DNA of 64,000 bases. Origin: Raineyella sp. W15-4 (GTDB lineage Bacteria; Actinomycetota; Actinomycetes; Propionibacteriales; Propionibacteriaceae). Within the stretch, counting starts at the first letter, position 1. Every line of letters begins with the position of its first letter. Position numbers and translations under genes: made by a program. The notes beneath the pieces were generated by a model. That model saw only the letters and a program-made list of their open reading frames with translations. It was not told where the DNA came from and did no database searches. The stretch spans positions 2,294,001 through 2,358,000 of the forward strand of contig NZ_CP137079.1 in the NCBI RefSeq assembly GCF_033170155.1. Direction: 5' to 3'. Below, one piece after another: positions 1 through 64,000 of the stretch.

Positions 1-1387
<1,387 letters not shown>

Positions 1388-1446
1388 GGTGGGATGGACT
1401 CTCCTGGTCGAGGGCGTACGGGGCGACCCCCAGTCTCTCACGGCGG

Positions 1447-1475
1447 CGAGGCCGCGGGATCCTCCCGCGGCCTCG
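1447..1475. repeat. Perfect 13-bp hairpin between lepA and rpsT
   Basis: Arms CGAGGCCGCGGGA (1447-1459) and TCCCGCGGCCTCG (1463-1475) pair perfectly around a 3-nt loop. It lies in the divergent lepA/rpsT spacer, upstream of both genes, so it cannot be a normal 3' terminator for either. It could sit in the lepA 5' leader or stop antisense read-through. Function is unknown. Confidence 0.6.
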
Positions 1476-1516
1476 GAACCGCGTGGTGGCCCGAGGCCTG
1501 CCCCACCGGCGCCTTT

Positions 1517-1545
1517 TTGGCGGTTTCCGGGGCGACTGGTAAGGT
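1517..1545 (+). promoter_or_regulatory. Candidate rpsT promoter
   Basis: TTGGCG (1517-1522), a 17-bp spacer and TAAGGT (1540-1545) resemble an actinobacterial housekeeping sigma promoter. It lies about 80 bp upstream of the rpsT GTG start. Prediction by eye only. Confidence 0.45.
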
Positions 1546-1623
1546 ACTTGCTTGCGTTGTGTTCCGGCAGTGGGACGCGCGCCAGCCAGATCCCTAACGT
1601 CCGAGAGTACAGAGGCCTGCCCC

Positions 1624-1887
1624 GTGGCAAACATCAAGTCCCAGCAGAAGCGCATCAAGACGAACGAGAAGGCTCGTCAGCGCAACAAGGCGGTCAAGTC
1701 CGCCCTGCGCACCTACACCCGTCGCTTCGCCGAGGCTGTCGAGGCCGGCGAGACCGAGAAGGCCCAGCAGGCCGCTCGTGTCGCCCTCCGCCAGCTGGAC
1801 AAGGCCGTGACCAAGGGTGTCATTCACAAGAACCAGGCGGCGAACCGCAAGTCGTCGATCGCCAAGAAGGCCGCTTCGCTGGCCTGA
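1624..1887 (+). CDS. rpsT: 30S ribosomal protein S20
   Basis: Small-subunit primary binding protein for 16S rRNA, 87 residues as usual for bS20. It is rich in Lys, Arg and Ala, beginning [20 protein letters not shown] and ending [12 protein letters not shown]. The GTG at 1624 is chosen over an upstream in-frame ATG at 1552 because the conserved S20 N-terminus (ANIKS) begins exactly there; the 24 extra upstream codons match nothing known. It is monocistronic and divergent from lepA. Confidence 0.96.
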
Positions 1888-2105
1888 TCCGCCGCCCTTC
1901 CTGGTCCGAGGCCGTCGTTCCCGGACCGGTAACCGCCGGTTCTCCTCGGCGAGCCGGTTTCCGGCCGGACGGTGGACAGCTCGACCAGAGCGGCGTGGGC
2001 ACCGCAGCGTCCCGATCCTCGGAGGTCGGGGCGCTGTTCGTCATCCTCCGAGTTCGTCGTCCTCCGGGATGTCCCCCATTGCCCCCGGTTGGCAGACTGG
2101 AGGCC

Positions 2106-2768
2106 ATGAGTATGTCCGGTGGTCAGCGACCCGTCCCTCGTACCACGACGACCGTCGTCCGGCGACCCGTCACTGCGGGGGCGGCGACCAGGTTCATGGT
2201 CGGCTGGGTGGCGTTGTTGTGGCTGCTGGAGGCGGTCGACATGGTCAGCGGCAACTTCCTGGACAACTTCGCCATCCACGCCCGGGACCCGCAGGGTCTG
2301 CTGTTCATCTTCACTGCTCCGCTGCTGCACTTCGGCTGGCAGCACCTGATCTCCAACACCGTCCCGTTCTTCGTCCTCGGCTGGCTGGTCTACCTCTCCG
2401 GCCGGGTCCAGTGGGTGGTGTCGACCCTGCTCATCGTGATCGTGTCCGGGCTCTTCGCCTGGGCCTTCACTCCTGCCGGGGCGTACGTCGCCGGGGCGAG
2501 CGGGCTGATCTTCGGCTGGTTCGCCTACCTGGTGCTCCGCGGCCTGTGGACCCGGGACTGGCGCCAGATCCTTATCGCGGTGGGTCTCGTCGCGGTGTAC
2601 GGCGGGATGATCTGGGGGGTGCTGCCGACCGACTCCGGGGTCTCCTGGCAGGCGCACCTGGGTGGCGTCGTCGGCGGGGTCCTCGCCGCGGCGGTGATCG
2701 GTCGGCGCGCCACGCCCGGTGTCGGTGGGCGATCGGACCGCGAGATCACCGCCCGGCGAGTCGGCTGA
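2106..2768 (+). CDS. Rhomboid-family intramembrane serine protease
   Basis: A 220-residue polytopic membrane protein with about six hydrophobic segments. The rhomboid catalytic dyad is visible: GASG with Ser132 in a membrane helix, and His184 in QAHLGG on the last helix. The HFGWQHLISN segment supplies the oxyanion-side His/Asn of the family. It probably cleaves membrane protein substrates within the bilayer; the substrate is unknown. The ATG at 2106 is chosen (ATG 2112 is an alternative) because a much longer upstream reading frame runs through rpsT out of frame. Its 3' end overlaps the convergent holA gene by 23 bp. Confidence 0.88.
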   Translation: MSMSGGQRPVPRTTTTVVRRPVTAGAATRFMVGWVALLWLLEAVDMVSGNFLDNFAIHARDPQGLLFIFTAPLLHFGWQHLISNTVPFFVLGWLVYLSGRVQWVVSTLLIVIVSGLFAWAFTPAGAYVAGASGLIFGWFAYLVLRGLWTRDWRQILIAVGLVAVYGGMIWGVLPTDSGVSWQAHLGGVVGGVLAAAVIGRRATPGVGGRSDREITARRVG

Positions 2769-3741
2769 CCTGCAGCACCATCGTCTCCAGGGCGTACGCC
2801 GCATCGTCGGCGGCGCCCTTGACGTCGGCGTCGGCGCGGGCGACGAGCCGGACCGCGCGGGCCAGCCGCCGCTGGTCCCAGCGTTGCAGTTGCTGGCGCA
2901 TCGTCCGCAGCTTCCACGGGGGCACGCCGATGTCGGCGGCGATCTCGTTGTCGTTGCCGCGGCCGCGGACGCCGCTGAGCAGCCCCAACCCGCGGACCCC
3001 CGACGCCATCGCGCTGGTGATGAGCACCGGCGCGGTGCCGGAGGCCAGCGCCCAGCGGAGCTCCTCCAGGGCCCGGGTGGTGCGCCCGGCCAGGGCCGCG
3101 TCGGCGATCGAGAATCCTTTGACCTCGGCCCGGCCCTGGAAGAAGCGGCGGACCAGGTCCTCACGGATCAGGCCGTCCTCGGCGTCCTGGGCGAGCTGGT
3201 CGACGGCGCCGGCCAGCGAGCGCAGGTCGGTGCCGACCGCGTCGACGAGCTGCTGGGCCACCGGCGGATCGAGCCGGGCGCCCCGGCGCCGGGCCTCGTG
3301 CTCGACGAACCCGACCAGTTCCTTCGGCTTGAGCGGCGTCACCGGGAAGTGCGCCACCTTCGCCTTCTTCAACTTGTCGATCAGTCCCTTGCCCTTGTTG
3401 CCGCCGCGGTGGACGAGCACCAAGGCGATATCGGGGGACGGCCGGGCGGCGGCTGCCAGCAGTGCCTGGGCCAACGATTCCGAGGCGTCGGCCAGGTCGT
3501 CCACCACGACGGCGGACCGGGCCGCGAACAGTGACCCGGAAGTCATCTGGGTCAGGTCACCGCCGCCGAGGCCGGTGGCGCTGGTGCGGGCCACCTCCAC
3601 GCCCGGATCCTCCGCCCGGCAGGCGGCGAGGACCTGCTCGACCGTACGATCCGCGAGCAGTTCCTCCGGGCCCTGGACCAGCACGACCTTGCCGTACGGG
3701 GAGCCCAGGTCGTCGACGTGCAGTTGTCTGGTGGTGGCCAC
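2746..3741 (-). CDS. holA: DNA polymerase III subunit delta
   Basis: Clamp-loader delta subunit, which opens the beta clamp. The protein has 331 residues, normal for actinobacterial HolA. It carries a degenerate AAA+-like N-terminal domain (KVVLVQGPEELLADR) and a C-terminal collar region with the pattern PPWKLRTMRQQLQRW. The GTG start at 3739-3741 (VATTRQLHVDDLG) is preferred to a frame extension of 72 residues that reads through the comEC end. Downstream of comEA-comEC on the same strand, the classic comEA-comEC-holA order. Confidence 0.92.
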   Translation of the reverse strand: MATTRQLHVDDLGSPYGKVVLVQGPEELLADRTVEQVLAACRAEDPGVEVARTSATGLGGGDLTQMTSGSLFAARSAVVVDDLADASESLAQALLAAAARPSPDIALVLVHRGGNKGKGLIDKLKKAKVAHFPVTPLKPKELVGFVEHEARRRGARLDPPVAQQLVDAVGTDLRSLAGAVDQLAQDAEDGLIREDLVRRFFQGRAEVKGFSIADAALAGRTTRALEELRWALASGTAPVLITSAMASGVRGLGLLSGVRGRGNDNEIAADIGVPPWKLRTMRQQLQRWDQRRLARAVRLVARADADVKGAADDAAYALETMVLQVSRLAGR

Positions 3742-3777
3742 CCGTCCACTATCCCAGCCTGCACCGACAGTCGCACC

Positions 3778-3811
3778 CCGGCGGGACTTCAGTGCCGGCG
3801 GGACTTCAGTG
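3778..3811. repeat. 17-bp tandem duplication spanning the comEC stop codon
   Basis: CCGGCGGGACTTCAGTG occurs twice, head to tail (3778-3794 and 3795-3811). The inner copy contains the comEC stop codon (3806-3808), so the outer copy is a non-coding echo of the gene end. A similar 17-bp duplication spans a stop codon at 49071-49104. Confidence 0.85.
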
Positions 3812-6169
3812 GACGGGGACCGCGCGGCACCGATCGTCGTGGCAGCTGACCGCGATGTGGCCGCCCTGGTCGGTGCGGACGATCCCCATGCCCAGACCGG
3901 TGAGGGTGTCCAGGGTCTGGCGGTGCGGATGGCCGTAGGAGTTGTCCCGGCCGACACTCACCAGGGCGAGCCGGGCCCCGGTGGCCCGGAGGAACTCCCG
4001 CGACTGGTCGCGGGAGCCGTGGTGCGGGACGACGAGGACGGTGGCCCGCACGTCAACGCCCGACCACAGCAGCCGGTCCTGGCCGGCGGCCTGCAGGTCG
4101 CCGGGGAGCAGCACGCTCAGCCCGCCGATGCTGGCCCGCCCGACCAGGCTGCCGTCGTTCTCGTCGGCCGGATCGGCCGGCGGCGGCCGCCCGGGCGGTG
4201 GGGCGAGGGACTCCCACGTCACCGTGCCGACCCGGACGACGTCGCCGGCCGAAGACGCCAGGTGCGGGACCGTCCCGGTGCGCGGGTACTGTCCGGGGGC
4301 CGTGACCACGGCGGTCACCGGCAGCTGGGCAAGGACCTGCGGCAGCGCGCCGGCGTGGTCGGCGTGCAGGTGGCTGAGCACCAACAGGGAGAGCCGCTGC
4401 ACACCGAGTTGGCGCAGACAGCCAAGGACGGCCGGCCCGTCGCCCCCGGTGTCGACGAGAACCGCCTCGCCGGGGCCGGAGGCCAGGACGATGGCATTGC
4501 CCTGGCCGACATCGCAGACCGCCAGGGACCAATCGGGCGGCGGCCAGCCCGGCCGCGCCGGACCACGCAGCACGACGACGAGCAGCAGCACCGACAACAG
4601 CACCGCTGCCCACCAGCGGGACAGACAGACCGGGGCCGCGATCACCGCTACGGCACTGGCGGCCCCGAGCAGCAGCACTCCCACCATCCCCGGCGGCCAC
4701 CACAGCGTCGCGCCCGGGGCCCCCGCGGCGGTGGCCGCGACCGCCGCGATGGCCCGTGCCGCCAGCGCCGCCGGCCAGGCGACGACGGTCGCCGCCTGGG
4801 GCCAGACCACCCCCAGTCCGGCCGCGGCGAACCCGGCCACCGTGGCCGGCCCCACGAGTGGCCCGACCGCCATGTTGGCCAGCAGCCCGACCGCACTCAC
4901 CGACCCCGACAACGGGACAGCGAAGGGGCCGGTGGCCAGTTGGGCGGCGAGCGGGACGCACACCGCCTCGGCCAGCCAGCGGGGCGCCCACCGGGCCATC
5001 CGGTCGGCCCACGGCGTCGCCCAGAGCACGATCCCCGCGGTGGCGGCGCTCGACAGCACAAAGCCGGCGGACCGGGACAGCCACGGGTCCACCACCAGCA
5101 GGCCGAGGACCGCCACTGACAGGGACCGGAGGCCGCGGCGAGGTCCGTCCGCGGCGCCGGCCATCAGCGCGGAGAGGGCGACGGTGCCCATCGCGGCAGC
5201 CCGGAGCACGCTCGGCTCGGTCCGGCACAACGCGATGAACACCACCACACCGGCCGCGGTGACGCCGTGGAGCAGGCGGCCGCGCAGGCCGAGGAGTTTC
5301 GCGCCGGTGAGCAGGAAGGCGAGCAGAAGGGTGAGGTTGCTGCCCGACACCGCCATGACGTGCAGCAGGCCCGCATCCCGGAACTCGGTCTCCATCGTCT
5401 CGTCGACCAGTCCGGTGTCGCCGACCACCAGGGCCGGCACCAGCGCCCGGGCGCGCGGATCGCGGTCCGCGACGGCCGCTCGCAGCCCATCATGGACCCG
5501 GCGGACGGCCCGCTGGTCCCAGGAGGGAGTCGCCAGCAGGGTCGGTGGCCCGCTCGCCCGGACCATCGCCGCCAGGTCTGATCCCGGCGCAGGGACGGTC
5601 AGGCTGCCCCGGACCGCCAGGGTGCTGCCGGCGACCGCGTCCTGCCACCCCGACGCCTGATCGGCCGGGATGGTCACCAGGACCGGTGCCCGGACCCGCA
5701 GGGCACCCTCGTGGGTGTGGACGGTGACGACACGGGCCCGCACCCAGGTCCGTCCGGCCCGGCCGTCGGCCCCGTCGGGCTGAGCGGGCGCGGCCACCCG
5801 AACCGGGTCGTGCAGCAGGACGAGCTGCAGGTCAGCGCTGGCGTGGGTCGTGGCGAGCGTACGGACCGGACCGGTGCCGACCGCAAGACCATGCAGGCCG
5901 CCCACCAGGAGGCAGCCCAGCAGGGCCGCCGCGGCAGGCACCCGAGCCCAGCGTCGGGTGGCCCGGGCCAGGGCCAGCAGGACCACTGCGGCGAGCACCC
6001 CGGCCAATTGCCAGCCGAGCTGCCCGGAGGTGCCGACCCAGCCGCCGGCCCACCCGGCCAGAGCGGTCGGGACCAGCCGCAGATCGGTGCCGGCGGGAAC
6101 GACACCGGCCGGGGCCGAGTCGGCCGCAGTATCGGGGTCAGACGCCGGCGCGCGGCGCGATGTCGGCAT
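3806..6169 (-). CDS. comEC: ComEC/Rec2 DNA-uptake channel
   Basis: Inner-membrane channel passing single-stranded DNA into the cytoplasm during competence; 787 residues. Order: N-terminal hydrophobic segments with a DUF4131-like region, the Competence domain with multiple membrane helices (around VMAVSGSNLTLLLAFLLTG), then a C-terminal metallo-beta-lactamase-like domain with SHLHADH and VVPHHGSRDQS. The start is an ATG whose codon overlaps the end of comEA by about 32 bp (MPTSRRAPAS); a GTG 19 codons upstream is possible but lies deeper inside comEA. Transcribed with comEA. No comK- or pilus-type genes are in the window, so competence itself is only inferred. Confidence 0.93.
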   Translation of the reverse strand: MPTSRRAPASDPDTAADSAPAGVVPAGTDLRLVPTALAGWAGGWVGTSGQLGWQLAGVLAAVVLLALARATRRWARVPAAAALLGCLLVGGLHGLAVGTGPVRTLATTHASADLQLVLLHDPVRVAAPAQPDGADGRAGRTWVRARVVTVHTHEGALRVRAPVLVTIPADQASGWQDAVAGSTLAVRGSLTVPAPGSDLAAMVRASGPPTLLATPSWDQRAVRRVHDGLRAAVADRDPRARALVPALVVGDTGLVDETMETEFRDAGLLHVMAVSGSNLTLLLAFLLTGAKLLGLRGRLLHGVTAAGVVVFIALCRTEPSVLRAAAMGTVALSALMAGAADGPRRGLRSLSVAVLGLLVVDPWLSRSAGFVLSSAATAGIVLWATPWADRMARWAPRWLAEAVCVPLAAQLATGPFAVPLSGSVSAVGLLANMAVGPLVGPATVAGFAAAGLGVVWPQAATVVAWPAALAARAIAAVAATAAGAPGATLWWPPGMVGVLLLGAASAVAVIAAPVCLSRWWAAVLLSVLLLVVVLRGPARPGWPPPDWSLAVCDVGQGNAIVLASGPGEAVLVDTGGDGPAVLGCLRQLGVQRLSLLVLSHLHADHAGALPQVLAQLPVTAVVTAPGQYPRTGTVPHLASSAGDVVRVGTVTWESLAPPPGRPPPADPADENDGSLVGRASIGGLSVLLPGDLQAAGQDRLLWSGVDVRATVLVVPHHGSRDQSREFLRATGARLALVSVGRDNSYGHPHRQTLDTLTGLGMGIVRTDQGGHIAVSCHDDRCRAVPVH

Positions 6170-6971
6170 AGGTCTTCGGCCCGATCCCCTGGACGTCCTG
6201 CAGCTGCTCGACGGTGCGGAATCCACCGTTCTGCTCCCGCCACGCGATGATCTTCTTGGCGGTGGCCGGGCCCACTCCGGGCAGTTCCTCCAGCTGCTGG
6301 GCGGAGGCCGTGTTCAGGTTGATCTTTCCGGCCGCGGGGGTCGCTCCGTCGCCGGGGCCGGAGCCGCCCGTGCCGGTGTTCGATGTCCCGGCCGCGGACA
6401 CCGGCGCCGGCCCCCGGATCTCCCCGCCGGGTTTTCCGGTGGAGCCGACGACCACCTGCTGGCCGTCCTGCAACGGCTGGGCGAGATTGAGGTCGCCGGG
6501 GTTGGCCCGCGAGGTCAACCCGCCCGCGGCGGTGATGGCGTCGTCGACCCGCGCGCCCGGCGGCAGGGCGACCAGCCCGGGACGGTGTACCTCCCCGATG
6601 ACATGGGCCGCGATGGAGAGCGTGGCGGAGGGGCGGGCCGAGGCCGCGGAGGCGCCGGCCTCCGGTGTCCGTGCGGCGGGCAGACCGAGGCCGGCTGAGG
6701 CGGTCGCGGCAGCGGCGTCGGCCGGCACGGCGATCGGCCGGGAGCGCAGCAGGGTAAACCCGGCGAGCAGGACCCCGACCAGGAGGATCGCGCTGATGAC
6801 CAGCACGCTCTCCCTGCGCCACGCGATGGCGGGGCCGCGAGGCTCCACCGGGGCGGGCTCGGGTTCCGGTGGAGCTGTGTCCTCCCACGCGGCGTCGGGG
6901 GAGGCGTCCAGCAGGCCCGCCAGACGGCGCCGGGTCGCCTCGGCGGACGGTTCGGGAAGTCGTCGGCTCAT
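6138..6971 (-). CDS. comEA: ComEA helix-hairpin-helix DNA-binding protein
   Basis: Membrane-anchored DNA receptor for uptake; 277 residues. There is a cytoplasmic N-terminus, one transmembrane helix (around VLVISAILLVGVLLAGFTLL), an Ala-rich linker, an SLBB-type domain (VIGEVHRPGLVALPPGARV), a Gly-rich linker and a C-terminal tandem HhH domain (INLNTASAQQLEELPGVGPA, then DVQGIGPKTYADI). The start ATG at 6969 (MSRRLPEPS) is chosen because upstream sequence is not conserved in type. First gene of comEA-comEC-holA. Confidence 0.93.
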   Translation of the reverse strand: MSRRLPEPSAEATRRRLAGLLDASPDAAWEDTAPPEPEPAPVEPRGPAIAWRRESVLVISAILLVGVLLAGFTLLRSRPIAVPADAAAATASAGLGLPAARTPEAGASAASARPSATLSIAAHVIGEVHRPGLVALPPGARVDDAITAAGGLTSRANPGDLNLAQPLQDGQQVVVGSTGKPGGEIRGPAPVSAAGTSNTGTGGSGPGDGATPAAGKINLNTASAQQLEELPGVGPATAKKIIAWREQNGGFRTVEQLQDVQGIGPKTYADIAPRAGV

Positions 6972-7090
6972 GCCCGAGTGTGGTGCCGGGCGGCCGGTCG
7001 CGGACCCCGGGAGCCGGCGCTGTGGACAGTCCTCGCGACAGCATCGGATCCTGTGGACGACCAAGACGGGAGCCGGGCGCCGGCACGAGG

Positions 7091-7876
7091 TCAGGCCGGC
7101 CCGGATCCTTCGTCGGGGATGCCTTCCGGCGACGGTGCGCCGGCCACCAGGGTCGGCTGTGCGAAGGTCGGCTGCGGGAGGGCGGTGATCCGGCAGGCAC
7201 CAGGCTCGCTGAACGGGAAGACGGTCACCTCGGACGGTTCCCCCAGTCCCTCGAGCATGGTGGCCACGACGCCTCGGTGGACGTTGCAGACGACCTCGGG
7301 GTGCCGGCGAGCGGCCGCCAGCAGCGGACAGCGGTGCAGGTGCCACTCCCCCGACGCCGTACGCTCGGGCGCGAATCCGACCTCGGCGAGCTGGCGGTCC
7401 ACCGCCTCCTGCGGGGTCGAGTCCTCGGGCACTCCCTCCAGCAGCTTGCGGCCCCAGCGCTGTCCGGCGCGGAAGGCCGCCTGCTGCGGGTTGTCGACCG
7501 ATTCGAGCACCTGCTCGACCAGGACATCGGCCAGGGCGGCGTACTGACGCCCGATCGGCCACATCGGGCTTCCCGGCAGCGAGCGGTAGAGCGTCGCCGG
7601 CCGGCCGCGGCCGCGGGGCTTCTCGGTGGTCGCCACCGCGAGGTTGTCGGCGACCAGGCCCTCCAGGTGCTCGCGAGTGGTGTTGACGTGCTGGCCGAGC
7701 GCCCTGGCGATCTGCTGGGCGCGCAGCGGCTGCCCGTCCGCCTCGGCCAGCTGGGCGAGGACCGCCGCGCGGGCGCTCGACAGCGGCGTCGCGACCGCGG
7801 CGGGCAACGGGCCCATGGCGACCGCGGCGCTGTCGCCGGCGGCCGCTCCGGAATTTGTCACAAGATCATCGTACAA
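7091..7876 (-). CDS. COG2345/SufR-like HTH transcriptional regulator
   Basis: A 261-residue protein. The N-terminal winged helix-turn-helix (roughly residues 30-85, with QQIARALGQHVNTTREHLEG and a wing GRGRPATLY) resembles ArsR/SufR-type regulators. The C-terminal half carries a Cys/His motif, HRCPLLAAARRHPEVVCNVH, in the position where SufR-like proteins bind an iron-sulfur cluster, but fewer Cys are visible than in SufR. Metal or cluster sensing is therefore possible, not shown. It follows leuS on the same strand with a 67-bp gap. Targets are unknown; no suf genes are in the window. Confidence 0.7.
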   Translation of the reverse strand: MYDDLVTNSGAAAGDSAAVAMGPLPAAVATPLSSARAAVLAQLAEADGQPLRAQQIARALGQHVNTTREHLEGLVADNLAVATTEKPRGRGRPATLYRSLPGSPMWPIGRQYAALADVLVEQVLESVDNPQQAAFRAGQRWGRKLLEGVPEDSTPQEAVDRQLAEVGFAPERTASGEWHLHRCPLLAAARRHPEVVCNVHRGVVATMLEGLGEPSEVTVFPFSEPGACRITALPQPTFAQPTLVAGAPSPEGIPDEGSGPA

Positions 7877-7943
7877 AACATGTCCAGCCCTGCTCGGCCC
7901 TTGGTAGGCACGTGTCCGCGGCTGTCCGCGGCCCCGCAGCGGG

Positions 7944-10415
<2,472 letters not shown>

Positions 10416-10424
10416 CCGGTGATT

Positions 10425-11534
10425 CTAGCCCACGGCCTGCCCCTCACCCCGCCCTCGGTCAGCGGCTGAGGCGGGCCCCAGGGGGCCGAACCGGGCCAGA
10501 CTCTGCCCTCGCATCCGATGCCACTCGTCGGGATGGAGGCCGTGCTCCACGACGTTGCGCAGCAGGGCGACCAGACCGTGTTCCGGGAAGACCTTCTCGG
10601 CCTCCTCGAGGCAGATGCAGACCAACGCACCGTCCCCCCGCGCCCAGGCGGCGACCCCGGTCAGTCCCAGCGGCGCCGCAGCCGCCAGGCCACTGCTCCG
10701 GCGAGCCGCGGCCGCCCACACCCGCGACCACAGACCGGCGGTCCGTCGCTCGATCCGCAGGGTCGCGACATCACGAGCCTCCGGGCGGCCGGCGAGCGCC
10801 ACCAGTCGGCCCAGCTCGTCCGAATCCGGATCGGCCCCGGTGGTCTCGATCCTGGTCAGCATCCGGTCCATCTCCTCGGCTGCCTCCCGACCCTCCAGCC
10901 GGCGGACCCCGGGCAGCGCCCGGACCAGCGCGTCGTGGAAGTCGTCCGCCTCGTCCTCGTCGGCGGGCAGGACCATCGAGCGCAGGTCCTCCCGGTCGGA
11001 CCAGGCGGGCAGACCGTGCACCACGGCCTCTGCGGCCGCGGGGTCGGACAGGACGTCGGCATAGTCGAACCCACCGGGAGGGCAGCAGGACGCGTCGCCA
11101 CAGGTCACCGAGCGGTACCGGCCGGAGGCGACGTGGATCGCGTCCAGCACCTCCGGCCCGGCCGGATCGACGAGCGCGGTGGTCTCCAGTCCGAGGGACA
11201 GACCGGCCAGGGCCTCGGCTACGTCCGGGGCCGGCTCGTCGGTGTAAGCGATCAGCAGCACCCCGGTGGCGCCCAGCCGGTCCAGCTGGTGGCGCAGGAA
11301 CGCCTCGACCCCGCCCGGATCGGCACTCAGGTCGTCGCTGTCCAGCCGCAGCGTCACCACCACCGTGCGGTCGTCGAAGAGCACCGCCACGAGGGAGTCG
11401 CGCGGGTGGAAGCCGAGCAGGTAGGGGACGGTCGCCAGCATGCCCTGCAGGCCGTGGGGCCGCAGCACGACGAGGTCGTTCTCGGTCGGGGAGGCGGTGC
11501 GCGGGTCGATGCCCGGATCGGTGTGGGGATCCAT
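10425..11534 (-). CDS. DUF4192 domain-containing protein
   Basis: A 369-residue soluble protein matching the actinobacterial DUF4192 family. It opens with VVLRPHGLQGMLATVPYLLG, followed by FHPRDSLVAVLFDD and an interior Cys cluster (VTCGDASCCPP). The ATG at 11532-11534 (MDPHTDPG) is chosen over a longer frame that runs back through the divergent upstream gene. Function of the family is not established. Its stop codon is 9 bp from leuS, suggesting one transcript. Confidence 0.75.
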   Translation of the reverse strand: MDPHTDPGIDPRTASPTENDLVVLRPHGLQGMLATVPYLLGFHPRDSLVAVLFDDRTVVVTLRLDSDDLSADPGGVEAFLRHQLDRLGATGVLLIAYTDEPAPDVAEALAGLSLGLETTALVDPAGPEVLDAIHVASGRYRSVTCGDASCCPPGGFDYADVLSDPAAAEAVVHGLPAWSDREDLRSMVLPADEDEADDFHDALVRALPGVRRLEGREAAEEMDRMLTRIETTGADPDSDELGRLVALAGRPEARDVATLRIERRTAGLWSRVWAAAARRSSGLAAAAPLGLTGVAAWARGDGALVCICLEEAEKVFPEHGLVALLRNVVEHGLHPDEWHRMRGQSLARFGPLGPASAADRGRGEGQAVG

Positions 11535-11636
11535 GCCCGGAGGGTGGGCCGCCCGGCACCGCCGGTGGCCGAGGACGGGCCCGTTGTGGACAACGCCGGC
11601 TGCCCGCGGGCAGCTGTGGACGCCTAAACTTGAACG

Positions 11637-12212
11637 GTGGGCATTCGCGACGGATCGACCTCCCGCGTCCGTACCTACCTGACCGGCGCCGTGCTGATCG
11701 CACTGGTGATCGCCGCCGCCGCGATCGGCGACCGGCTCGACGGGGCCTCCTCCCCTGCCCCGGCCACCGGGATCAGCAGCGACCCCAGCACCGGCCCGGC
11801 GGTCGGCCGACCGACCAGCGGGCCGGCCGTACGGTCCACCGCCCCGTTCGGTTCCTCCCCCGTTCCCACCGGGCTGCCGACGTCCGGGCAGTGGATCGAC
11901 TACCAGTCCTCGGAGGGGACCGGACGCCTGACGGTCACCGGTCACCGGCGCCGCAGCGGTCTGACCGAGCTCGACGTCGTCCTGACCGCCACCAGCGGCT
12001 ACCAGTCCTACATCCTGCTGGCGTACGACGACGCCGGCTATCGCTACCTGCCCGAGCCCGATCAGCCGGGTCGACAGGTGATGACGTCGGGGGTGATCGC
12101 CGCCGGCGAGACGCTGCGCGGCAGCATCGCCTTCGACGCGCCGACCGGACCGCTCACCCTGGTGCTGCGCAACGACCGCAACGAAGCCGTTGCCGCACTG
12201 CGGATCGGGTGA
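11637..12212 (+). CDS. Hypothetical membrane-anchored exported protein
   Basis: A 191-residue protein starting at GTG (VGIRDGSTS). A single hydrophobic segment (YLTGAVLIALVIAAAAIGD, about residues 14-32) is followed by a Ser/Thr/Pro/Gly-rich linker to about residue 80. A compact C-terminal domain (SGQWIDYQSSEGTGRLTVTG onwards) of beta-rich character resembles DUF4352-like immunoglobulin-type domains, a weak resemblance. It is divergent from the DUF4192 gene and convergent with the DedA gene. No function can be assigned. Confidence 0.6.
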   Translation: MGIRDGSTSRVRTYLTGAVLIALVIAAAAIGDRLDGASSPAPATGISSDPSTGPAVGRPTSGPAVRSTAPFGSSPVPTGLPTSGQWIDYQSSEGTGRLTVTGHRRRSGLTELDVVLTATSGYQSYILLAYDDAGYRYLPEPDQPGRQVMTSGVIAAGETLRGSIAFDAPTGPLTLVLRNDRNEAVAALRIG

Positions 12213-12233
12213 CACCGTCCGGCGCCGGCCGGA

Positions 12234-12926
12234 TCAGTGGGCGTCGTCGGTGCCGGCACGGCCGGAGCCATCCGCGCCGGAGGCGGAGCGGCGGCGTACG
12301 CCCCGCCGGAGCAGGGCCCGACGCACCAGCCAGCCGGTGAGCGCCACCAGCGCCAGGACCAGCACGGCGTAGACAACGATGGAGAACCGGTCCATCCAGT
12401 CCGACACGGCATGCCAGTTGTCGCCGAGCAGGTAGCCGGCGACAACGAGGGCTGTGTTCCAGATCACACTGCCGAGTGCGGTGAACGCGGCGAACTTCGC
12501 CAGCGGCATCCGGTCGATGCCCGCCGGGATCGAGATCAGGGAGCGTACGCCCGGGACGAGCCGACCGATCAGCACGGCGACCGTCCCGTAGCGGGTGAAC
12601 CAGTCGATCGACGCGTCGACGTCACGGGCGTCGACCAGCGGCATCTTCTCGGCGATCCAGCGCAGCCGCTCCGCCCCGATGACCGCGCCGAGCCCGTACA
12701 GCAGGAACGCCCCGGTGAGCGACCCGGCGGTCGCCCACAGGATCGCCTCCACCGGGCCGTACGGCGCGTCGGGGCCGGCGGCGGTGAAACCGGCCAACGG
12801 CAGGATCACCTCGCTGGGGATCGGTGGGAACACGTTCTCCAGCAGGATGGCCAGGAAGACACCCGGCCCGCCGATCGCCTGCATGAGTCCGGTGACCCAG
12901 TCGACGATCGTGGTGATCCAGCCCAT
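12234..12926 (-). CDS. DedA-family (SNARE-associated/VTT) membrane protein
   Basis: A 230-residue membrane protein of the DedA family, linked elsewhere to phospholipid carrier flipping and envelope homeostasis. The family signature is clear: FLAILLENVFPPIPSEVILP near the N-terminus and GRLVPGVRSLISIPAGIDRM in the middle, with the expected Arg and Pro residues. The C-terminal tail is basic (RRALLRRGVRRRSAS). It is separated by 63 bp from the L,D-transpeptidase gene upstream on the same strand. Confidence 0.9.
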   Translation of the reverse strand: MGWITTIVDWVTGLMQAIGGPGVFLAILLENVFPPIPSEVILPLAGFTAAGPDAPYGPVEAILWATAGSLTGAFLLYGLGAVIGAERLRWIAEKMPLVDARDVDASIDWFTRYGTVAVLIGRLVPGVRSLISIPAGIDRMPLAKFAAFTALGSVIWNTALVVAGYLLGDNWHAVSDWMDRFSIVVYAVLVLALVALTGWLVRRALLRRGVRRRSASGADGSGRAGTDDAH

Positions 12927-12989
12927 GACGCGATGACCTCCGTGTGCTCGGTCCGATGAAGGGGGCCGGGCGGCCCGGGGGAAAGGCTG

Positions 12990-13718
12990 TCAGTAGACGA
13001 CGACGCGGGTCGAGCCGACCTCGACCTGGTCGAAGATGGCGGCCAGCGCCGCCTTGTCGCGGACGTTGACGCAGCCGTGAGAGTTGCCGGCGTAGCCGCG
13101 GGCCGCGAAGTCCGAGGAGAAGTGCACGGCCTGGCCGCCGGAGAAGAACATTGCGTACGGCATGTCGGAGCCGTAGAGGTTGGAGGTCCACTGGGCCTCC
13201 TTGCGGAACACCAGGAAGTTGCCCTCCCGGGTGCGGCGCTCCGGATCGTCCTCCTTGCCGAACCGGACGTCGAGGGTGGTGACGATCCGGCCGTCCTTCA
13301 TGAAATAGAGCTTCTTGGCCGACTTCGACACGCACATCACCGTGCCGTAGCCGCAGCGCGGATCGGTGTTGGCCGCGGTCGTGACCCTGTTGCCAGCTGC
13401 TTTCTTGTCCGCCGCGGCCTTCTTCGCCGCCGCGGCAGCGTTGGCGGCGGCGTCCATGGTCGCCTCCCCCGAGGGGGTTGGCTTCGGGGTGGCCCTGAAC
13501 GCGGCCGCGGGCAGCGCGGCGGCCGTGCGGGCTGCGGTCGGGGTGGCGCTGGGGGTGGGGGTGGGGGTGGCGTCGGTCCGGACGACCGGTTCCTCGGTCG
13601 CGAGCGGTGCCGGGACGGCGGCGGTGACCTTCGGCGCGCAGCCGGCGACCGCCAGGGTCAGTACGGCCGCGATCCCCGCGAGCCCAGCAGAACGGACGTA
13701 CCTCATGAATCTCCCCAC
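12990..13718 (-). CDS. L,D-transpeptidase (YkuD) lipoprotein
   Basis: Cell-wall enzyme making 3-3 crosslinks in peptidoglycan; 242 residues. A lipoprotein signal ends in LAVAGC with lipidated Cys27. A Pro/Thr/Ala/Lys-rich wall-spanning linker follows to about residue 115. The YkuD domain ends in SHGCVNVRD with catalytic Cys216 and His214. A start five codons later (MRYVRSAG) is equally plausible. The linker DNA (13540-13570) is strongly G-rich on the plus strand. Confidence 0.88.
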   Translation of the reverse strand: MGRFMRYVRSAGLAGIAAVLTLAVAGCAPKVTAAVPAPLATEEPVVRTDATPTPTPSATPTAARTAAALPAAAFRATPKPTPSGEATMDAAANAAAAAKKAAADKKAAGNRVTTAANTDPRCGYGTVMCVSKSAKKLYFMKDGRIVTTLDVRFGKEDDPERRTREGNFLVFRKEAQWTSNLYGSDMPYAMFFSGGQAVHFSSDFAARGYAGNSHGCVNVRDKAALAAIFDQVEVGSTRVVVY

Positions 13719-13859
13719 CCGAGACGGACTGTCCGCCGCCCAGCATAGGGGGATCGGCGTCTAGCACCGAATGCAGGTCCAAGCAAGAGCCGCGGTCGGG
13801 CTCTTCAGCGATCCCACAGGGTCCGATAACGACCGGCCCCGGCGCGGCGCCGGAGCGGC

Positions 13860-14534
13860 TCAGACATCGACCCTGATCCCGAGGCGTTCGGCCAGCAGCG
13901 GCGCCAGCTGGTGGAGCTGCGCGGTGGACACGGTGATCCCCCGCAGGTCCTCCCAGCCGACCAACCCGCCGAGCTCGGCCCCGCGCAGATCGAGGTCACG
14001 CAGGGTGGAGCCGCTGAGGTCCAGCCGGCCGATCCGGGTGCCGCCGAAGGCCACCCGGGTGACACCGGCCCGGACCAGGTCGAGGTCCTCGACCGCACAG
14101 TCGACAAGCTCGACGTCGGTGAGCTCGGTGCCGCGCAGGTTGAGGAAACCGAGCTTGCAGCCGGTGAACCGCACCGAACGCACCCGGCCGTCGGTCAGTT
14201 CCGCCGAGCCGATCCGGCTGCGCCGCAGGTCGACGTCGCGCCAGTCGGGACGCCGCGCCTCCAGGGTGGTGATGTCGAGCCGGTCGCCGACCACCTCCAC
14301 CACCGCCGAGCCGGTCAGCGCCCAGCGGCCGACGGTCAGTCCCTCGAGTCGGCACCCGTCCAGATCGCGGCCGCCGAGGTCGAGCGCGTCGACGGTGAGG
14401 TCGGCGTACGCACGCCCCGTCAGGTCGCCCCGTCCCGTGGCCAGCTCGGAGGCCTCCCCGGGCACCAGCTCGCCGGGATCGACCGGGTCGATCATCGGGG
14501 CGGCGGTGGATCGCGGGCGGCGTCGGGTGCTCAC
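13860..14534 (-). CDS. Pentapeptide-repeat protein
   Basis: A 224-residue protein built largely of degenerate five-residue A(D/N)LXX-type repeats from about residue 36 to 200 (for example DLGGRDLDGCRLEGL, LNLRGTELTDVELVD, LDLSGSTLRDLDLRGAELGG). These predict a right-handed quadrilateral beta helix. Family members include gyrase-protecting DNA mimics and many of unknown role. The ATG overlaps the stop of the PdxR-like gene by 4 bp, so it is translationally coupled to that regulator, an unusual partnership. No catalytic residues are evident. Confidence 0.82.
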   Translation of the reverse strand: MSTRRRPRSTAAPMIDPVDPGELVPGEASELATGRGDLTGRAYADLTVDALDLGGRDLDGCRLEGLTVGRWALTGSAVVEVVGDRLDITTLEARRPDWRDVDLRRSRIGSAELTDGRVRSVRFTGCKLGFLNLRGTELTDVELVDCAVEDLDLVRAGVTRVAFGGTRIGRLDLSGSTLRDLDLRGAELGGLVGWEDLRGITVSTAQLHQLAPLLAERLGIRVDV

Positions 14535-16084
14535 GGCGCGAGCCTACTGTCGGGCACCGACAGCGTCCCGCCCGCGCCGGCGACGAGACCGGCCAGCAGG
14601 TCCAGGGCCCGGGCCAGGTCGGTGGCGTCGACCCCGCCGTAGTCGACGATGATCCCGGTCCGGTGCGCGGTGCCGGCCCAGCCCTGGGCGAGGTCGCCGA
14701 CCCGTACGCCCCGCTCCCGGCAGGCCGCGGCGACGGCCGCGGCGGCCGACCTGTCCATCGGCAGGACGAGCAGTCGGCCGCCGTCGATCGCGCCGGGCAG
14801 CGACGGCAGGTGTTCCGCGACGACGGCCCGGGCCTCGGTGAGGCGGCGGCGGTTGCGGTGGATCCGGCGTCGCAGCCCCCCGTCCGCCAGGTAGCTGGCG
14901 ACCGCCCGCTGGGTCACCGCGGCGACCGGGCTGCCGAGATCGGCACGGGTGGCGACCACGACCTCGACCAGTTCGGGTGGCAGCAGCAGGTAGCCGGTGC
15001 CGATGTCGTGCGACAGCACCGAGGAGAAGGTGCCGAGTTGCACCACCGGTGCCTCTCCACCGAGCCCGAAGAGGGTGGGCAGCGGCGGGCCGAGGTAGCG
15101 CGATTCGCTGTCGTAGTCGTCCTCCAGGATCAGCGTGCCGGTGCGGACCGCCCAGGACAGCACCCGGCCGCGGGTCGCGGCGGCCATCGAGCGGCCGTCG
15201 GGGTACTGGTAGTTCGGCGTGACGATCGCCAGGTCGCAGCCGGCAGTGTCATCGGTCAACCGGTCGGCGGCGAAGGGCACGGTCGTCACCGGTTGGCGGG
15301 CCAGGAACCGGCGCAGCCCGGTGAACCCGGGGTCCTCCACGGCCACCCGGATCCGGCGGTCCCGGTCCGGGAACAGCGCCGCGAGCAGCAGGCCGAGGCC
15401 CTCACGGGCACCTGCCGTCACGACGACCTGGTCGGCAGCCACCGCCATGCCCCGCATCAGCCGCAGGTGTTCGGCAATGGCGCGCCGCAGCTCGCCGACT
15501 CCGGCGGGATCCGGCCGACCCGGCCGGCTGGGCGGTGAGCTGGCCCGCCGCCACGCCGACCGCCAGGCAGCGTCGCCGAGGGGTGAGGTGGCTTCATGAC
15601 CCGGGCCGAGGTCGAGGAGGTCCGCGGCCGGAGCGGACACGACGCCGGAGCCGATCACCGGCCCGGAGCGGGTCGCCCCGCCGGAGCCGACCGCGGTACC
15701 GGAGCCGACCGCGGTACCGGAGCCGACCGCGGTACCGGAGCCGACCGCGGTACCGGTCACCGCACCGGAGGAGGTGCCGGCGCCGGAGCGGGTGCCCATC
15801 GCCGCGCCGATCGGTGTCGCGGCCACCCCGGGCGCGACCACCGTGCCGGCCCGCGGGCGAGTGGCCAGGTAGCCCTCCGCGCCGAGCTGTTCGTACGCCG
15901 CCTCGACCGTGCCACGGGCGACCCCGAGCCGGGCGGCCAGGGCCCGGGTGGACGGTACGGCGGTGCCCGGCGCCAGCACCCCCGCAGCGACCGCGGAGCG
16001 TACGGCTGCGGCGAGCTGCACCGGCAGCGAGGCACCCCCGTCGCGGTCCAGGACCACCGGGAAATCCGCTGCGTCTCGCCTCAT
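14531..16084 (-). CDS. pdxR: PdxR-like MocR regulator (GntR HTH plus aminotransferase-like domain)
   Basis: Expected to control the divergent pdxS-pdxT genes; 517 residues. The N-terminal GntR winged helix (residues 1-80, PSTRALAARLGVARGTVEAA) is followed by a low-complexity linker (about 84-167) containing four GTAVGS hexapeptide copies, then a fold-type-I aminotransferase-like domain. The domain keeps VTPNYQYPDG and LEDDYDSE. However, the motif that should carry the PLP-binding lysine (usually TFSK) reads TFSS, with Ser355 replacing Lys, and the following Arg of RLGY is lost (IGTGY). Covalent PLP sensing therefore looks impossible. The coupled downstream gene is the pentapeptide-repeat protein. 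Confidence 0.85.
   Translation of the reverse strand: MRRDAADFPVVLDRDGGASLPVQLAAAVRSAVAAGVLAPGTAVPSTRALAARLGVARGTVEAAYEQLGAEGYLATRPRAGTVVAPGVAATPIGAAMGTRSGAGTSSGAVTGTAVGSGTAVGSGTAVGSGTAVGSGGATRSGPVIGSGVVSAPAADLLDLGPGHEATSPLGDAAWRSAWRRASSPPSRPGRPDPAGVGELRRAIAEHLRLMRGMAVAADQVVVTAGAREGLGLLLAALFPDRDRRIRVAVEDPGFTGLRRFLARQPVTTVPFAADRLTDDTAGCDLAIVTPNYQYPDGRSMAAATRGRVLSWAVRTGTLILEDDYDSESRYLGPPLPTLFGLGGEAPVVQLGTFSSVLSHDIGTGYLLLPPELVEVVVATRADLGSPVAAVTQRAVASYLADGGLRRRIHRNRRRLTEARAVVAEHLPSLPGAIDGGRLLVLPMDRSAAAAVAAACRERGVRVGDLAQGWAGTAHRTGIIVDYGGVDATDLARALDLLAGLVAGAGGTLSVPDSRLAP
15683..15754. repeat. Four perfect 18-bp tandem repeats inside pdxR
   Basis: GGAGCCGACCGCGGTACC occurs four times without mismatch (15683-15700, 15701-15718, 15719-15736, 15737-15754). 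The unit is in frame and encodes GTAVGS hexapeptides in the interdomain linker of the PdxR-like regulator. Perfect identity suggests recent expansion; copy number could vary between strains. Confidence 0.95.
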
Positions 16085-16100
16085 GGATCCACCCTAGCCA

Positions 16101-16150
16101 CAACTGGCCTACTGATCTATCACGGAAGTGGCTCTGGCATGGGCCAGTTG
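16101..16150. promoter_or_regulatory. Candidate PdxR operator: inverted repeat in the pdxR/pdxS spacer
   Basis: CAACTGGCC (16101-16109) and GGCCAGTTG (16142-16150) are exact reverse complements, with centres about 41 bp (four helical turns) apart, in the 148-bp divergent spacer. Two spaced half-sites fit a dimeric MocR regulator. The pairing is seen in the sequence; binding is inferred. Confidence 0.6.
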
Positions 16151-16232
16151 GGAACGTCAGGATGGCGGAGGTGCATCCACCGCACCGTCATCGCTCAACC
16201 AGCGCATCAGTCGACCACGAGGACCCAGACCT

Positions 16233-17135
16233 ATGACCGCAACCGCCACTCCCACCACCGCCGACCGCGTGACGGTCAACACCGGACTTGCCCGGATGCT
16301 CAAGGGCGGCGTCATCATGGACGTCGTCACTCCCGAGCAGGCGAAGATCGCCGAGGAGGCCGGTGCCGTCGCGGTGATGGCACTGGAGCGCGTCCCCGCC
16401 GATATCCGCGCCCAGGGCGGCGTGGCCCGGATGAGCGACCCGGACCTGATCGAGGGCATCATCGCGGCGGTGTCGATCCCGGTGATGGCGAAGGCACGGA
16501 TCGGCCACTTCGTCGAGGCCCAAGTGCTGCAGGCGCTCAAGGTCGACTACATCGACGAGTCCGAGGTGCTCTCCCCCGCCGACTACGTCAACCACATCGA
16601 CAAGACGCGGTTCGACGTGCCGTTCGTCTGCGGCGCGACCAACCTCGGCGAGGCGCTGCGGCGGATCACCGAGGGGGCTTCGATGATCCGGTCGAAGGGT
16701 GAGGCCGGCACCGGTGACGTGTCCGAGGCGATGAAGCACCTGCGCACCATCAAGGGCGAGATCCGCGGGCTGGCCGCGAAGTCCGACGACGAGCTCTACG
16801 TCGCGGCCAAGGAACTGCAGGCACCGTACGAGCTGGTCCGTCAGGTCGCCCGCGAGAAGCACCTGCCGGTGGTGCTGTTCGTCGCCGGCGGGATCGCCAC
16901 CCCGGCCGACGCCGCGATGATGATGCAGCTCGGCGCCGACGGCGTCTTCGTCGGCTCGGGCATCTTCAAGTCCGGCAACCCGGCCAAGCGGGCCGCGGCG
17001 ATCGTCCGGGCGACCACTCACTTCTCCGACCCCCAGGTGATCGCCGATGCGTCCCGCGGGCTCGGTGAGGCGATGGTCGGCATCAACGTCGCCGATGTCC
17101 CGGCGCCGCACCGGCTGGCGGAGCGTGGCTGGTGA
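16233..17135 (+). CDS. pdxS: Pyridoxal 5'-phosphate synthase lyase subunit PdxS
   Basis: Condenses ribose 5-phosphate, glyceraldehyde 3-phosphate and ammonia into PLP; 300 residues. Family signatures are intact: [20 protein letters not shown], the Lys-containing [18 protein letters not shown] and the phosphate-binding [20 protein letters not shown]. The ATG at 16233 (MTATATPTT) is chosen because the upstream 35 codons in frame overlap the putative operator. It overlaps pdxT by 4 bp (GTGA), so the two synthase subunits are made in tandem. Confidence 0.97.
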
Positions 17136-17725
17136 CGACGATCGGTGTCGTCGCACTGCAGGGGGCGGTGAGCGAGCACATCGCGATGCTCACCGCCCTC
17201 GGTGCGCAGGCCCGCGAGATCCGCACTCCCGAGCAGTTGCGGAGCGTTGACGGGGTGGTGCTGCCCGGCGGCGAGAGCACCGCGATGGCCCGCGCCGCGG
17301 CGAAGGTCGGGCTCTTCGAGGAACTGGCCGTACGCCGGGCCGCGGGGCTGCCGGTCTTCGGCACCTGCGCCGGGCTGATCCTGCTCGCCGAGCGGGTGAA
17401 GGACGGGCAGGCGCTGACCGGCTTCGCCACGGTCGGCGGACTGGACATCACCGCGCGCCGCAACGCCTTCGGCGGCCAGCTCGCCTCGTTCACCGCGGAC
17501 CTGCGGGTCGCCGGGCTGGCGGGACCGGACTTCCCGGCGGTGTTCATCCGGGCGCCCCAGGTGGTCGAGATCGGCCCGGACGTCGAGGTGCTGGCCCGGA
17601 CCGGCGTCGACGGGCCGGTGGTGGCCGTCCGCCAGGGCCCGCTGCTGGCGACGTCGTTCCACCCGGAGCTGACGGCGGACGACCGGCTGCATCGGTATTT
17701 CCTGGAGATGGTCGAGGCGGCGTAG
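17132..17725 (+). CDS. pdxT: Pyridoxal 5'-phosphate synthase glutaminase subunit PdxT
   Basis: Class I-like glutaminase feeding ammonia to PdxS; 197 residues starting at GTG. Visible features: [13 protein letters not shown] at the N-terminus, the glutamine-site motif LPGGEST, nucleophile Cys in [10 protein letters not shown], and the His-Glu pair in SFHPELT. All catalytic residues are present. It follows pdxS with a 4-bp overlap. Confidence 0.96.
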
Positions 17726-17780
17726 TCACCGCGCTGTGACTCCCGTGCCTTACCGGGGGCGTTCGCGGCGGGTTGCCGTG

Positions 17781-18251
17781 TCAGCGCATCGGTGGCTGCG
17801 TCTCACCGCTCGCCTGCGCCGGCGCGGACGCGGCGGCCGGCAGGTCGTCCGGGTACACGATGGCGATCTCGGTGATCGTCTGCGGGAAGTCTCTGCGGTT
17901 GTTGGTGAGGAACCGGTCCGCACCCGCGGCCACCGCGGTCGCAAGATGCGCGGCATCTGCGGCGCGCAGGCCATGGGTGACCGCCAGCGCGAGAGCGAGG
18001 CGCGCCGCCGTCTCGTCGAGTGGATGCAGGTCGAGTCTGCTGAGCAGACTGACCAGCGCCGCTGTCTCGTCGGAGTCCGGATCGTGGCACATCGGCTTTG
18101 TCAGCACCTCTGCGAGCAGCAGCACGGAACCGATGCCGACGGTCTCCACGTCGGTGCCGGCGAAGAGTGCGAAGATCCGCGCGCCGAGGGGATGACCATG
18201 CACGGCGGCGTAGATCAGCACATCGGCGTCGAACGCCGTCACCCCGCTCAA
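17781..18251 (-). CDS. PIN-domain toxin (VapC-like)
   Basis: Probable ribonuclease toxin; 156 residues. The PIN acidic residues are readable: Asp in AFDADVLIYA, Glu in LLLAEVLTK, Asp in LRAADAAHLATAV and Asp in ADRFLTNNRRDF. It overlaps the upstream antitoxin gene by 4 bp (ATGA), the standard antitoxin-first arrangement. The C-terminal tail (PAAASAPAQASGETQPPMR) extends beyond the fold and looks disordered. Confidence 0.85.
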   Translation of the reverse strand: MSGVTAFDADVLIYAAVHGHPLGARIFALFAGTDVETVGIGSVLLLAEVLTKPMCHDPDSDETAALVSLLSRLDLHPLDETAARLALALAVTHGLRAADAAHLATAVAAGADRFLTNNRRDFPQTITEIAIVYPDDLPAAASAPAQASGETQPPMR

Positions 18252-18538
18252 CGCGCGGATCTGTCGGCGCGGACGGCCTCGACGAGTTCCTCCGCGCGCT
18301 CAGGACTGATAGCCGGGGGGCGTAGGGGTGCACTGCGGGCGCTCTCGAGCAGGGCACCGATGCGGTCCGCCCGATTCCATGCCTCGGGTGCGCGGCGCGC
18401 GGTGAGAACGTCGGGGCGGACGAGCACCGCGACAACACGGCCGTGTCGGGTGATGGCCACTTCCTCGCCCGCCTCGACCCGGTCGAGCTGGGTCGGAAGG
18501 GTCTGGCGGGCGACGCTCGCGCTGATGCTGATCGACAT
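18248..18538 (-). CDS. Antitoxin, Phd/YefM (VapB-type) family
   Basis: A 96-residue partner of the PIN toxin. The N-terminal Phd/YefM DNA-binding fold is clear (SISASVARQTLPTQLDRVEA, then EEVAITRHGRVVAVLVRPD). The C-terminal segment, rich in Arg, Ala and Glu, would wrap the toxin. A palindrome just upstream of the start (18546-18562) fits autoregulation. Confidence 0.85.
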   Translation of the reverse strand: MSISISASVARQTLPTQLDRVEAGEEVAITRHGRVVAVLVRPDVLTARRAPEAWNRADRIGALLESARSAPLRPPAISPERAEELVEAVRADRSAR

Positions 18539-18545
18539 ACGGCTA

Positions 18546-18562
18546 TCGTACGTTATGTACGA
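18546..18562. promoter_or_regulatory. Candidate antitoxin operator
   Basis: TCGTAC (18546-18551) and GTACGA (18557-18562) are inverted around GTTAT, starting 8 bp upstream of the antitoxin ATG, and a further GTGTAC half-site follows at 18565-18570. AT-richer than its surroundings. Position fits a toxin-antitoxin autorepression site. Confidence 0.5.
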
Positions 18563-18680
18563 GTGTGTACAAAGTCTGCTGCCGCAGCCGGCGACGGCAG
18601 ACTGAGGACATCACCGGCACGTCGGCAGGCACACCCTCGGCACGCGAGGATCCGAAGGGCAGGGATGCCATGACCGGGCA

Positions 18681-18880
18681 TCAGTTCGCCGGGAGTGCCG
18701 CCGCCAACTGTCGGGCCAACCGCACCTCGTACGCGCCACACCTCGTACGCGTCGGCCGTCCATCCGCAGCGCCGGACCAGCCGGTCGTAGACCTCGGGAG
18801 AGTTGAGGGTCCAGACCTGGTCGACCGCGCGCTCCATCGTCAGTCCGGCCGGCAGCCCACCGGACACCCGGACGTACGAC
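18681..18880 (-). pseudogene. Remnant of a TetR-family regulator (C-terminal part, frameshifted)
   Basis: Reverse-strand translation gives a recognisable TetR C-terminal segment (RAVDQVWTLNSPEVYDRLV, then RRCGWTADAYEV). The frame then breaks in a duplication: the 12-mer CACCTCGTACGC is repeated at 18723-18734 and 18739-18750, a 16-bp offset that shifts the frame by one. Removing 16 bp restores YEVRLARQLAAALPAN followed by a stop at 18681-18683, a normal TetR ending. No N-terminal DNA-binding domain is found upstream, so the gene is both truncated and frameshifted. Confidence 0.65.
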
Positions 18881-18970
18881 GCCATGGCGTGACCGGTGCC
18901 GATCCGGCGACCCTGGAATCGGCAGCCTGACCCGGCACGGCGAAGGGCCGCCACCGGCGATACTTCAGTC

Positions 18971-20119
18971 ATGACGGTTCGATCACCCCGGTCGGCCGCC
19001 GCCACGGCCGCCTTCCGCACCACTGTCGCCGGAGTCGCCCTCGTCGGGCTGCTCTGCGGCCTGCTCACCGGCTGCACCCCCGGCGCCGCCCCCGGCCCCT
19101 CGGGGAGCCCGATCGGCACCGCCTCGTCAGCCGTGACAGCCGGACCGCAGTCGGTGCCGCGCGGCACCCCGGCGACCATCGCCTCCGGGCTGCAGTCGCC
19201 CTGGTCGATCGTGTTCCTCGGTCCGACGGCGCTGGTCAGCGAACGGGACACCGGCCGGATCCTCGAGCTGCGCGCCGACGTCCCGGCCCGCGAGGTCGGC
19301 ACCCTCCGCGATGTGGTCCACGGCGGCGAGGGTGGCCTGCTCGGCCTCACCGTCGATCCCGAGGGACGCCTCTACGCCTACTCGACCGGTCCCCACGGCA
19401 ACCGGATCCAACGGCTCGCCCTGACCGGTGGGCCGGGATCGTACGCGCTCGGCGCGTCCGAGACCATCCTCGACCGGCTGCCCTCCGGCGACATCCACAA
19501 CGGCGGCCGGATCGCCTTCGGACCCGACGGCATGCTCTATGCCGGGGTCGGCGACACCGGGCAGAGCGGCCTCTCCCAGGACCCGGCCTCGCTGGGCGGC
19601 AAGATCCTGCGGCTGACCCCCGACGGTGCGGTGCCGCCGGACAACCCGTTCCCCGGTTCGCCGGTCTACAGCCTCGGCCACCGCAACGTGCAGGGGCTGG
19701 TCTGGGCCGACGACGGGACGATGTTCGCCACCGAGTTCGGCCAGAACACCTGGGACGAGCTCAACATCATCGTCCCCGGCGGCAACTACGGGTGGCCGAC
19801 GGTCGAGGGCCGGGGCGGGACCGCCCGCGGTTTCCGCGACCCGGTGCAGCAGTGGCGCCCGGACCAGGCCAGCCCCAGCGGCCTGACCCGGGCGGGCGGG
19901 ACCCTGTACGTCGCCAACCTGCGCGGCCAGGTCCTCCGCGGGATCCCCATCTCCGCTCCGGACACCTCGACCGACTACTACCGCTCCGGGTACGGCCGGC
20001 TCCGCGACGTCACCGTCGCCCCCGACGGTCGACTGTGGCTGCTCACCGACAACACCGACGGCCGCGGCACCCCCGGGCCCGATGACGACCGGATCCTGGC
20101 GGTCGATCTCGGCGCCTGA
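18971..20119 (+). CDS. PQQ-dependent sugar dehydrogenase-like (GSDH) lipoprotein
   Basis: Exported six-bladed beta-propeller oxidoreductase family (glucose/sorbosone dehydrogenase); 382 residues. A lipoprotein signal ends in GLLTGC with Cys34. The propeller starts at IASGLQSPWSIVFL and contains GGEGGLLGLTVDP, IHNGGRIAFGPDGMLYAGVG, YSLGHRNVQGLVWA and FGQNTWDELNII, all typical of the family. The ATG at 18971 is chosen since it directly precedes the signal peptide. Real substrate and PQQ dependence are unproven; many actinobacterial members are uncharacterised. Confidence 0.87.
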   Translation: MTVRSPRSAAATAAFRTTVAGVALVGLLCGLLTGCTPGAAPGPSGSPIGTASSAVTAGPQSVPRGTPATIASGLQSPWSIVFLGPTALVSERDTGRILELRADVPAREVGTLRDVVHGGEGGLLGLTVDPEGRLYAYSTGPHGNRIQRLALTGGPGSYALGASETILDRLPSGDIHNGGRIAFGPDGMLYAGVGDTGQSGLSQDPASLGGKILRLTPDGAVPPDNPFPGSPVYSLGHRNVQGLVWADDGTMFATEFGQNTWDELNIIVPGGNYGWPTVEGRGGTARGFRDPVQQWRPDQASPSGLTRAGGTLYVANLRGQVLRGIPISAPDTSTDYYRSGYGRLRDVTVAPDGRLWLLTDNTDGRGTPGPDDDRILAVDLGA

Positions 20120-20132
20120 TCATCGGGTGGCC

Positions 20133-20154
20133 GCCCCGGAACGGGTTCCGGGGC
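20133..20154. terminator. Bidirectional hairpin terminator
   Basis: GCCCCGGAA (20133-20141), loop CGGG and TTCCGGGGC (20146-20154) pair perfectly, between the convergent ends of the sugar dehydrogenase gene and the sugar permease gene. No long T run follows, as is usual in high-GC actinobacteria. Confidence 0.65.
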
Positions 20155-20186
20155 GCTCCCGTACGCCCGACGGTCACCGGCACCAG

Positions 20187-21230
20187 CTAGCCCTTGCTCC
20201 TCCGGGCGCTCACCACACGCTGGAGGAGGACGAAGATGAGCAGGAACACGCCGATGAGCACCTTGGTCCACCACGAGTCGAGCCCTTCGCGGGCGATGAT
20301 CACCTGGAGCAGACCGTAGACGAACACGCCCACGACCGACCCGAGCACGAACCCGGAACCGCCGATCAGCAGCGTGCCGCCGATGGCGACCGGCGCGATG
20401 GCGTCCAGCTCCATGCCGATGCCGGTGAGGTTGAAGCCGGACTTGGTGTAGAGCGCGAACATGATGCCAGCGATCCCGGCGCAGACGCCGCTGAGCACGT
20501 AGACACCGACCCGGGTGAACCCGACCGGGAGACCCATCAGGCCGGCCGCCAGACCGTCGTCCCCGGAGCCGAGGGCGTAGACCGTACGTCCCACCCGGGT
20601 GTAGTGCAGGATCAGGAAACCCGCGACGATGACGATCACCGCGATGATCAACGACGCGTTGATCCGGAACACGTCAGAGCCCGTGCCCAGCTTGATGCCC
20701 CAGGAGGCCAGTCTCCCGAACCCGGGGTCGGTGATCGACAGCGACTGCACGCTGATGATGTTGCACAGCCCGCGGGCCAGGAACATGACGGCGAGCGACG
20801 CGATGAACGGTTGGACGTCGAAGTAGTGGACCATGATCCCGATCAGGGTGCCGCACACCGCCCCGACGAGCAGCGCGATCAGCAGCACGACCGGGAGCGG
20901 CACACCGGCGGTGAGCAGCACGGCGATCACGAGCCCCACCAGGGCGACCACGGCACCGACGGACAGGTCGATGCCGCCGGTCAGGATCACGAACGTCATC
21001 CCCACCGTGAGCACCAGCAGGTACGAGTTGTCCGCCACCAGATTGGAGAGCAGCCGCAACGAAATGAACCCACGATGAGGCGTCGAGTAGCGGAGCTGTC
21101 CGATCAGCAGCATCAGGACCAGTACGACACTGGCGCCCAGGACCGGGAGGAACCGGCGATCGATCCGGGGCAGCCGACGTGGCCGGGCGGCCGAGGAGGC
21201 TGCAAGTGGTTCGGTATCGACGCGCGACAT
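20187..21230 (-). CDS. Sugar ABC transporter permease (YjfF/AraZ-like)
   Basis: A 347-residue inner-membrane permease of the ribose/arabinose/galactofuranose importer family (BPD_transp_2), with about ten hydrophobic segments and the family motif LTGGIDLSVGAVVALVG plus IAPVAIGGTLLIGGSGFVLG. The ATG at 21228-21230 overlaps the stop of the upstream permease by one base (TGATG), so it is translationally coupled. With the ATPase and binding protein it probably imports L-arabinose, judged from neighbouring araA, araB and araD. Ends at the bidirectional terminator. Confidence 0.9.
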   Translation of the reverse strand: MSRVDTEPLAASSAARPRRLPRIDRRFLPVLGASVVLVLMLLIGQLRYSTPHRGFISLRLLSNLVADNSYLLVLTVGMTFVILTGGIDLSVGAVVALVGLVIAVLLTAGVPLPVVLLIALLVGAVCGTLIGIMVHYFDVQPFIASLAVMFLARGLCNIISVQSLSITDPGFGRLASWGIKLGTGSDVFRINASLIIAVIVIVAGFLILHYTRVGRTVYALGSGDDGLAAGLMGLPVGFTRVGVYVLSGVCAGIAGIMFALYTKSGFNLTGIGMELDAIAPVAIGGTLLIGGSGFVLGSVVGVFVYGLLQVIIAREGLDSWWTKVLIGVFLLIFVLLQRVVSARRSKG

Positions 21231-22328
21231 CACACGATCACTTTCTCTGCCGGAATCGAATCGGAGCCGGCCTGCCGACGCATGCGCCGTTCCTGCGCCC
21301 AGTCGCGGAACCGCGAGGACTGGGCGACGACCACAGCGATCACGACGATCGCCTTGAACAGCGGGGCGGTCTGCGAGGGCAGGTGGAACACGATCACGGC
21401 CCGCTCGATGGTGGTGAGGATCACGGCACCGACGAGGGTGCCGCTGAGGTAGAACTTGCCACCGCTCATCCGGGTCCCGCCCAGGACGACGCACATGATG
21501 GCGTCCATCTCCTTCATCAGGCCGATGTTGTTCGCATCCGCCGCCATGGTCGGCGCACCGTAGACGATCCCGGCCAGCCCAGCGAGGATCCCGCAGATGA
21601 TGTAGGTGGACCAGACGAGTGTCCGGGAAGGCACACCGGCGAGCCGGCTGGCCTCCGCGTTGATACCCACCGACTCGAGCAGCATGCCGAACGCGGTCCA
21701 CCTGGTCAGGACGGTCAGCGCGACGAAGACGACGAGCGCGATGATCACGGGGGGTGGGGATCCCCAGCACGAAACCGGACCCGAGCCATTTGAACGGCGG
21801 ACTGGTCACCGTGGTGATCTGTGCCTTGGTGATGAGCATGGCGATGCCGCGGCCGGCCACCATCAGGATCATCGTGGCGATGAAGGGCTGGATCTTGAGC
21901 CCGACCACCAGGAACCCGCTGAAGGCACCGATCACGAGCGCCACCACCAGGCCCAGCAGCACCGCCACGGCGACGGTCCCGACGCTGTCCGGGCTCGACG
22001 ACCCTCTGAGGAAGGTGAGCGAGAGCGACAGGGATATCGCCATCACCGCGCCGACCGACAGGTCGACGCCGCCGGTGGCGATGACCAGAGCCATCCCCAG
22101 ACCCAGCAGGGCCGGGGTCGCGGCCGTCCGCAGGATGTCGACGAGCTGCCCGAAGAAGTGCCCGTCGGTGAACGTGACGGCGAGGAAGCCGGGGCTCATC
22201 ACGTGGCACAGCACAAGGAGGACGACGAGCGCCACGATGGGCCAGAACATGTGGTGCGACGTGGCCCTGACCAGGATGTTCTGTCGGTCCACCACCTCGC
22301 GTGACTGCGACTGGGCGTCATGCGGCAT
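21230..22328 (-). pseudogene. Sugar ABC transporter permease (YtfT/AraW-like), frameshifted
   Basis: The first permease of the importer is split between two frames. Residues 1-193 or so read normally from MPHDAQSQ through LATGGVDLS-type family sequence (IATGGVDLSVGAVMA) to SGFVLGIPTP. Family sequence then resumes in another frame as VIIALVVFVALTVLTRW and runs to EKVIV and a stop at 21230. The break is a run of six C on the coding strand (G6 at 21749-21754); five C would restore the frame. Without correction the first frame stays open and fuses into the second permease as one 713-codon reading frame, which is an artefact. Genuine mutation, strain polymorphism, sequencing error or slippage at C6 are all possible. 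The start overlaps the ATPase gene by 11 bp. Confidence 0.85.
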
Positions 22329-23874
22329 CGGTCTTCACCTCGCTCGCGCGGCCGATCTCCTCCAGGACGGCATCCACACCCACCGACGGACCGTTCTCCA
22401 GTTCTCCGATCTTCGCGCGGTCACACATCACCGCGACCCGGTTGGCGACCCGCATGACCTCCTCCAGCTCGGAGGAGATGAAGACGACACACCGGCCATC
22501 GTCGGCGAGCTGGGTGACGAGCCGCTGGATCTCCGCCTTCGTCCCGATGTCGATGCCGCGGGTGGGCTCGTCCAGGATCAGCAGCGTCGGGTCGGTCGCC
22601 AGCCACCGGGCGAGCAGCACCTTCTGCTGGTTGCCGCCCGACAGGTTCCGGATCAGCATGTCCGGGTTGTTGGGATGGACGTCCAGGGCCACCATGAACT
22701 TCTCGACGATGGCGTCCAGCTCGGTCCTGGACAGCGGCCGGAGCACCCCGCGGCGTGCCTGCAGGGCGAGCGCGATGTTCTCCCGGATGCTCAGGTCCGC
22801 CACGATGCCGTCCCGCTTGCGGTCCTCGGTGGAGTAGACGATCTTGTGCTTGAGCGCGGTCAGCGGATCGGCGAGAGTGACCTTCTGGCCATCGACGTCG
22901 ACCTCGCCACTGTCCGCCCGGTCAGCACCGCACAGCAGCCGCGCAACCTCCGTACGTCCGGAGCCGAGCAGGCCGGCGAGCCCGAGCACCTCGCTGCGAC
23001 GGATGTCGAGCGAGAACGGCTGGACCGAGCCGCGCCGTCCGACGTCACGCGCACTGAGGAACAGCGGGGTCTCGCGGTCCTCCTCCGTACGTGTCCGGGC
23101 CTCACCCTCGATCGCCGCCAACGCCTCCCCGGACCGGCCGAGCATCATCGAGATGAGCTCGCGGCGGGGCAGATCGGCCGTCATCCGCTCGCCCACCAGT
23201 TGACCGTTGCGCAGCACGGTCATCCGGTCCGAGATCTCATAGACCTGGTTCAGGAAGTGCGAGACGAAGAGGATCGCCACACCGCTGTCCCTGATCTCCC
23301 GGATCACGTCGAAGAGTTCGGCGACCTCCTGCTGGTCGAGGCTGGAGGTCGGCTCGTCGAGGATCAGCACCTTCGCATCGAGCACGAGAGCCCGGGCGAT
23401 GGCGCAGAGTTGCTGCGAGGCGATCGTCAGCGATCCGAGCTGGGCCCTGGGGTCCACGGCCAGATGCAGCCGCTGGAGGTACTCCGCGGCGCGGGCCTGC
23501 GTCGCCCGCCAGTGGACGAAAGGCCCCCTGTGGACCTCGTGCCCGAGCATCACGTTCTCGGCGATGCTCAGGTTCGCGCACAGATTCACCTCCTGGTAGA
23601 CGGTGGCGATGCCCGCCGCCTGCGCTTCCGCGGTGCTCCTGAACTGGATGGGCTTCCCGTCCAGGGTGATCGATCCACGGGTGAGGTGGTGGACACCGGT
23701 GAGCGCCTTGATCAGGGTGGACTTCCCCGCACCGTTCTCCCCCATCAGGGCGTGCACCTCTCCCGGGAAGAGTCTGAAATCCACTCCCGAGAGAGCCTTC
23801 ACCCCGGGAAAGGTGACGGTGATGTCATGCATCGCCACCAGCGGTGGTGCATCCTTCGGTACTGCTTCAATCAT
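22318..23874 (-). CDS. Sugar ABC transporter ATP-binding protein (tandem ATPase)
   Basis: A 518-residue fusion of two ABC ATPase domains, typical of RbsA/AraG/YtfR. The first domain has Walker A MGENGAGKST, a degenerate signature LTIASQQL and Walker B VLILDEPTS. The second has the atypical nucleotide loop LLGSGRTE, signature LSGGNQQK and Walker B LLILDEPTRGIDIG. This asymmetry is normal for the family. The ATG at 23872-23874 (MIEAVPKDA) is chosen because the longer frame adds 76 unrelated residues. It lies between the binding protein and the permeases in one operon. Confidence 0.93.
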   Translation of the reverse strand: MIEAVPKDAPPLVAMHDITVTFPGVKALSGVDFRLFPGEVHALMGENGAGKSTLIKALTGVHHLTRGSITLDGKPIQFRSTAEAQAAGIATVYQEVNLCANLSIAENVMLGHEVHRGPFVHWRATQARAAEYLQRLHLAVDPRAQLGSLTIASQQLCAIARALVLDAKVLILDEPTSSLDQQEVAELFDVIREIRDSGVAILFVSHFLNQVYEISDRMTVLRNGQLVGERMTADLPRRELISMMLGRSGEALAAIEGEARTRTEEDRETPLFLSARDVGRRGSVQPFSLDIRRSEVLGLAGLLGSGRTEVARLLCGADRADSGEVDVDGQKVTLADPLTALKHKIVYSTEDRKRDGIVADLSIRENIALALQARRGVLRPLSRTELDAIVEKFMVALDVHPNNPDMLIRNLSGGNQQKVLLARWLATDPTLLILDEPTRGIDIGTKAEIQRLVTQLADDGRCVVFISSELEEVMRVANRVAVMCDRAKIGELENGPSVGVDAVLEEIGRASEVKTDAA

Positions 23875-23957
23875 CGGACCAGCCGTTCCTCTCTCACGGT
23901 CGTCACGACAGTGGGAGGCGTTCGACGGGCCGACCGCCCCCCACTCGACAGGACCGG

Positions 23958-24932
23958 TCAGTACTTGCGGGCGTCGATGGTCGCCTGGGTGATCGACTGG
24001 TCGAAGGTGGTCTCGGTGACGATGGTCTGCGTCGTACTGGACTGGCCGGCGTGCACCTTCTTGATCAGGTCGGCCAGCTGGTCGCCGAAGACCGGGTTGC
24101 ACTCGACCACGTAGTTGAACTTCTTGTCGTACAGGGCCTTCAGCCCGTCCTTCACCGCATCGACGGTGACGATCTTGATATCGGTGCCGGGCGTCTTGCC
24201 CGCGGCGGTGATCGCCTCCAGGGCACCGAGGCCCATGTCGTCGTTGTGGGCGAAGAGGAGGGTCATGTCGGGGTAGCTCTGCAGCGCCGCTTCCATGGCA
24301 GTCTTGCCCTCGGCGCGGGTGAAGTTGCCGGACGCCCGGCCGATGACCTGTGAGCCGACGACCGCCTCGAAACCGCTCTGCCGGTCGACCTGTGGGGCGG
24401 ACCCCATGGTGCCCTGCAGTTCGAAGATCTTCGCGTCGGGAGCGTTCTTCTTGACCCAGTCCCCGGCGGCCGTCCCCTCCTTCTTGAAGTCCGAGCCGAT
24501 GAAGCCCTGGTACGGGTCGCTCAGCGACGAGGTGACCGCACGGTCGGTCAGCACCAGCGGGATCTTGGCGTCCTTGATCTCCTGCAGCACCTGGTCCCAG
24601 CCGGTCTGGATCACCGGCGAGAAGGCGATGACATCCATGCCCTGGGCGATGAAGTCACGCAGCGCCTTGATCTGGTTCTCCTGCTTCTGCTGGGCGTCGA
24701 CGAAGGTGAGCTTGAAACCGTTCGCCTCGGTCAGGCTGGCCTTGATCGATTCGGTGTTCGCGGTCCGCCAACCACTTTCGGCACCGACCTGGGAGAAGCC
24801 GACCGTGATCGGGCCGCTTCCCCCCGAGCCGGACGAGCCGGAACCGCCGGAGTTCGAGCTGCACGCGGCAAGCCCCACGACGGGGATCGCCGCCAGCGCG
24901 GCTCCGAGGATTGAGCGTCGAGAGATGGGCAT
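23958..24932 (-). CDS. Sugar ABC transporter substrate-binding lipoprotein
   Basis: Periplasmic-binding-protein-like (Peripla_BP_4) lipoprotein of 324 residues. The signal contains a twin-arginine-like SRRS and ends at VVGLAAC (Cys24). A Gly/Ser tether precedes the binding domain (ITVGFSQVGAESGWRTANTE), with QGMDVIAFSPV and LLFAHNDDMGLGALEAI later. It resembles YtfQ-type galactofuranose/arabinose binders. First gene of the importer operon; the palindrome at 25045-25060 lies about 110 bp upstream. L-arabinose as ligand is inferred from neighbours. Confidence 0.9.
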   Translation of the reverse strand: MPISRRSILGAALAAIPVVGLAACSSNSGGSGSSGSGGSGPITVGFSQVGAESGWRTANTESIKASLTEANGFKLTFVDAQQKQENQIKALRDFIAQGMDVIAFSPVIQTGWDQVLQEIKDAKIPLVLTDRAVTSSLSDPYQGFIGSDFKKEGTAAGDWVKKNAPDAKIFELQGTMGSAPQVDRQSGFEAVVGSQVIGRASGNFTRAEGKTAMEAALQSYPDMTLLFAHNDDMGLGALEAITAAGKTPGTDIKIVTVDAVKDGLKALYDKKFNYVVECNPVFGDQLADLIKKVHAGQSSTTQTIVTETTFDQSITQATIDARKY

Positions 24933-25044
24933 GTGGTAACTCCTCCTTGAGTCCTTCTGCGACCTTCCACCGGCCGAGTCAACGCCGCTCGGCCGCACTG
25001 CCGTCACTGGCAGCCGGACGTCCGTAGCAACTCGCCCGACACCA

Positions 25045-25060
25045 ATGTGACCGGTAACAT
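25045..25060. promoter_or_regulatory. AraR-type operator 1 (importer side)
   Basis: ATGTGACCGGTAACAT, a one-mismatch version of the palindrome at 25273-25288, about 110 bp upstream of the binding-protein gene. LacI-family regulators bind such CG-centred palindromes; the LacI-type gene at 27133 is the obvious candidate. Confidence 0.7.
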
Positions 25061-25258
25061 CAGCTCTGTCAACGAACTCCTTCGCACAGCTTCATCACAT
25101 TTTCATCACGCCGTCGACACCGTTCCGGAGGTGGCGGTACGGCCGAGGGTCTTGACAAGAGCTCGACCACTGACGCCCAGCCCGTCTGATCACGGCGTCC
25201 CGACCACCCTCATCGACCCCCCGAGGAATCGACCCCGTCGAGACGCGAAACCCGGACC

Positions 25259-25288
25259 TTGACCGGATCGAAATGTTACCGGTAACAT
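25259..25288 (+). promoter_or_regulatory. Candidate araA promoter with AraR-type operator 2
   Basis: The perfect 16-bp palindrome ATGTTACCGGTAACAT (25273-25288) overlaps a possible promoter: TTGACC (25259-25264), an 18-bp spacer and TAACAT (25283-25288). The operator would cover the -10 box, consistent with repression. The palindrome is certain, the promoter is by eye. Confidence 0.7.
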
Positions 25289-25485
25289 CTCGCTCGACGC
25301 AGGCGCACAGGATGACGGACAAGGGAGTTCAGCAGCTGTCAGGGCGCCCCCGTGCGCATCCCTGACAGCGCGACTGCATCAGCTTCCTCGTCGACACCCT
25401 CGCGGCCTCTGTCGCCGCACGACACCACCCGGGGAGTACGGGCCGCGTCGGCGGCGTGCCGGTCCATCTCGACGAAGGAAAGCCC

Positions 25486-27018
25486 ATGCCCGGACGCAGC
25501 ATCACCCCTGATCTGTCCACCCTGAAGGTCTGGTTCCTGATCGGCAGCCAGGAACTCTACGGGGAGGACGTCTTGCGGCGCGTCGACGAACAGTCCCGGA
25601 CCATCGTCCGGCTGCTCGACGAGGCCCCGCAGATCCCGGTCGAGGTGATCCACAAGCCGGTCCTCACCGACACCGAGGGCATCGTCACCACCATCCGCGA
25701 GGCCAACGACGACCCCGAGGTGATCGGGGTGATCACCTGGATGCACACCTTCTCGCCGGCGAAGATGTGGATCCGCGGGCTGCGTACGCTGCAGAAGCCG
25801 CTGCTGCACCTGCACACCCAGGCCAACATCGAGCTGCCGTACGCCGATCTCGACTTCGACTTCATGAACCTCAACCAGTCCGCCCACGGCGACCGGGAGT
25901 TCGGCTACATCCTGTCGCGGCTCGGCATCCGGCGGAAGTCCGTGATCGGGCACGCCTCCGACCCGCGGGTCGCCACCGAGATCGGCGCCTGGGCCCGGGC
26001 CGCCGCCGGCCTGGCCGCCCTGAAAGGCATGAAGGTGGCCCGGTTCGGCGACAACATGCGCTACGTTGCCGTCACCGAAGGGGACAAGACCGAGGCGGAG
26101 ACCGTCTTCGGCGTCGCGGTCAACACCTGGCCGGTCAACGAGCTCGCCGCCAGCGTCGATGCGGTGACCGCGGAGCGGGTCGACGAGCTGGTCGCCGAGT
26201 ACGACGCGTCGTACGACGTTGTCCCCGAGCTGCGCGCCGGCGGCGCGTGCCGTGAGTCCTTGCGGGTCGCCGCCGAGCAGGAGCTCGGCCTGCGGGACTT
26301 CCTCGAGGAGGGCGGCTTCCACGCCTTCACCGACAGCTTCGAGGACCTCGGCACGCTGCGCCAGCTGCCCGGCATCGGGGTGCAGCGGCTGATGGCCGAC
26401 GGGTACGGCTTCGGCGCCGAGGGGGACTGGAAGACGGCGATCCTGGTCCGGCTCGCCGCGGTGATGGGGGCCGGGCTGCCCGGTGGCGCCTCGCTGATGG
26501 AGGACTACACCTACGACCTGACGCCGGGCCAGGAGGTGATCCTCGGCGCCCACATGCTCGAGGTCTCCTCGAACCTGACCACCGCCCGGCCCAGCCTGGA
26601 GATCCACCCGCTGGGCATCGGCGGCAAGGAGGACCCCTGCCGACTGGTGTTCACCGCCGACCCGGGCCCGGGGGTCGTCGTCGCGATGACCGACATCCGG
26701 GACCGCTTCCGGCTGATCGCCAACGCCGTCGACCTGGTCGAGCCGCCGGCCGACCTGCCCCGGCTGCCCGTCGGCCGGGCACTGTGGCGGCCCCAGCCGG
26801 CCTTCGTCACCTCGGCCCAGGCCTGGCTGGTGGCGGGCGCGGCGCACCACACCGTGCTGAGCACCGCGCTGACCCCGGAGGTCTTCGTCGACTTCGGCCG
26901 GATGGCGGGGGTCGAGATCGCCCTGATCGACGAGCACACCACCCTGCCGGCCTTCGAACGGGCCCTCGAGCTGGAAACGACGCTGCGGGGCGGCCCCGCA
27001 CCGACCGGGATCGCGTAA
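25486..27018 (+). CDS. araA: L-arabinose isomerase
   Basis: Interconverts L-arabinose and L-ribulose; 510 residues, close to the usual 500. Family motifs are visible: [16 protein letters not shown] at the N-terminus, [28 protein letters not shown], and the metal/substrate residues in [24 protein letters not shown] and [10 protein letters not shown]. The ATG at 25486 (MPGRSITPD) is chosen for its AAGGAAAG ribosome site; a GTG ten codons upstream is less likely. It is followed after 114 bp by the LacI-type regulator. Confidence 0.96.
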
Positions 27019-27132
27019 AGTGACAGGGCCCAGGCGGGTCCGGGAGCGCCGCAACGTCGGTCCGGGAAACCGCGTCGTCCGCCGCGTCGGACCTGGAGTA
27101 GAGACCTGGGGGCGTCGAGAAAGGACCGTACG

Positions 27133-28164
27133 ATGCCAGCTGAGGGTGGCAGAGCCGCGAGCATGCGTGACGTGGCCCGGTTGGCGGGCGTCTCGCACCA
27201 GACGGTGTCGCGGGTGATCAACGACAGCCCCCGGATCCGGCCGGAGACCCGGGCCAGGGTACAGGCGGCGATCGCCGAGCTGGGCTACCGGCCCAGCGCG
27301 GTCGCCCGGGCCCTCGCCCACGGCCGGTCCCGGCGGATCGGGATGATCATCGAGTCCTCCAGCCACTACGGGCCGCTGAGCATGCTGCGTGGCAGCGAGG
27401 TGGCCGCCCGGAACGCCGGCTATTCGTCCACCACCTACACCGTGACACCGGGCTCCAGCGAGTCGTTCCGGGAGGGGGTGGAGTTCCTCGTCGGGCAGGA
27501 CGTCGAGGGGCTGGTGGTGATCGTGCCGCGGACGGAGTCCCTGGAGGCGCTGGGCGAGCTCGATCTGCCCGAGTCGTGCGTGCTGCTCGGCTCGCTGCCG
27601 GGGCGCGCCGGTGACCCGGCCCGCCACCTCGGACTCCCCCGGGTCGGCATCGACCAGGCCGCTGGTGCCCGGCTCGCGGTGCAGCACCTGCTCGACCAGG
27701 GACACCGGGTGATCGGTCATCTGAGCGGTCCGGCGGACTGGCTCGATGCGCAGGCCCGCCAGGCCGAGTGGCGCTACGTGCTGGAACAGGCCGGCCTGCC
27801 GGTCCCGCCGGCCGCCCACGGCGACTGGAGTCCCGATGCCGGCTATGCCGCCGCCGAGCAGCTGCTGCAGGTGCCGGGTCTGACGGCGGTGTTCGCCGGC
27901 AACGACCAGATGGCGCTGGGCCTGATCCACGCCCTGTCCGACCGCGGGCTGCGGATCCCGGAGGACATCAGCGTGGTGGGCTTCGACGACATCCCGGAGA
28001 GCCCGCACTTCCGGCCGCCGCTGACCACGATCCACCAGGACTTCGAGTCCCTGGGCGTGGCCGGGGTCGCGGTGCTGCTGGCCATCCTCGGCGAGGAGGT
28101 GCCGGCGCTGCCCCGGCGGATCGACCCCTCCCTGGTGATCCGGGAGTCGACCCGGGCGCTGTAG
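27133..28164 (+). CDS. LacI-family regulator, probable repressor of the arabinose genes
   Basis: A 343-residue LacI/GalR-type regulator. The N-terminal helix-turn-helix with hinge helix is textbook (MRDVARLAGVSHQTVSRVIN, then IAELGYRPSAVARALA). The effector domain has ESSSHYGPLSMLRGSE, a GIDQAAGARLAVQHLLDQGH segment and SVVGFDDIPESPHFRPPLTT. Its position between araA and araB and the three matching palindromes make an AraR-like role likely, with L-arabinose or a phosphorylated intermediate as effector. This is inference. Confidence 0.88.
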   Translation: MPAEGGRAASMRDVARLAGVSHQTVSRVINDSPRIRPETRARVQAAIAELGYRPSAVARALAHGRSRRIGMIIESSSHYGPLSMLRGSEVAARNAGYSSTTYTVTPGSSESFREGVEFLVGQDVEGLVVIVPRTESLEALGELDLPESCVLLGSLPGRAGDPARHLGLPRVGIDQAAGARLAVQHLLDQGHRVIGHLSGPADWLDAQARQAEWRYVLEQAGLPVPPAAHGDWSPDAGYAAAEQLLQVPGLTAVFAGNDQMALGLIHALSDRGLRIPEDISVVGFDDIPESPHFRPPLTTIHQDFESLGVAGVAVLLAILGEEVPALPRRIDPSLVIRESTRAL

Positions 28165-28221
28165 CCGGCCCAGGCCTGAACGGCCTGGAGCAGCACCGTG
28201 CGGCGCGGCCCGGGGCAGGGC

Positions 28222-29826
28222 TCAGAGGCGCTCGACGGCCGCCCGCTCGACCGCCAGCCCGCGCTCGAACCGCTCCATGAACGTGGCGAATCCGGCGACA
28301 TCGGCCGGGTCGGGATCCATCGCCGCCAGCTGCGTCCCGGCGAAGACCTTCGTCCGCAGGTAGTCGGGCAGTGACTCGTCGGCGGCCCGGTCGCGCAGGA
28401 ACGCGGCCAGCACGGCGATCCCCCAGGCTCCGCCCTCACCGGCACTCGACCCGACCGTCACCGGCGCGTCGAGTGCCGCGGCGAGGATCCGCTGACCCAC
28501 GCCCTCGGTCCGGAAGAAGCCACCGTGGCCGTACATCGAGGTGATGCGTACCCCCTCGCCGGTCAGGACGTCCATGCCGAGCCGCAGGGTGCCGAGCATG
28601 CCGAAGAGCTGGGCGCGCATGAAGTTCGCCAGGTTGAGGGTGCTGTCGGGGGTACGGACGACCATCGGGCGGCCCTCCGCCAGGCCGACGTTGTGTTCCC
28701 CGGAGAGGAAGTTGTAGGTCAGCAGCCCGCCGCCGTCGGCGTCGGCGGTGAGTGCCGCCCGGAACAGGGTCTCGAACACCCGGGACGGCTCGGCCGGGGC
28801 GCCGAGTGCCGTGGCGAACTCGCCGAAGACCCCGGCCCACGCGTCGACCTCGCTGGCGCCGTTGTTGCAGTGCACCATGGCGACCGGGTCGCCCGACGGG
28901 GTGGTGACCATGTCGAGCTCCGGGTGCATCCGGTCGAGCTCGTGGTCGAGCACCACCATGGCGAAGATGCTGGTGCCGGCGCTGACGTTGCCGGTGAGTG
29001 GGGCGACCGAGCCGGTGGCCACCATGCCGGTGCCCGCGTCGCCCTCCGGTGGGCACAGCGGGACACCGGGCCGCAGGGTGCCGGTCGGATCGAGCAGCAG
29101 TGCCCCCTCGGGGGTCAGCGTGCCGGCGTCCTGGCCGGCCGACAACACGGTCGGCAGCAGGTCACCGGCCCGCCACGGCATCCCCTCGGCGGACGCCACC
29201 TCGTCGAACCGGTCGATCATCCCGGCGACGTAGCTCCCGGTCGCGGAATCGATCGGGAACATGCCGCTGGCGTCGCCGACGCCGATCACCCGCCGGCCGG
29301 TCAGCCGCCAGTGGACGTAGCCGGCCAGGGTGGTGATCTGGGCGACCCGGGAGACGTGCTCCTCCCCGTCGAGCATCGCCTGGCGCAGGTGGGCGATGCT
29401 CCAGCGCTGCGGGACGTGGAAGTCGAAGAGCCTGGTCAACTCGTCGGCGGCCCGCCCGGTGGAGGTGTTGCGCCAGGTGCGGAACGGGACGAGCAGCTCA
29501 CCCTCCGCGTCGAAGGCGAGGTAGCCGTGCATCATCGCAGAGACGCCCAGCGCCCCGAGCCCGGTGAGCTCGAGGCCGAAGCGGCGCCGTACGTCGGCGG
29601 CAAGGTCCGCATAGCAGGCCTGCACGCCCTCCCAGACCGCGTCCAGCGCGTACGTCCAGCGGCGGTCGACGAACTGGTTCTCCCAGGCATGGCTCCCCAC
29701 CCCGATCGGCTCGTGGTCGGGGCCGATCAGCACTGCCTTGATGCGCGTCGAGCCCAGCTCCATGCCGAGCACTGCCGTCCCTGCGGCGATGGCCTCCCGG
29801 GCCCGGTCCGTGATGGGGTCGATCAT
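28222..29826 (-). CDS. araB: L-ribulokinase or related FGGY-family kinase
   Basis: Phosphorylates L-ribulose to L-ribulose 5-phosphate; 534 residues, FGGY carbohydrate kinase family. The N-terminal domain shows [20 protein letters not shown] and [15 protein letters not shown]. The C-terminal part has [31 protein letters not shown] and [18 protein letters not shown]. It is divergent from araD with the third AraR-type palindrome between them. The assignment to L-ribulose rests on family and the araA/araD context; its sequence is closer to the larger FGGY variant than to E. coli AraB. Confidence 0.88.
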
Positions 29827-29943
29827 CGTTGATCCTCCTGGTCGTTCCTGGTGCCGGCGGCTCGTCGTCCACCGGTGATACCGAGCATGTCACGTCCGCA
29901 CACCGGTTCTGCACAGGGGTGCACTGGATCTCCTCCAGAATGA

Positions 29944-29959
29944 ATGTTACCGTTCACAT
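29944..29959. promoter_or_regulatory. AraR-type operator 3 (araB/araD spacer)
   Basis: ATGTTACCGTTCACAT differs at two positions from the perfect palindrome at 25273-25288. It lies 118 bp from the araB start and 72 bp from the araD start, well placed to control both. Confidence 0.65.
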
Positions 29960-30030
29960 TGCCGGGTGACAGTAGCCCGGACCGACAAACACGCGAGACC
30001 GGGCACCGGAGCCCGGCAAGGGAGGTAGCC

Positions 30031-30756
30031 ATGTCGCAGACCACCGCGGCAGCCGCAGACGCCGGCCGGACCGGCCCGATCGCCGGGGTGCCCGACGGGC
30101 TGCGGGCCGTTGTCGACCGGCTCAAGCAGGAGGTCGCCGGCCTCCACGCCGAGCTCCCCCGCAACGGGCTGGTGGTGTGGACCGCCGGCAACGTCTCGGC
30201 CCGGGTCCCCGGTGCCGACCTGATGGTGATCAAACCGTCCGGCGTGTCGTACGACGAGCTCACCCCCGAGGCGATGGTGGTGTGCGACCTCGACGGCCAG
30301 CTGGTCGAAGGGGACCGCAAGCCCTCCTCCGACACCGCCGCACATGCGTACGTCTACCGGCACCTGCCGGAGGTCGGCGGGGTGGTGCACACCCATTCCG
30401 ACTACGCGACCGCCTGGTCGGCCCGGCGCGAGCCGATCCCCTGTGTGCTGACGATGATCGCCGACGAGTTCGGCGGGGAGATCCCGGTGGGCCCGTTCGC
30501 GCTGATCGGCGACGACTCGATCGGCCGCGGCATCGTGGAAACCCTGCGGGCGAGTCGTTCCCGGGCCGTGCTGATGGCCAACCACGGCCCGTTCACCGTC
30601 GGCGCGGACGCCCGCGAGGCGGTCAAGGCGGCGGTGATGCTGGAGGACGTGGCCCGTACGGTCCACCTCACCCGACAGCTGGGCACTCCGGTGCCGATGG
30701 ACCCGGCCGACGTCGACCGGTTGTTCGACCGGTACCAGAACGTCTATGGGCAGTAG
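30031..30756 (+). CDS. araD: L-ribulose-5-phosphate 4-epimerase
   Basis: Converts L-ribulose 5-phosphate to D-xylulose 5-phosphate, closing the arabinose route; 241 residues, class II aldolase/epimerase family. Key parts: NGLVVWTAGNVSARV, phosphate-binding IKPSGVSYDEL, zinc ligands in VVHTHSDYATAWS and LMANHGPFTVG. The ATG at 30031 is chosen for its AGGGAGG ribosome site; an upstream in-frame ATG at 29944 lies inside the operator. Divergent from araB. Confidence 0.94.
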   Translation: MSQTTAAAADAGRTGPIAGVPDGLRAVVDRLKQEVAGLHAELPRNGLVVWTAGNVSARVPGADLMVIKPSGVSYDELTPEAMVVCDLDGQLVEGDRKPSSDTAAHAYVYRHLPEVGGVVHTHSDYATAWSARREPIPCVLTMIADEFGGEIPVGPFALIGDDSIGRGIVETLRASRSRAVLMANHGPFTVGADAREAVKAAVMLEDVARTVHLTRQLGTPVPMDPADVDRLFDRYQNVYGQ

Positions 30757-30806
30757 TCACCTCCGGCCCTGATCGCCGTCGTCCGACAAGCCGGCCGGAC
30801 ACGGCG

Positions 30807-31790
30807 TCACAGGGAACGCACCCAGTGGCCCCACCGGGCATCGTTCATCGCCGCCCGGGCCCGATCGAGCTTCCATGCACCGTACTTGTAGTAGTCGAAC
30901 GACGAGGTGTCGTACTGGCGCTTGAGGCAAGCCCACAGACCCCAGTTGACGTCCGCCAGCGCGCCGGCGACCCGGACCCGCGAGACGGTCTGCCAGCAGG
31001 CCCGGCCATACAGCTCCTCGACGCACTCCAGCAGCGCGGGCTCGTCGTAGAAGAACTCGGTCGTCATCACCGCGAGCTCGTATGCCCGCTCGTTGTTCGC
31101 CGCGAACTCGAAATCGATCATCCGCAGCGGTCGTCCCTCAGCCACCAGGAAGTTGCCCGGCATCGGATCGTTGTGGCACGGCACGATGTCGAGGCCCGAC
31201 GCCGTGAACGCATCACGGGCTTCGGTGTATTCGGCCAGCACACGCCCGGCGAAGAACGGCAGCCGGACGCCGAGACGCTCGACCTGCCGAATGTAGCCGT
31301 CGATGGTGTCGAAGACCGTCTTCGTATGGGGCAGCAGCCCACTGGTCTGGAACTCCTTGTGCCGCCCGATGATCAGCCGGGCGATGTCGAGGTTCTTGAG
31401 ATCCGCGTTGGTGCAGGCCCGGTATCCCTCGAGGAACTCGATCACCTCTACGCCGGTCACAGCATCGATGTGCACCACCCGAGGCCCGATGCCCATCGCA
31501 CCCGCCCGGCGCGTCGCCTCGTGGGAGTTCACCCGGTCGATGTACTCCTCGCTCCCCTCGCCGGGGATCTTGAGGAAGTACGGGACCGGATCCCCCTCCA
31601 CGTCGACCCGCCAGTTGCTGTTGGAGATGCCGCCGCTGACCGGGTGGTAGGACACTGCTGCCAACCGCCACTCCTCGATGGCGGCGATCGCCTGCTCGAC
31701 TCGCCGTTCCCCCGGGGTCCGGGCCTCACCGACCTTCCGCCCGGTCGCCCGGGGTGCTGCCGCCTCGACGTGTGCTAGATCCGTCATCAT
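30807..31790 (-). CDS. Choline/ethanolamine-kinase-like phosphotransferase (APH superfamily)
   Basis: ATP-dependent small-molecule kinase of about 327 residues. Visible: the N-lobe GGISNSNWRV and FLKIPG, the catalytic loop CHNDPMPGNFL (HxDxxxxN intact) and metal-binding MIDFEFAANN, as in choline and ethanolamine kinases. ATG ATG at 31790/31787 follows AGGAGGG closely; a start at 31832, overlapping the upstream stop as ATGA, is also possible. It is last of a five- or six-gene minus-strand operon with a degenerate paralogue, an amidase and a symporter. Ethanolamine or a similar amino alcohol is a plausible substrate given the AGXT2L-type enzyme nearby; this is inferred. Confidence 0.75.
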   Translation of the reverse strand: MMTDLAHVEAAAPRATGRKVGEARTPGERRVEQAIAAIEEWRLAAVSYHPVSGGISNSNWRVDVEGDPVPYFLKIPGEGSEEYIDRVNSHEATRRAGAMGIGPRVVHIDAVTGVEVIEFLEGYRACTNADLKNLDIARLIIGRHKEFQTSGLLPHTKTVFDTIDGYIRQVERLGVRLPFFAGRVLAEYTEARDAFTASGLDIVPCHNDPMPGNFLVAEGRPLRMIDFEFAANNERAYELAVMTTEFFYDEPALLECVEELYGRACWQTVSRVRVAGALADVNWGLWACLKRQYDTSSFDYYKYGAWKLDRARAAMNDARWGHWVRSL

Positions 31791-31828
31791 CCCTCCTGGT
31801 AGGTCTGTTCGAGCGTCCTGCCGCTCGG

Positions 31829-32722
31829 TCATGCCACGAAGTAGCCGTCGTGGCGGCGGTCAAGCAGCGCCTCCCGCAGGTGCAGGAAGTGCCAATCGGC
31901 GAACTTGCTGTACTCGATGGTTCCCGGTTCCCGAAGGTCGCGGTACACGCCGATCAGCCCCTGGCGCAGGTGTTCGGCGGTCCCGAAGGCCCGGGCGGTG
32001 GCGTACGCCATCGGGTCCCATCCCCGGTTGAGGGTGGTGAAGAGGTCCTCCGGGTCGAGAGGCAGATATGCCAGTTCATCGAGCACCACCCCGATGTCCT
32101 GCAGCGGGTCCACCCAACGGGCGAGGTCCCAGTCGACCACCAGCATCCTGTCCTCGGAGAGCAGGATGTTGGAGACGTCGCCGACGTTGTGGCAGAACCG
32201 CCGCGCCTGCGGCCGGCCGTCCACCCACGTCGCCAGGTCGTCGACCCGCGCGGCCATCCACTCGATGTCGCCCGGCAGAGCCGGCGCGCCTGAGCCGATC
32301 AGTCGCCGGAGCTCGCGGATGTCGTCGAAGACGGAACAGGCGGGAGCGGTCACCGTGATCTCGTCCCGGATCCTGCCCAGGAGGTCGGCCAGACGCTCCA
32401 GTGCGGCGCGGTCCAGGAAGTCGTCGATCGTCGCCGTCCTCATCGTGTCGGAGACGTCCGCCATCACCAGCTCCCCGGTGGCGGCGTCGGAGGCCAGGAC
32501 CCGGGGGCCCAGACCGGCGTCGGACGCCGCCGTGGCTGCCGCCACCACGACCGCCGGCCTGGCATAGGCCCTGGCATCCGGGTGCATCTGTCGGACCAGG
32601 ACGGAGCCGCCGTTCGACAGTTGCCCGCGCCGCCGAATGGAGTCCGCGCCCCACCAGGTGGGGCTGGCGAGCGCGGAGATCTCCTCGACGGACACGGTCG
32701 GGAACGCATCGATGAGAGACAT
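31829..32722 (-). CDS. APH-superfamily protein with altered catalytic loop (possible pseudokinase)
   Basis: A 297-residue homologue of the neighbouring kinase. The C-lobe loop reads CHNVGDVSNIL, so the HxDxxxxN motif has Val180 where the catalytic Asp should be, while His178, Asn185 and the metal-binding Asp of VVDWDLA (Asp197) remain. An Asp at 182 is two positions away and might not substitute. The N-lobe is short and lacks a clear Gly-rich loop. Coupled by a 4-bp overlap (or a close spacing) to the intact kinase, it may be a regulatory or scaffolding partner, or a kinase with shifted chemistry. Substrate unknown. Confidence 0.65.
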   Translation of the reverse strand: MSLIDAFPTVSVEEISALASPTWWGADSIRRRGQLSNGGSVLVRQMHPDARAYARPAVVVAAATAASDAGLGPRVLASDAATGELVMADVSDTMRTATIDDFLDRAALERLADLLGRIRDEITVTAPACSVFDDIRELRRLIGSGAPALPGDIEWMAARVDDLATWVDGRPQARRFCHNVGDVSNILLSEDRMLVVDWDLARWVDPLQDIGVVLDELAYLPLDPEDLFTTLNRGWDPMAYATARAFGTAEHLRQGLIGVYRDLREPGTIEYSKFADWHFLHLREALLDRRHDGYFVA

Positions 32723-32723
32723 G

Positions 32724-34118
32724 TCACTCCTGGGGATCGGTGGGAAAGGACAGGTCGAACGGCCGGTGCTGCTCCAGCCAACGGGCCAACCGCAGGATCC
32801 GGTAGTCCGCGAAGCGCTGCCCGACGATCTGAATCCCGATCGGATGCCCCTCGTGGAGTCCGTAGCACAGCGTGACGGCCGGCTGACCCGTCTGGTTGAA
32901 CCACGCGGTGAAGCCGCAGTGGTAGAGCGGCCGATCCTCGTCCAGGCCGACCGACTCGGCCGGGAACGACACCACCGGCAGGACGGGAGACAGCACGACG
33001 TCGTAGGCCGCAGTCGCGAGGGTCACCCTCTGCTGCTCCGTCCCGACGGCGGCCAGGTCACGGGAGTAGTCGACCGCCGTGCGGTTCGCCGCCGGCCGGG
33101 CCCACTCGCGCACTGCGGGGTGAACCAGCCGGCCGGCAGCGCCGTGGTCGGCGATCTCGGCGGCGGCGCGGACCTGGAAGACCCGGTCCAGCGGATCATA
33201 CGGGTCGTGGTCGAAGAGCGGCCCCATCTCCTCGACCAGGGAACCGGCGGCGCGGAGCACCCCGGCCGCCCGCTCGACGGCCTCGATCACCTGCCCCGCG
33301 ACCGGGAAGCCGTAGCCGAGGTCTTTCAGCACCCCGACCCGCAGACCCGTGACACCCCCGGGACCGATTTCGCGATGGTTGTCCGGCAACGCCGGCAGGC
33401 TCCAGTTGTCGCGTGGGTCGGCTCTGGTGATGACGTCGAGGAGGTCCCAGGCATCATCCACCGTCCGCGCCATCGGGCCGGCGGACCGCATGGTGCTGGG
33501 GGCCAGGTGCGGGACCAGTCCCTGGGTCGGTTTCAGCCCGACCAGGCCGTTGCTGGCGGCCGGGAGACGTACGGACCCGGCGATGTCGGTACCGATCCCC
33601 GCCACCCCGACCCCGGCGGCGAGGCAGGCACCCGCGCCGGCGCTGGAACCGCTGGTGTTGCACGCGAGCTTCCAGGGATTGCGTACGACGCCGTAGAGAG
33701 AGCTGACGCCGGCGGCCATCATGCCCAGGTCCGGCATGGCGGTCTTGCCCAGGATGATGGCACCGGCCTCCTTCAGAGCCCTCGCCGGGGGCGCATCCAC
33801 ACGATCGTGGGGCAGGTCAGCGTTGGGCAGTGTGCCGTGCCGCCACGGCATCCCGTCCGAGCGGATGCTGTCCTTGATGGTCACCGGGACGCCGTCGAGC
33901 GGCCCCAGCGGCCGGCCGAGCCGCCACCTCCCGGTGGCGGCGTCGGCGGCCCTCAGGGCAGATTCCTCGGCCACGAAGGCCATCCCGTGGAGGGTGGGGT
34001 CGACCTCGGCGATCCGCTCCAGCTGCTGCTCGGTGACCTCGCGGGGGGTCAGCGCCCCGGTGGCGAACTGCTGGGTCAGCGAGCGAGCACTCATCTGCTC
34101 GGCCACGGGGAGTGACAT
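32724..34118 (-). CDS. Amidase-signature hydrolase
   Basis: Hydrolyses a C-N amide bond; 464 residues. The Ser-cisSer-Lys triad region is intact: Lys in DGVPVTIKDS, the cis-Ser in NTSGSSAGAGACLAAG (GSSAG rather than the usual GSSGG) and the nucleophile Ser in GIGTDIAGSVRLPAA. The family includes aryl-acylamidases, GatA and N-acylethanolamine (fatty acid amide) hydrolases. The first ATG (34116-34118) overlaps the symporter stop (TGATG); MSARSLTQQ, eight codons on, is an alternative. In context it could release an amine for the downstream kinase; that link is inferred. Confidence 0.82.
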   Translation of the reverse strand: MSLPVAEQMSARSLTQQFATGALTPREVTEQQLERIAEVDPTLHGMAFVAEESALRAADAATGRWRLGRPLGPLDGVPVTIKDSIRSDGMPWRHGTLPNADLPHDRVDAPPARALKEAGAIILGKTAMPDLGMMAAGVSSLYGVVRNPWKLACNTSGSSAGAGACLAAGVGVAGIGTDIAGSVRLPAASNGLVGLKPTQGLVPHLAPSTMRSAGPMARTVDDAWDLLDVITRADPRDNWSLPALPDNHREIGPGGVTGLRVGVLKDLGYGFPVAGQVIEAVERAAGVLRAAGSLVEEMGPLFDHDPYDPLDRVFQVRAAAEIADHGAAGRLVHPAVREWARPAANRTAVDYSRDLAAVGTEQQRVTLATAAYDVVLSPVLPVVSFPAESVGLDEDRPLYHCGFTAWFNQTGQPAVTLCYGLHEGHPIGIQIVGQRFADYRILRLARWLEQHRPFDLSFPTDPQE

Positions 34119-35698
34119 CACAGCTCCGAGTCCTCGTCGCGGAGTTCGTCCGCTCCACTGGCCACGAGCACCGGCTCGGCCACCGCGGCACCGAGGCGAC
34201 GGGTGGGATGCTGCGCCACCTCGAAGAACTGGGCGACCCGCTCGCGTTCCTCCTCGCCCTGACCCATCACCGCGTACACCACGAGATACACCACCAGGTT
34301 GACCGCCAGGCCCACGATGCCACCGGTGAGACTGCCGAGGGCCGGGATATCGTCCGGGAAGAAGAAGGTCATGATCGAGGCGACGAGCGACCCGAAGACC
34401 ATTCCGGCGGCCGCGCCGTACTTGTTGCCGCCGCGCCAGAAGATCCCCAGGAACAGCGGAACCGAGATCTGCACGACCAACTGGTAGGAGATCTGGGCGA
34501 GCAGCTGGAGCCGGGTCATGTTGAACGTGGTGAAGGCCACCACGGTGGCCAGCAGCATGAAGCCGGCCATGCTGCCCTTGGCGATGTAGGTCAGCTGGCG
34601 GTCCGACAGAGGCTTGCCGGGGCGCTGGACGATGTCGTTGGCGATCTGCAGACCGGAGACCTGGACCGAGCCGTCGATGTGGCCCATCGCAGCGGCGAAG
34701 ACGGTGACCACGGCGAGCCCGGTCAGCCAGGTGCCGCCGAACTGGTCGAGCAGGGTGAACCAACCACCTTGCGGATCCGCGGCGACCTCCGGGACGGTCA
34801 CTGCGGCCATGCCGACGAGCATCAGCACGGTGTAGAAGACGCCGCTGATCAGCATCGTCCGGGTGGTGGACGCCTTGACCGCACGCACACTGCTGGCGGT
34901 GTAGATGCGCTGGAAGCTCATCGGCCAGCAGAGGGCGCCGATGACGCCGGTGAAGATCAGGGCGAACCAGTAGAGCGGACCGTAGCTGCCACCGTCACCG
35001 GGGATCCTGAGGAACTGCTCTGGAATAGTGGCCAACTTCGACAGCGAGATGGGGCTGTTGCCCATGCCGGTCAGCATGATGACGCCGATCAGGGTGGAGA
35101 GACCGTAGGCCACAACGCCCTGGAACATGTCGGTCATGATCAGGCCACGCATGCCCATGTTGACCGTCCAGATCTGCCGGATGACGATCACGGCGATGCC
35201 CACGACGAGGCTGACGGCGATCGACCAGGTGCCACCACTGGCGACGTGGAACAGCTCGCCGAGTGCCTGCATTCCGAGGACGACCCACGGGAAGACCGCG
35301 ATCACGCCGACGACGCTGGAGATCACCCGCACCGCATGGGAGTCGAACCGCTTCCCGAGCAGGTCGGGCTGGGACTGCAGGTCGTACGCGGCACCCCAGC
35401 GCCACGCCCGGGTGGCCAAGAAGTACATCAGGCCGACGCCGAGCGTGGAATAGGCGAGACCGTAGAACCCGAAGATTCCGGCACCGGCCGCCATGCCGAA
35501 GAAGGCGATGAAGGTCGAGCCCGGCCACCAGGAATTAACGTACGACATCGCGACAAACCACGGTCCGTACGCGCGGCCACCGACAGCATATTCGGAGAAA
35601 GATTTCGTCGCCGCCTTGCGTCGAGTGGTGTAAAGAATCCCGATAACAATGAGATAGAAAACGGTGAGCATTCCGAGAGAAACAACCATGGGACTCAC
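34118..35698 (-). CDS. Sodium:solute symporter family transporter
   Basis: A 526-residue SSS-family transporter with about 13 hydrophobic segments. The N-terminus carries KSFSEYAVGGRAYGPWFVAM, a common SSS opening, and the sequence continues through SYVNSWWPGSTFIAFFGMAA and QPDLLGKRFDS. The last ~40 residues are a charged cytoplasmic tail. The start overlaps the upstream small membrane protein by 4 bp and the end overlaps the amidase, so the three are tightly coupled. Substrate unknown; close SSS types carry choline, pantothenate or amino acids. Confidence 0.88.
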   Translation of the reverse strand: MSPMVVSLGMLTVFYLIVIGILYTTRRKAATKSFSEYAVGGRAYGPWFVAMSYVNSWWPGSTFIAFFGMAAGAGIFGFYGLAYSTLGVGLMYFLATRAWRWGAAYDLQSQPDLLGKRFDSHAVRVISSVVGVIAVFPWVVLGMQALGELFHVASGGTWSIAVSLVVGIAVIVIRQIWTVNMGMRGLIMTDMFQGVVAYGLSTLIGVIMLTGMGNSPISLSKLATIPEQFLRIPGDGGSYGPLYWFALIFTGVIGALCWPMSFQRIYTASSVRAVKASTTRTMLISGVFYTVLMLVGMAAVTVPEVAADPQGGWFTLLDQFGGTWLTGLAVVTVFAAAMGHIDGSVQVSGLQIANDIVQRPGKPLSDRQLTYIAKGSMAGFMLLATVVAFTTFNMTRLQLLAQISYQLVVQISVPLFLGIFWRGGNKYGAAAGMVFGSLVASIMTFFFPDDIPALGSLTGGIVGLAVNLVVYLVVYAVMGQGEEERERVAQFFEVAQHPTRRLGAAVAEPVLVASGADELRDEDSEL

Positions 35699-35961
35699 TC
35701 CCCTTCCTGGATGCGGCGCTCATCAAGCTCGCCACGGAGATCTTCGATTCGATAAAGAACAGTCAGGCCGACACCCAGGAGTGCGGCATTGAAGATGTAG
35801 TAGAAGACGACGAACGGCAGGCCAAGAATCACCGGGTTACGCATTCCACTCACCGACATGTACGCCGGTGGGAACAGCACCATGACGAGAACGACGGCGT
35901 ACAGGACGATGGATCCAGTCATGATCGACCGCGGCGTCAAAGAACGGGCGAATTCCCTCAT
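35695..35961 (-). CDS. Small two-helix membrane protein, DUF3311-like symporter partner
   Basis: An 88-residue protein with two hydrophobic helices (around IMTGSIVLYAVVLVMVLFPP and PVILGLPFVVFYYIFNAALL) and a charged C-terminal tail (LYRIEDLRGELDERRIQEGE). Small proteins of this kind often precede SSS transporters and are thought to be accessory subunits. The ATG at 35961 is chosen for the GGGAGGATCTGAC ribosome site. It overlaps the symporter start by 4 bp and begins one base after the stop of a short leader ORF. Confidence 0.75.
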   Translation of the reverse strand: MREFARSLTPRSIMTGSIVLYAVVLVMVLFPPAYMSVSGMRNPVILGLPFVVFYYIFNAALLGVGLTVLYRIEDLRGELDERRIQEGE

Positions 35962-35962
35962 G

Positions 35963-36058
35963 TCAGATCCTCCCTTCAGGGGAGGAAGGCTGCTGACGTC
36001 GCCGTCCATCCACATCAGGGCGGAGACGCCCGAGCGGACACAGGGGGGTTGCATACAT
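35963..36058 (-). CDS. Possible 31-residue leader peptide ORF
   Basis: MYATPLCPLGRLRPDV followed by an Arg/Gln/Pro-rich tail, preceded by a good ribosome site (AAGGAG, 5-base spacing). Its stop codon lies one base before the start of the small membrane protein, and the ribosome site of that gene is inside this ORF. This geometry suggests translational coupling or a regulatory leader. No known family; it could also be chance. Confidence 0.4.
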   Translation of the reverse strand: MYATPLCPLGRLRPDVDGRRRQQPSSPEGRI

Positions 36059-36491
36059 CGTGACTCCTTGCGTGATTAACCCGAAGGAGTTGGACCCACG
36101 ATCAGCGATGGGGCTGACTCTAGACGAACTGAGGCGCCGAAGACAAGCCCTTGACCGAATCCTGCCCAGACCCGCAGGAAGGTAACACACCGTTAACAGA
36201 AAACGGTCGGGACGTTACCTCAACGACACCCCACAGCCCCTCACGACCGAAGATGGGAACAATACTGGTGACATCACCCATTCCGCCCGAATCAACTGGA
36301 CCCACGATCCGGCGGGAAACACTCACCACACCGGCAGTTATCTCCCGACACCCCGGCCACCCCAATGACTGCAGGCTGACGACTCAGTCTTCACCGACGT
36401 CGGGGGCGGCCAATCCAACGGAGCCGATTCCACCCACCCACCGGAAATTTGGCGAACGGGGATCCGCCGGTCGAAAAGGCTTGGAGGACTT
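36059..36491. other. Divergent intergenic region
   Basis: A 433-bp spacer between the leftward symporter operon and the rightward AGXT2L-type gene, visibly lower in GC than its flanks. It must hold both promoters. A GGTAAC/GTTAAC pair (around 36181-36198) is a weak dyad. No gene is supported here. Confidence 0.5.
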
Positions 36492-37835
36492 GTGGCCACC
36501 AGATCCACCATCATGGACACGAACAGTTTTCGGAACGAGGACTTCTCGTCCGTTCCGACCGCGGAACGTGTGCTCATCGAGCGTCGCCAGCGCCTCCTCG
36601 GTGGTGCATACCGCCTGTTCTACCGCAGGCCCGTCCATCTCGTCCGGGGACGCGGGCAGTACCTGTGGGACGCCGAGGGCCACCGGTATCTGGACGTCTA
36701 CAACAATGTCGCGAGCATCGGACACGGCCACCCACGCGTCATCGAGGCGGTGGCCAAGCAGATGGGCTCGCTGAACACCCACACGCGGTACATGCACGAG
36801 ACGATCCTCGACTACTCCGAGCGGATCATGGCTACCATGCCGTCCCAGGTCGATCGGGCGATGTACATGTGCACCGGGTCAGAAGCCAACGATCTCGCCG
36901 TTCGCGTCGCTCAGCTGTACACCGGCGGTCGCGGCATCATCGTCACCAGCGAGGCGTACCACGGCACGAGCGAGCTCACCTCCGGACTCTCCCCCGCCCT
37001 CGGCAGCGGCCAACGGCTCTCCCGGGAGGCCAGAACCGTGGCGGCGCCGGATCCCTATCGCCACGGGGCCGAAGAGCTCGGACACCGGTTCGCCCTGGAC
37101 CTGCAGGCGCAGATCGACGATCTGCGCCGAGCCGGAGTCGGCTTCGCGGGGTTCCTGGCCGATTCGATCTTCTCCTCCGACGGAGTCCTGCCCAACGAGC
37201 CAGGTGTGCTGCGAGAGGCCATCGACCTCGTCCATGCGAACGGCGGGATCTTCATCGCCGACGAGGTCCAACCGGGCTTCGCCCGGACCGGGGACTCCTT
37301 CTGGGGATTCCAGCGACACGGCCTCGTTCCCGACCTGATCACCACGGGCAAGCCGATGGGCAACGGGATACCCGTCTCGGGGCTGTTCGGCCGGCGCGAA
37401 GTGCTGCAGGCGTTCAGCGACGAGGTGCCGTACTTCAACACCTTCGGGGGCAACCCGGTGTCAATGGCCGCAGCCCAGGCGGTGCTCGACGTGATCGAGG
37501 AGGAGGACCTCCAACGGCACGCCCAGGAGATCGGCACGCGCTTCCTCACCGCCCTCCGCCAGGTCGCCCGGGAACACCCCACCGTGGTCGGTGACGTCAG
37601 AGGGGCTGGACTCTTCATCGGCTTCGAACTTGTCCGGGACGCCGAGTCCCGCCTCCCGGACAAGACCCTGGCGCTCGATCTGGTCGAGGAATTGCGAGAA
37701 CGGTTCGTCCTGACCTCGGTCGCAGGGCCCTATGGCAACGTGCTCAAGCTCCGGCCCCCACTACCCTTCAACGCGGAGGACGTCGTGTGGGTCGCTGATG
37801 CCCTGGATGAGTCCCTGCGCGCTCTGGGACACTGA
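36492..37835 (+). CDS. Class III PLP enzyme of the AGXT2L (O-phosphoethanolamine phospho-lyase) type
   Basis: A 447-residue fold-type-I PLP enzyme. It shares the AGXT2L subfamily hallmarks rather than ordinary aminotransferase ones: YLDVYNNVASIGHGHPRVIE, KQMGSLNTHTRYMHETI, GSEANDLAVRVA, the PLP lysine in TTGKPMGNGIPV, FGGNPVSMAAAQAVLDVIEE, GDVRGAGLFIGFELVRD and GPYGNVLKLRPPLPF. AGXT2L enzymes split phosphorylated amino alcohols (phosphoethanolamine, phosphohydroxylysine) into aldehyde, ammonia and phosphate. The GTG at 36492 follows GGAGG; ATG at 36513 is possible. Divergent from the operon holding a choline/ethanolamine-kinase-like protein that could supply its substrate. The exact substrate is not determinable here. 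Confidence 0.82.
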   Translation: MATRSTIMDTNSFRNEDFSSVPTAERVLIERRQRLLGGAYRLFYRRPVHLVRGRGQYLWDAEGHRYLDVYNNVASIGHGHPRVIEAVAKQMGSLNTHTRYMHETILDYSERIMATMPSQVDRAMYMCTGSEANDLAVRVAQLYTGGRGIIVTSEAYHGTSELTSGLSPALGSGQRLSREARTVAAPDPYRHGAEELGHRFALDLQAQIDDLRRAGVGFAGFLADSIFSSDGVLPNEPGVLREAIDLVHANGGIFIADEVQPGFARTGDSFWGFQRHGLVPDLITTGKPMGNGIPVSGLFGRREVLQAFSDEVPYFNTFGGNPVSMAAAQAVLDVIEEEDLQRHAQEIGTRFLTALRQVAREHPTVVGDVRGAGLFIGFELVRDAESRLPDKTLALDLVEELRERFVLTSVAGPYGNVLKLRPPLPFNAEDVVWVADALDESLRALGH

Positions 37836-37845
37836 TCATCTCCCC

Positions 37846-37875
37846 GGCCCGCCGGTCGACGTCGCCCGGCGGGCC
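37846..37875 (+). terminator. Hairpin terminator after the AGXT2L-type gene
   Basis: GGCCCGCCGG (37846-37855) and CCGGCGGGCC (37866-37875) pair perfectly around a 10-nt loop, 10 bp after the stop codon. A further dyad (GGGTCCC/GGGACCC) follows before the GntR gene. Confidence 0.6.
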
Positions 37876-37963
37876 GGCGGAGGCGGATCGCCTCCGGTCC
37901 GGTGCGGGTCCCACGGAGGACCTCCCACCGGACGGGACCCAGCCCAGTGACAGGAGGACCCCG

Positions 37964-38791
37964 GTGCCACCGCGAGCAGTGTCGTCCACGGACGACATCA
38001 AGTACGCGCTGCTTCGCCTGATCCGGGAGGCGGGCTTCCATCCCGGTGAACGGATCGGCAGCGAACGGGAGCTGTCCGCATCGATCGGCACGACCCGCGA
38101 GCGGGTGCGCCAGGTGCTCGACGAGCTGGAGGCGGAGCACCGCGTCCGCCGGGCCACCGGACGCACCGGCGGTGTGTTCGCCGACGACGGACGCATCCAA
38201 CGGCAGCTCAACACCACCGAGAGCGTCCCCGCCCTGCTGAGGCAGCAGGGCAAGAGTGTCGAGACCCACATCGTCCGTAGCGACATCGCGCTGGCGACGC
38301 CGTACGAGTGTCGCAACCTCGACATCGAGACCGGAGCGGGGGTGTTCCGGCTGGAGCGCCTGCGGGTCGTGGACGGCGAACCGTGGTCGCTGGAGAAGTC
38401 GACCATGCCGGCACGCCGGTTCCCCAACATCGCGACGCACGACTACACGGGGTCGCTCTACGGCGTCCTCGAGCAGCACTACGGGACCAAGTCCTCGACC
38501 GCCAAGGAGACTCTCGAGGTCGCCTTCGCCGACGCGGACCAGGCCATGCTGCTCGGGGTGTCCATCGGGCACCCGCTGATCGAGATCCGACGGACCGCCT
38601 ACGACGTGGACGACGCCCCGTTCGAACTGGCCCACGACCTGTTCCGGGCCGACCGGACCCGGGTCCACACCCAGCGGTACGGCGCCAACTGGAAGCGATC
38701 GCCCGACACCCGCTCCGCCCGGAGCAATCGGTCGGGGAACCCTCGCATCCAGCCTTCCAAGGCCGTCCAACCATCCAAGGAGCAGGGATGA
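37964..38791 (+). CDS. GntR-family regulator with UTRA domain
   Basis: A 275-residue HutC/PhnF-type regulator starting at GTG. The winged helix occupies residues 8-75 (GSERELSASIGTTRERVRQV). The UTRA effector domain follows (VFRLERLRVVDGEPWSLEKS, then PLIEIRRTAYDVDDAPFELA). The final 30 residues (from about 243) are a disordered basic tail. Its stop overlaps the HAD gene start (ATGA), so the two form a pair. It may control the flanking phospho-lyase and symporter genes; inferred from position. Confidence 0.85.
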   Translation: MPPRAVSSTDDIKYALLRLIREAGFHPGERIGSERELSASIGTTRERVRQVLDELEAEHRVRRATGRTGGVFADDGRIQRQLNTTESVPALLRQQGKSVETHIVRSDIALATPYECRNLDIETGAGVFRLERLRVVDGEPWSLEKSTMPARRFPNIATHDYTGSLYGVLEQHYGTKSSTAKETLEVAFADADQAMLLGVSIGHPLIEIRRTAYDVDDAPFELAHDLFRADRTRVHTQRYGANWKRSPDTRSARSNRSGNPRIQPSKAVQPSKEQG

Positions 38792-39501
38792 CCGCTGCGT
38801 CGAAAACGCTGGAGTCCCGGCGAGGGCCGGCCGCCGTGCTGTGGGACATGGACGGCACGCTGATCGACACCGAGCCCTACTGGGTCGAGGCCTGCCGTGA
38901 GCTGGTCCACGCCCACGGTGGTGAGGTGGGAAACGACGAGGCGGCCGCACTTCTCGGCCTGTCTCTGGTCGACACGGCGCGCGTCGTGATCGGGCTGGGC
39001 GTGTCCCTTCCCGAAAACCACGTCATCGGTGAGATCGCCACGTCGGTCCGCACACGCATGGTGGCGCAGGGCGCTCCTTGGCGGCCGGGCGCACGGTCGT
39101 TGCTCGAGGCGCTGCACGCGGCCGGCACCCCGATGGCCCTGGTGTCCATGTCCTCACGGGAGATAATCGACGTCTTTCTCGAAACACTGGCGCCCGACGG
39201 GTCAAGCCCGTTCCACACCGTGGTCGCCGGTGACCAGGTGCGGCACGGCAAGCCACACCCGGAGGCCTATCGCACAGCGGTCGAGGCGCTGGCACTGCGG
39301 CCCGAGGACTGCCTCGCCATCGAGGACTCGACCACCGGTGCCCGCAGCGCCGTGGCAGCAGGTCTTCCCACCCTTCTGGTCCCCAGCGCCCCCGGCGCCC
39401 CCGTTCCCGGAGCCCTGCTGACCGCGACCCTGGTGGGCGCCACCGTGCACAGCGTGGAACGGCTGTGGAGCGAGGCCAGAACGGCGCGGGACCATCAGTA
39501 G
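38788..39501 (+). CDS. HAD-family phosphatase
   Basis: A 237-residue haloacid-dehalogenase-type hydrolase of the beta-phosphoglucomutase/phosphatase subgroup. Motif I is LWDMDGTLIDTEP (nucleophile Asp and acid Asp), motif II VSMSS, motif III Lys in GKPHPEAYRTAV, motif IV AIEDSTTGARSA. All catalytic residues are present. It overlaps the GntR stop by 4 bp and its end overlaps the convergent amidohydrolase by 7 bp. The substrate is unknown; it could recycle a phosphorylated intermediate of the neighbouring kinase pathway. Confidence 0.88.
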   Translation: MTAASKTLESRRGPAAVLWDMDGTLIDTEPYWVEACRELVHAHGGEVGNDEAAALLGLSLVDTARVVIGLGVSLPENHVIGEIATSVRTRMVAQGAPWRPGARSLLEALHAAGTPMALVSMSSREIIDVFLETLAPDGSSPFHTVVAGDQVRHGKPHPEAYRTAVEALALRPEDCLAIEDSTTGARSAVAAGLPTLLVPSAPGAPVPGALLTATLVGATVHSVERLWSEARTARDHQ

Positions 39502-40712
39502 CCGGCAGTGAGCTCCGCGAGCACGCCCGTCAGGGTCACCAGTCCCTTCTCGAGGTCGGACGGCAGGGTGTACTCCCTCGGCGAGTGGGCGTGACCACCA
39601 CAGCTCGGGACGAAGATCAGAACGGTCGGCATCGTACGGGCCACGATCACGGCATCATGACCCGCGATCGTGCACAGCTCCCCGACGGTGAATCCGAGGG
39701 ACTGTGCGACCGACCGGGTCAGCTCGATGCCTTCCGGCCAGAACGCGCGCGATCCCCGGGCTGACCGCTGTACCACCTCAATCTCCAAGCCGTACGCGTC
39801 CGCGACCGTGCTCAGCATCTCCTCGAACCATTCCTCCGCCCGGAGAACAGTGCCGAGCTCGGCGCTGCGCAGTTCGATATGGGCCGCGGCCACCGAAGTG
39901 ACCACGTTCGGGGAATGGGGAAAGGTCACCACGTCGGTCGCGGAGGCGTGGAACTGCTCGTCGTGGTGTCGCGCAAAGTCATCGATCGCCGCGACAATCC
40001 TGGCGAGTCCCACCAGGGCATCCCTCCGTTGCACCATCGGGGTGGACCCGGTGTGGCCCTGCTCCCCGGTGATCCGGATGTCGTACTTCCCCGCTGCCCA
40101 GTTGGCACTCACAGCGGCGACATCGAGCTCTTCTCGCTCCATCCGGTCGCCCTGCTCGACATGGATCTCGGCATAGCGCACCGCTGTACCGGTGAATTCC
40201 TCGTTTCCGAGGAACCCGATGCCGGACAGGGCCTGGCGGAGGGTGACGCCGGAGGCGTCGGTCGATCCGAGCGCATCCTCCAGGGCCAGGAATCCACAGT
40301 GCACGGAACTTCCCATCACACTCGGCTGGAAACGCGCACCCTCCTCGTTGGTCCAGTCGACGACAACCAGATTCCGGACCGGCGTCAGGTTTCCCGAACG
40401 AACACGTGCGTCCAGCTCCTCCGCAGCATTGAGCGCGGCCACGACGCCGTACGCCCCGTCATACCTGCCGCCGTTCGGCTGGCTGTCCAGGTGTGATCCG
40501 CACATCACCCAATCGGCTCCGTCGGTCCAGGTGAAGAGCCCGAAGATGTTACCGATCGGATCAACCACGATCCGCGCCCCTGCGCCGGCCAAGCGTTCGC
40601 ACAGCCACCGACGCTGGTCGCCGTCGGCCGCGGTGGCCGCCTGCCGATCGACAGCGCCGCCCTCCCCCGCCCCGAAACGGGACACCCGTGCGAAGTCCTC
40701 CGCCAACGACAT
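39495..40712 (-). CDS. M20-type N-carbamoyl-L-amino acid hydrolase / amidohydrolase
   Basis: Zn-dependent amidohydrolase of 405 residues, in the family of N-carbamoyl-L-amino acid hydrolase, allantoate and beta-ureidopropionate amidohydrolases. Metal and dimer motifs are readable: GSHLDSQPNGGRYDGAYGV, WTNEEGARFQPSVMGS, the His of EIHVEQGDRM, TIAGHDAVIVA and SCGGHAHSPREYT. The ATG at 40712 (MSLAEDFA) is chosen because a GGAGG lies at the usual distance; the ATG five codons upstream would contain that site. It is 169 bp from the PucR gene on the same strand. Substrate unknown. Confidence 0.85.
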   Translation of the reverse strand: MSLAEDFARVSRFGAGEGGAVDRQAATAADGDQRRWLCERLAGAGARIVVDPIGNIFGLFTWTDGADWVMCGSHLDSQPNGGRYDGAYGVVAALNAAEELDARVRSGNLTPVRNLVVVDWTNEEGARFQPSVMGSSVHCGFLALEDALGSTDASGVTLRQALSGIGFLGNEEFTGTAVRYAEIHVEQGDRMEREELDVAAVSANWAAGKYDIRITGEQGHTGSTPMVQRRDALVGLARIVAAIDDFARHHDEQFHASATDVVTFPHSPNVVTSVAAAHIELRSAELGTVLRAEEWFEEMLSTVADAYGLEIEVVQRSARGSRAFWPEGIELTRSVAQSLGFTVGELCTIAGHDAVIVARTMPTVLIFVPSCGGHAHSPREYTLPSDLEKGLVTLTGVLAELTAGY

Positions 40713-40881
40713 CCGTCTGTCCTCCATCGATTCGCCTGCTTATGGGCATGGACATTAGGCCCCGGGGGGAGGGCTGCCGCCGCCTCCGCATGACGGTGCC
40801 ATGACGAAATCGAGGTCCCGCATGAACGGTGCGTGAAGCGATCACACCCACGCGGGTCAATCCGTCGACGGCGTGGATCCG

Positions 40882-42390
40882 CTACGGCTCACCGACGCCT
40901 CGCCGAGCGGGCGCACGCCGGTCGTCCACCGCGAGCAACTCGCAGGCGAACCACAGCTCGTGGCGCGTCCGTGGATCCGAGAGGTCCACCCCCAGCAACT
41001 CCTCGACCCGCTCCATCCGGCGACGCACGGTGTGTCGGTGGACGCCGAGGACCGCCGCAGCACGGTCGATCACCCCGTCCTCGGCGACCCAGGCCCGCAG
41101 AGCCTCGAGAAGATCGCCCGCCTCGGAGTCCATCAGCGGCCCCAGCCTGGATCGTACGTACGCCGCCCCCTCCTCCGGGGGAAGCAGGTCGACGAGGGAG
41201 GTCCCAGCGGACGGGTCGCGTCGCAGGAGGGCGCCGAGCGCACGATGCCGGGCACCACCCAGGTCCTGCCAGGAGCACGGGTCTGCCGATCCCTGGACGA
41301 GATCCGCCTGACGTGCGACCCGGGCGGACACCTTCGGTTGCTTCGCGGGCGTGGTGACGATCCACAGCCGCCCCTCCACGCGTCCCCAGATCGCGGGCAG
41401 ATCGTCGACCCTCAGTCCGGACAACGCCTCCGCCGGTCCCTGGACGCAGACGAGCTGGACAGGATCGTGCGGCACCCGCGGCCAGAGCGTCCCCTCGGCA
41501 CGCTGAGCGGGCCGAGGATTGCCGGCCAGCGCCTCCTCCACGAGGAGTGCGCGGACCTCGGTGAGTGCGGAGTCGAGCCACCCCGAAAGGGACAGGTAAA
41601 CACCGAGGAGGTTGCTGGCGAGCATGCACGTCGACAGCGCAGCCGGCTCCAGGTCGACGTCGCTGCCGGCGAGAAGGACCCCGCGCACCGACCCGTCCCC
41701 GGCCACGATCGTCTGGGCACGGACCTGGCCCCCCTCCGCATCCAGGAAGGTGACCGTACGGGCGGAAGCGCGGTGGGCTGTGAGTGCCTCCTCGGCCAAC
41801 GGGAGCGCAGCGGCGCTGGTGTGGACCATCACCTGGCCGTGGGCGTCGGCGAGAGCGGCCCACCCACCGATGATCTGGGCCGTACTGCGGATGACCGACT
41901 GGGTGACGTTCGCCCGCCCCACGGCGGAGATGAGGCGGCGCTGCGCCCGGTTGGTCCGGCGTAGGTCGGCCTGTTCGGCGTCCGAGAGGGACTTCGACAC
42001 CGCCTTGACGATCGCCGAGAACGGCAACTCCCAGGGGATCTCGAACAGCGGCAGACCATGGGTCTCGGCCGCCCGCACCAGGTCCTCGGGAACGGCATCG
42101 AAGTGGACGCCGACCCCGAAGCCCACGGCCACCACACCGCTGTCCCGCAACCGTCGGACGTAGTCGTCACAGATCCCGTCGAGCCCGTCCGCACCGGGAT
42201 GGCCCGACCGGGGGAGGTGCGACCCCGTCGTGAGGAGCACCTCCCCCGGCTCGGTGAACGGGGACGAATCGCTGAGTTCGCTCTGGTGCGCCCAGTGGAC
42301 CGGCGCGTCGAGGGTGCCAGGTGCTCCCTCCGCCACCAGCACCAGACCGAGGTGGCGCTGCTCGAGGAGCTGGCGGACGGAGAGGGACAT
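40882..42390 (-). CDS. PucR-family transcriptional regulator
   Basis: A 502-residue regulator with an N-terminal PucR (purine catabolism) sensor domain (SVRQLLEQRHLGLVLVAEGA, GEVLLTTGSHLP, VAVGFGVGVHFDAVPEDLV) and a C-terminal PucR-type helix-turn-helix (RAAAVLGVHRHTVRRRMERV). The middle is GGDEF-like in position but degenerate. The ATG at 42390 follows the family start MSLSVRQLL. Divergent from the aminotransferase operon at 42546, which it probably controls; effector likely an amino acid derivative, inferred. Confidence 0.87.
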   Translation of the reverse strand: MSLSVRQLLEQRHLGLVLVAEGAPGTLDAPVHWAHQSELSDSSPFTEPGEVLLTTGSHLPRSGHPGADGLDGICDDYVRRLRDSGVVAVGFGVGVHFDAVPEDLVRAAETHGLPLFEIPWELPFSAIVKAVSKSLSDAEQADLRRTNRAQRRLISAVGRANVTQSVIRSTAQIIGGWAALADAHGQVMVHTSAAALPLAEEALTAHRASARTVTFLDAEGGQVRAQTIVAGDGSVRGVLLAGSDVDLEPAALSTCMLASNLLGVYLSLSGWLDSALTEVRALLVEEALAGNPRPAQRAEGTLWPRVPHDPVQLVCVQGPAEALSGLRVDDLPAIWGRVEGRLWIVTTPAKQPKVSARVARQADLVQGSADPCSWQDLGGARHRALGALLRRDPSAGTSLVDLLPPEEGAAYVRSRLGPLMDSEAGDLLEALRAWVAEDGVIDRAAAVLGVHRHTVRRRMERVEELLGVDLSDPRTRHELWFACELLAVDDRRAPARRGVGEP

Positions 42391-42545
42391 GCCGGCAGCA
42401 TAGCGGCGGTGGTACAGGCTGGCGCACATGACTGCCCGGTCTGTCCAGTCGGTACCTGGGCGACCGGCCCGGTCGTCCCTAGGGTGAGCACCAAACAACA
42501 GCCAGGGATCATCGTCGCTCCCCCGGACCGAAAGGGAGGCGACCT

Positions 42546-43841
42546 GTGATCACTCTCGCCGACTATCAGACCTACCTCAGTCCCGCGTTGGCGAAGACGA
42601 CGGATCTCATCATCGATCGCGGCGAGGGCTCCTACCTCTGGGACACCGGTGGTCGCCGCTACCTGGACTGGGTCCAGGGGATCGCGGTCAACGCTCTGGG
42701 CCACTGTCACCCCCGCGTCGTCGCCGCGATCAAGGGCCAGGTCGACAAACTGCTCACCGCCTCGTTCAACATGGTCAACTACGAGACCACCCTGCAGTGG
42801 GCCGAACGCATCGCCGAGGTGGCTCCGGGCGAGCTGTCGACGACCTTCTTCTCCAACGGCGGAGCGGAAGCCATCGACGGCGCCCTCAAACTGGCGAAGG
42901 CCTACACCGGCCGGCCCGGCATCATCGCCTTCAAGGGCTCGTTCCACGGCCGGACGATCGGCGCCACCTCGGTGACCGCGTCGAACGCCAAGTACCGCAA
43001 GGGCTACGACCCGCTCGTCGCCGGTATCGACCTCACCACCTACCCCTCTGCCGGGCAGGCGCCGGCGGGGTTCACTCCTGACGAGATCGCCGACTTCGCC
43101 CTGGGTCAGCTGGAGGACCTCTTCGCGTACGTCCGCGATCCCGAGTCGGTGGCAGCCATCCTGATGGAGCCCGTCCAGGGCGAGGGCGGTTATGTCGTGC
43201 CGCCGCGGAAGTTCGTCACCGCGGTGCGGGAACTCTGCGACCGCCACGGCATCCTGCTCATCTTCGACGAGATCCAGGCGGGCTACGGCCGCACCGGGAC
43301 CTTCTTCGCGAGTGAGAACTTCGGCGTGGTGCCGGACATCATGACGATCGGCAAGGCGATGGCCGGCGGGCTGCCGGCCAGCGGCGTGGTGTCCACCGCC
43401 GAGATCATGGCGGCCTGGGGACCCGGCCGCCACGGCGGCACCTTCGGTGGCAATCCGGTGGTGGCTGCCGCCGGGCTCGCGGTGCTCGACGAGTTCGCCG
43501 AGGCCGACGTGCTGGACAACGTCAACGAGGTCGGCGGCTACCTCGCCACCCGACTGGCCGAGCTCCGGGAACGCTTCCCGGTGGTGACCGACAGCCGCGG
43601 TCTCGGCCTGATGCGGGCCATCGAGCTCAACCATGTCGACGGTCGCCCCGGTGGCGACCTGTTGGAGCAGGTGCGCCGGCGTTGTCTGCAGGACGGGCTG
43701 CTCACCCTGTCCTGTGGCGTACGGGGCAACGGGATGCGCTTCGCCACCCCGCTCAACACGACCACGGAGACTCTCGACGAGGGCCTGGCGATCCTCGAGT
43801 CCGCGCTGGAACACGTCACCGCAGAGGAGCTGGCCCGATGA
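42546..43841 (+). CDS. Class III aminotransferase (acetylornithine/GABA aminotransferase-like)
   Basis: PLP-dependent transaminase of 431 residues; GTG start preceded by AAAGGGAGG. Motifs: YLDWVQGIAVNALGHCHPRV, FFSNGGAEAIDGALKLA, AFKGSFHGRTIGATSVT, EPVQGEGGYVVP, FDEIQAGYGRTG, the PLP lysine in TIGKAMAGGLPASG, and HGGTFGGNPVVAAA. It acts on an omega- or beta-amino group; the precise substrate cannot be read. It overlaps the hydroxyacid dehydrogenase gene by 4 bp (ATGA), suggesting that the carbonyl product is reduced or that both serve one catabolic chain. Confidence 0.88.
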   Translation: MITLADYQTYLSPALAKTTDLIIDRGEGSYLWDTGGRRYLDWVQGIAVNALGHCHPRVVAAIKGQVDKLLTASFNMVNYETTLQWAERIAEVAPGELSTTFFSNGGAEAIDGALKLAKAYTGRPGIIAFKGSFHGRTIGATSVTASNAKYRKGYDPLVAGIDLTTYPSAGQAPAGFTPDEIADFALGQLEDLFAYVRDPESVAAILMEPVQGEGGYVVPPRKFVTAVRELCDRHGILLIFDEIQAGYGRTGTFFASENFGVVPDIMTIGKAMAGGLPASGVVSTAEIMAAWGPGRHGGTFGGNPVVAAAGLAVLDEFAEADVLDNVNEVGGYLATRLAELRERFPVVTDSRGLGLMRAIELNHVDGRPGGDLLEQVRRRCLQDGLLTLSCGVRGNGMRFATPLNTTTETLDEGLAILESALEHVTAEELAR

Positions 43842-44842
43842 CCCCGAAGGCCGTCTACTTCAACATCGACGGCGACCTCGGCTACGAGCACGCACTGCTC
43901 GAGGAGTGGGGCGTCGCCGACCGACTCGAGCTGGTCGAGGTGAAGACCGCCGACAACGCCGCCGACACGTTCGTGGCTGCCGCACAGGACGCCGACGGCG
44001 CCGTGGTCGAGTACTTCGAGGTCACCCGAGAGGTGCTCGAGCGACTGCCCCGGCTCAAGGTCGTCTCGCTGCAGGCGATCGGCGTGTCGAACGTCGACCT
44101 GGCGGCCGCGAGCGACCACGGCGTGGCGGTCACGAACACCCCGGGCTTCTGCTCCGAGGACGTCGCCCTGCACACCGTGGGCATGCTGATCGACCTGGTC
44201 CGCAAGATCAGCTTCCTCGACCGCAGCGTCCGGGCCGGCCACTGGGACCCGCTGCTCGGACCGATGCCGCAGCGCCTCTCGGGCCGGACGATCGGCCTGG
44301 TCTACTTCGGCAGCATCCCCACACTGATGGTCCCGATGCTGAAGGCCATCGGCCTGCGGGTGGTCGTCTTCGCCCCCACCAAGACCGCAGAGTATCTGGC
44401 GGAGTACGGCGTGGAGAAGGTCGACACCCTCGACGAGCTGCTCCGGGCCTCCGATGTGGTCTCCCTGCACACCCCGCTGACGCCACAGACCCATCACCTG
44501 ATCGGCGCCCGCGAGCTGGAGCTGATGAAGCCCACCGGCTACCTCATCAACACCGCCCGTGGCGCGGTTGTCGACGAGCCGGCCCTGGTGGCAGCGCTGC
44601 GTACCGGCGGGATCGCCGGCGCCGCCGTCGACGTGATCGAGGACGAGGATGCTGAGCAGTCCGACCTGTTCGGGCTGGAGAACGTCGTGGTCACCCCGCA
44701 CGCCGCCTTCGTCTCCGAACAGTCCCTCGCCGACGGCCGGCGGATCGCCCTGTCCCAACTCGTCCAGCGTCTCGTGGACGGGCGGACCCCGGACAACCAG
44801 GTGAACACGCTCGATGCGGCCGCCACGCCGAAGGTCGGGTGA
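43838..44842 (+). CDS. D-isomer-specific 2-hydroxyacid dehydrogenase-like protein with altered Rossmann motif
   Basis: A 334-residue member of the D-2-hydroxyacid dehydrogenase family. The catalytic set is present: Arg in LINTARGAVVDEPALV, an acidic VDVIEDEDAEQSDLF segment where the Glu normally lies, and His in VVTPHAAFVS. The dinucleotide-binding turn, normally GxGxxG, reads IGLVYFGSIP, so the first and third glycines are Tyr and Pro. NAD binding may therefore be altered. It lies between an aminotransferase (4-bp overlap) and a Zn alcohol dehydrogenase (7-bp gap) in one operon. Confidence 0.8.
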   Translation: MTPKAVYFNIDGDLGYEHALLEEWGVADRLELVEVKTADNAADTFVAAAQDADGAVVEYFEVTREVLERLPRLKVVSLQAIGVSNVDLAAASDHGVAVTNTPGFCSEDVALHTVGMLIDLVRKISFLDRSVRAGHWDPLLGPMPQRLSGRTIGLVYFGSIPTLMVPMLKAIGLRVVVFAPTKTAEYLAEYGVEKVDTLDELLRASDVVSLHTPLTPQTHHLIGARELELMKPTGYLINTARGAVVDEPALVAALRTGGIAGAAVDVIEDEDAEQSDLFGLENVVVTPHAAFVSEQSLADGRRIALSQLVQRLVDGRTPDNQVNTLDAAATPKVG

Positions 44843-44849
44843 GGAGGCG

Positions 44850-45902
44850 ATGAGAGCGGTCGTCTTCAACGGTCCCTACGACGTCTCGGTCGAGACAGTC
44901 CCCGACCCCGGGATCGAGGAGCCGAGTGACGCCGTCGTCCAGGTCGAGGCGGCCGCGGTCTGTGGCTCGGACCTGTGGACCTATCGCGGGCAGGCGTCGG
45001 TCTCGCCGGGGGCCCGGATCGGACACGAGTTCCTCGGCCGTGTCGTCGCCCTGGGGAGTTCCGTCACCGGTCTGGCCGTCGGGGACTGGGTCGTCGCGCC
45101 GTTCCGCTACTCCGACGGATGCTGCGAGTTCTGCGCCGAGGGGCTCACCTCGTCCTGTCTGCACGGCGGGTTCTGGGGCCGGGAGGTCCTCGACGCCGGA
45201 CAGGGCGAGTACGTCCGGGTGCCCCAGGCCGACGGCACGCTGGTGCGGGTGGGATCAGGCGGTGCCGCCCCCGATCCCACCATGCTGCCGGACCTGCTGA
45301 CTCTCGCCGACGTGATGCCGACCGGATTGCACGCAGTGACCAGCGCCGGCGTCGGACCGGGTGACACCGTCGTCGTGGTCGGTGACGGCGCCGTCGGTCA
45401 GTGCGCAGTGACCGCGGCGCGCCTGGCCGGCGCCGAACGAGTGATCGTGCTGGGTGGCACCCACGCCGACCGGGAGAACCTCGCGAGATCGCTCGGTGCT
45501 GACGACTTCCTGTCCCTGCGGGGAGAGGCCGCCGTCACCGCGATCCACGAGTTGACCGGCGGACGCGGGGCCCGACGGGTGATCGAGTGTGTCGGATCGT
45601 CGGCGTCGTTCGCCACGGCGCTCGCCGTCACCCGCCCCGGAGGCTCGGTGGGCTACGTCGGGCTCCCGCACGGCGTGACCATCGACCTGGCCCAGCTCTT
45701 CGGGCGCAACATCACCATGTCCGGTGGTATGTGCCCGGCCCGCCACTACCTGCCGGACCTGCTGGAGAAAGTCCTCGGCGACGAAATCCATCCAGGTGCA
45801 GTTTTCACCTCGATCGCCGGCCTCGAGAAGGCCGCGGATGCGTATGATCTCATGGATCGTCGCACCACGATCAAGGCGATGCTGAAACCGTCGTCACTGT
45901 AA
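44850..45902 (+). CDS. Zinc-dependent alcohol dehydrogenase (MDR, threonine-dehydrogenase-like)
   Basis: A 350-residue medium-chain dehydrogenase. The catalytic zinc site has Cys in AAVCGSDLWTY and His in IGHEFLGRVV. The structural-zinc loop reads DGCCEFCAEGLTSSC, with Asp in the position of the first Cys, seen in a known subset of the family. The NAD fold is VVVVGDGAVGQCAVTAARLAG. The ATG at 44850 is chosen as the conserved start MRAVVFNGP; a frame extension upstream overlaps the previous gene. Third gene of the aminotransferase operon; alcohol substrate unknown. Confidence 0.9.
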   Translation: MRAVVFNGPYDVSVETVPDPGIEEPSDAVVQVEAAAVCGSDLWTYRGQASVSPGARIGHEFLGRVVALGSSVTGLAVGDWVVAPFRYSDGCCEFCAEGLTSSCLHGGFWGREVLDAGQGEYVRVPQADGTLVRVGSGGAAPDPTMLPDLLTLADVMPTGLHAVTSAGVGPGDTVVVVGDGAVGQCAVTAARLAGAERVIVLGGTHADRENLARSLGADDFLSLRGEAAVTAIHELTGGRGARRVIECVGSSASFATALAVTRPGGSVGYVGLPHGVTIDLAQLFGRNITMSGGMCPARHYLPDLLEKVLGDEIHPGAVFTSIAGLEKAADAYDLMDRRTTIKAMLKPSSL

Positions 45903-45961
45903 CACAAGAGCAACCCTCGAGGTACCCCACGTAAACTGCCCGAAGCACCTTCCCGATAGCC

Positions 45962-45980
45962 TTTCTTCAGTTGGAAGAAA
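45962..45980. promoter_or_regulatory. Dyad upstream of the amino acid importer
   Basis: TTTCTTC (45962-45968) and GAAGAAA (45974-45980) are exact inverted copies around a 5-nt centre, in a locally AT-rich 97-bp gap and ending 20 bp before the first permease gene. Could be an operator or the stem of a leader; undetermined. Confidence 0.4.
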
Positions 45981-45999
45981 CGGAATCAGGGAGGTGAAT

Positions 46000-46635
46000 G
46001 TGCAAGGCCTTAATGCCATTCTCTTGGCCATCCCGTACACATTCCTTGTCACCGCCGGAGCATTTGCACTGGGCTTCATCCTGGCAATTCCTCTGGTGTT
46101 CGCAAGGCGTACGAAGATCACCCCGATCAGAGTCACCGCCCAGTTCGTCATCGACCTGGCGCGCGGCATCCCGCCGATCGTGTGGTTGTTGTTCATCTTC
46201 TTCGGCCTGCCGGCGATGCACGTGCTGCTGGATCCGCTGACCGCGGCGATCATCGGTCTGGGCATCGTCTCCTCGGCCTATTTGGCGGAGATCTTCCGAG
46301 GCGGCCTGCTGGCGGTCCATCGAGGACAGTTCGAGGCCTCCGCGGCACTCGGACTCGGCGGTTGGACCACCTTCACCCGGATCATCTCGCCGCAGGCACT
46401 GCAGTCGATGCTGCCAGGCCTGACGACCTATTTCATCGGCCTGCTCAAAGATTCTTCCATCGCTTCGGTGATCGGCGTCACAGAAATGGTGTACGCCGCC
46501 ACCTCGTACGCCCGGATATCCCCCGACGGGATCTACATGTTCTTCGTCGCGGCCGCGGTCTATATCGCGATCTCCGTCCCCTTGGGATTGGCGGCGCGCG
46601 GAATGGAGAATCGCATGAACCGGGCGGCCGCCTGA
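46000..46635 (+). CDS. Polar amino acid ABC transporter permease 1
   Basis: A 211-residue His/Glu/Gln/opine-type permease with about five hydrophobic segments. The cytoplasmic coupling loop reads FEASAALGLGGWTTFTRIIS, followed by PQALQSMLPGLTTYFIGLLK. The GTG at 46000 (VQGLNAIL) is chosen because an upstream GTG at 45994 overlaps the AGGGAGG ribosome site. Its stop overlaps the next permease by one base. First gene of a five-gene or longer transport and oxidation operon. Confidence 0.88.
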   Translation: MQGLNAILLAIPYTFLVTAGAFALGFILAIPLVFARRTKITPIRVTAQFVIDLARGIPPIVWLLFIFFGLPAMHVLLDPLTAAIIGLGIVSSAYLAEIFRGGLLAVHRGQFEASAALGLGGWTTFTRIISPQALQSMLPGLTTYFIGLLKDSSIASVIGVTEMVYAATSYARISPDGIYMFFVAAAVYIAISVPLGLAARGMENRMNRAAA

Positions 46636-47291
46636 TGACCACGACATTCCAGTTCTGGGCCGAGAACTTCCCGCAGATGCTGGCGGGCCTCGGGGTCTCG
46701 GTGCAGCTCACGCTACTGTCCCTGCTCCTCGGATTACCCCTCGGGCTCCTGCTCGCCCTGGGGGTCACAGCACCACCCCGGCCGCTGCGCTGGCTCAGCA
46801 TCGGGCTGGTCGAGACCGGACGGGGGGCACCGGCCCTCGTCATCCTCTATGTCGTCTACTTCGGCCTGCCGATCCTGCACTGGACCCCGGAAGCCCTCGT
46901 CAGTGCCGTCATCGGTCTGACCTTCACCACCGCCGCCTACACCGGCGAGTACATCCGCGGCGGTCTCAAAGCGGTCAGCCCCGGCTCGATCGAGGCGGCC
47001 CACGCCCTGGCGATGCCGACCACCGACGTGCTGCGCTTCATCGTCATCCCACAGGGCATGCGGGTGGCCCTCCCGTCCCTGATGGGCTTCGCCGTGCAGA
47101 TCTTCCAGGCGACGTCGCTGACCTACTCGATCACGGTGAGCGAACTCACCGCCCAGGCGTACGGCATCAGCTCGATGACCTTCCGGTCGCTGGAGATCTT
47201 CGGGCTCGCCGGCCTGATGTACGCCGCCATCACCGTTCCGTCCAGCTGGTTGACCAGCCGGGTCGAGCGGCGCCTGTCCCTTCGTCACTAG
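46635..47291 (+). CDS. Polar amino acid ABC transporter permease 2
   Basis: A 218-residue partner permease of the same family, with hydrophobic segments from SVQLTLLSLLLGLPLGLLLA onward, FTTAAYTGEYIRGGLKAVSP and the coupling loop IEAAHALAMPTTDVLRFIVI plus PQGMRVALPSLMGF. It begins with TGATG overlap to permease 1. The two form the expected heterodimeric channel. Confidence 0.88.
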   Translation: MTTTFQFWAENFPQMLAGLGVSVQLTLLSLLLGLPLGLLLALGVTAPPRPLRWLSIGLVETGRGAPALVILYVVYFGLPILHWTPEALVSAVIGLTFTTAAYTGEYIRGGLKAVSPGSIEAAHALAMPTTDVLRFIVIPQGMRVALPSLMGFAVQIFQATSLTYSITVSELTAQAYGISSMTFRSLEIFGLAGLMYAAITVPSSWLTSRVERRLSLRH

Positions 47292-47333
47292 CCCCCTCGC
47301 CCACCCCCTGCAACCCGAACAAGGAGCCACGCC

Positions 47334-48194
47334 ATGTCCCCTCATCCTTCGAAGGTCCTCGTCGCCGGCGCAGTCCTGGCCGGCATGTTCCTCACCGGCT
47401 GTTCCGCCGGTTCCGGCGGCGGGCAGTCGGCCGCCGCCGGCGACTGCAAGCCCACCCACACCTTCTCGACGGTGTCCTCCGGCAAACTCACCGTCGCCGC
47501 TCCCGATTTCGCCCCCTTCGTCACCCTCACCGGCGGCACCCCCTCCGGCATCGACGTCGACATCGCCCAGGAGATCGCGGCGATGGAGTGCCTCACCCCG
47601 ACGTACTCACAGGTCGACTACAGCGGGGCGATCCCCGCTGTCCAGTCCGGCCGGGCGGACATCGCCATCGGCGACTACTACCGCACGACGACCCGTGCCC
47701 AGGTCGTCGGGCTCAGCGACGCCATGTACTTCGACGGCATGGGGATCATCTCCAAGGACGGGGTGACCGACATGCCGACGATCATCACCCGCAAGGTGGG
47801 CACGGTCGACGGCTACCTGTGGGTCGCCGACCTGAAGAAGGTGATGGGCGACAACCTCAAGATCTACAAGTCGAACGTGGAGATGTGGGCCGATCTCAAG
47901 GCCGGCCGGATCGACGTCGGCATCGACTCCATCCCCGCCGGAGCCTTCCACGCCAAGGAGAACGGCACCGAATGGAAGGTGGGCACCGCACAGCCCGACG
48001 CGAGGATCGGAGCCTCCGAGAAGCCGGCCCAGACCACACTGCCGTACCCCAAGAGCAACACCGCCCTCGGCACGGCCCTGAACGAGGACATCGCCACCCT
48101 GCACAAGAACGGCAAGCTCGCCGAGATCTTCACCAAGCACGGCATCGATCCCAAGCAGACCGAGGTCGGCGAGAGCTACCTGCTGGGCAGCTGA
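47334..48194 (+). CDS. Amino acid ABC transporter substrate-binding lipoprotein
   Basis: A 286-residue family 3 solute-binding protein. The signal ends at MFLTGC (Cys23). The binding domain begins with KLTVAAPDFAPFVTLTGGTP and GIDVDIAQEIAAM, and contains VQSGRADIAIGDYYRTTTRA and GTVDGYLWVADLKKVMGDNL, typical of polar amino acid binders. It lies 42 bp after the permeases. Ligand specificity cannot be read; the oxidase and racemase downstream suggest an unusual or D-amino acid. Confidence 0.88.
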   Translation: MSPHPSKVLVAGAVLAGMFLTGCSAGSGGGQSAAAGDCKPTHTFSTVSSGKLTVAAPDFAPFVTLTGGTPSGIDVDIAQEIAAMECLTPTYSQVDYSGAIPAVQSGRADIAIGDYYRTTTRAQVVGLSDAMYFDGMGIISKDGVTDMPTIITRKVGTVDGYLWVADLKKVMGDNLKIYKSNVEMWADLKAGRIDVGIDSIPAGAFHAKENGTEWKVGTAQPDARIGASEKPAQTTLPYPKSNTALGTALNEDIATLHKNGKLAEIFTKHGIDPKQTEVGESYLLGS

Positions 48195-48281
48195 ACCCTC
48201 ACGTCCGCGCCTCCATGGTCCCGGTCCGCGGGCCGGGGCCACGGACGGACCGATCCGTCACCACCGAGCCAGGAGTGAAGC

Positions 48282-49088
48282 ATGGACGAGACCAACGAGG
48301 CCCAGAACCCCCGCACCGACAAGCAGCCCGCCGCGCGCACCCCGTACGCGATCGAGCTGTCCGGGATCACGAAGGACTTCGCCGGGCACCGGGTGCTCAA
48401 AGGAGTCACGCTGCGGGTGAAGGAGGGTGAGGTCTGCTCCATCATCGGACCGAGTGGTGCCGGGAAGAGCACGCTGCTGCGCTGCGTCAACCTGCTCGAG
48501 GTGCCCGATGGCGGCAACATGGTCGTCGCCGGCCAGTACCTGGAAGGCGGCCGCCCCCAGGCGAGGCAGGAGCTGCTGCAGTTGCGGCGCAATGTCGGGA
48601 TGGTCTTCCAGTCCTTCAACCTGTTCCCGCACATGACTGTCCTGGACAACATCGTCCTGCCGCAGCGTCGGGTCCTGAAGCGCAGTCTGGAGGAGGCCCG
48701 CACCCGCGCCCTCGAGCTGCTGGACCGGGTCGGGCTCGCGACCAAGGAGTCCGCCTACCCCGCCAAGCTGTCCGGTGGGCAGCAGCAGCGCGTCGCCATC
48801 GCCCGCGCCCTGGCCCTGGAACCGCAGGTGATGCTCTTCGACGAGCCGACCAGCGCCCTCGACCCGGAGCTTGCCCAGGGCGTGCTCAACGTCATGAAGG
48901 AAGTGGCGATGTCCGGCATGACGATGATGGTCGTCACCCACGAGATGAACTTCGCCCGCACGATCGGCGACCACCTGGTGGTCATGGAGGACGGCGCCAT
49001 CCTCGAGGAGGGCGTCCCCGAGGTCGTGATGAGCAACCCGACCCAGGAGAGGACCCGCGAATTCCTCTCTGCCGTCATCAACAGATAG
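48282..49088 (+). CDS. Amino acid ABC transporter ATP-binding protein
   Basis: A 268-residue GlnQ/HisP-type ATPase: Walker [12 protein letters not shown]-loop [11 protein letters not shown], signature [15 protein letters not shown], Walker [15 protein letters not shown] and switch His in VVTHEMNFA. The first 25 residues are a charged extension. Its last codons and stop (TAG at 49086) are copied in a 17-bp tandem duplication. Completes the importer. Confidence 0.93.
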
Positions 49089-49104
49089 CCGTCATCAACA
49101 GATA
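49071..49104. repeat. 17-bp tandem duplication spanning a stop codon
   Basis: GCCGTCATCAACAGATA occurs twice head to tail (49071-49087, 49088-49104). The first copy ends in the TAG stop of the amino acid ABC ATPase gene; the second lies in the spacer before the RidA gene. Comparable in size and placement to the comEC-end duplication. Confidence 0.9.
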
Positions 49105-49130
49105 ACTGTCAACAACGGACAAGAGGAACG

Positions 49131-49511
49131 ATGAACCCTCGTGTGATCTCTGCAGGAGAGACCGTGGCGGCCTACAGCCACGGCAAGGTGGTCGGCGATC
49201 TGCTCTTCACCTCGGGCATCACCGCCCACGACCCGGTGACCGGCTTCGTCCGGGGCGGGACGATCGAGGAGGAGACGGCGTACGCCTTCGAACTGCTCGA
49301 GTCGATCCTGGCCACCGCCGGCTCGAGCCTGTCCGATCTCGTCCAGGTGCAGGTCTTCCTGGACGACATCGAACAGGACTTCCAGGGCTTCGACGCCACC
49401 TACAAGAAGGTCGTACCCGCCCCCTACCCGCCTCGGGCCACTCTCGGCGCGACACTGCCCGGCTACCGGATCGAGATGCTCGTCACCGCGTACGTGGGAG
49501 GGCAGGAGTGA
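49131..49511 (+). CDS. RidA-family enamine/imine deaminase
   Basis: A 126-residue YjgF/YER057c/UK114 protein that hydrolyses reactive enamine/imine intermediates. The catalytic Arg sits in PYPPRATLGATLP and the Glu in RIEMLVTAY; GDLLFTSGITAHDP and LSDLVQVQVFLDDI are family-typical. It overlaps the FAD oxidoreductase gene by one base, so it likely clears the imine released by that enzyme. Confidence 0.93.
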   Translation: MNPRVISAGETVAAYSHGKVVGDLLFTSGITAHDPVTGFVRGGTIEEETAYAFELLESILATAGSSLSDLVQVQVFLDDIEQDFQGFDATYKKVVPAPYPPRATLGATLPGYRIEMLVTAYVGGQE

Positions 49512-50761
49512 TGCGTACGGTCATCATCGGGGCGGGCGTGGTCGGCCTCGCCACCGCCCACGAGCTCCTCCGGGCCGGCCAGGAGGTGACGGTGCTGGAT
49601 GCCGGGGCGTACGGTCAGGGGCCCTCGCACGGCAACGCGGCATTGGTCACCTCCGTGCTGTCCTTCCCGGTGCCGGCCCCCGGCACCATCGGCGTCGCCG
49701 CCCGGTCGATCGTCACCGGAAGCCAGGCGATCACCATCCGGCCACAGTTCTCCCCCAGCTACCTGGGGTTCCTGCTGCGGATGGCCCGGGCCACCACGAA
49801 GAGCAATTTCGCCGCCGGCACCGTCGCCCAGGACATCCTGACAAGGATGGTGCTGGACGGGTTCGCCGAATACGCCGACGAGGGTCTCTCTTTCGAGCAG
49901 CACACCGGCGGCTCGATGCACACCTTCACCACCCGGGAATCCTTCGAGGCAGGCGTGCGGGTCTTCGACGACTTCCCGGAGATCCGCAGCCGGATCCGGG
50001 TGCTCGAGGGCACCGAGGCCGTCCACGAGGTCGATCCGGGGCTGGCACCGGAGATCTCGTACGCCTACTACGCGCCGGCCGACCTGCAGGTCGAGCCCGA
50101 ATCCCTGATGAAGGCGCTGGTCGCCAGCATCACGGCCGGCGGGGGCACCCTGCGGGAACACACCGAGGTCCTCGACTTCGCCACCGCCGGCGGCAAGGTC
50201 TCCTCGGTGGTCACCTCCGAGGGTAGCTTCGATGCCGATCAGGTGGTCATCGCCGCCGGCGTCGCTTCCCGCAGCCTCGCGGCTCGGCTGGGCGCCCGGG
50301 TGCCGGTCCGCTCCGGCGGCGGCTACTCGGTCGACGTGCACATCGACGACCCGACCCGACGGCCGCGTACGTCGGTGATGACCGACACCACACACATCGC
50401 GATCACCCCGCTCGACCGGGGGCTGCGGGCCTCCAGCGGGATGATCATCGGCCAGGCGGAGCCGACCGTGAGCGGTCGGGTCATCGACGGGCTGCTCCGG
50501 GACGTGCGCGCGGTCTACCCGGACGCGCCGCTCGACGACGTCCGGCCCGGCTGGGCGGGCCTGCGACCGATGTCGGCCGACGGGGTCCCGATCATCGGGC
50601 TGCTGCCCGGCTGGGACAACACGTACGTCGCCACCGGTCACGCCATGCTCGGGCTCACCTACGCCCCGCCGACGGCCAAGGTGCTGCGTGCCCTGATGGA
50701 GGGCACCGCCCCGGAGGCGTACGCCGCGTTCTCGCCGGCACGATTCGGGGTGCGGCGATGA
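49511..50761 (+). CDS. FAD-dependent D-amino-acid dehydrogenase/oxidase (DadA-like)
   Basis: A 416-residue DAO-superfamily flavoenzyme. The N-terminal FAD-binding motif is VIIGAGVVGLATAHELLRAG (GxGxxG at residues 7-12), followed by a Glu-replacing VLDAG turn. The C-terminus has the FAD-contact segment GLRPMSADGVPIIGLLPG and TGHAMLGLTYAP, as in DadA. It would oxidise an amino acid to an imino acid, handed to RidA. GTG three bases upstream is an alternative start. It overlaps the racemase-family gene by 4 bp. Confidence 0.88.
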   Translation: MRTVIIGAGVVGLATAHELLRAGQEVTVLDAGAYGQGPSHGNAALVTSVLSFPVPAPGTIGVAARSIVTGSQAITIRPQFSPSYLGFLLRMARATTKSNFAAGTVAQDILTRMVLDGFAEYADEGLSFEQHTGGSMHTFTTRESFEAGVRVFDDFPEIRSRIRVLEGTEAVHEVDPGLAPEISYAYYAPADLQVEPESLMKALVASITAGGGTLREHTEVLDFATAGGKVSSVVTSEGSFDADQVVIAAGVASRSLAARLGARVPVRSGGGYSVDVHIDDPTRRPRTSVMTDTTHIAITPLDRGLRASSGMIIGQAEPTVSGRVIDGLLRDVRAVYPDAPLDDVRPGWAGLRPMSADGVPIIGLLPGWDNTYVATGHAMLGLTYAPPTAKVLRALMEGTAPEAYAAFSPARFGVRR

Positions 50762-51534
50762 GCGTCACCCTGCCGTACGGCTACCTGGCCGCCGGGGCCC
50801 CGATCGGCGAGGTCTCGATGGCCCCCGCCCAGGTCGTGGCCGGCTACCCGGTCGGCGTGATCTACATCGAGGACGTCTGGTACCCGATGGTGCCCGGCAA
50901 CGTCGTCAACGCCTCGACCTGGGACTTCCCCGTCCTGCTCAAGCCAGTCAGGGGCCTGGACATCCCGGCGCTGTTCGGCCCGGATCGGGTCGACGTGAGC
51001 GACATCGTCCTCGAGGCCTGTCGCGAACTCGAGGAGGCCGGGGTGCGGGCCATCTCGTCGGCGTGCGGCTTCTTCGGCCGCTACCACCAACAGATCGCCG
51101 CCAAGATGCAGGTGCCGGTGGCCCTCTCGTCCCTGGTCCAGATCCCGTGGATCTCGTCCCTGATGCCCGGTCGCAGGATCGCGGTGCTGACGGCGGACTC
51201 CTCCTCGCTGGCCCCCGAGCTGCTGGCCTCGTGCGGCGTGACCGACACCTCGAGGCTGGTCATCGGTGGGCTGCAGGACGCCCCGCAGTTCTCCGCCATC
51301 CTGGAGGGCCGGGGATCGTTCGACAACGAGGGCGTTCGCGACGAGGTGGTGGCGCTGGCCCGGGAACTGTGCGCGGACCCGGCCGTCGGCGCAGTGCTGC
51401 TGGAGTGCAGCGACCTGCCGCCGTACGCCGCAGCGATCCAAGCGGCGGTGTCGCTGCCGGTGTTCGACTTCACCACCCTGGTCCGCTGGCTGCGCAACGC
51501 CGTCACCCAACGGCCGTACGCCGGCTGGGTCTGA
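50758..51534 (+). CDS. Asp/Glu/hydantoin racemase-superfamily protein
   Basis: A 258-residue protein of the two-cysteine racemase superfamily (aspartate/glutamate/hydantoin racemases, maleate isomerase, arylmalonate decarboxylase). Cys residues stand where the catalytic pair is expected: ISSACGFFGRY and VLLECSDLPPYA. The N-terminal half (PYGYLAAGAPIGEV, VIYIEDVWYPM) is less typical. Overlap with the DadA-like gene suggests it interconverts enantiomers of the imported compound. Racemase versus isomerase/decarboxylase activity cannot be decided here. Confidence 0.72.
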   Translation: MSVTLPYGYLAAGAPIGEVSMAPAQVVAGYPVGVIYIEDVWYPMVPGNVVNASTWDFPVLLKPVRGLDIPALFGPDRVDVSDIVLEACRELEEAGVRAISSACGFFGRYHQQIAAKMQVPVALSSLVQIPWISSLMPGRRIAVLTADSSSLAPELLASCGVTDTSRLVIGGLQDAPQFSAILEGRGSFDNEGVRDEVVALARELCADPAVGAVLLECSDLPPYAAAIQAAVSLPVFDFTTLVRWLRNAVTQRPYAGWV

Positions 51535-51563
51535 GACTGCGACCGCTGCTCGAACACCTCACC

Positions 51564-51602
51564 ACGGGACCACCCGCCACCCAGGTGACCGGGCGGTCCC
51601 GT
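51564..51602. terminator. Hairpin terminator between convergent genes
   Basis: ACGGGACCACCCG (51564-51576) and CGGGCGGTCCCGT (51590-51602) form a 13-bp stem with one mismatch and a 13-nt loop, between the racemase-family gene end and the oppositely oriented dehydrogenase end. Suited to stop transcription both ways. Confidence 0.7.
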
Positions 51603-51623
51603 ACGGTCCGCATGCCGGGCGGT

Positions 51624-52565
51624 TCACACCGCGATCGGGTGCCCGGCGGGGCCGGCCACCACATTCGCGATGGTGGCCCCGGTCTGCAGAGCCTCGGCCT
51701 GGGCGGCGACCAGCCGCAGCGCAATGTCCTGCGAATAGCGGGTCTGCTCACCGGCCACATGCGGGGTGAGGACGACGTTCGGGGTCTCCCAGAGGGGATG
51801 GTCGGACGGTAATGGCTCGGGATCGGTCACGTCCAGGGCGGCGGAGATCCGCCCGGACGCACAGGCCGCCACCAGCGCATCGGTGTCCACGACGCCGCCG
51901 CGAGCGACGTTGACCAGGAGAGCCCCTTGCTTCATCCGCGCCAGGAACGCCGCGTCGACGAGCCCCCGGGTGCTCGATGTCAGGGGCACGATGAGGATCA
52001 CGACGTCGTACTCCGGCAGTCGGTCGATGACGTCACCCACCGCGATCACCCCGTCCCGGGCGGTCCGGGCGGCCTGGGTCACCGTCACCCGGAACGGGAC
52101 CAGCCGGTTGACGATCTCGGTGCCGATCGACCCCGCACCGATCACCAGAACGTTGCGTCCGGCGAGGAAGTCCCGCCCGGTGTCGACCCGCCAGATCCGA
52201 TCCCCCTGGTTGCGCAGGTACAGCGGGAAGCCGCGCAGGCAGGCGATAGTGAGGCCGACCGCCCACTCGGCGGTCTCGTCGGAGTGGACACCCCGCCCGT
52301 TGGCCACGGTGACCCCCGGGGGGATGTTGCCCGCGATGTGGTCGTAGCCCGCGGACTGGAGCTGGACCGCCAGCAGACCCTCGAGGTCACCGAGCCGACG
52401 CACGACGGTCGGCTCCACGGTGTCGGGGAGGAGCACGACCTCCACCGGGCCGGCCGGCATCGGGGAGGTCGGATCCGACGGGTCCCAGACCACGATGTCC
52501 GTCCCGCGACGGACCAGACGTCGCAACCGCTCGGCGAACTGCTGCTCGGGTACCGCAATCCTCAT
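51624..52565 (-). CDS. D-isomer-specific 2-hydroxyacid dehydrogenase
   Basis: NAD-dependent reductase/dehydrogenase of 2-keto/2-hydroxy acids; about 313 residues. It has an intact Rossmann motif VLVIGAGSIGTEIVNRL, catalytic Arg in LVNVARGGVVDTDALV, Glu in LDVTDPEPLPSDHPLW and His in VVLTPHVAGEQ. Unlike the paralogue at 43838 all key residues are kept. Two adjacent ATG codons follow AAGGAG; the second (52565) has the better spacing. Convergent to the importer operon and divergent from the aminomutase-like gene, sharing the spacer with a GntR-type palindrome. Confidence 0.9.
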   Translation of the reverse strand: MRIAVPEQQFAERLRRLVRRGTDIVVWDPSDPTSPMPAGPVEVVLLPDTVEPTVVRRLGDLEGLLAVQLQSAGYDHIAGNIPPGVTVANGRGVHSDETAEWAVGLTIACLRGFPLYLRNQGDRIWRVDTGRDFLAGRNVLVIGAGSIGTEIVNRLVPFRVTVTQAARTARDGVIAVGDVIDRLPEYDVVILIVPLTSSTRGLVDAAFLARMKQGALLVNVARGGVVDTDALVAACASGRISAALDVTDPEPLPSDHPLWETPNVVLTPHVAGEQTRYSQDIALRLVAAQAEALQTGATIANVVAGPAGHPIAV

Positions 52566-52723
52566 CATCTTCTCCTTTGTCACACAATTATTGAACCCGC
52601 CTGGCACACCTCGCGATGTATCAGGTCTCCGAAAGCACCCCTCATTGACCCATATGCAGGAGGCTTCAAGGTGTCAGAAGTATTTCGATCATGTGGTGAT
52701 CACGACAATGCTGAACATCAGAT

Positions 52724-52735
52724 TGTCATACGACA
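52724..52735. promoter_or_regulatory. Candidate GntR/FCD operator
   Basis: TGTCATACGACA has inverted TGTC/GACA ends with an AT-rich centre and resembles sites bound by FCD-type GntR regulators. It sits in the 272-bp divergent spacer, 103 bp before the aminomutase-like gene, whose operon includes such a regulator (55298). Confidence 0.5.
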
Positions 52736-52837
52736 CTGCTAGCGTGCGACCTGTCGCGGGAGCGTCCGCGCCGGTCGGACACGGTGGCCCCTGGCCACTC
52801 CGGTCGGATCACCGAGCCGAGAGAGGAAGGAGTGACG

Positions 52838-54127
52838 ATGACAGTCCCGCTGATCACCCATGCGAAGGAGGTCATCCCCGGTGGGGTCAACAGCGCGATC
52901 CGGGTCTCGCCGGGCAGTGACCGGTTCGTGATCACCGGCAGCAGCGGACCGTACGTCTCCACCGACACCGGGCGTACGATCCTCGACTTCCAGAGCGCGT
53001 ACGGCGCCACGGTCCTGGGCCACAACGACCCCGACGTCGACCGCGCCGTCGCCGAGACCGCCCGCCGCCTCGACAACCCGGGCTACGGGGTGACCGACGC
53101 CGAGGTCACCCTCGCCGACATGATCATCGATCGGGTGGCCTCGATCGAGAAGGTACTGCTGGTGAACACCGGGTCGGAGGCGACCTACCTCGCGATCCGG
53201 GTGGCCCGCTCCGTCACCGGCCGACCGAAGATCCTCAAGTTCGAGGGCGCCTACCACGGCTGGCACGACAGTGTCTTGGTCAACACCGGCACCCCCGCCT
53301 CCCGCCTCGGCACCACGTACCTGCCCAGCACCGGCGTCCTGCCCGGTGCCGTGGCCGACACCCTCGTCGCCACCTGGAACGACCTCGATGACGTCGAGGC
53401 ACAGCTGGCCCGCCATGAGGGGCAGGTGGCGGCCATCCTGGTCGACCCGATCCTCAGCTCGGCCGGTGGGATCCTGCCGCAGCCCGGCTTCCTCGAAGGA
53501 CTGCGACGGATCGCCACTGCCCACGGTGCGCTGCTGGTGTTCGACGAGTTGATCACCGGCTTCCGGGTCGCCGTCGGCGGATACCAGAGCCTGGTCGGGG
53601 TCGACCCCGACCTCACCACCTTCGGCAAGGCCATCGGCAACGGCTACCCGATCGCGGGCATCGGCGGCACGGCGGCCGTGATGGATGAGTTCAGCAACGT
53701 GCCCGGTGGCACGGTCTACATGGGCGGCACCTACAACGGCCACCCGGCGATGGCCGCCGCAGCCATCGCGGTGCTGGAGAAGATGGATCGCGAACCCGTC
53801 CACGCCCAGCTCGACCGCCTCGGCGCACGACTCCGTGCCGGACTGCAGGAGCTCTACACCTCCCATGGGATCGACGCCACAGTGACCGGCATCGGCTCCG
53901 TCTGGTTCCCGTTCCTGCTCGAGGGTGAGGTGCACGACTACCGCGACTCCCTGCGGCACGACCGGGACCTGCTGGTCCGGATCCGCTCCGGGCTGCTGGA
54001 GGATCACGACATCCTCGTCACCCCGGTGAATTGGAAGAGCGGCAAGCTCAACTACTCCCACACCGAGGTGCATGTGGACCGGCTGCTGGCCGCGACCGAT
54101 GCCGTCCTCACGGAGGTGTCCCGATGA
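52838..54127 (+). CDS. Glutamate-1-semialdehyde aminomutase-like class III aminotransferase
   Basis: A 429-residue PLP enzyme close to HemL: AKEVIPGGVNSAIRVSPGSD, ATVLGHNDPDVDRAV, LVNTGSEATYLAIRVARS, FEGAYHGWHD, FDELITGFRVAVGGYQ, the PLP lysine in TTFGKAIGNGYPIAGIGG and MGGTYNGHPAMAAAA. The genomic setting (catabolic operon, no other heme genes) argues for an amino acid transaminase, such as one acting on beta-amino acids, rather than heme synthesis. The ATG at 52838 has a GGAAGGAG site upstream. It overlaps the FMN enzyme gene by 4 bp. Confidence 0.85.
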   Translation: MTVPLITHAKEVIPGGVNSAIRVSPGSDRFVITGSSGPYVSTDTGRTILDFQSAYGATVLGHNDPDVDRAVAETARRLDNPGYGVTDAEVTLADMIIDRVASIEKVLLVNTGSEATYLAIRVARSVTGRPKILKFEGAYHGWHDSVLVNTGTPASRLGTTYLPSTGVLPGAVADTLVATWNDLDDVEAQLARHEGQVAAILVDPILSSAGGILPQPGFLEGLRRIATAHGALLVFDELITGFRVAVGGYQSLVGVDPDLTTFGKAIGNGYPIAGIGGTAAVMDEFSNVPGGTVYMGGTYNGHPAMAAAAIAVLEKMDREPVHAQLDRLGARLRAGLQELYTSHGIDATVTGIGSVWFPFLLEGEVHDYRDSLRHDRDLLVRIRSGLLEDHDILVTPVNWKSGKLNYSHTEVHVDRLLAATDAVLTEVSR

Positions 54128-55293
54128 GCCGGATCGTCAGTGTCCCCGACCTGCAGGCGGCGGCGAGGCGTCGCCTGCCGAGGTCGCTGTACGACTACAT
54201 CTGCGGCGGGGCCCAGGACGGGCGCAGTGTCACCGCCAACGCGGAGGCGCTGGCCGCCGTCCGGCTGCGCCAGCGGATCTTTGCCGGCGTCGGCACCCCG
54301 CAGACGTCGATCCGGCTGTGGGACGTCGATCTGGCCCTGCCGCTCTTCGTCTCTCCGATGGGTCTGCTCGGTTTCTTCCATCCGGGCGGCGATCTCGCCG
54401 TCGCCCGGGCGGCGGCGTCGAACGGCGTGGCCTTCGTGCACAGCGCCTGGTCCGGCGTCCCCCTGCCGGACATCGTCGAGGTTGCCGGGCCACGGGTCTG
54501 GGCCCAGGTCTCGGTGTGGTCCGACCCCGACCAGGTGTCCCACCACCTCGACGTCGCCGAGCAGAGTGGGGTCGAGGTGCTGGTGCTGGCCGGCGACGTG
54601 GCCTTCTACGACAAGCGGGACCTAGACCTGCAGCACGGCCTGGATCGGCTCCCGCCGCGGATGCCGCTGCGGGACGTCGCCAGCCACGCGGTCAAGCTGG
54701 GCTGGCTCGCCGGCTACCTCCGCTCCGCTGGCCTCGGGCTGGCCACCATCGACCACCCGGTCCCGATGCGGCAGATGAAGTCCTACCTGCACCAGCTGGA
54801 GAACCCCCACCTGTGCTGGGACGACGTCCACCGGATCCGGCGCCGGTGGAAGGGGCGTCTGGTCCTCAAGGGGGTGATGACGCCCGAGGACGCGCAGCTC
54901 GCGATCGACGCCGGGGTGGACGGCCTGCTGGTCTCCAACCACGGCGGGCGCCAGTTCAACGCGCAGCCCGGGGTCGCCGAGGTGCTTCCCCGCATCGTGG
55001 ACACCGTGGCCGGTCGCGCCACCGTGCTCGCCGACGGCGGGGTGGCACGCGGAGGGGACGTCGCCAAATACCTCGGTCTCGGCGCCGCGGCCGGGGGCAT
55101 CGGCCGCGGCGCCGCGTGGGGATTGGCAGCGGGCGGGCAACCGGGCGTCGAGGAGGCCGTCGGCTTTCTTCGCGAGGAGCTCGCGACGGCGATGGGCTTC
55201 CTCGGAGCCCGGACGATCTCCGACATCGACGCCGACTGCCTCGACGTACGGCCGGTCGATCGCCCGGCCGCGGTCGTACGTGCGACAGACTAG
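54124..55293 (+). CDS. FMN-dependent alpha-hydroxy acid dehydrogenase family, divergent
   Basis: A 389-residue TIM-barrel flavoprotein of the glycolate oxidase/lactate dehydrogenase family. FMN and catalytic parts: SLYDYICGGAQDG, Lys in GRLVLKGVMTPEDA, active-site His and Arg in LLVSNHGGRQFNAQPG, and ADGGVARGGDVAKYLGLG. Deviations: the usual QLY segment with an active-site Tyr reads AQVSVWSDPD, the usual VDTP reads AGDVA, and GGE before the ArAA helix is GGD. It should still bind FMN, but substrate or chemistry may differ. Sits between an aminotransferase and a GntR regulator in one operon. Confidence 0.83.
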   Translation: MSRIVSVPDLQAAARRRLPRSLYDYICGGAQDGRSVTANAEALAAVRLRQRIFAGVGTPQTSIRLWDVDLALPLFVSPMGLLGFFHPGGDLAVARAAASNGVAFVHSAWSGVPLPDIVEVAGPRVWAQVSVWSDPDQVSHHLDVAEQSGVEVLVLAGDVAFYDKRDLDLQHGLDRLPPRMPLRDVASHAVKLGWLAGYLRSAGLGLATIDHPVPMRQMKSYLHQLENPHLCWDDVHRIRRRWKGRLVLKGVMTPEDAQLAIDAGVDGLLVSNHGGRQFNAQPGVAEVLPRIVDTVAGRATVLADGGVARGGDVAKYLGLGAAAGGIGRGAAWGLAAGGQPGVEEAVGFLREELATAMGFLGARTISDIDADCLDVRPVDRPAAVVRATD

Positions 55294-55297
55294 GCCC

Positions 55298-56002
55298 ATG
55301 CCGTCACCCGTCCCCCGCCACACCGATGCCGGGGGCGACGCGATGACCGGTGGGAGCGGAACCCTGCGGGACGCCGCGGTGGCGAGACTGCGCACGATGA
55401 TCATCACCGGCGCCTTCTCACCCCGCGAGCGTCTGACCGAGAGTCGGCTGATCGAGCTCCTGGGAGTCAGTCGGACGACGGTCCGTGACACGGTGCAGGA
55501 GCTCGTGCACGAGGGGCTCCTCACCCGGGACCCGTACAAGGGCGCCCGGGTCGCCGAGTTGAACGCCGACACGGTCCGCCAGGTCGCGGAGGCACGCTTC
55601 CCGCTGGAGCTGATCGGGGCACGGCGGATCAACGAACACCGGGACACGCGGGCCGTCGCCGCCCTGTGGGAGGCGGTGGACGACCTGGTCGACGCGCAGG
55701 CCCGCAGCGACCCGGAGGACGAGTACTCGGCCCACCTGGAGTTCCATCGCCGGATCTGGCTCGGGGCGGGGAACGCGTTCCTGATGGAGTTCTGGCCGCC
55801 GATCGCCCATCAGATCAGTTCGCACATGGTCCGCATCCAGCAGCAGACCCGGGTGATCGACGTCGACATGCACCGACGACTGCTCAGCGCGATCGAGCGC
55901 GGCACCCCGTACGACGTCCAGGCCGAGCTCCGGACACACATCGTCGCGAGTGCCGACCGGCTGGCCGAGAGCCTCTCCGGGACCGACGGACCCGAGGACT
56001 GA
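55298..56002 (+). CDS. GntR-family regulator with FCD domain
   Basis: A 234-residue FadR-subfamily regulator. The winged helix (RERLTESRLIELLGVSRTTV, RDTVQELVHEGLLTRDPYKG) is followed by an FCD effector domain whose metal-binding residues are visible in YSAHLEFHRRIWLGAGN and the later MHRRLLSAIERG and LRTHI. The ATG at 55298 is taken; ATG 55343 or GTG 55280 are possible. Likely autoregulator of the operon starting at 52838, through the palindrome at 52724. Confidence 0.87.
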   Translation: MPSPVPRHTDAGGDAMTGGSGTLRDAAVARLRTMIITGAFSPRERLTESRLIELLGVSRTTVRDTVQELVHEGLLTRDPYKGARVAELNADTVRQVAEARFPLELIGARRINEHRDTRAVAALWEAVDDLVDAQARSDPEDEYSAHLEFHRRIWLGAGNAFLMEFWPPIAHQISSHMVRIQQQTRVIDVDMHRRLLSAIERGTPYDVQAELRTHIVASADRLAESLSGTDGPED

Positions 56003-56076
56003 GCACCGACGCGACACACCCCAGTGACCCGCTTGTGGGCCGCCATCCTGTCGTCATTGTCTGAAAGGAGTTTCGT

Positions 56077-56907
56077 ATGACATATCTGCCAACCCGTGTC
56101 GCCGTACTGGGAGCGGGCTCGATCGGTGGATCCTTCGCCCGCGGTCTCGCGGCCGGGCGGTCGGACGACCTGCAGGTCACCCTGACCACCCGCAGCGTAC
56201 GGAGCGCGGCCGCCCTGCAGAACACCACCGGTTTCCGGGTCGACGCCATGGACAACGACCCGGACGCCAACAGCCGGGCCGCCCGGGACGCCGACCTCGT
56301 GGTGATCGCGGTCCAGTCACCGGATGTGCTGGCGATCATCGAGCAGATCCGTCCAGTACTGCGGCAGGACACTGTCGTGGCCTGCCTGGCCTCGGCGCCG
56401 TCCCTCGCCGCACTCGAGCAGGCGCTCGGCCCCGGGCATCCGGTGGTCCGCGTGATGCCGAACACCGGAATGGAAACCGGACAGGGACTGGCCGCGGTCG
56501 CCCCTGGCGGGGCGGTCAGCGCCGCGCAGCGCGAGGCCGTCGTCGCGCTCTTCTCACGGGTCGCGGACGTCTTCGTGAGTGACGAACGGCAGTTGACCGT
56601 GTTCATCGGCGTCCTCGGGGCCACGGCCTACTTCCCGCTGGTCGCCCGAGCCGTGCAGGACTCGGTGACAGGTCTCGGCTTCAGCCCGACCCAGGCCGAG
56701 AGGATCGCTCGGCAGCTCTTCCTCGGCGCGGCGGCAAGCTGTCGGGACCGGCCGGAGAGCAGCTTCGACGCCCTCGTCGCCCAGGTCGCCACCCCGGGCG
56801 GTACGACGATCGCAGGGCTCGACGTGTTCACCGGCGCGGATCTGCGGGGCACGGTGGATGCGGCCGTCCGGGCCTCCATCGTGCGGGCCGGCGAGCTCGC
56901 CGGCTGA
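56077..56907 (+). CDS. Pyrroline-5-carboxylate reductase-like protein
   Basis: A 276-residue NAD(P)-dependent reductase of the ProC family. The Rossmann motif is VAVLGAGSIGGSFARGLAAG; VVRVMPNTGMETGQGL and the C-terminal dimerisation segment QVATPGGTTIAGLDVF match ProC. An AAGGAG site precedes the ATG. Within a catabolic operon it may reduce a cyclic imine derived from the imported amino acid rather than make proline. It shows the weaker similarity typical of ProC paralogues. Confidence 0.82.
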   Translation: MTYLPTRVAVLGAGSIGGSFARGLAAGRSDDLQVTLTTRSVRSAAALQNTTGFRVDAMDNDPDANSRAARDADLVVIAVQSPDVLAIIEQIRPVLRQDTVVACLASAPSLAALEQALGPGHPVVRVMPNTGMETGQGLAAVAPGGAVSAAQREAVVALFSRVADVFVSDERQLTVFIGVLGATAYFPLVARAVQDSVTGLGFSPTQAERIARQLFLGAAASCRDRPESSFDALVAQVATPGGTTIAGLDVFTGADLRGTVDAAVRASIVRAGELAG

Positions 56908-57019
56908 GCCCGCGCCCGCGATCCGGGAAGCGGGACGAAGAGGGACTGCGCCACCGGTGCAGCGGTCCGGGACGGAGGGCCGTCCGCGCCGGGCCGCGCC
57001 ACAGGAAGTGCAACCAGTG

Positions 57020-58012
57020 TCACCACCGCGCGTCCCCGGTGCGGAGGAACTCGGCGATCACCTCGTAGAGCCGGGCCGCCATCTCGGGCACCTTCGTCTC
57101 GAAGAACGCGAAAGCGTGGATCATCCCCGGCGCAACGATCAACCGGGCGCTCGCCCCGGCCGCCACCATCCGTTCCACGTAGAGTTCGGCCTCGCTGATC
57201 AGCGGGTCGTACTCGGCGGCGATCACCAGGGTCTCGGGCATCCCGGGGCCGAACGGGCCGGAAAGCGGCGAGGCACCCTCACGGTCGTCATCGGCGGCGA
57301 AGTAGTGGTCGAAGTACCACCGCACCCGGTCGGCCTCCAGGAAATAGCCTGTCCCCAAGTCGTCGACGCTCGGCCCGCTGAGCGTGTAGTCGAGACTCGG
57401 GTAGAGCAGCACCTGCCGGGAGATCGGCGAGGACCAGTCCCCCGCAGTCGTCCGCATCGCGATGGAGGCGACCTTGGCCGCACCGCCGGAATCGGCCACC
57501 GCGTACACCTGCTCGGTGGTCGCCACGCCGACGAGCACCTCCGTCAGGTGACGGACGGCCTGGTAGGTGTCGGTGAGTCCGGCCGGGAAAGGCGCTTCGG
57601 GCGAGCGCCGGTAGTCGACGGAGACGACGACCATCCCGGTGGCTGCTGCGACCCGCCGGGCGGAGAAGTCGTACACCTCGAGGTCGCCGGCCATGTGGCC
57701 GCCGCCGTGGACGAAGGCGATGACGTCGCTGGGGACGCCCGGGCGCGGCACGTAGACCCGGACCGGCACCCGGACGGGGCCAGGCATCGACGCAGCGGCG
57801 CTGCCGTCGGCGCCGTCAGTGGCCTCGGGGCCGTACGTCACGGCGGTGTCGAAGATCTCGTCGATCTCGACCACCGGCAACGCGAACTGGTTCAGGCCTG
57901 CCAGGGCTGCCCGCGCGGATTCCGGCGTCGCCTCGACCCCGGCGCGCGCGTTGGCCTCGATCAGCGGGTTGAGCTCGTCCAGATAGGCACGGAAGGCGGG
58001 ATGGAGACTCAT
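57020..58012 (-). CDS. HSL-family alpha/beta hydrolase (esterase)
   Basis: A 330-residue hormone-sensitive-lipase-type esterase. Oxyanion motif FVHGGGHMAG and acid/base AEYDPLISE and MIHAFAFF are present. The nucleophile elbow is VADSGGAAK instead of the usual GDSAGG, so Ser is kept but its flanks are altered. The ATG at 58012 overlaps the upstream transporter by 4 bp. Acts on a short acyl ester, probably the cargo of that transporter (inferred). Confidence 0.87.
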   Translation of the reverse strand: MSLHPAFRAYLDELNPLIEANARAGVEATPESARAALAGLNQFALPVVEIDEIFDTAVTYGPEATDGADGSAAASMPGPVRVPVRVYVPRPGVPSDVIAFVHGGGHMAGDLEVYDFSARRVAAATGMVVVSVDYRRSPEAPFPAGLTDTYQAVRHLTEVLVGVATTEQVYAVADSGGAAKVASIAMRTTAGDWSSPISRQVLLYPSLDYTLSGPSVDDLGTGYFLEADRVRWYFDHYFAADDDREGASPLSGPFGPGMPETLVIAAEYDPLISEAELYVERMVAAGASARLIVAPGMIHAFAFFETKVPEMAARLYEVIAEFLRTGDARW

Positions 58013-59238
58013 GCGGCCACCTCGCTCCGCGGCTCCTCGCTGCGGGTGCGGGCCAGGTGCCGCGCCAGCAGTATCGCGCCGATGAGGAAGGTCGCCTCGA
58101 CGATCACGATGAAGACCAGCGGGGCCAGCGAGACCGGTACGTTGCCCGGGCCGAGGCCTCCGGTGGCGTCGGCGATCCAGGCGAAGATCTGGATGAAGAC
58201 GACCGACCCCGCGTAGCTCACCGCCCAGAAGATCGAGAAGGTCACCGAGATCTGGCGCGGGGTCGCCCCCGGCCGGATGAAGGCCAACTGTACGAAGAAC
58301 GGCATCGGGAAGAAGATCGCCAGACCGAGGATGACCCCGACCAGGGTCGCGAACCGGTGCTCGGTGAGGGCGAGCACCGCGGCGGCGCTGAGCAACTGCA
58401 CGGCCGCGCTGACCACCACCACCCGCGGCTTGAGGACGTTCGGCACCTTGGCCGCGATGGCGGTGCCGCTGAGGGCGCCGATGACACCGGCATAGACGAC
58501 CCACCGGACAGTGTCGGCGTCCATGAAGGTGAAGGCAACGATGTAGTAGGACAGCAGACCGGTGTAGGCGAGTGCGAAGACCCAGTTGAACCACTCCCGG
58601 AAGCCGTCGCGCAGGGTGTACGAGGCGTCCACCGCGACCTCGCTCGCCCGCTCCTTGGGCAGGCCGCGGGAGACGAGCAGCCACAACGCGAGGATGGCGG
58701 CCGACAGCGCGGCGGCGGTGATCACCGCGCCGGTCGGGTTCGCGTCCATCCGTACGGCGAAGGTCAGCGCCACCGCCAGGCCGGTGTTGAACGCGACCGA
58801 GTTGACACCGTTGACTACCTGCAGCTCGCGCCCGGTGAAGATCTTCGCCACGATCGCGGACATGAACACGACGGTCAGGGCGCCCCCCAGGCCGAGCACG
58901 AACCGGATGAAGAACACCAGCGGATAGGCCGAGGTCAGCGAGATCAGGCCACCGAAGATGATCAGCGCCGACCCGAACGTCAGCGCGTTGCGGGGGCCGA
59001 GCCGCAGCAGCACGTCGGCCGCGACAAGACTGCCGACCACCTGGGCGATGGTGATGGCATTGGTGAGCAGGGCCGTCTGCGAGGCGTTGAAGCCGTGGCT
59101 GGCCACGTAGTGGTCGCCGGCCCGCCAGCCGACGGCGAACAGCAGGTAGGTGAGGAACAGGATCGCGGCCACCAGGTATCTGGTGGCCGGGGGGACGGTC
59201 GGGACGGAGGACGCCGTGGCGTCCGGCGCGTCGGTCAT
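58009..59238 (-). CDS. Major facilitator superfamily transporter
   Basis: A 409-residue MFS permease with about twelve hydrophobic segments (for example TRYLVAAILFLTYLLFAVGW, VVGSLVAADVLLRLGPRNAL with the loop 2-3 motif, and IRFVLGLGGALTVVFMSAIV). The C-terminal tail is short and Arg/Glu-rich. It overlaps the esterase gene by 4 bp. Substrate unknown; perhaps an ester or organic acid. Confidence 0.87.
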   Translation of the reverse strand: MTDAPDATASSVPTVPPATRYLVAAILFLTYLLFAVGWRAGDHYVASHGFNASQTALLTNAITIAQVVGSLVAADVLLRLGPRNALTFGSALIIFGGLISLTSAYPLVFFIRFVLGLGGALTVVFMSAIVAKIFTGRELQVVNGVNSVAFNTGLAVALTFAVRMDANPTGAVITAAALSAAILALWLLVSRGLPKERASEVAVDASYTLRDGFREWFNWVFALAYTGLLSYYIVAFTFMDADTVRWVVYAGVIGALSGTAIAAKVPNVLKPRVVVVSAAVQLLSAAAVLALTEHRFATLVGVILGLAIFFPMPFFVQLAFIRPGATPRQISVTFSIFWAVSYAGSVVFIQIFAWIADATGGLGPGNVPVSLAPLVFIVIVEATFLIGAILLARHLARTRSEEPRSEVAA

Positions 59239-59457
59239 GAGTGGTCTACTCCTCGTCGGGGGGCAATGCCCGTGTCCATCCGGTGGCCGGGCGGACGACA
59301 GTCAACAGTGGACGCACAGCTGCCACATCCCCCGTACAGGGTGGGCCGGCCTCCCCGATGGTGGCCGATCCACAGCTACCGACCCCTGCCGGTGTCCGGC
59401 CCGGTCACGTAGGGTCGAGAAGGCAGACCTGACCGCCCGAGCCCCTGAGGAGTGGCC

Positions 59458-60348
59458 GTGCAGAAGATCGTCCCGAACCTGTGGTTCGACCGCAATGCGG
59501 AAGAAGCCGCCACGTTCTACACCTCCGTGTTCCCCGATGCGCGGATCGTCGACACCGTCCGCTACCCCACCGAGGGACTCCCCGACTTCCAGCAGGACTT
59601 CGCCGGCGAAGTGCTGACCGTCGAGTTCGAGCTGGCGGGCCAGCCGTTCACCGCGATCAACGGCGGCCCGGTGTTCTCCTTCACCCCGGCGAGCTCGTTC
59701 TTCGTCGGCTTCGACACCGGCAAGGACCCGCAGGCCCGCGAGCAGCTGGACGCCCTGTGGGCCGCCCTGGCCGACGGCGGTGAGGTCCTGATGCCACTCG
59801 GCGAGTACCCGTTCAGCCCGCACTACGGCTGGGTGCAGGACAGGTACGGGCTCAGCTGGCAACTGATGCTCGGCAACCCGGAGGGCGACTGGCGCCCGAC
59901 CATCGTGCCGTGTCTGCTGTTCGGCGACACCGCGCAGAATCGCGCCGGCGAGGCTCTCGACTACTACCTGTCGGTCTTCCCCGACTCCCGCCGCGGCCAG
60001 CTGGTCCACTACCCGGAGACGACCGGTACGGCCGCGGCGGGAGCGGTGATGTACGGCGACGTCGAGCTGGCCGGGGTCTGGATCGCGGCGATGGACTCCA
60101 GCGCGCCGCAGCCCTCCACCTTCAACGAGGCCGTGTCGTACACGGTGACCTGCGCGGACCAGGCCGAGATCGACCGCTACTGGGCACAACTGTCGAAGGT
60201 CCCCGAGGCGGAGCAGTGCGGCTGGTGCAAGGACCAGTTCGGGGTCAGCTGGCAGATCATCCCGGCCGACATGGGCACGTTGATGGCCCGCCCGAACGCC
60301 TATCAGCACATGCTGGCGATGAAGAAGCTGGTGATCGACGCGTTCTGA
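59458..60348 (+). CDS. VOC-superfamily protein with two PhnB-like domains
   Basis: A 296-residue protein containing two tandem PhnB/3-dmu-9_3-mt domains: KIVPNLWFDRNAEEAATFYT (from residue 2) and TIVPCLLFGDTAQNRAGEAL (from about 148), each followed by the pattern YGWVQDRYGLSWQL or WCKDQFGVSWQI. This suggests an internal duplication. Despite the older methyltransferase name, activity is unknown. The GTG at 59458 is chosen because AGGAG directly overlaps an upstream GTG at 59452. Confidence 0.85.
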   Translation: MQKIVPNLWFDRNAEEAATFYTSVFPDARIVDTVRYPTEGLPDFQQDFAGEVLTVEFELAGQPFTAINGGPVFSFTPASSFFVGFDTGKDPQAREQLDALWAALADGGEVLMPLGEYPFSPHYGWVQDRYGLSWQLMLGNPEGDWRPTIVPCLLFGDTAQNRAGEALDYYLSVFPDSRRGQLVHYPETTGTAAAGAVMYGDVELAGVWIAAMDSSAPQPSTFNEAVSYTVTCADQAEIDRYWAQLSKVPEAEQCGWCKDQFGVSWQIIPADMGTLMARPNAYQHMLAMKKLVIDAF

Positions 60349-60362
60349 CCCGTACGGTCGGC

Positions 60363-60410
60363 CACTGCCCCGCCCATCGGCCGGATCGCCGGCTGGCGGG
60401 CGGGGCAGTG
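60363..60410 (+). terminator. Strong hairpin terminator after the VOC gene
   Basis: CACTGCCCCGCCC (60363-60375) and GGGCGGGGCAGTG (60398-60410) form a perfect 13-bp stem; the loop holds a smaller GCCGG/CCGGC stem. It separates the VOC gene from nhaA. Confidence 0.75.
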
Positions 60411-60480
60411 TAGGCTGAGACGAGGTGAGTCGGGAAGCCTGGTCGACGATTCCATAGGCCCATTCCCTGGAGTGACTCCG

Positions 60481-61911
60481 ATGACTCGCCCTGCACGTCT
60501 TGCCCGCCCTGCAGTTCGTTCCCGCCGGAACGGTGTGTTCCCATCGCCGGCAAGCCTCGTCGAGACCTCACGGATCCTCGCTCTGCTGCGTCAGGAGACC
60601 GTCGGCGGCGGCCTGCTGGTCGCGATGGCGGCGCTGGCGCTGGTCTGGGCGAACTCACCGGCGGCCGGCAGCTACACCGGGCTGCGTGACCTCCGGGTCG
60701 GCTACCCACCGTGGCAGCTGGATCTGACCCTCGGGGCCTGGGCATCCGACGGTCTGCTGACGATCTTCTTCTTCCTCGTCGGCCTGGAGCTCAAGCGCGA
60801 GTTCGTCGCCGGAGACCTGCGTCGCTTCGGCACCGCCATCAAGCCGATCCTCGCGGCCGCCGGCGGCGTGGCGACGCCGGCGCTGGTCTACCTGGCCATC
60901 GCCGGGCGGGATCCCGGGCTGCGCCACGGCTGGGCGATCCCCACCGCGACCGATATCGCCTTCGCCGTGGCGGTACTCGCCCTGATCGGATCCCACCTGC
61001 CGAGTCCGCTGCGGATCTTCCTGCTCACCCTGGCTGTGGTCGACGACCTGATCGCGATCGGCATCATCGCGGTCGCCTACACCGACGCGATCCATCCGCT
61101 GCCGCTGCTGCTCGCCCTGGCAACGATCGGAGCGTACGGCCTGATCGCCCAGATGTTCCGGCGGTTCCTCGGCGACCATCCGGCGGCAGTCTGGCTCGTA
61201 CTGTTGCCGATCGGCGCGGTCGCGTGGGCCTTCATGCATGCTTCCGGCATCCACCCCACCATCGCCGGCGTACTGCTCGGTTTCACCGTCCCGGTGCTGC
61301 ACCACCGGCGCGACCGGGACTCGCTCACCGGGCCGGGACTGTCCGAACGGCTCGACCATCAGCTCCGGCCGCTGTCGACAGGGTTCGCGGTCCCACTGTT
61401 CGCCTTCTTCTCCGCCGGCGTCGCGGTCGGCGGACCCGACGGCTGGCGGGCGACGTTCACCGACCCGCTGACGATCGCGGTCGTGGCCGCACTGGTACTG
61501 GGCAAGCCCACGGGAATCGTCCTCACGACCTGGGTGCTGACCCGAGTGACCCGGGTCGAGCTCGATCCCAGCGTGCAGTGGGTGGATCTGATCGGCGTCG
61601 GACAGCTGGCCGGGATCGGTTTCACCGTCTCCCTGCTGGTCACCGAGCTCGCTTTCGACCCCGGCCAGACCGCGCACGACCACGCCAAGGTCGCGATCCT
61701 GGCCGCCTCCATCGTGTCGGCCGTCCTGGCCGCGGTGATCCTGGGCGACCGGAACCGCCACTACCGCAGGATCGAGGATGTCGGAAGCGACCGGGACGAG
61801 GACGCCTCCTCCGGGCCGGGCGAAGAGGCTCGCGCCGGTTCAGACGAACAGCGCCAGGGTCACGGTGAAGATCAGGGTGTCCTGGCAGACGTGGATGAGC
61901 CACGGGAATGA
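60481..61911 (+). CDS. nhaA: Na+/H+ antiporter NhaA
   Basis: Exchanges Na+ or Li+ for protons; 476 residues. NhaA hallmarks are present: IFFFLVGLELKREFVAGDLR, PTATDIAFAVAVLALIGSHL with the first key Asp, and VVDDLIAIGIIAVAYT with the Asp-Asp pair of the ion site. The last ~50 residues are an acidic, disordered tail (from about DVGSDRDEDASSGPGEEARA). The ATG at 60481 follows a GGAG site. Its 3' end overlaps the convergent membrane-protein gene by 40 bp. Confidence 0.95.
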   Translation: MTRPARLARPAVRSRRNGVFPSPASLVETSRILALLRQETVGGGLLVAMAALALVWANSPAAGSYTGLRDLRVGYPPWQLDLTLGAWASDGLLTIFFFLVGLELKREFVAGDLRRFGTAIKPILAAAGGVATPALVYLAIAGRDPGLRHGWAIPTATDIAFAVAVLALIGSHLPSPLRIFLLTLAVVDDLIAIGIIAVAYTDAIHPLPLLLALATIGAYGLIAQMFRRFLGDHPAAVWLVLLPIGAVAWAFMHASGIHPTIAGVLLGFTVPVLHHRRDRDSLTGPGLSERLDHQLRPLSTGFAVPLFAFFSAGVAVGGPDGWRATFTDPLTIAVVAALVLGKPTGIVLTTWVLTRVTRVELDPSVQWVDLIGVGQLAGIGFTVSLLVTELAFDPGQTAHDHAKVAILAASIVSAVLAAVILGDRNRHYRRIEDVGSDRDEDASSGPGEEARAGSDEQRQGHGEDQGVLADVDEPRE

Positions 61912-62339
61912 CGGCGGCCGGCTCCGCGGGCGACGATCAGGGTGGTGGTGAACAGCACCAGGCAGACCGGCAGCCAGACGGCGCGTTCCAGCGGGCTGCG
62001 GGTGATCGCGTTGAGCACCACGGCGAGGCCCGCCAGGCCGACGATCCCCCAGGACGCGACGGGCAGGGCCGCGGCCGGCAGCGGCGCCCACACCCGCCAG
62101 CCGGCCCGGCGCAGCACGACCAGGCCGACGAGCGGCCAGACGATCGCCGCGACGGCACTGGAGACCCGCAGTTCACGAGGGAGCTCGGCGACGGCACCAC
62201 CGTAGGCCGCCTGCCCCCACGGTGCGCCCAGCGCGAGCGCGAGCTGGAAGACCGCGGTCACGCCGGTCACCCCAGCCGCCACCACGGCGGCGCTGCGCAC
62301 GGTCGGCGCCCCGGCCGGCCATGCCCGTACGGTCATCAT
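61872..62339 (-). CDS. Hypothetical four-helix membrane protein
   Basis: A 155-residue protein with about four hydrophobic segments (SAAVVAAGVTGVTAVFQLAL, SAVAAIVWPLVGLVVL, VASWGIVGLAGLAVVLNAIT, AVWLPVCLVLFTTTLIVA). No family is recognised. Its ATG (62337-62339, or the next ATG) overlaps the stop of the MarR gene, so it is cotranscribed with that regulator and is its probable target. Confidence 0.7.
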   Translation of the reverse strand: MMTVRAWPAGAPTVRSAAVVAAGVTGVTAVFQLALALGAPWGQAAYGGAVAELPRELRVSSAVAAIVWPLVGLVVLRRAGWRVWAPLPAAALPVASWGIVGLAGLAVVLNAITRSPLERAVWLPVCLVLFTTTLIVARGAGRRHSRGSSTSARTP

Positions 62340-62800
62340 CCGTTCCCTTCACGCGTCCGGGCCAGGTGGGCCCGGGCATTGTCGATCAACGTGTCCAGTT
62401 CCCGCTCCAGGGCGGCGACGTCGACACCCCGGTCGATGCCGTCGTCGTACGACTCCAACCCCTGCCAGGCAGTCGCCAGCAGCACGGCGCCCGCCTCGGT
62501 CAACGAGACCTGCACCGCGCGGGCGTCCTGGCCGCTCGGGGCCACCCGGACCAGGCCCCGTCCGGTCAGCGCGGTGATCCGCTGGGTGATCGAAGCCCGG
62601 GAGACGTCGAGGTTGTCGGCGATCTCGCGCTGGTTCGGGTGATCGAGGACCCCCACCATCAGCAGCACCACGAGCAGCGAGTAGCTGATGTCGTGATGCG
62701 TTCGCAGGTAGTGGTCGGCGGCCTTGTCGACCAGCACCGTGGCCTGGTGCAGTTTGAAGGCGAGGCTGTCGGAGATGGGGCTGCTGGGTTCGTCCGTCAT
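62336..62800 (-). CDS. MarR-family transcriptional regulator
   Basis: A 154-residue winged-helix regulator: NQREIADNLDVSRASITQRI forms the recognition helix region, TALTGRGLVRVAPSGQDARA the wing. It precedes the small membrane protein with a 4-bp overlap. A perfect palindrome covers its own start codon (62798-62823), so tight autorepression is very likely. Confidence 0.9.
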   Translation of the reverse strand: MTDEPSSPISDSLAFKLHQATVLVDKAADHYLRTHHDISYSLLVVLLMVGVLDHPNQREIADNLDVSRASITQRITALTGRGLVRVAPSGQDARAVQVSLTEAGAVLLATAWQGLESYDDGIDRGVDVAALERELDTLIDNARAHLARTREGNG

Positions 62801-62823
62801 ACTGTTAAGTAGTTAACAGTATG
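62798..62823. promoter_or_regulatory. MarR operator covering the start codon
   Basis: CATACTGTTAA (62798-62808) and TTAACAGTATG (62813-62823) are exact inverted copies around GTAG. The first three bases are the complement of the MarR ATG. It is AT-rich in a GC-rich setting, the expected look of a MarR site. Confidence 0.8.
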
Positions 62824-63047
62824 GCCTGCGGTGGTGTCAACCCCGTCCGGAGCCCCTGCCGGTCTCCACGCCCCGCCGACAGATCCCCTACCTCCGCCTC
62901 ACATCCTTCTCGTCCCAGGGCATGACGTCGGGCACAGACAACCCGACACAATTGGAGGTGTCGGCGACAGAAACGCCGGTCAGCGGGCTCGACCGTTCCG
63001 GTTCCGACGGCGACGGCCCGCGTCGGATCTCGGCTCCGGGAGGACGG

Positions 63048-64000
63048 ATGGCGCTCGGATATCTCTTCGGTGCCCTGCCATGGGCAGTGGTGGGCCTGCT
63101 GCTCCTGTGGGCTCCGCGCCGGCCCCGGCCGCTCGCCGGGGCGGTGTTCCTGCTGAGCGTCGTCCTCGGAGAGTGGCCGGCATTCCCGCTGGGCTACCTC
63201 GCCGTGATGACCTGGGGACAGTGGCGCGACGAGTGGGTGCCCGGCGCCTGGCCGGGACTGGTCGTCACCGCGATCGGCGCCGCGGCCTTCCTCACGATCG
63301 CCGTCCGGAGCCAGTGGGCACCGGTCACGGTGATCCGAGCCCTGGACGCGGGCCTGGGGCCGGGGTGGGAGTCCCGGCTCGACCCCGCGGCGCGGGAACG
63401 CTGGCAGGACTACGCCCACCCGGGCCCGTGGCCCGGCCCCGATGCGGGGCGGCGGCTGCGGCTGTTCCTGCTGCCGTTCTGGCTGCTCAGTCCCCGGATC
63501 GAGCGCCTCCCCGACGTCCCGTACGGCATCGACGATCGGCGGCAACACCTGGACCTCTACCGCTCCCGCGACCAGGGCGCCGGAGCGTCCGTCCTGGTGT
63601 ACTTCCACGGCGGTGGCTACACCGGCGGCTCGAAGCGGTGGGAGTCGCGGTGGCTGCTGCAGCAGTTCGCCCGACGGGGGTGGCTGGTGATCAGCGCCGA
63701 CTACCGGGTCCGCCCGCGCTTCGGCATGGCCGACCACCTCGCCGACGCGAAGCGAGTGATCGCCTGGGCCCACGAGCACGCCGCCGAGCACGGGGGTGAC
63801 CCGCGCCGGCTGTTCGTCGCAGGATCCTCGGCCGGAGCCCACCTGACCGCGATCTGCGCCCAGACCCCGAACGACCCGGCCCTCCAGCCCGGCTTCGAGG
63901 ACGCCGACACGACCGTCGCCGGCGCGATCGGACTCTACGGCTACTACGGAGACCATGACGGTGACGGAGACCATGACGGCGACTCCCGGCTCGGCCCCGT
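63048..64000 (+). CDS. Membrane-anchored alpha/beta hydrolase (esterase), 3' end outside window
   Basis: At least 317 residues are present. The N-terminal part has about three hydrophobic segments (LGYLFGALPWAVVGLLLLWA, LAGAVFLLSVVLG, LVVTAIGAAAFLTIAV). A cytoplasmic or exported esterase domain follows with oxyanion motif VLVYFHGGGYTGGSK and nucleophile elbow VAGSSAGAHL. GGGAGG precedes the ATG at 63048. An 18-bp duplication near the right edge encodes two GDHDGD copies. A dyad (CCGACAC/GTGTCGG, 62943-62964) lies upstream. Confidence 0.82.
   Translation, partial: MALGYLFGALPWAVVGLLLLWAPRRPRPLAGAVFLLSVVLGEWPAFPLGYLAVMTWGQWRDEWVPGAWPGLVVTAIGAAAFLTIAVRSQWAPVTVIRALDAGLGPGWESRLDPAARERWQDYAHPGPWPGPDAGRRLRLFLLPFWLLSPRIERLPDVPYGIDDRRQHLDLYRSRDQGAGASVLVYFHGGGYTGGSKRWESRWLLQQFARRGWLVISADYRVRPRFGMADHLADAKRVIAWAHEHAAEHGGDPRRLFVAGSSAGAHLTAICAQTPNDPALQPGFEDADTTVAGAIGLYGYYGDHDGDGDHDGDSRLGP
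63948..63983. repeat. 18-bp tandem duplication inside the right-edge esterase
   Basis: GGAGACCATGACGGTGAC (63948-63965) is followed directly by GGAGACCATGACGGCGAC (63966-63983), one mismatch. It is in frame and encodes GDHDGD twice. The copies may continue differently beyond the window. Confidence 0.85.

What the first reader, a model, noticed from the sequence alone, without database searches (positions are those of the whole stretch)
30807..37835. Candidate amino-alcohol catabolic system: amidase, kinase, phospho-lyase and symporter
The PLP enzyme at 36492 carries the sequence hallmarks of AGXT2L phospho-lyases, which act on phosphorylated amino alcohols. Divergent from it is an operon with a choline/ethanolamine-kinase-like protein (intact HxDxxxxN), an amidase-signature hydrolase and an SSS symporter. 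Together they could import an N-acyl amino alcohol or free amine, deacylate it, phosphorylate it and split it to aldehyde, ammonia and phosphate, a route independent of the B12-dependent eut pathway. In some bacteria kinase and AGXT2L domains are known to be fused; here they are separate genes.
Basis: partly seen in the sequence, partly recalled or inferred. Interest (0 to 1): 0.7.

Follow-up and report, generated by a model that had tools for sequence, protein, structure and literature searches.

The report
Amide-to-ethanolamine breakdown gene module
This stretch holds a conserved set of bacterial genes that probably imports a small amide, phosphorylates and cuts it, and passes the ethanolamine-like piece to an enzyme that splits it into aldehyde, ammonia and phosphate; the starting amide is unknown.

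Summary
The PLP enzyme (36492-37835) is of the AGXT2L phospho-lyase group: its best solved relatives are human ETNPPL and an Arthrobacter phospholyase, well ahead of any transaminase. Divergent from it lie a symporter, an amidase, KIN2 and KIN1. KIN2 has lost its catalytic Asp in this genus yet stays under purifying selection.

Linkage is real. In 87 loci (36 KIN1 lineages) KIN2 is adjacent in 86 and M20 or amidase is present in 84. An amine sink lies nearby in 36 loci (17 lineages): AGXT2L, B12-dependent EutBC, a GlnA4-like cluster or microcompartment genes. Sixty control windows held no AGXT2L or EutB.

I infer that the core frees ethanolamine, or 1-amino-2-propanol, from an unidentified amide. 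Kinases persist where EutBC is the sink, so phosphorylation probably precedes hydrolysis. AGXT2L is the sink here. Nothing was assayed; 19 of 36 lineages show no sink nearby. Ten paper searches listed no paper on this gene set. New variant of a known kind.

The parts
30807..31790 (-). KIN1, choline/ethanolamine-kinase-fold protein, catalytic motif intact (open frame to 31832)
   Evidence: Pfam Choline_kinase 72.3 bits over 29; profile finds 16 of 16 solved choline/ethanolamine kinases at E<=1e-5; Foldseek ranks 1-48; motif
31829..32722 (-). KIN2, same fold, catalytic Asp lost in this genus; probable non-catalytic partner of KIN1
   Evidence: Asp in 70 of 72 aligned KIN2, Val in window and L016; dN/dS 0.17; Foldseek ranks 1-49; adjacent to KIN1 in 86 of 87 loci
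32724..34118 (-). Amidase-signature hydrolase
   Evidence: Pfam Amidase 260.3 bits; Lys82, Ser158, Ser182 present; amidase in 62 of 87 loci
34118..35698 (-). SSS-family symporter
   Evidence: Pfam SSF 72 bits; SSS in 33 of 87 loci
35695..35961 (-). Small membrane protein before SSS (putative subunit)
   Evidence: Homologue directly before SSS in L016, L018 and many actinobacterial loci; no Pfam match
36091..36103 (+). 13-base element, copy 1, candidate operator
   Evidence: Exact copy at same spacing in L016
36297..36309 (+). 13-base element, copy 2, candidate operator
   Evidence: 206 bases from copy 1; 205 in L016
36492..37835 (+). AGXT2L-type PLP enzyme, predicted phospho-lyase (start may be 36513)
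   Evidence: 6tor 343 bits, 5g4i 317, next 187; blocks; AGXT2L in 25 of 87 KIN1 loci, 0 of 60 controls
37979..38791 (+). GntR/UTRA regulator
   Evidence: Pfam UTRA 124.6, GntR 36.4 bits; 89% in L016; GntR in 29 of 87 loci
38788..39501 (+). HAD-family phosphatase
   Evidence: Pfam HAD_2 103.6 bits; HAD in 8, HisN-like phosphatase in 42 of 87 loci
39495..40727 (-). M20 hydantoinase/carbamoylase-type amidohydrolase
   Evidence: TIGR01879 244 bits over 204, NF006772 436.9 over 424; M20 in 75 of 87 loci; R287 and R324 in 73 of 73 aligned

Best explanation
The region encodes a conserved catabolic module that frees a small amino alcohol, most likely ethanolamine or its homologue 1-amino-2-propanol, from an imported amide or ureide. 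Proposed order: (1) the SSS symporter with its small partner imports the amide (inferred). (2) KIN1, with KIN2 as non-catalytic partner in this genus, phosphorylates its hydroxyl group (fold and family shown, substrate inferred). (3) The M20 hydrolase, the amidase or both cut the amide of the phosphorylated compound (inferred). (4) The AGXT2L enzyme splits the phospho-amino-alcohol into aldehyde, ammonia and phosphate (family shown, activity inferred). The HAD phosphatase may supply free amine, and the GntR/UTRA protein probably controls the divergent promoters (inferred). In other bacteria the same core sits beside EutBC, a GlnA4-like cluster or microcompartment genes as alternative sinks.
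For: AGXT2L assignment. KIN1 and KIN2 are of the choline/ethanolamine kinase fold. Core conserved: 86 of 87 loci with KIN2, 84 with M20 or amidase. Sinks in 36 of 87 loci, 17 of 36 lineages; AGXT2L 25 loci, EutB 8, GlnA 5, microcompartment genes 4; 0 of 60 control windows with AGXT2L or EutB. EutB and EutC of L038 pass curated cut-offs. KIN1-AGXT2L-EutB-EutC in a row in Rhodococcus ruber. EutBC with the core on 4 of 9 plasmid regions read. L027 has the content listed for the S. coelicolor glnA4 cluster. Kinases and phosphatase kept in 8 of 8 EutB loci.
Against: 51 of 87 loci and 19 of 36 lineages have no recognised sink in the stretch held. EutB alone is borderline at lineage level (p 0.05). 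Phosphatase genes also accompany 21 of 25 AGXT2L loci, where they would not be needed. M20 is missing in 12 of 87 loci and amidase in 25. No substrate or activity was tested. Controls came from actinobacteria only and from positions I chose, while many loci are proteobacterial.
Confidence: 0.55

Rival explanations
1. One reading: an N-acyl amino alcohol, or the free amine, is imported and deacylated first; then the kinase phosphorylates the free amine and AGXT2L splits it.
For: Same genes; the known chemistry of ethanolamine kinase plus phospho-lyase; the kinase fold is that of choline/ethanolamine kinases.
Against: The kinase pair and a HisN-like phosphatase are kept in 8 of 8 EutB loci, where phosphorylating free ethanolamine would be futile.
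Confidence: 0.22
2. The core degrades something else, such as a ureide or peptide-like compound with no amino alcohol in it, and the amine sinks are merely neighbours in catabolic regions.
For: M20 relatives include carbamoylases and allantoate hydrolases. 51 of 87 loci show no sink. Five transporter families, one of the urea-transporter family. Urease, allophanate hydrolase or formamidase genes near a few loci.
Against: Four different routes for ethanolamine-sized amino alcohols recur beside the core, often directly after KIN1; 0 of 60 controls have AGXT2L or EutB.
Confidence: 0.15
3. The PLP enzyme is an ordinary class III transaminase and the kinases serve another step.
For: Pfam class III aminotransferase; the closest NCBIfam models are below cut-off.
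Against: 130-bit gap between the two phospholyases and the next solved relative; phospholyase-type blocks; in the 7 of 8 other AGXT2L contexts that I could read, a kinase gene lies within about 2 kb (L010, L011, L193, L194, L195, L197, L198; L196 unreadable).
Confidence: 0.05

Closest known systems
AGXT2L / ethanolamine-phosphate phospho-lyase (human ETNPPL 6tor; Arthrobacter 5g4i)
   Same: Full-length match at 343 and 317 bits, catalytic Lys and three blocks shared
   Different: Activity not shown; here it works beside KIN1/KIN2 and amide hydrolases instead of a single kinase
RMM / Aut (1-amino-2-propanol) microcompartment loci of Rhodococcus and Mycobacterium (PMC4207490, PMC6620236; passages)
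   Same: GntR, kinase-like phosphotransferase, class III PLP gene and amino-alcohol substrate; the KIN1 core lies beside shell genes in L024, L067, L074 and L104
   Different: No shell or acylating aldehyde dehydrogenase gene was found in the window's block; other transporter; adds KIN2, M20 and amidase; those papers call the PLP enzyme an aminotransferase
Eut pathway (EutBC, B12-dependent)
   Same: Same presumed amine; EutB in 8 of 87 KIN1 loci
   Different: No EutBC at this locus; a eutB lies elsewhere in the genome
GlnA4 gamma-glutamylethanolamide route of S. coelicolor (PMC6529630, passages)
   Same: A cluster of matching content follows the core in L027
   Different: Not present in the window's block
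Fused kinase-AGXT2L proteins (NCBIfam PRK06148, PRK06149)
   Same: PLP part matches at 467 bits; the kinase of this genome's second AGXT2L locus matches the kinase part (197.5 bits)
   Different: Genes are separate, and KIN1/KIN2 gave no match to that kinase part

Membership tests
AGXT2L phospho-lyase | Closest solved relatives are phospholyases rather than transaminases | tested here: met
   343 and 317 bits against 187 for the next
AGXT2L phospho-lyase | Catalytic Lys and the blocks shared by both solved phospholyases | tested here: met
   Lys287, NNVA, GKPMGNG, GGNPVS
AGXT2L phospho-lyase | Releases phosphate, ammonia and aldehyde from a phospho-amino-alcohol | not testable with these tools
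   needs assay
Choline/ethanolamine kinase | Fold and HxDxxxxN motif (KIN1) | tested here: met
Choline/ethanolamine kinase | HxDxxxxN motif (KIN2) | tested here: not met
   HNVGDVSN; Asp in 70 of 72 other and own aligned KIN2 rows, Val in window and L016; fold kept
Choline/ethanolamine kinase | Phosphorylates an amino alcohol | not testable with these tools
   needs assay
Amidase signature family | Lys-Ser-Ser triad (recalled) | tested here: met
   Lys82, Ser158, Ser182; Pfam 260.3 bits
M20 hydantoinase/carbamoylase family | Score over curated cut-off | tested here: met
   TIGR01879 244 over 204
M20 hydantoinase/carbamoylase family | Hydrolyses an N-carbamoyl or ureido group | not testable with these tools
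   needs assay
RMM / Aut microcompartment locus | Shell-protein genes in the locus | tested here: not met
   no shell-protein match by tblastn in window 20801-41800
Eut pathway | EutBC in the locus | tested here: not met
   none in window 20801-41800; eutB elsewhere in the genome
Fused PRK06148 protein | Single protein over the cut-off of 1128 bits | tested here: not met
   467.3 bits, PLP part only

The most novel reading that the evidence does not exclude
A widespread, undescribed phosphorylate-first route: a choline-kinase-like pair (kinase with a pseudokinase partner in this genus) phosphorylates an amide or ureide of ethanolamine, an M20 enzyme adapted to the phosphate (Arg324) or an amidase cuts it, and one of several interchangeable sinks removes the amino alcohol. 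The natural amide would be an unrecognised nutrient of actinobacteria, rhizobia, agrobacteria (also on Ri and opine plasmids) and plant-associated pseudomonads.
Probability: 0.36. Interest if true: 0.75.

Novelty: new variant of a known kind. Interest (0 to 1): 0.6.

Why it matters
Ethanolamine use is usually described as uptake of the free amine followed by EutBC. A conserved front end placed before several alternative sinks would mean that many soil and plant bacteria obtain it from an amide nobody has named, and would give a function to gene sets now annotated as phosphotransferase, Zn-dependent hydrolase and histidinol-phosphatase. The natural exchange of AGXT2L for EutBC makes the substrate class testable with few assays, and a retained pseudokinase next to a small-molecule kinase is unusual.

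Tried and rejected
KIN2 as a pseudokinase throughout the family: rejected, the Asp is present in 70 of 72; it is lost in this genus and, read by eye, in the divergent KIN2 of L019, L026 and L027. M20 W210 and K214 as a phosphate-site signature: dropped, shared with a paralog elsewhere in this genome. PucR (40882) and the cluster after it as parts: dropped, not in the syntenic block of L016. Repeated recruitment of AGXT2L: the tree needs 6 changes (bootstrap 5-6), but well-supported branches force only 1, so likely, not shown. Promoter and terminator scan of 35600-36600: none found. Viral contigs: no relative; phage records: two matches at 23-26% identity. Phylum search: 14 of 396 genomes, of which 12 hold only 26-32% relatives, not examined further. 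Starting amides considered from recall only (vitamin B12 side chain, siderophores, opines, hydroxyethylurea, N-acylethanolamines): nothing decided between them. My gene caller missed or garbled KIN1 in L018, L024, L035, L045, L046, L057, L060, L062, L063, L068 and L097 and L196 as a whole, so counts rest on tblastn with cut-offs of my choice. L025 was left out of the 87 loci as the same contig as L036. 73 of 75 M20 were aligned. Structure models used 48 KIN1 and 42 KIN2 sequences. Nine of 78 plasmid regions were read: EutBC in four, none in five.
Full report
WHAT IS THERE. The window is part of a 3.96-Mb contig. On the minus strand an operon reads small membrane protein (35695-35961), SSS symporter (34118-35698), amidase (32724-34118), KIN2 (31829-32722) and KIN1 (30807-31832). 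The listed ORFs lie between 4 bases of overlap and a 1-base gap; if KIN1 starts at 31790, after an AGGAGG sequence, its gap to KIN2 is 38 bases. Divergent from them are the PLP enzyme (36492-37835), a GntR/UTRA regulator (37979-38791) and a HAD phosphatase (38788-39501); an M20 hydrolase (39495-40727) converges on these. A same-genus genome (G003, L016) keeps exactly this block, at 74-94% identity, with other neighbours.

PLP ENZYME. Among solved chains the best matches are human ethanolamine-phosphate phospho-lyase (343 bits) and an Arthrobacter phospholyase (317 bits); the next is 187 bits. Lys287 and the blocks NNVA, GKPMGNG and GGNPVS align with both phospholyases and differ from GABA transaminase. 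The genome has two more AGXT2L paralogs at 51% identity. One sits with a kinase that matches the kinase part of the fused PRK06148 proteins, the other with a kinase, GntR, SDR and APC permease. Activity is inferred from family.

KINASES. KIN1 passes the Pfam choline kinase cut-off. Its eight-sequence profile finds 16 solved sequences at E<=1e-5, all named choline or ethanolamine kinase. The AlphaFold model (mean pLDDT 93.3) has such kinases in Foldseek ranks 1-48. KIN2 (92.2) has them in ranks 1-49. Of 72 aligned KIN2, 70 have the catalytic Asp; the window and L016 have Val. In the Lys column 61 have K, 8 R (the window among them) and 3 a gap. dN/dS between window and G003 is 0.17 for KIN2 and 0.15 for KIN1. 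So KIN2 is kept without its catalytic residue, most simply as a partner of KIN1; that is inference.

CONSERVED MODULE. KIN1 is uncommon: 4 of 96 relatives at E 1e-30 and 5 of 393 genomes of the class at E 1e-40, own genome counted in both. By tblastn with cut-offs of my choice: KIN2 adjacent in 86 of 87 (L083 begins at KIN1), M20 75, amidase 62, M20 or amidase 84, HisN-like phosphatase 42, HAD 8, a transporter 77 (SSS 33, DppA 33, LivK 5, RbsB 5, urea-transporter family 1). Grouped at 75% KIN1 identity there are 36 lineages: KIN2 in 36, M20 or amidase in 34. These lineages are not fully independent. Control: 60 stretches of 20 kb, at positions I chose in seven actinobacterial genomes that hold KIN1, gave M20 0, HisN 0, AGXT2L 0, EutB 0, amidase 1, HAD 1, DeoR 2.

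SWITCHABLE SINKS. AGXT2L lies in 25 of 87 loci (12 lineages), EutB in 8 (3), GlnA in 5 (2), microcompartment shell genes in 4 (3); any of these in 36 loci and 17 lineages. EutB and EutC of L038 pass NCBIfam cut-offs. In agrobacteria and bradyrhizobia the order is Dpp transporter, DeoR, M20, KIN2, KIN1, HisN-like phosphatase, EutB, EutC. In Rhodococcus ruber (L038) KIN1 is followed by AGXT2L, EutB and EutC. On plasmids 78 of 72,556 records hold KIN1. Of nine regions read, pRi2659, pAoF64/95, pRi1724 and a Paracoccus yeei plasmid carry EutBC with the core and five do not. L027 has a GlnA-like gene, amidotransferase, aldehyde-dehydrogenase-like gene and SDR after M20 (-style gene calls in 30 and 38), the content listed for the S. 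coelicolor glnA4 cluster (PMC6529630, passages); the last two of these four genes I named by eye. L024, L067, L074 and L104 lie by shell genes, three of them also by an aldehyde dehydrogenase. All four routes consume ethanolamine or a close homologue, which is why I place that amine at the output. At lineage level AGXT2L is clear (p 2e-06), EutB alone borderline (p 0.05).

WHY PHOSPHORYLATION MAY COME FIRST. EutBC acts on the free amine, yet 8 of 8 EutB loci keep both kinases and a HisN-like phosphatase. The L105 phosphatase passes the histidinol-phosphatase model (288.8 over 275.15) and the L038 one does not (235.7). Kinase, hydrolase, phosphatase, EutBC is then a sensible order, and AGXT2L can replace the last two steps. 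The M20 keeps an Arg (R287, 73 of 73) that in carbamoylases binds the substrate carboxylate (recalled), although ethanolamine has none. It also has Arg324 in 73 of 73, absent from two M20 paralogs of this genome and, read by eye, from the five solved relatives shown. These are hints. Against: a phosphatase also accompanies 21 of 25 AGXT2L loci; L029, L042, L059 and L061 lack both types.

OPEN. The amide is unknown, and 51 of 87 loci show no sink in the stretch held. Ethanolamine and 1-amino-2-propanol are not separated: the window's AGXT2L groups with that of a Dietzia KIN1 locus, then near proteins from GntR-SDR-kinase clusters, one of them with an APC permease. That resembles the RMM/Aut gene set (PMC4207490, PMC6620236; passages), whose PLP enzyme those papers call an aminotransferase. 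Mallette and Kimber 2018 is cited there; I did not see it. PMC8154272 (passages) and PMC8217296 (passages) gave context.

LITERATURE. Ten paper searches listed no paper that by title or abstract opening describes this gene set. The library lacks most subscription journals, so this is weak evidence of absence.

VERDICT. The module is a new variant of known ethanolamine and amino-alcohol catabolism.

Noticed in passing
window 36091-36103 and 36297-36309; L016 9987-9999 and 10192-10204: The same 13 bases occur exactly twice in the divergent promoter region, 205-206 bases apart, in both genomes; candidate operator of the GntR protein.
   Followed up: partly
window 37844-37877: Two 17-base arms, 94% complementary with no gap between them, right after the PLP stop codon; possible terminator or regulatory hairpin.
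   Followed up: no
window 42546-45902 and L010 10235-12702: A class III aminotransferase and an alcohol dehydrogenase gene pair recurs beside the second AGXT2L locus of this genome (63% and 58% identity).
   Followed up: no
window 28222-29826: FGGY-type kinase near araA that scores far below the cut-offs of the xylulokinase and ribulokinase models.
   Followed up: no
L099, about 1.4 kb after KIN1: A weak EutC match without EutB, as if an EutBC pair were being lost.
   Followed up: no
L080 15825-16811; L111 15879-24930: Acetamidase/formamidase-family gene downstream of the core in Caballeronia; allophanate hydrolase, formamidase and HpxZ annotated after the core on a Pseudomonas oryzihabitans plasmid. 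Possible hints to the amide.
   Followed up: no
L024, L028, L035, L046, L104: Five of the 12 loci without M20 have an SDR gene; 4 of 75 with M20 also have one (L029, L031, L047, L058).
   Followed up: no
L109, L110, L213: On the three Ri or opine plasmids the module is followed by a cluster with two GDSL hydrolases, a sugar ABC transporter, glpK and glpD.
   Followed up: no
G000 C1 3936423-3937625 (L178): A second M20 gene, 44% identical to the window's, with W210 and K214 but not R324.
   Followed up: partly
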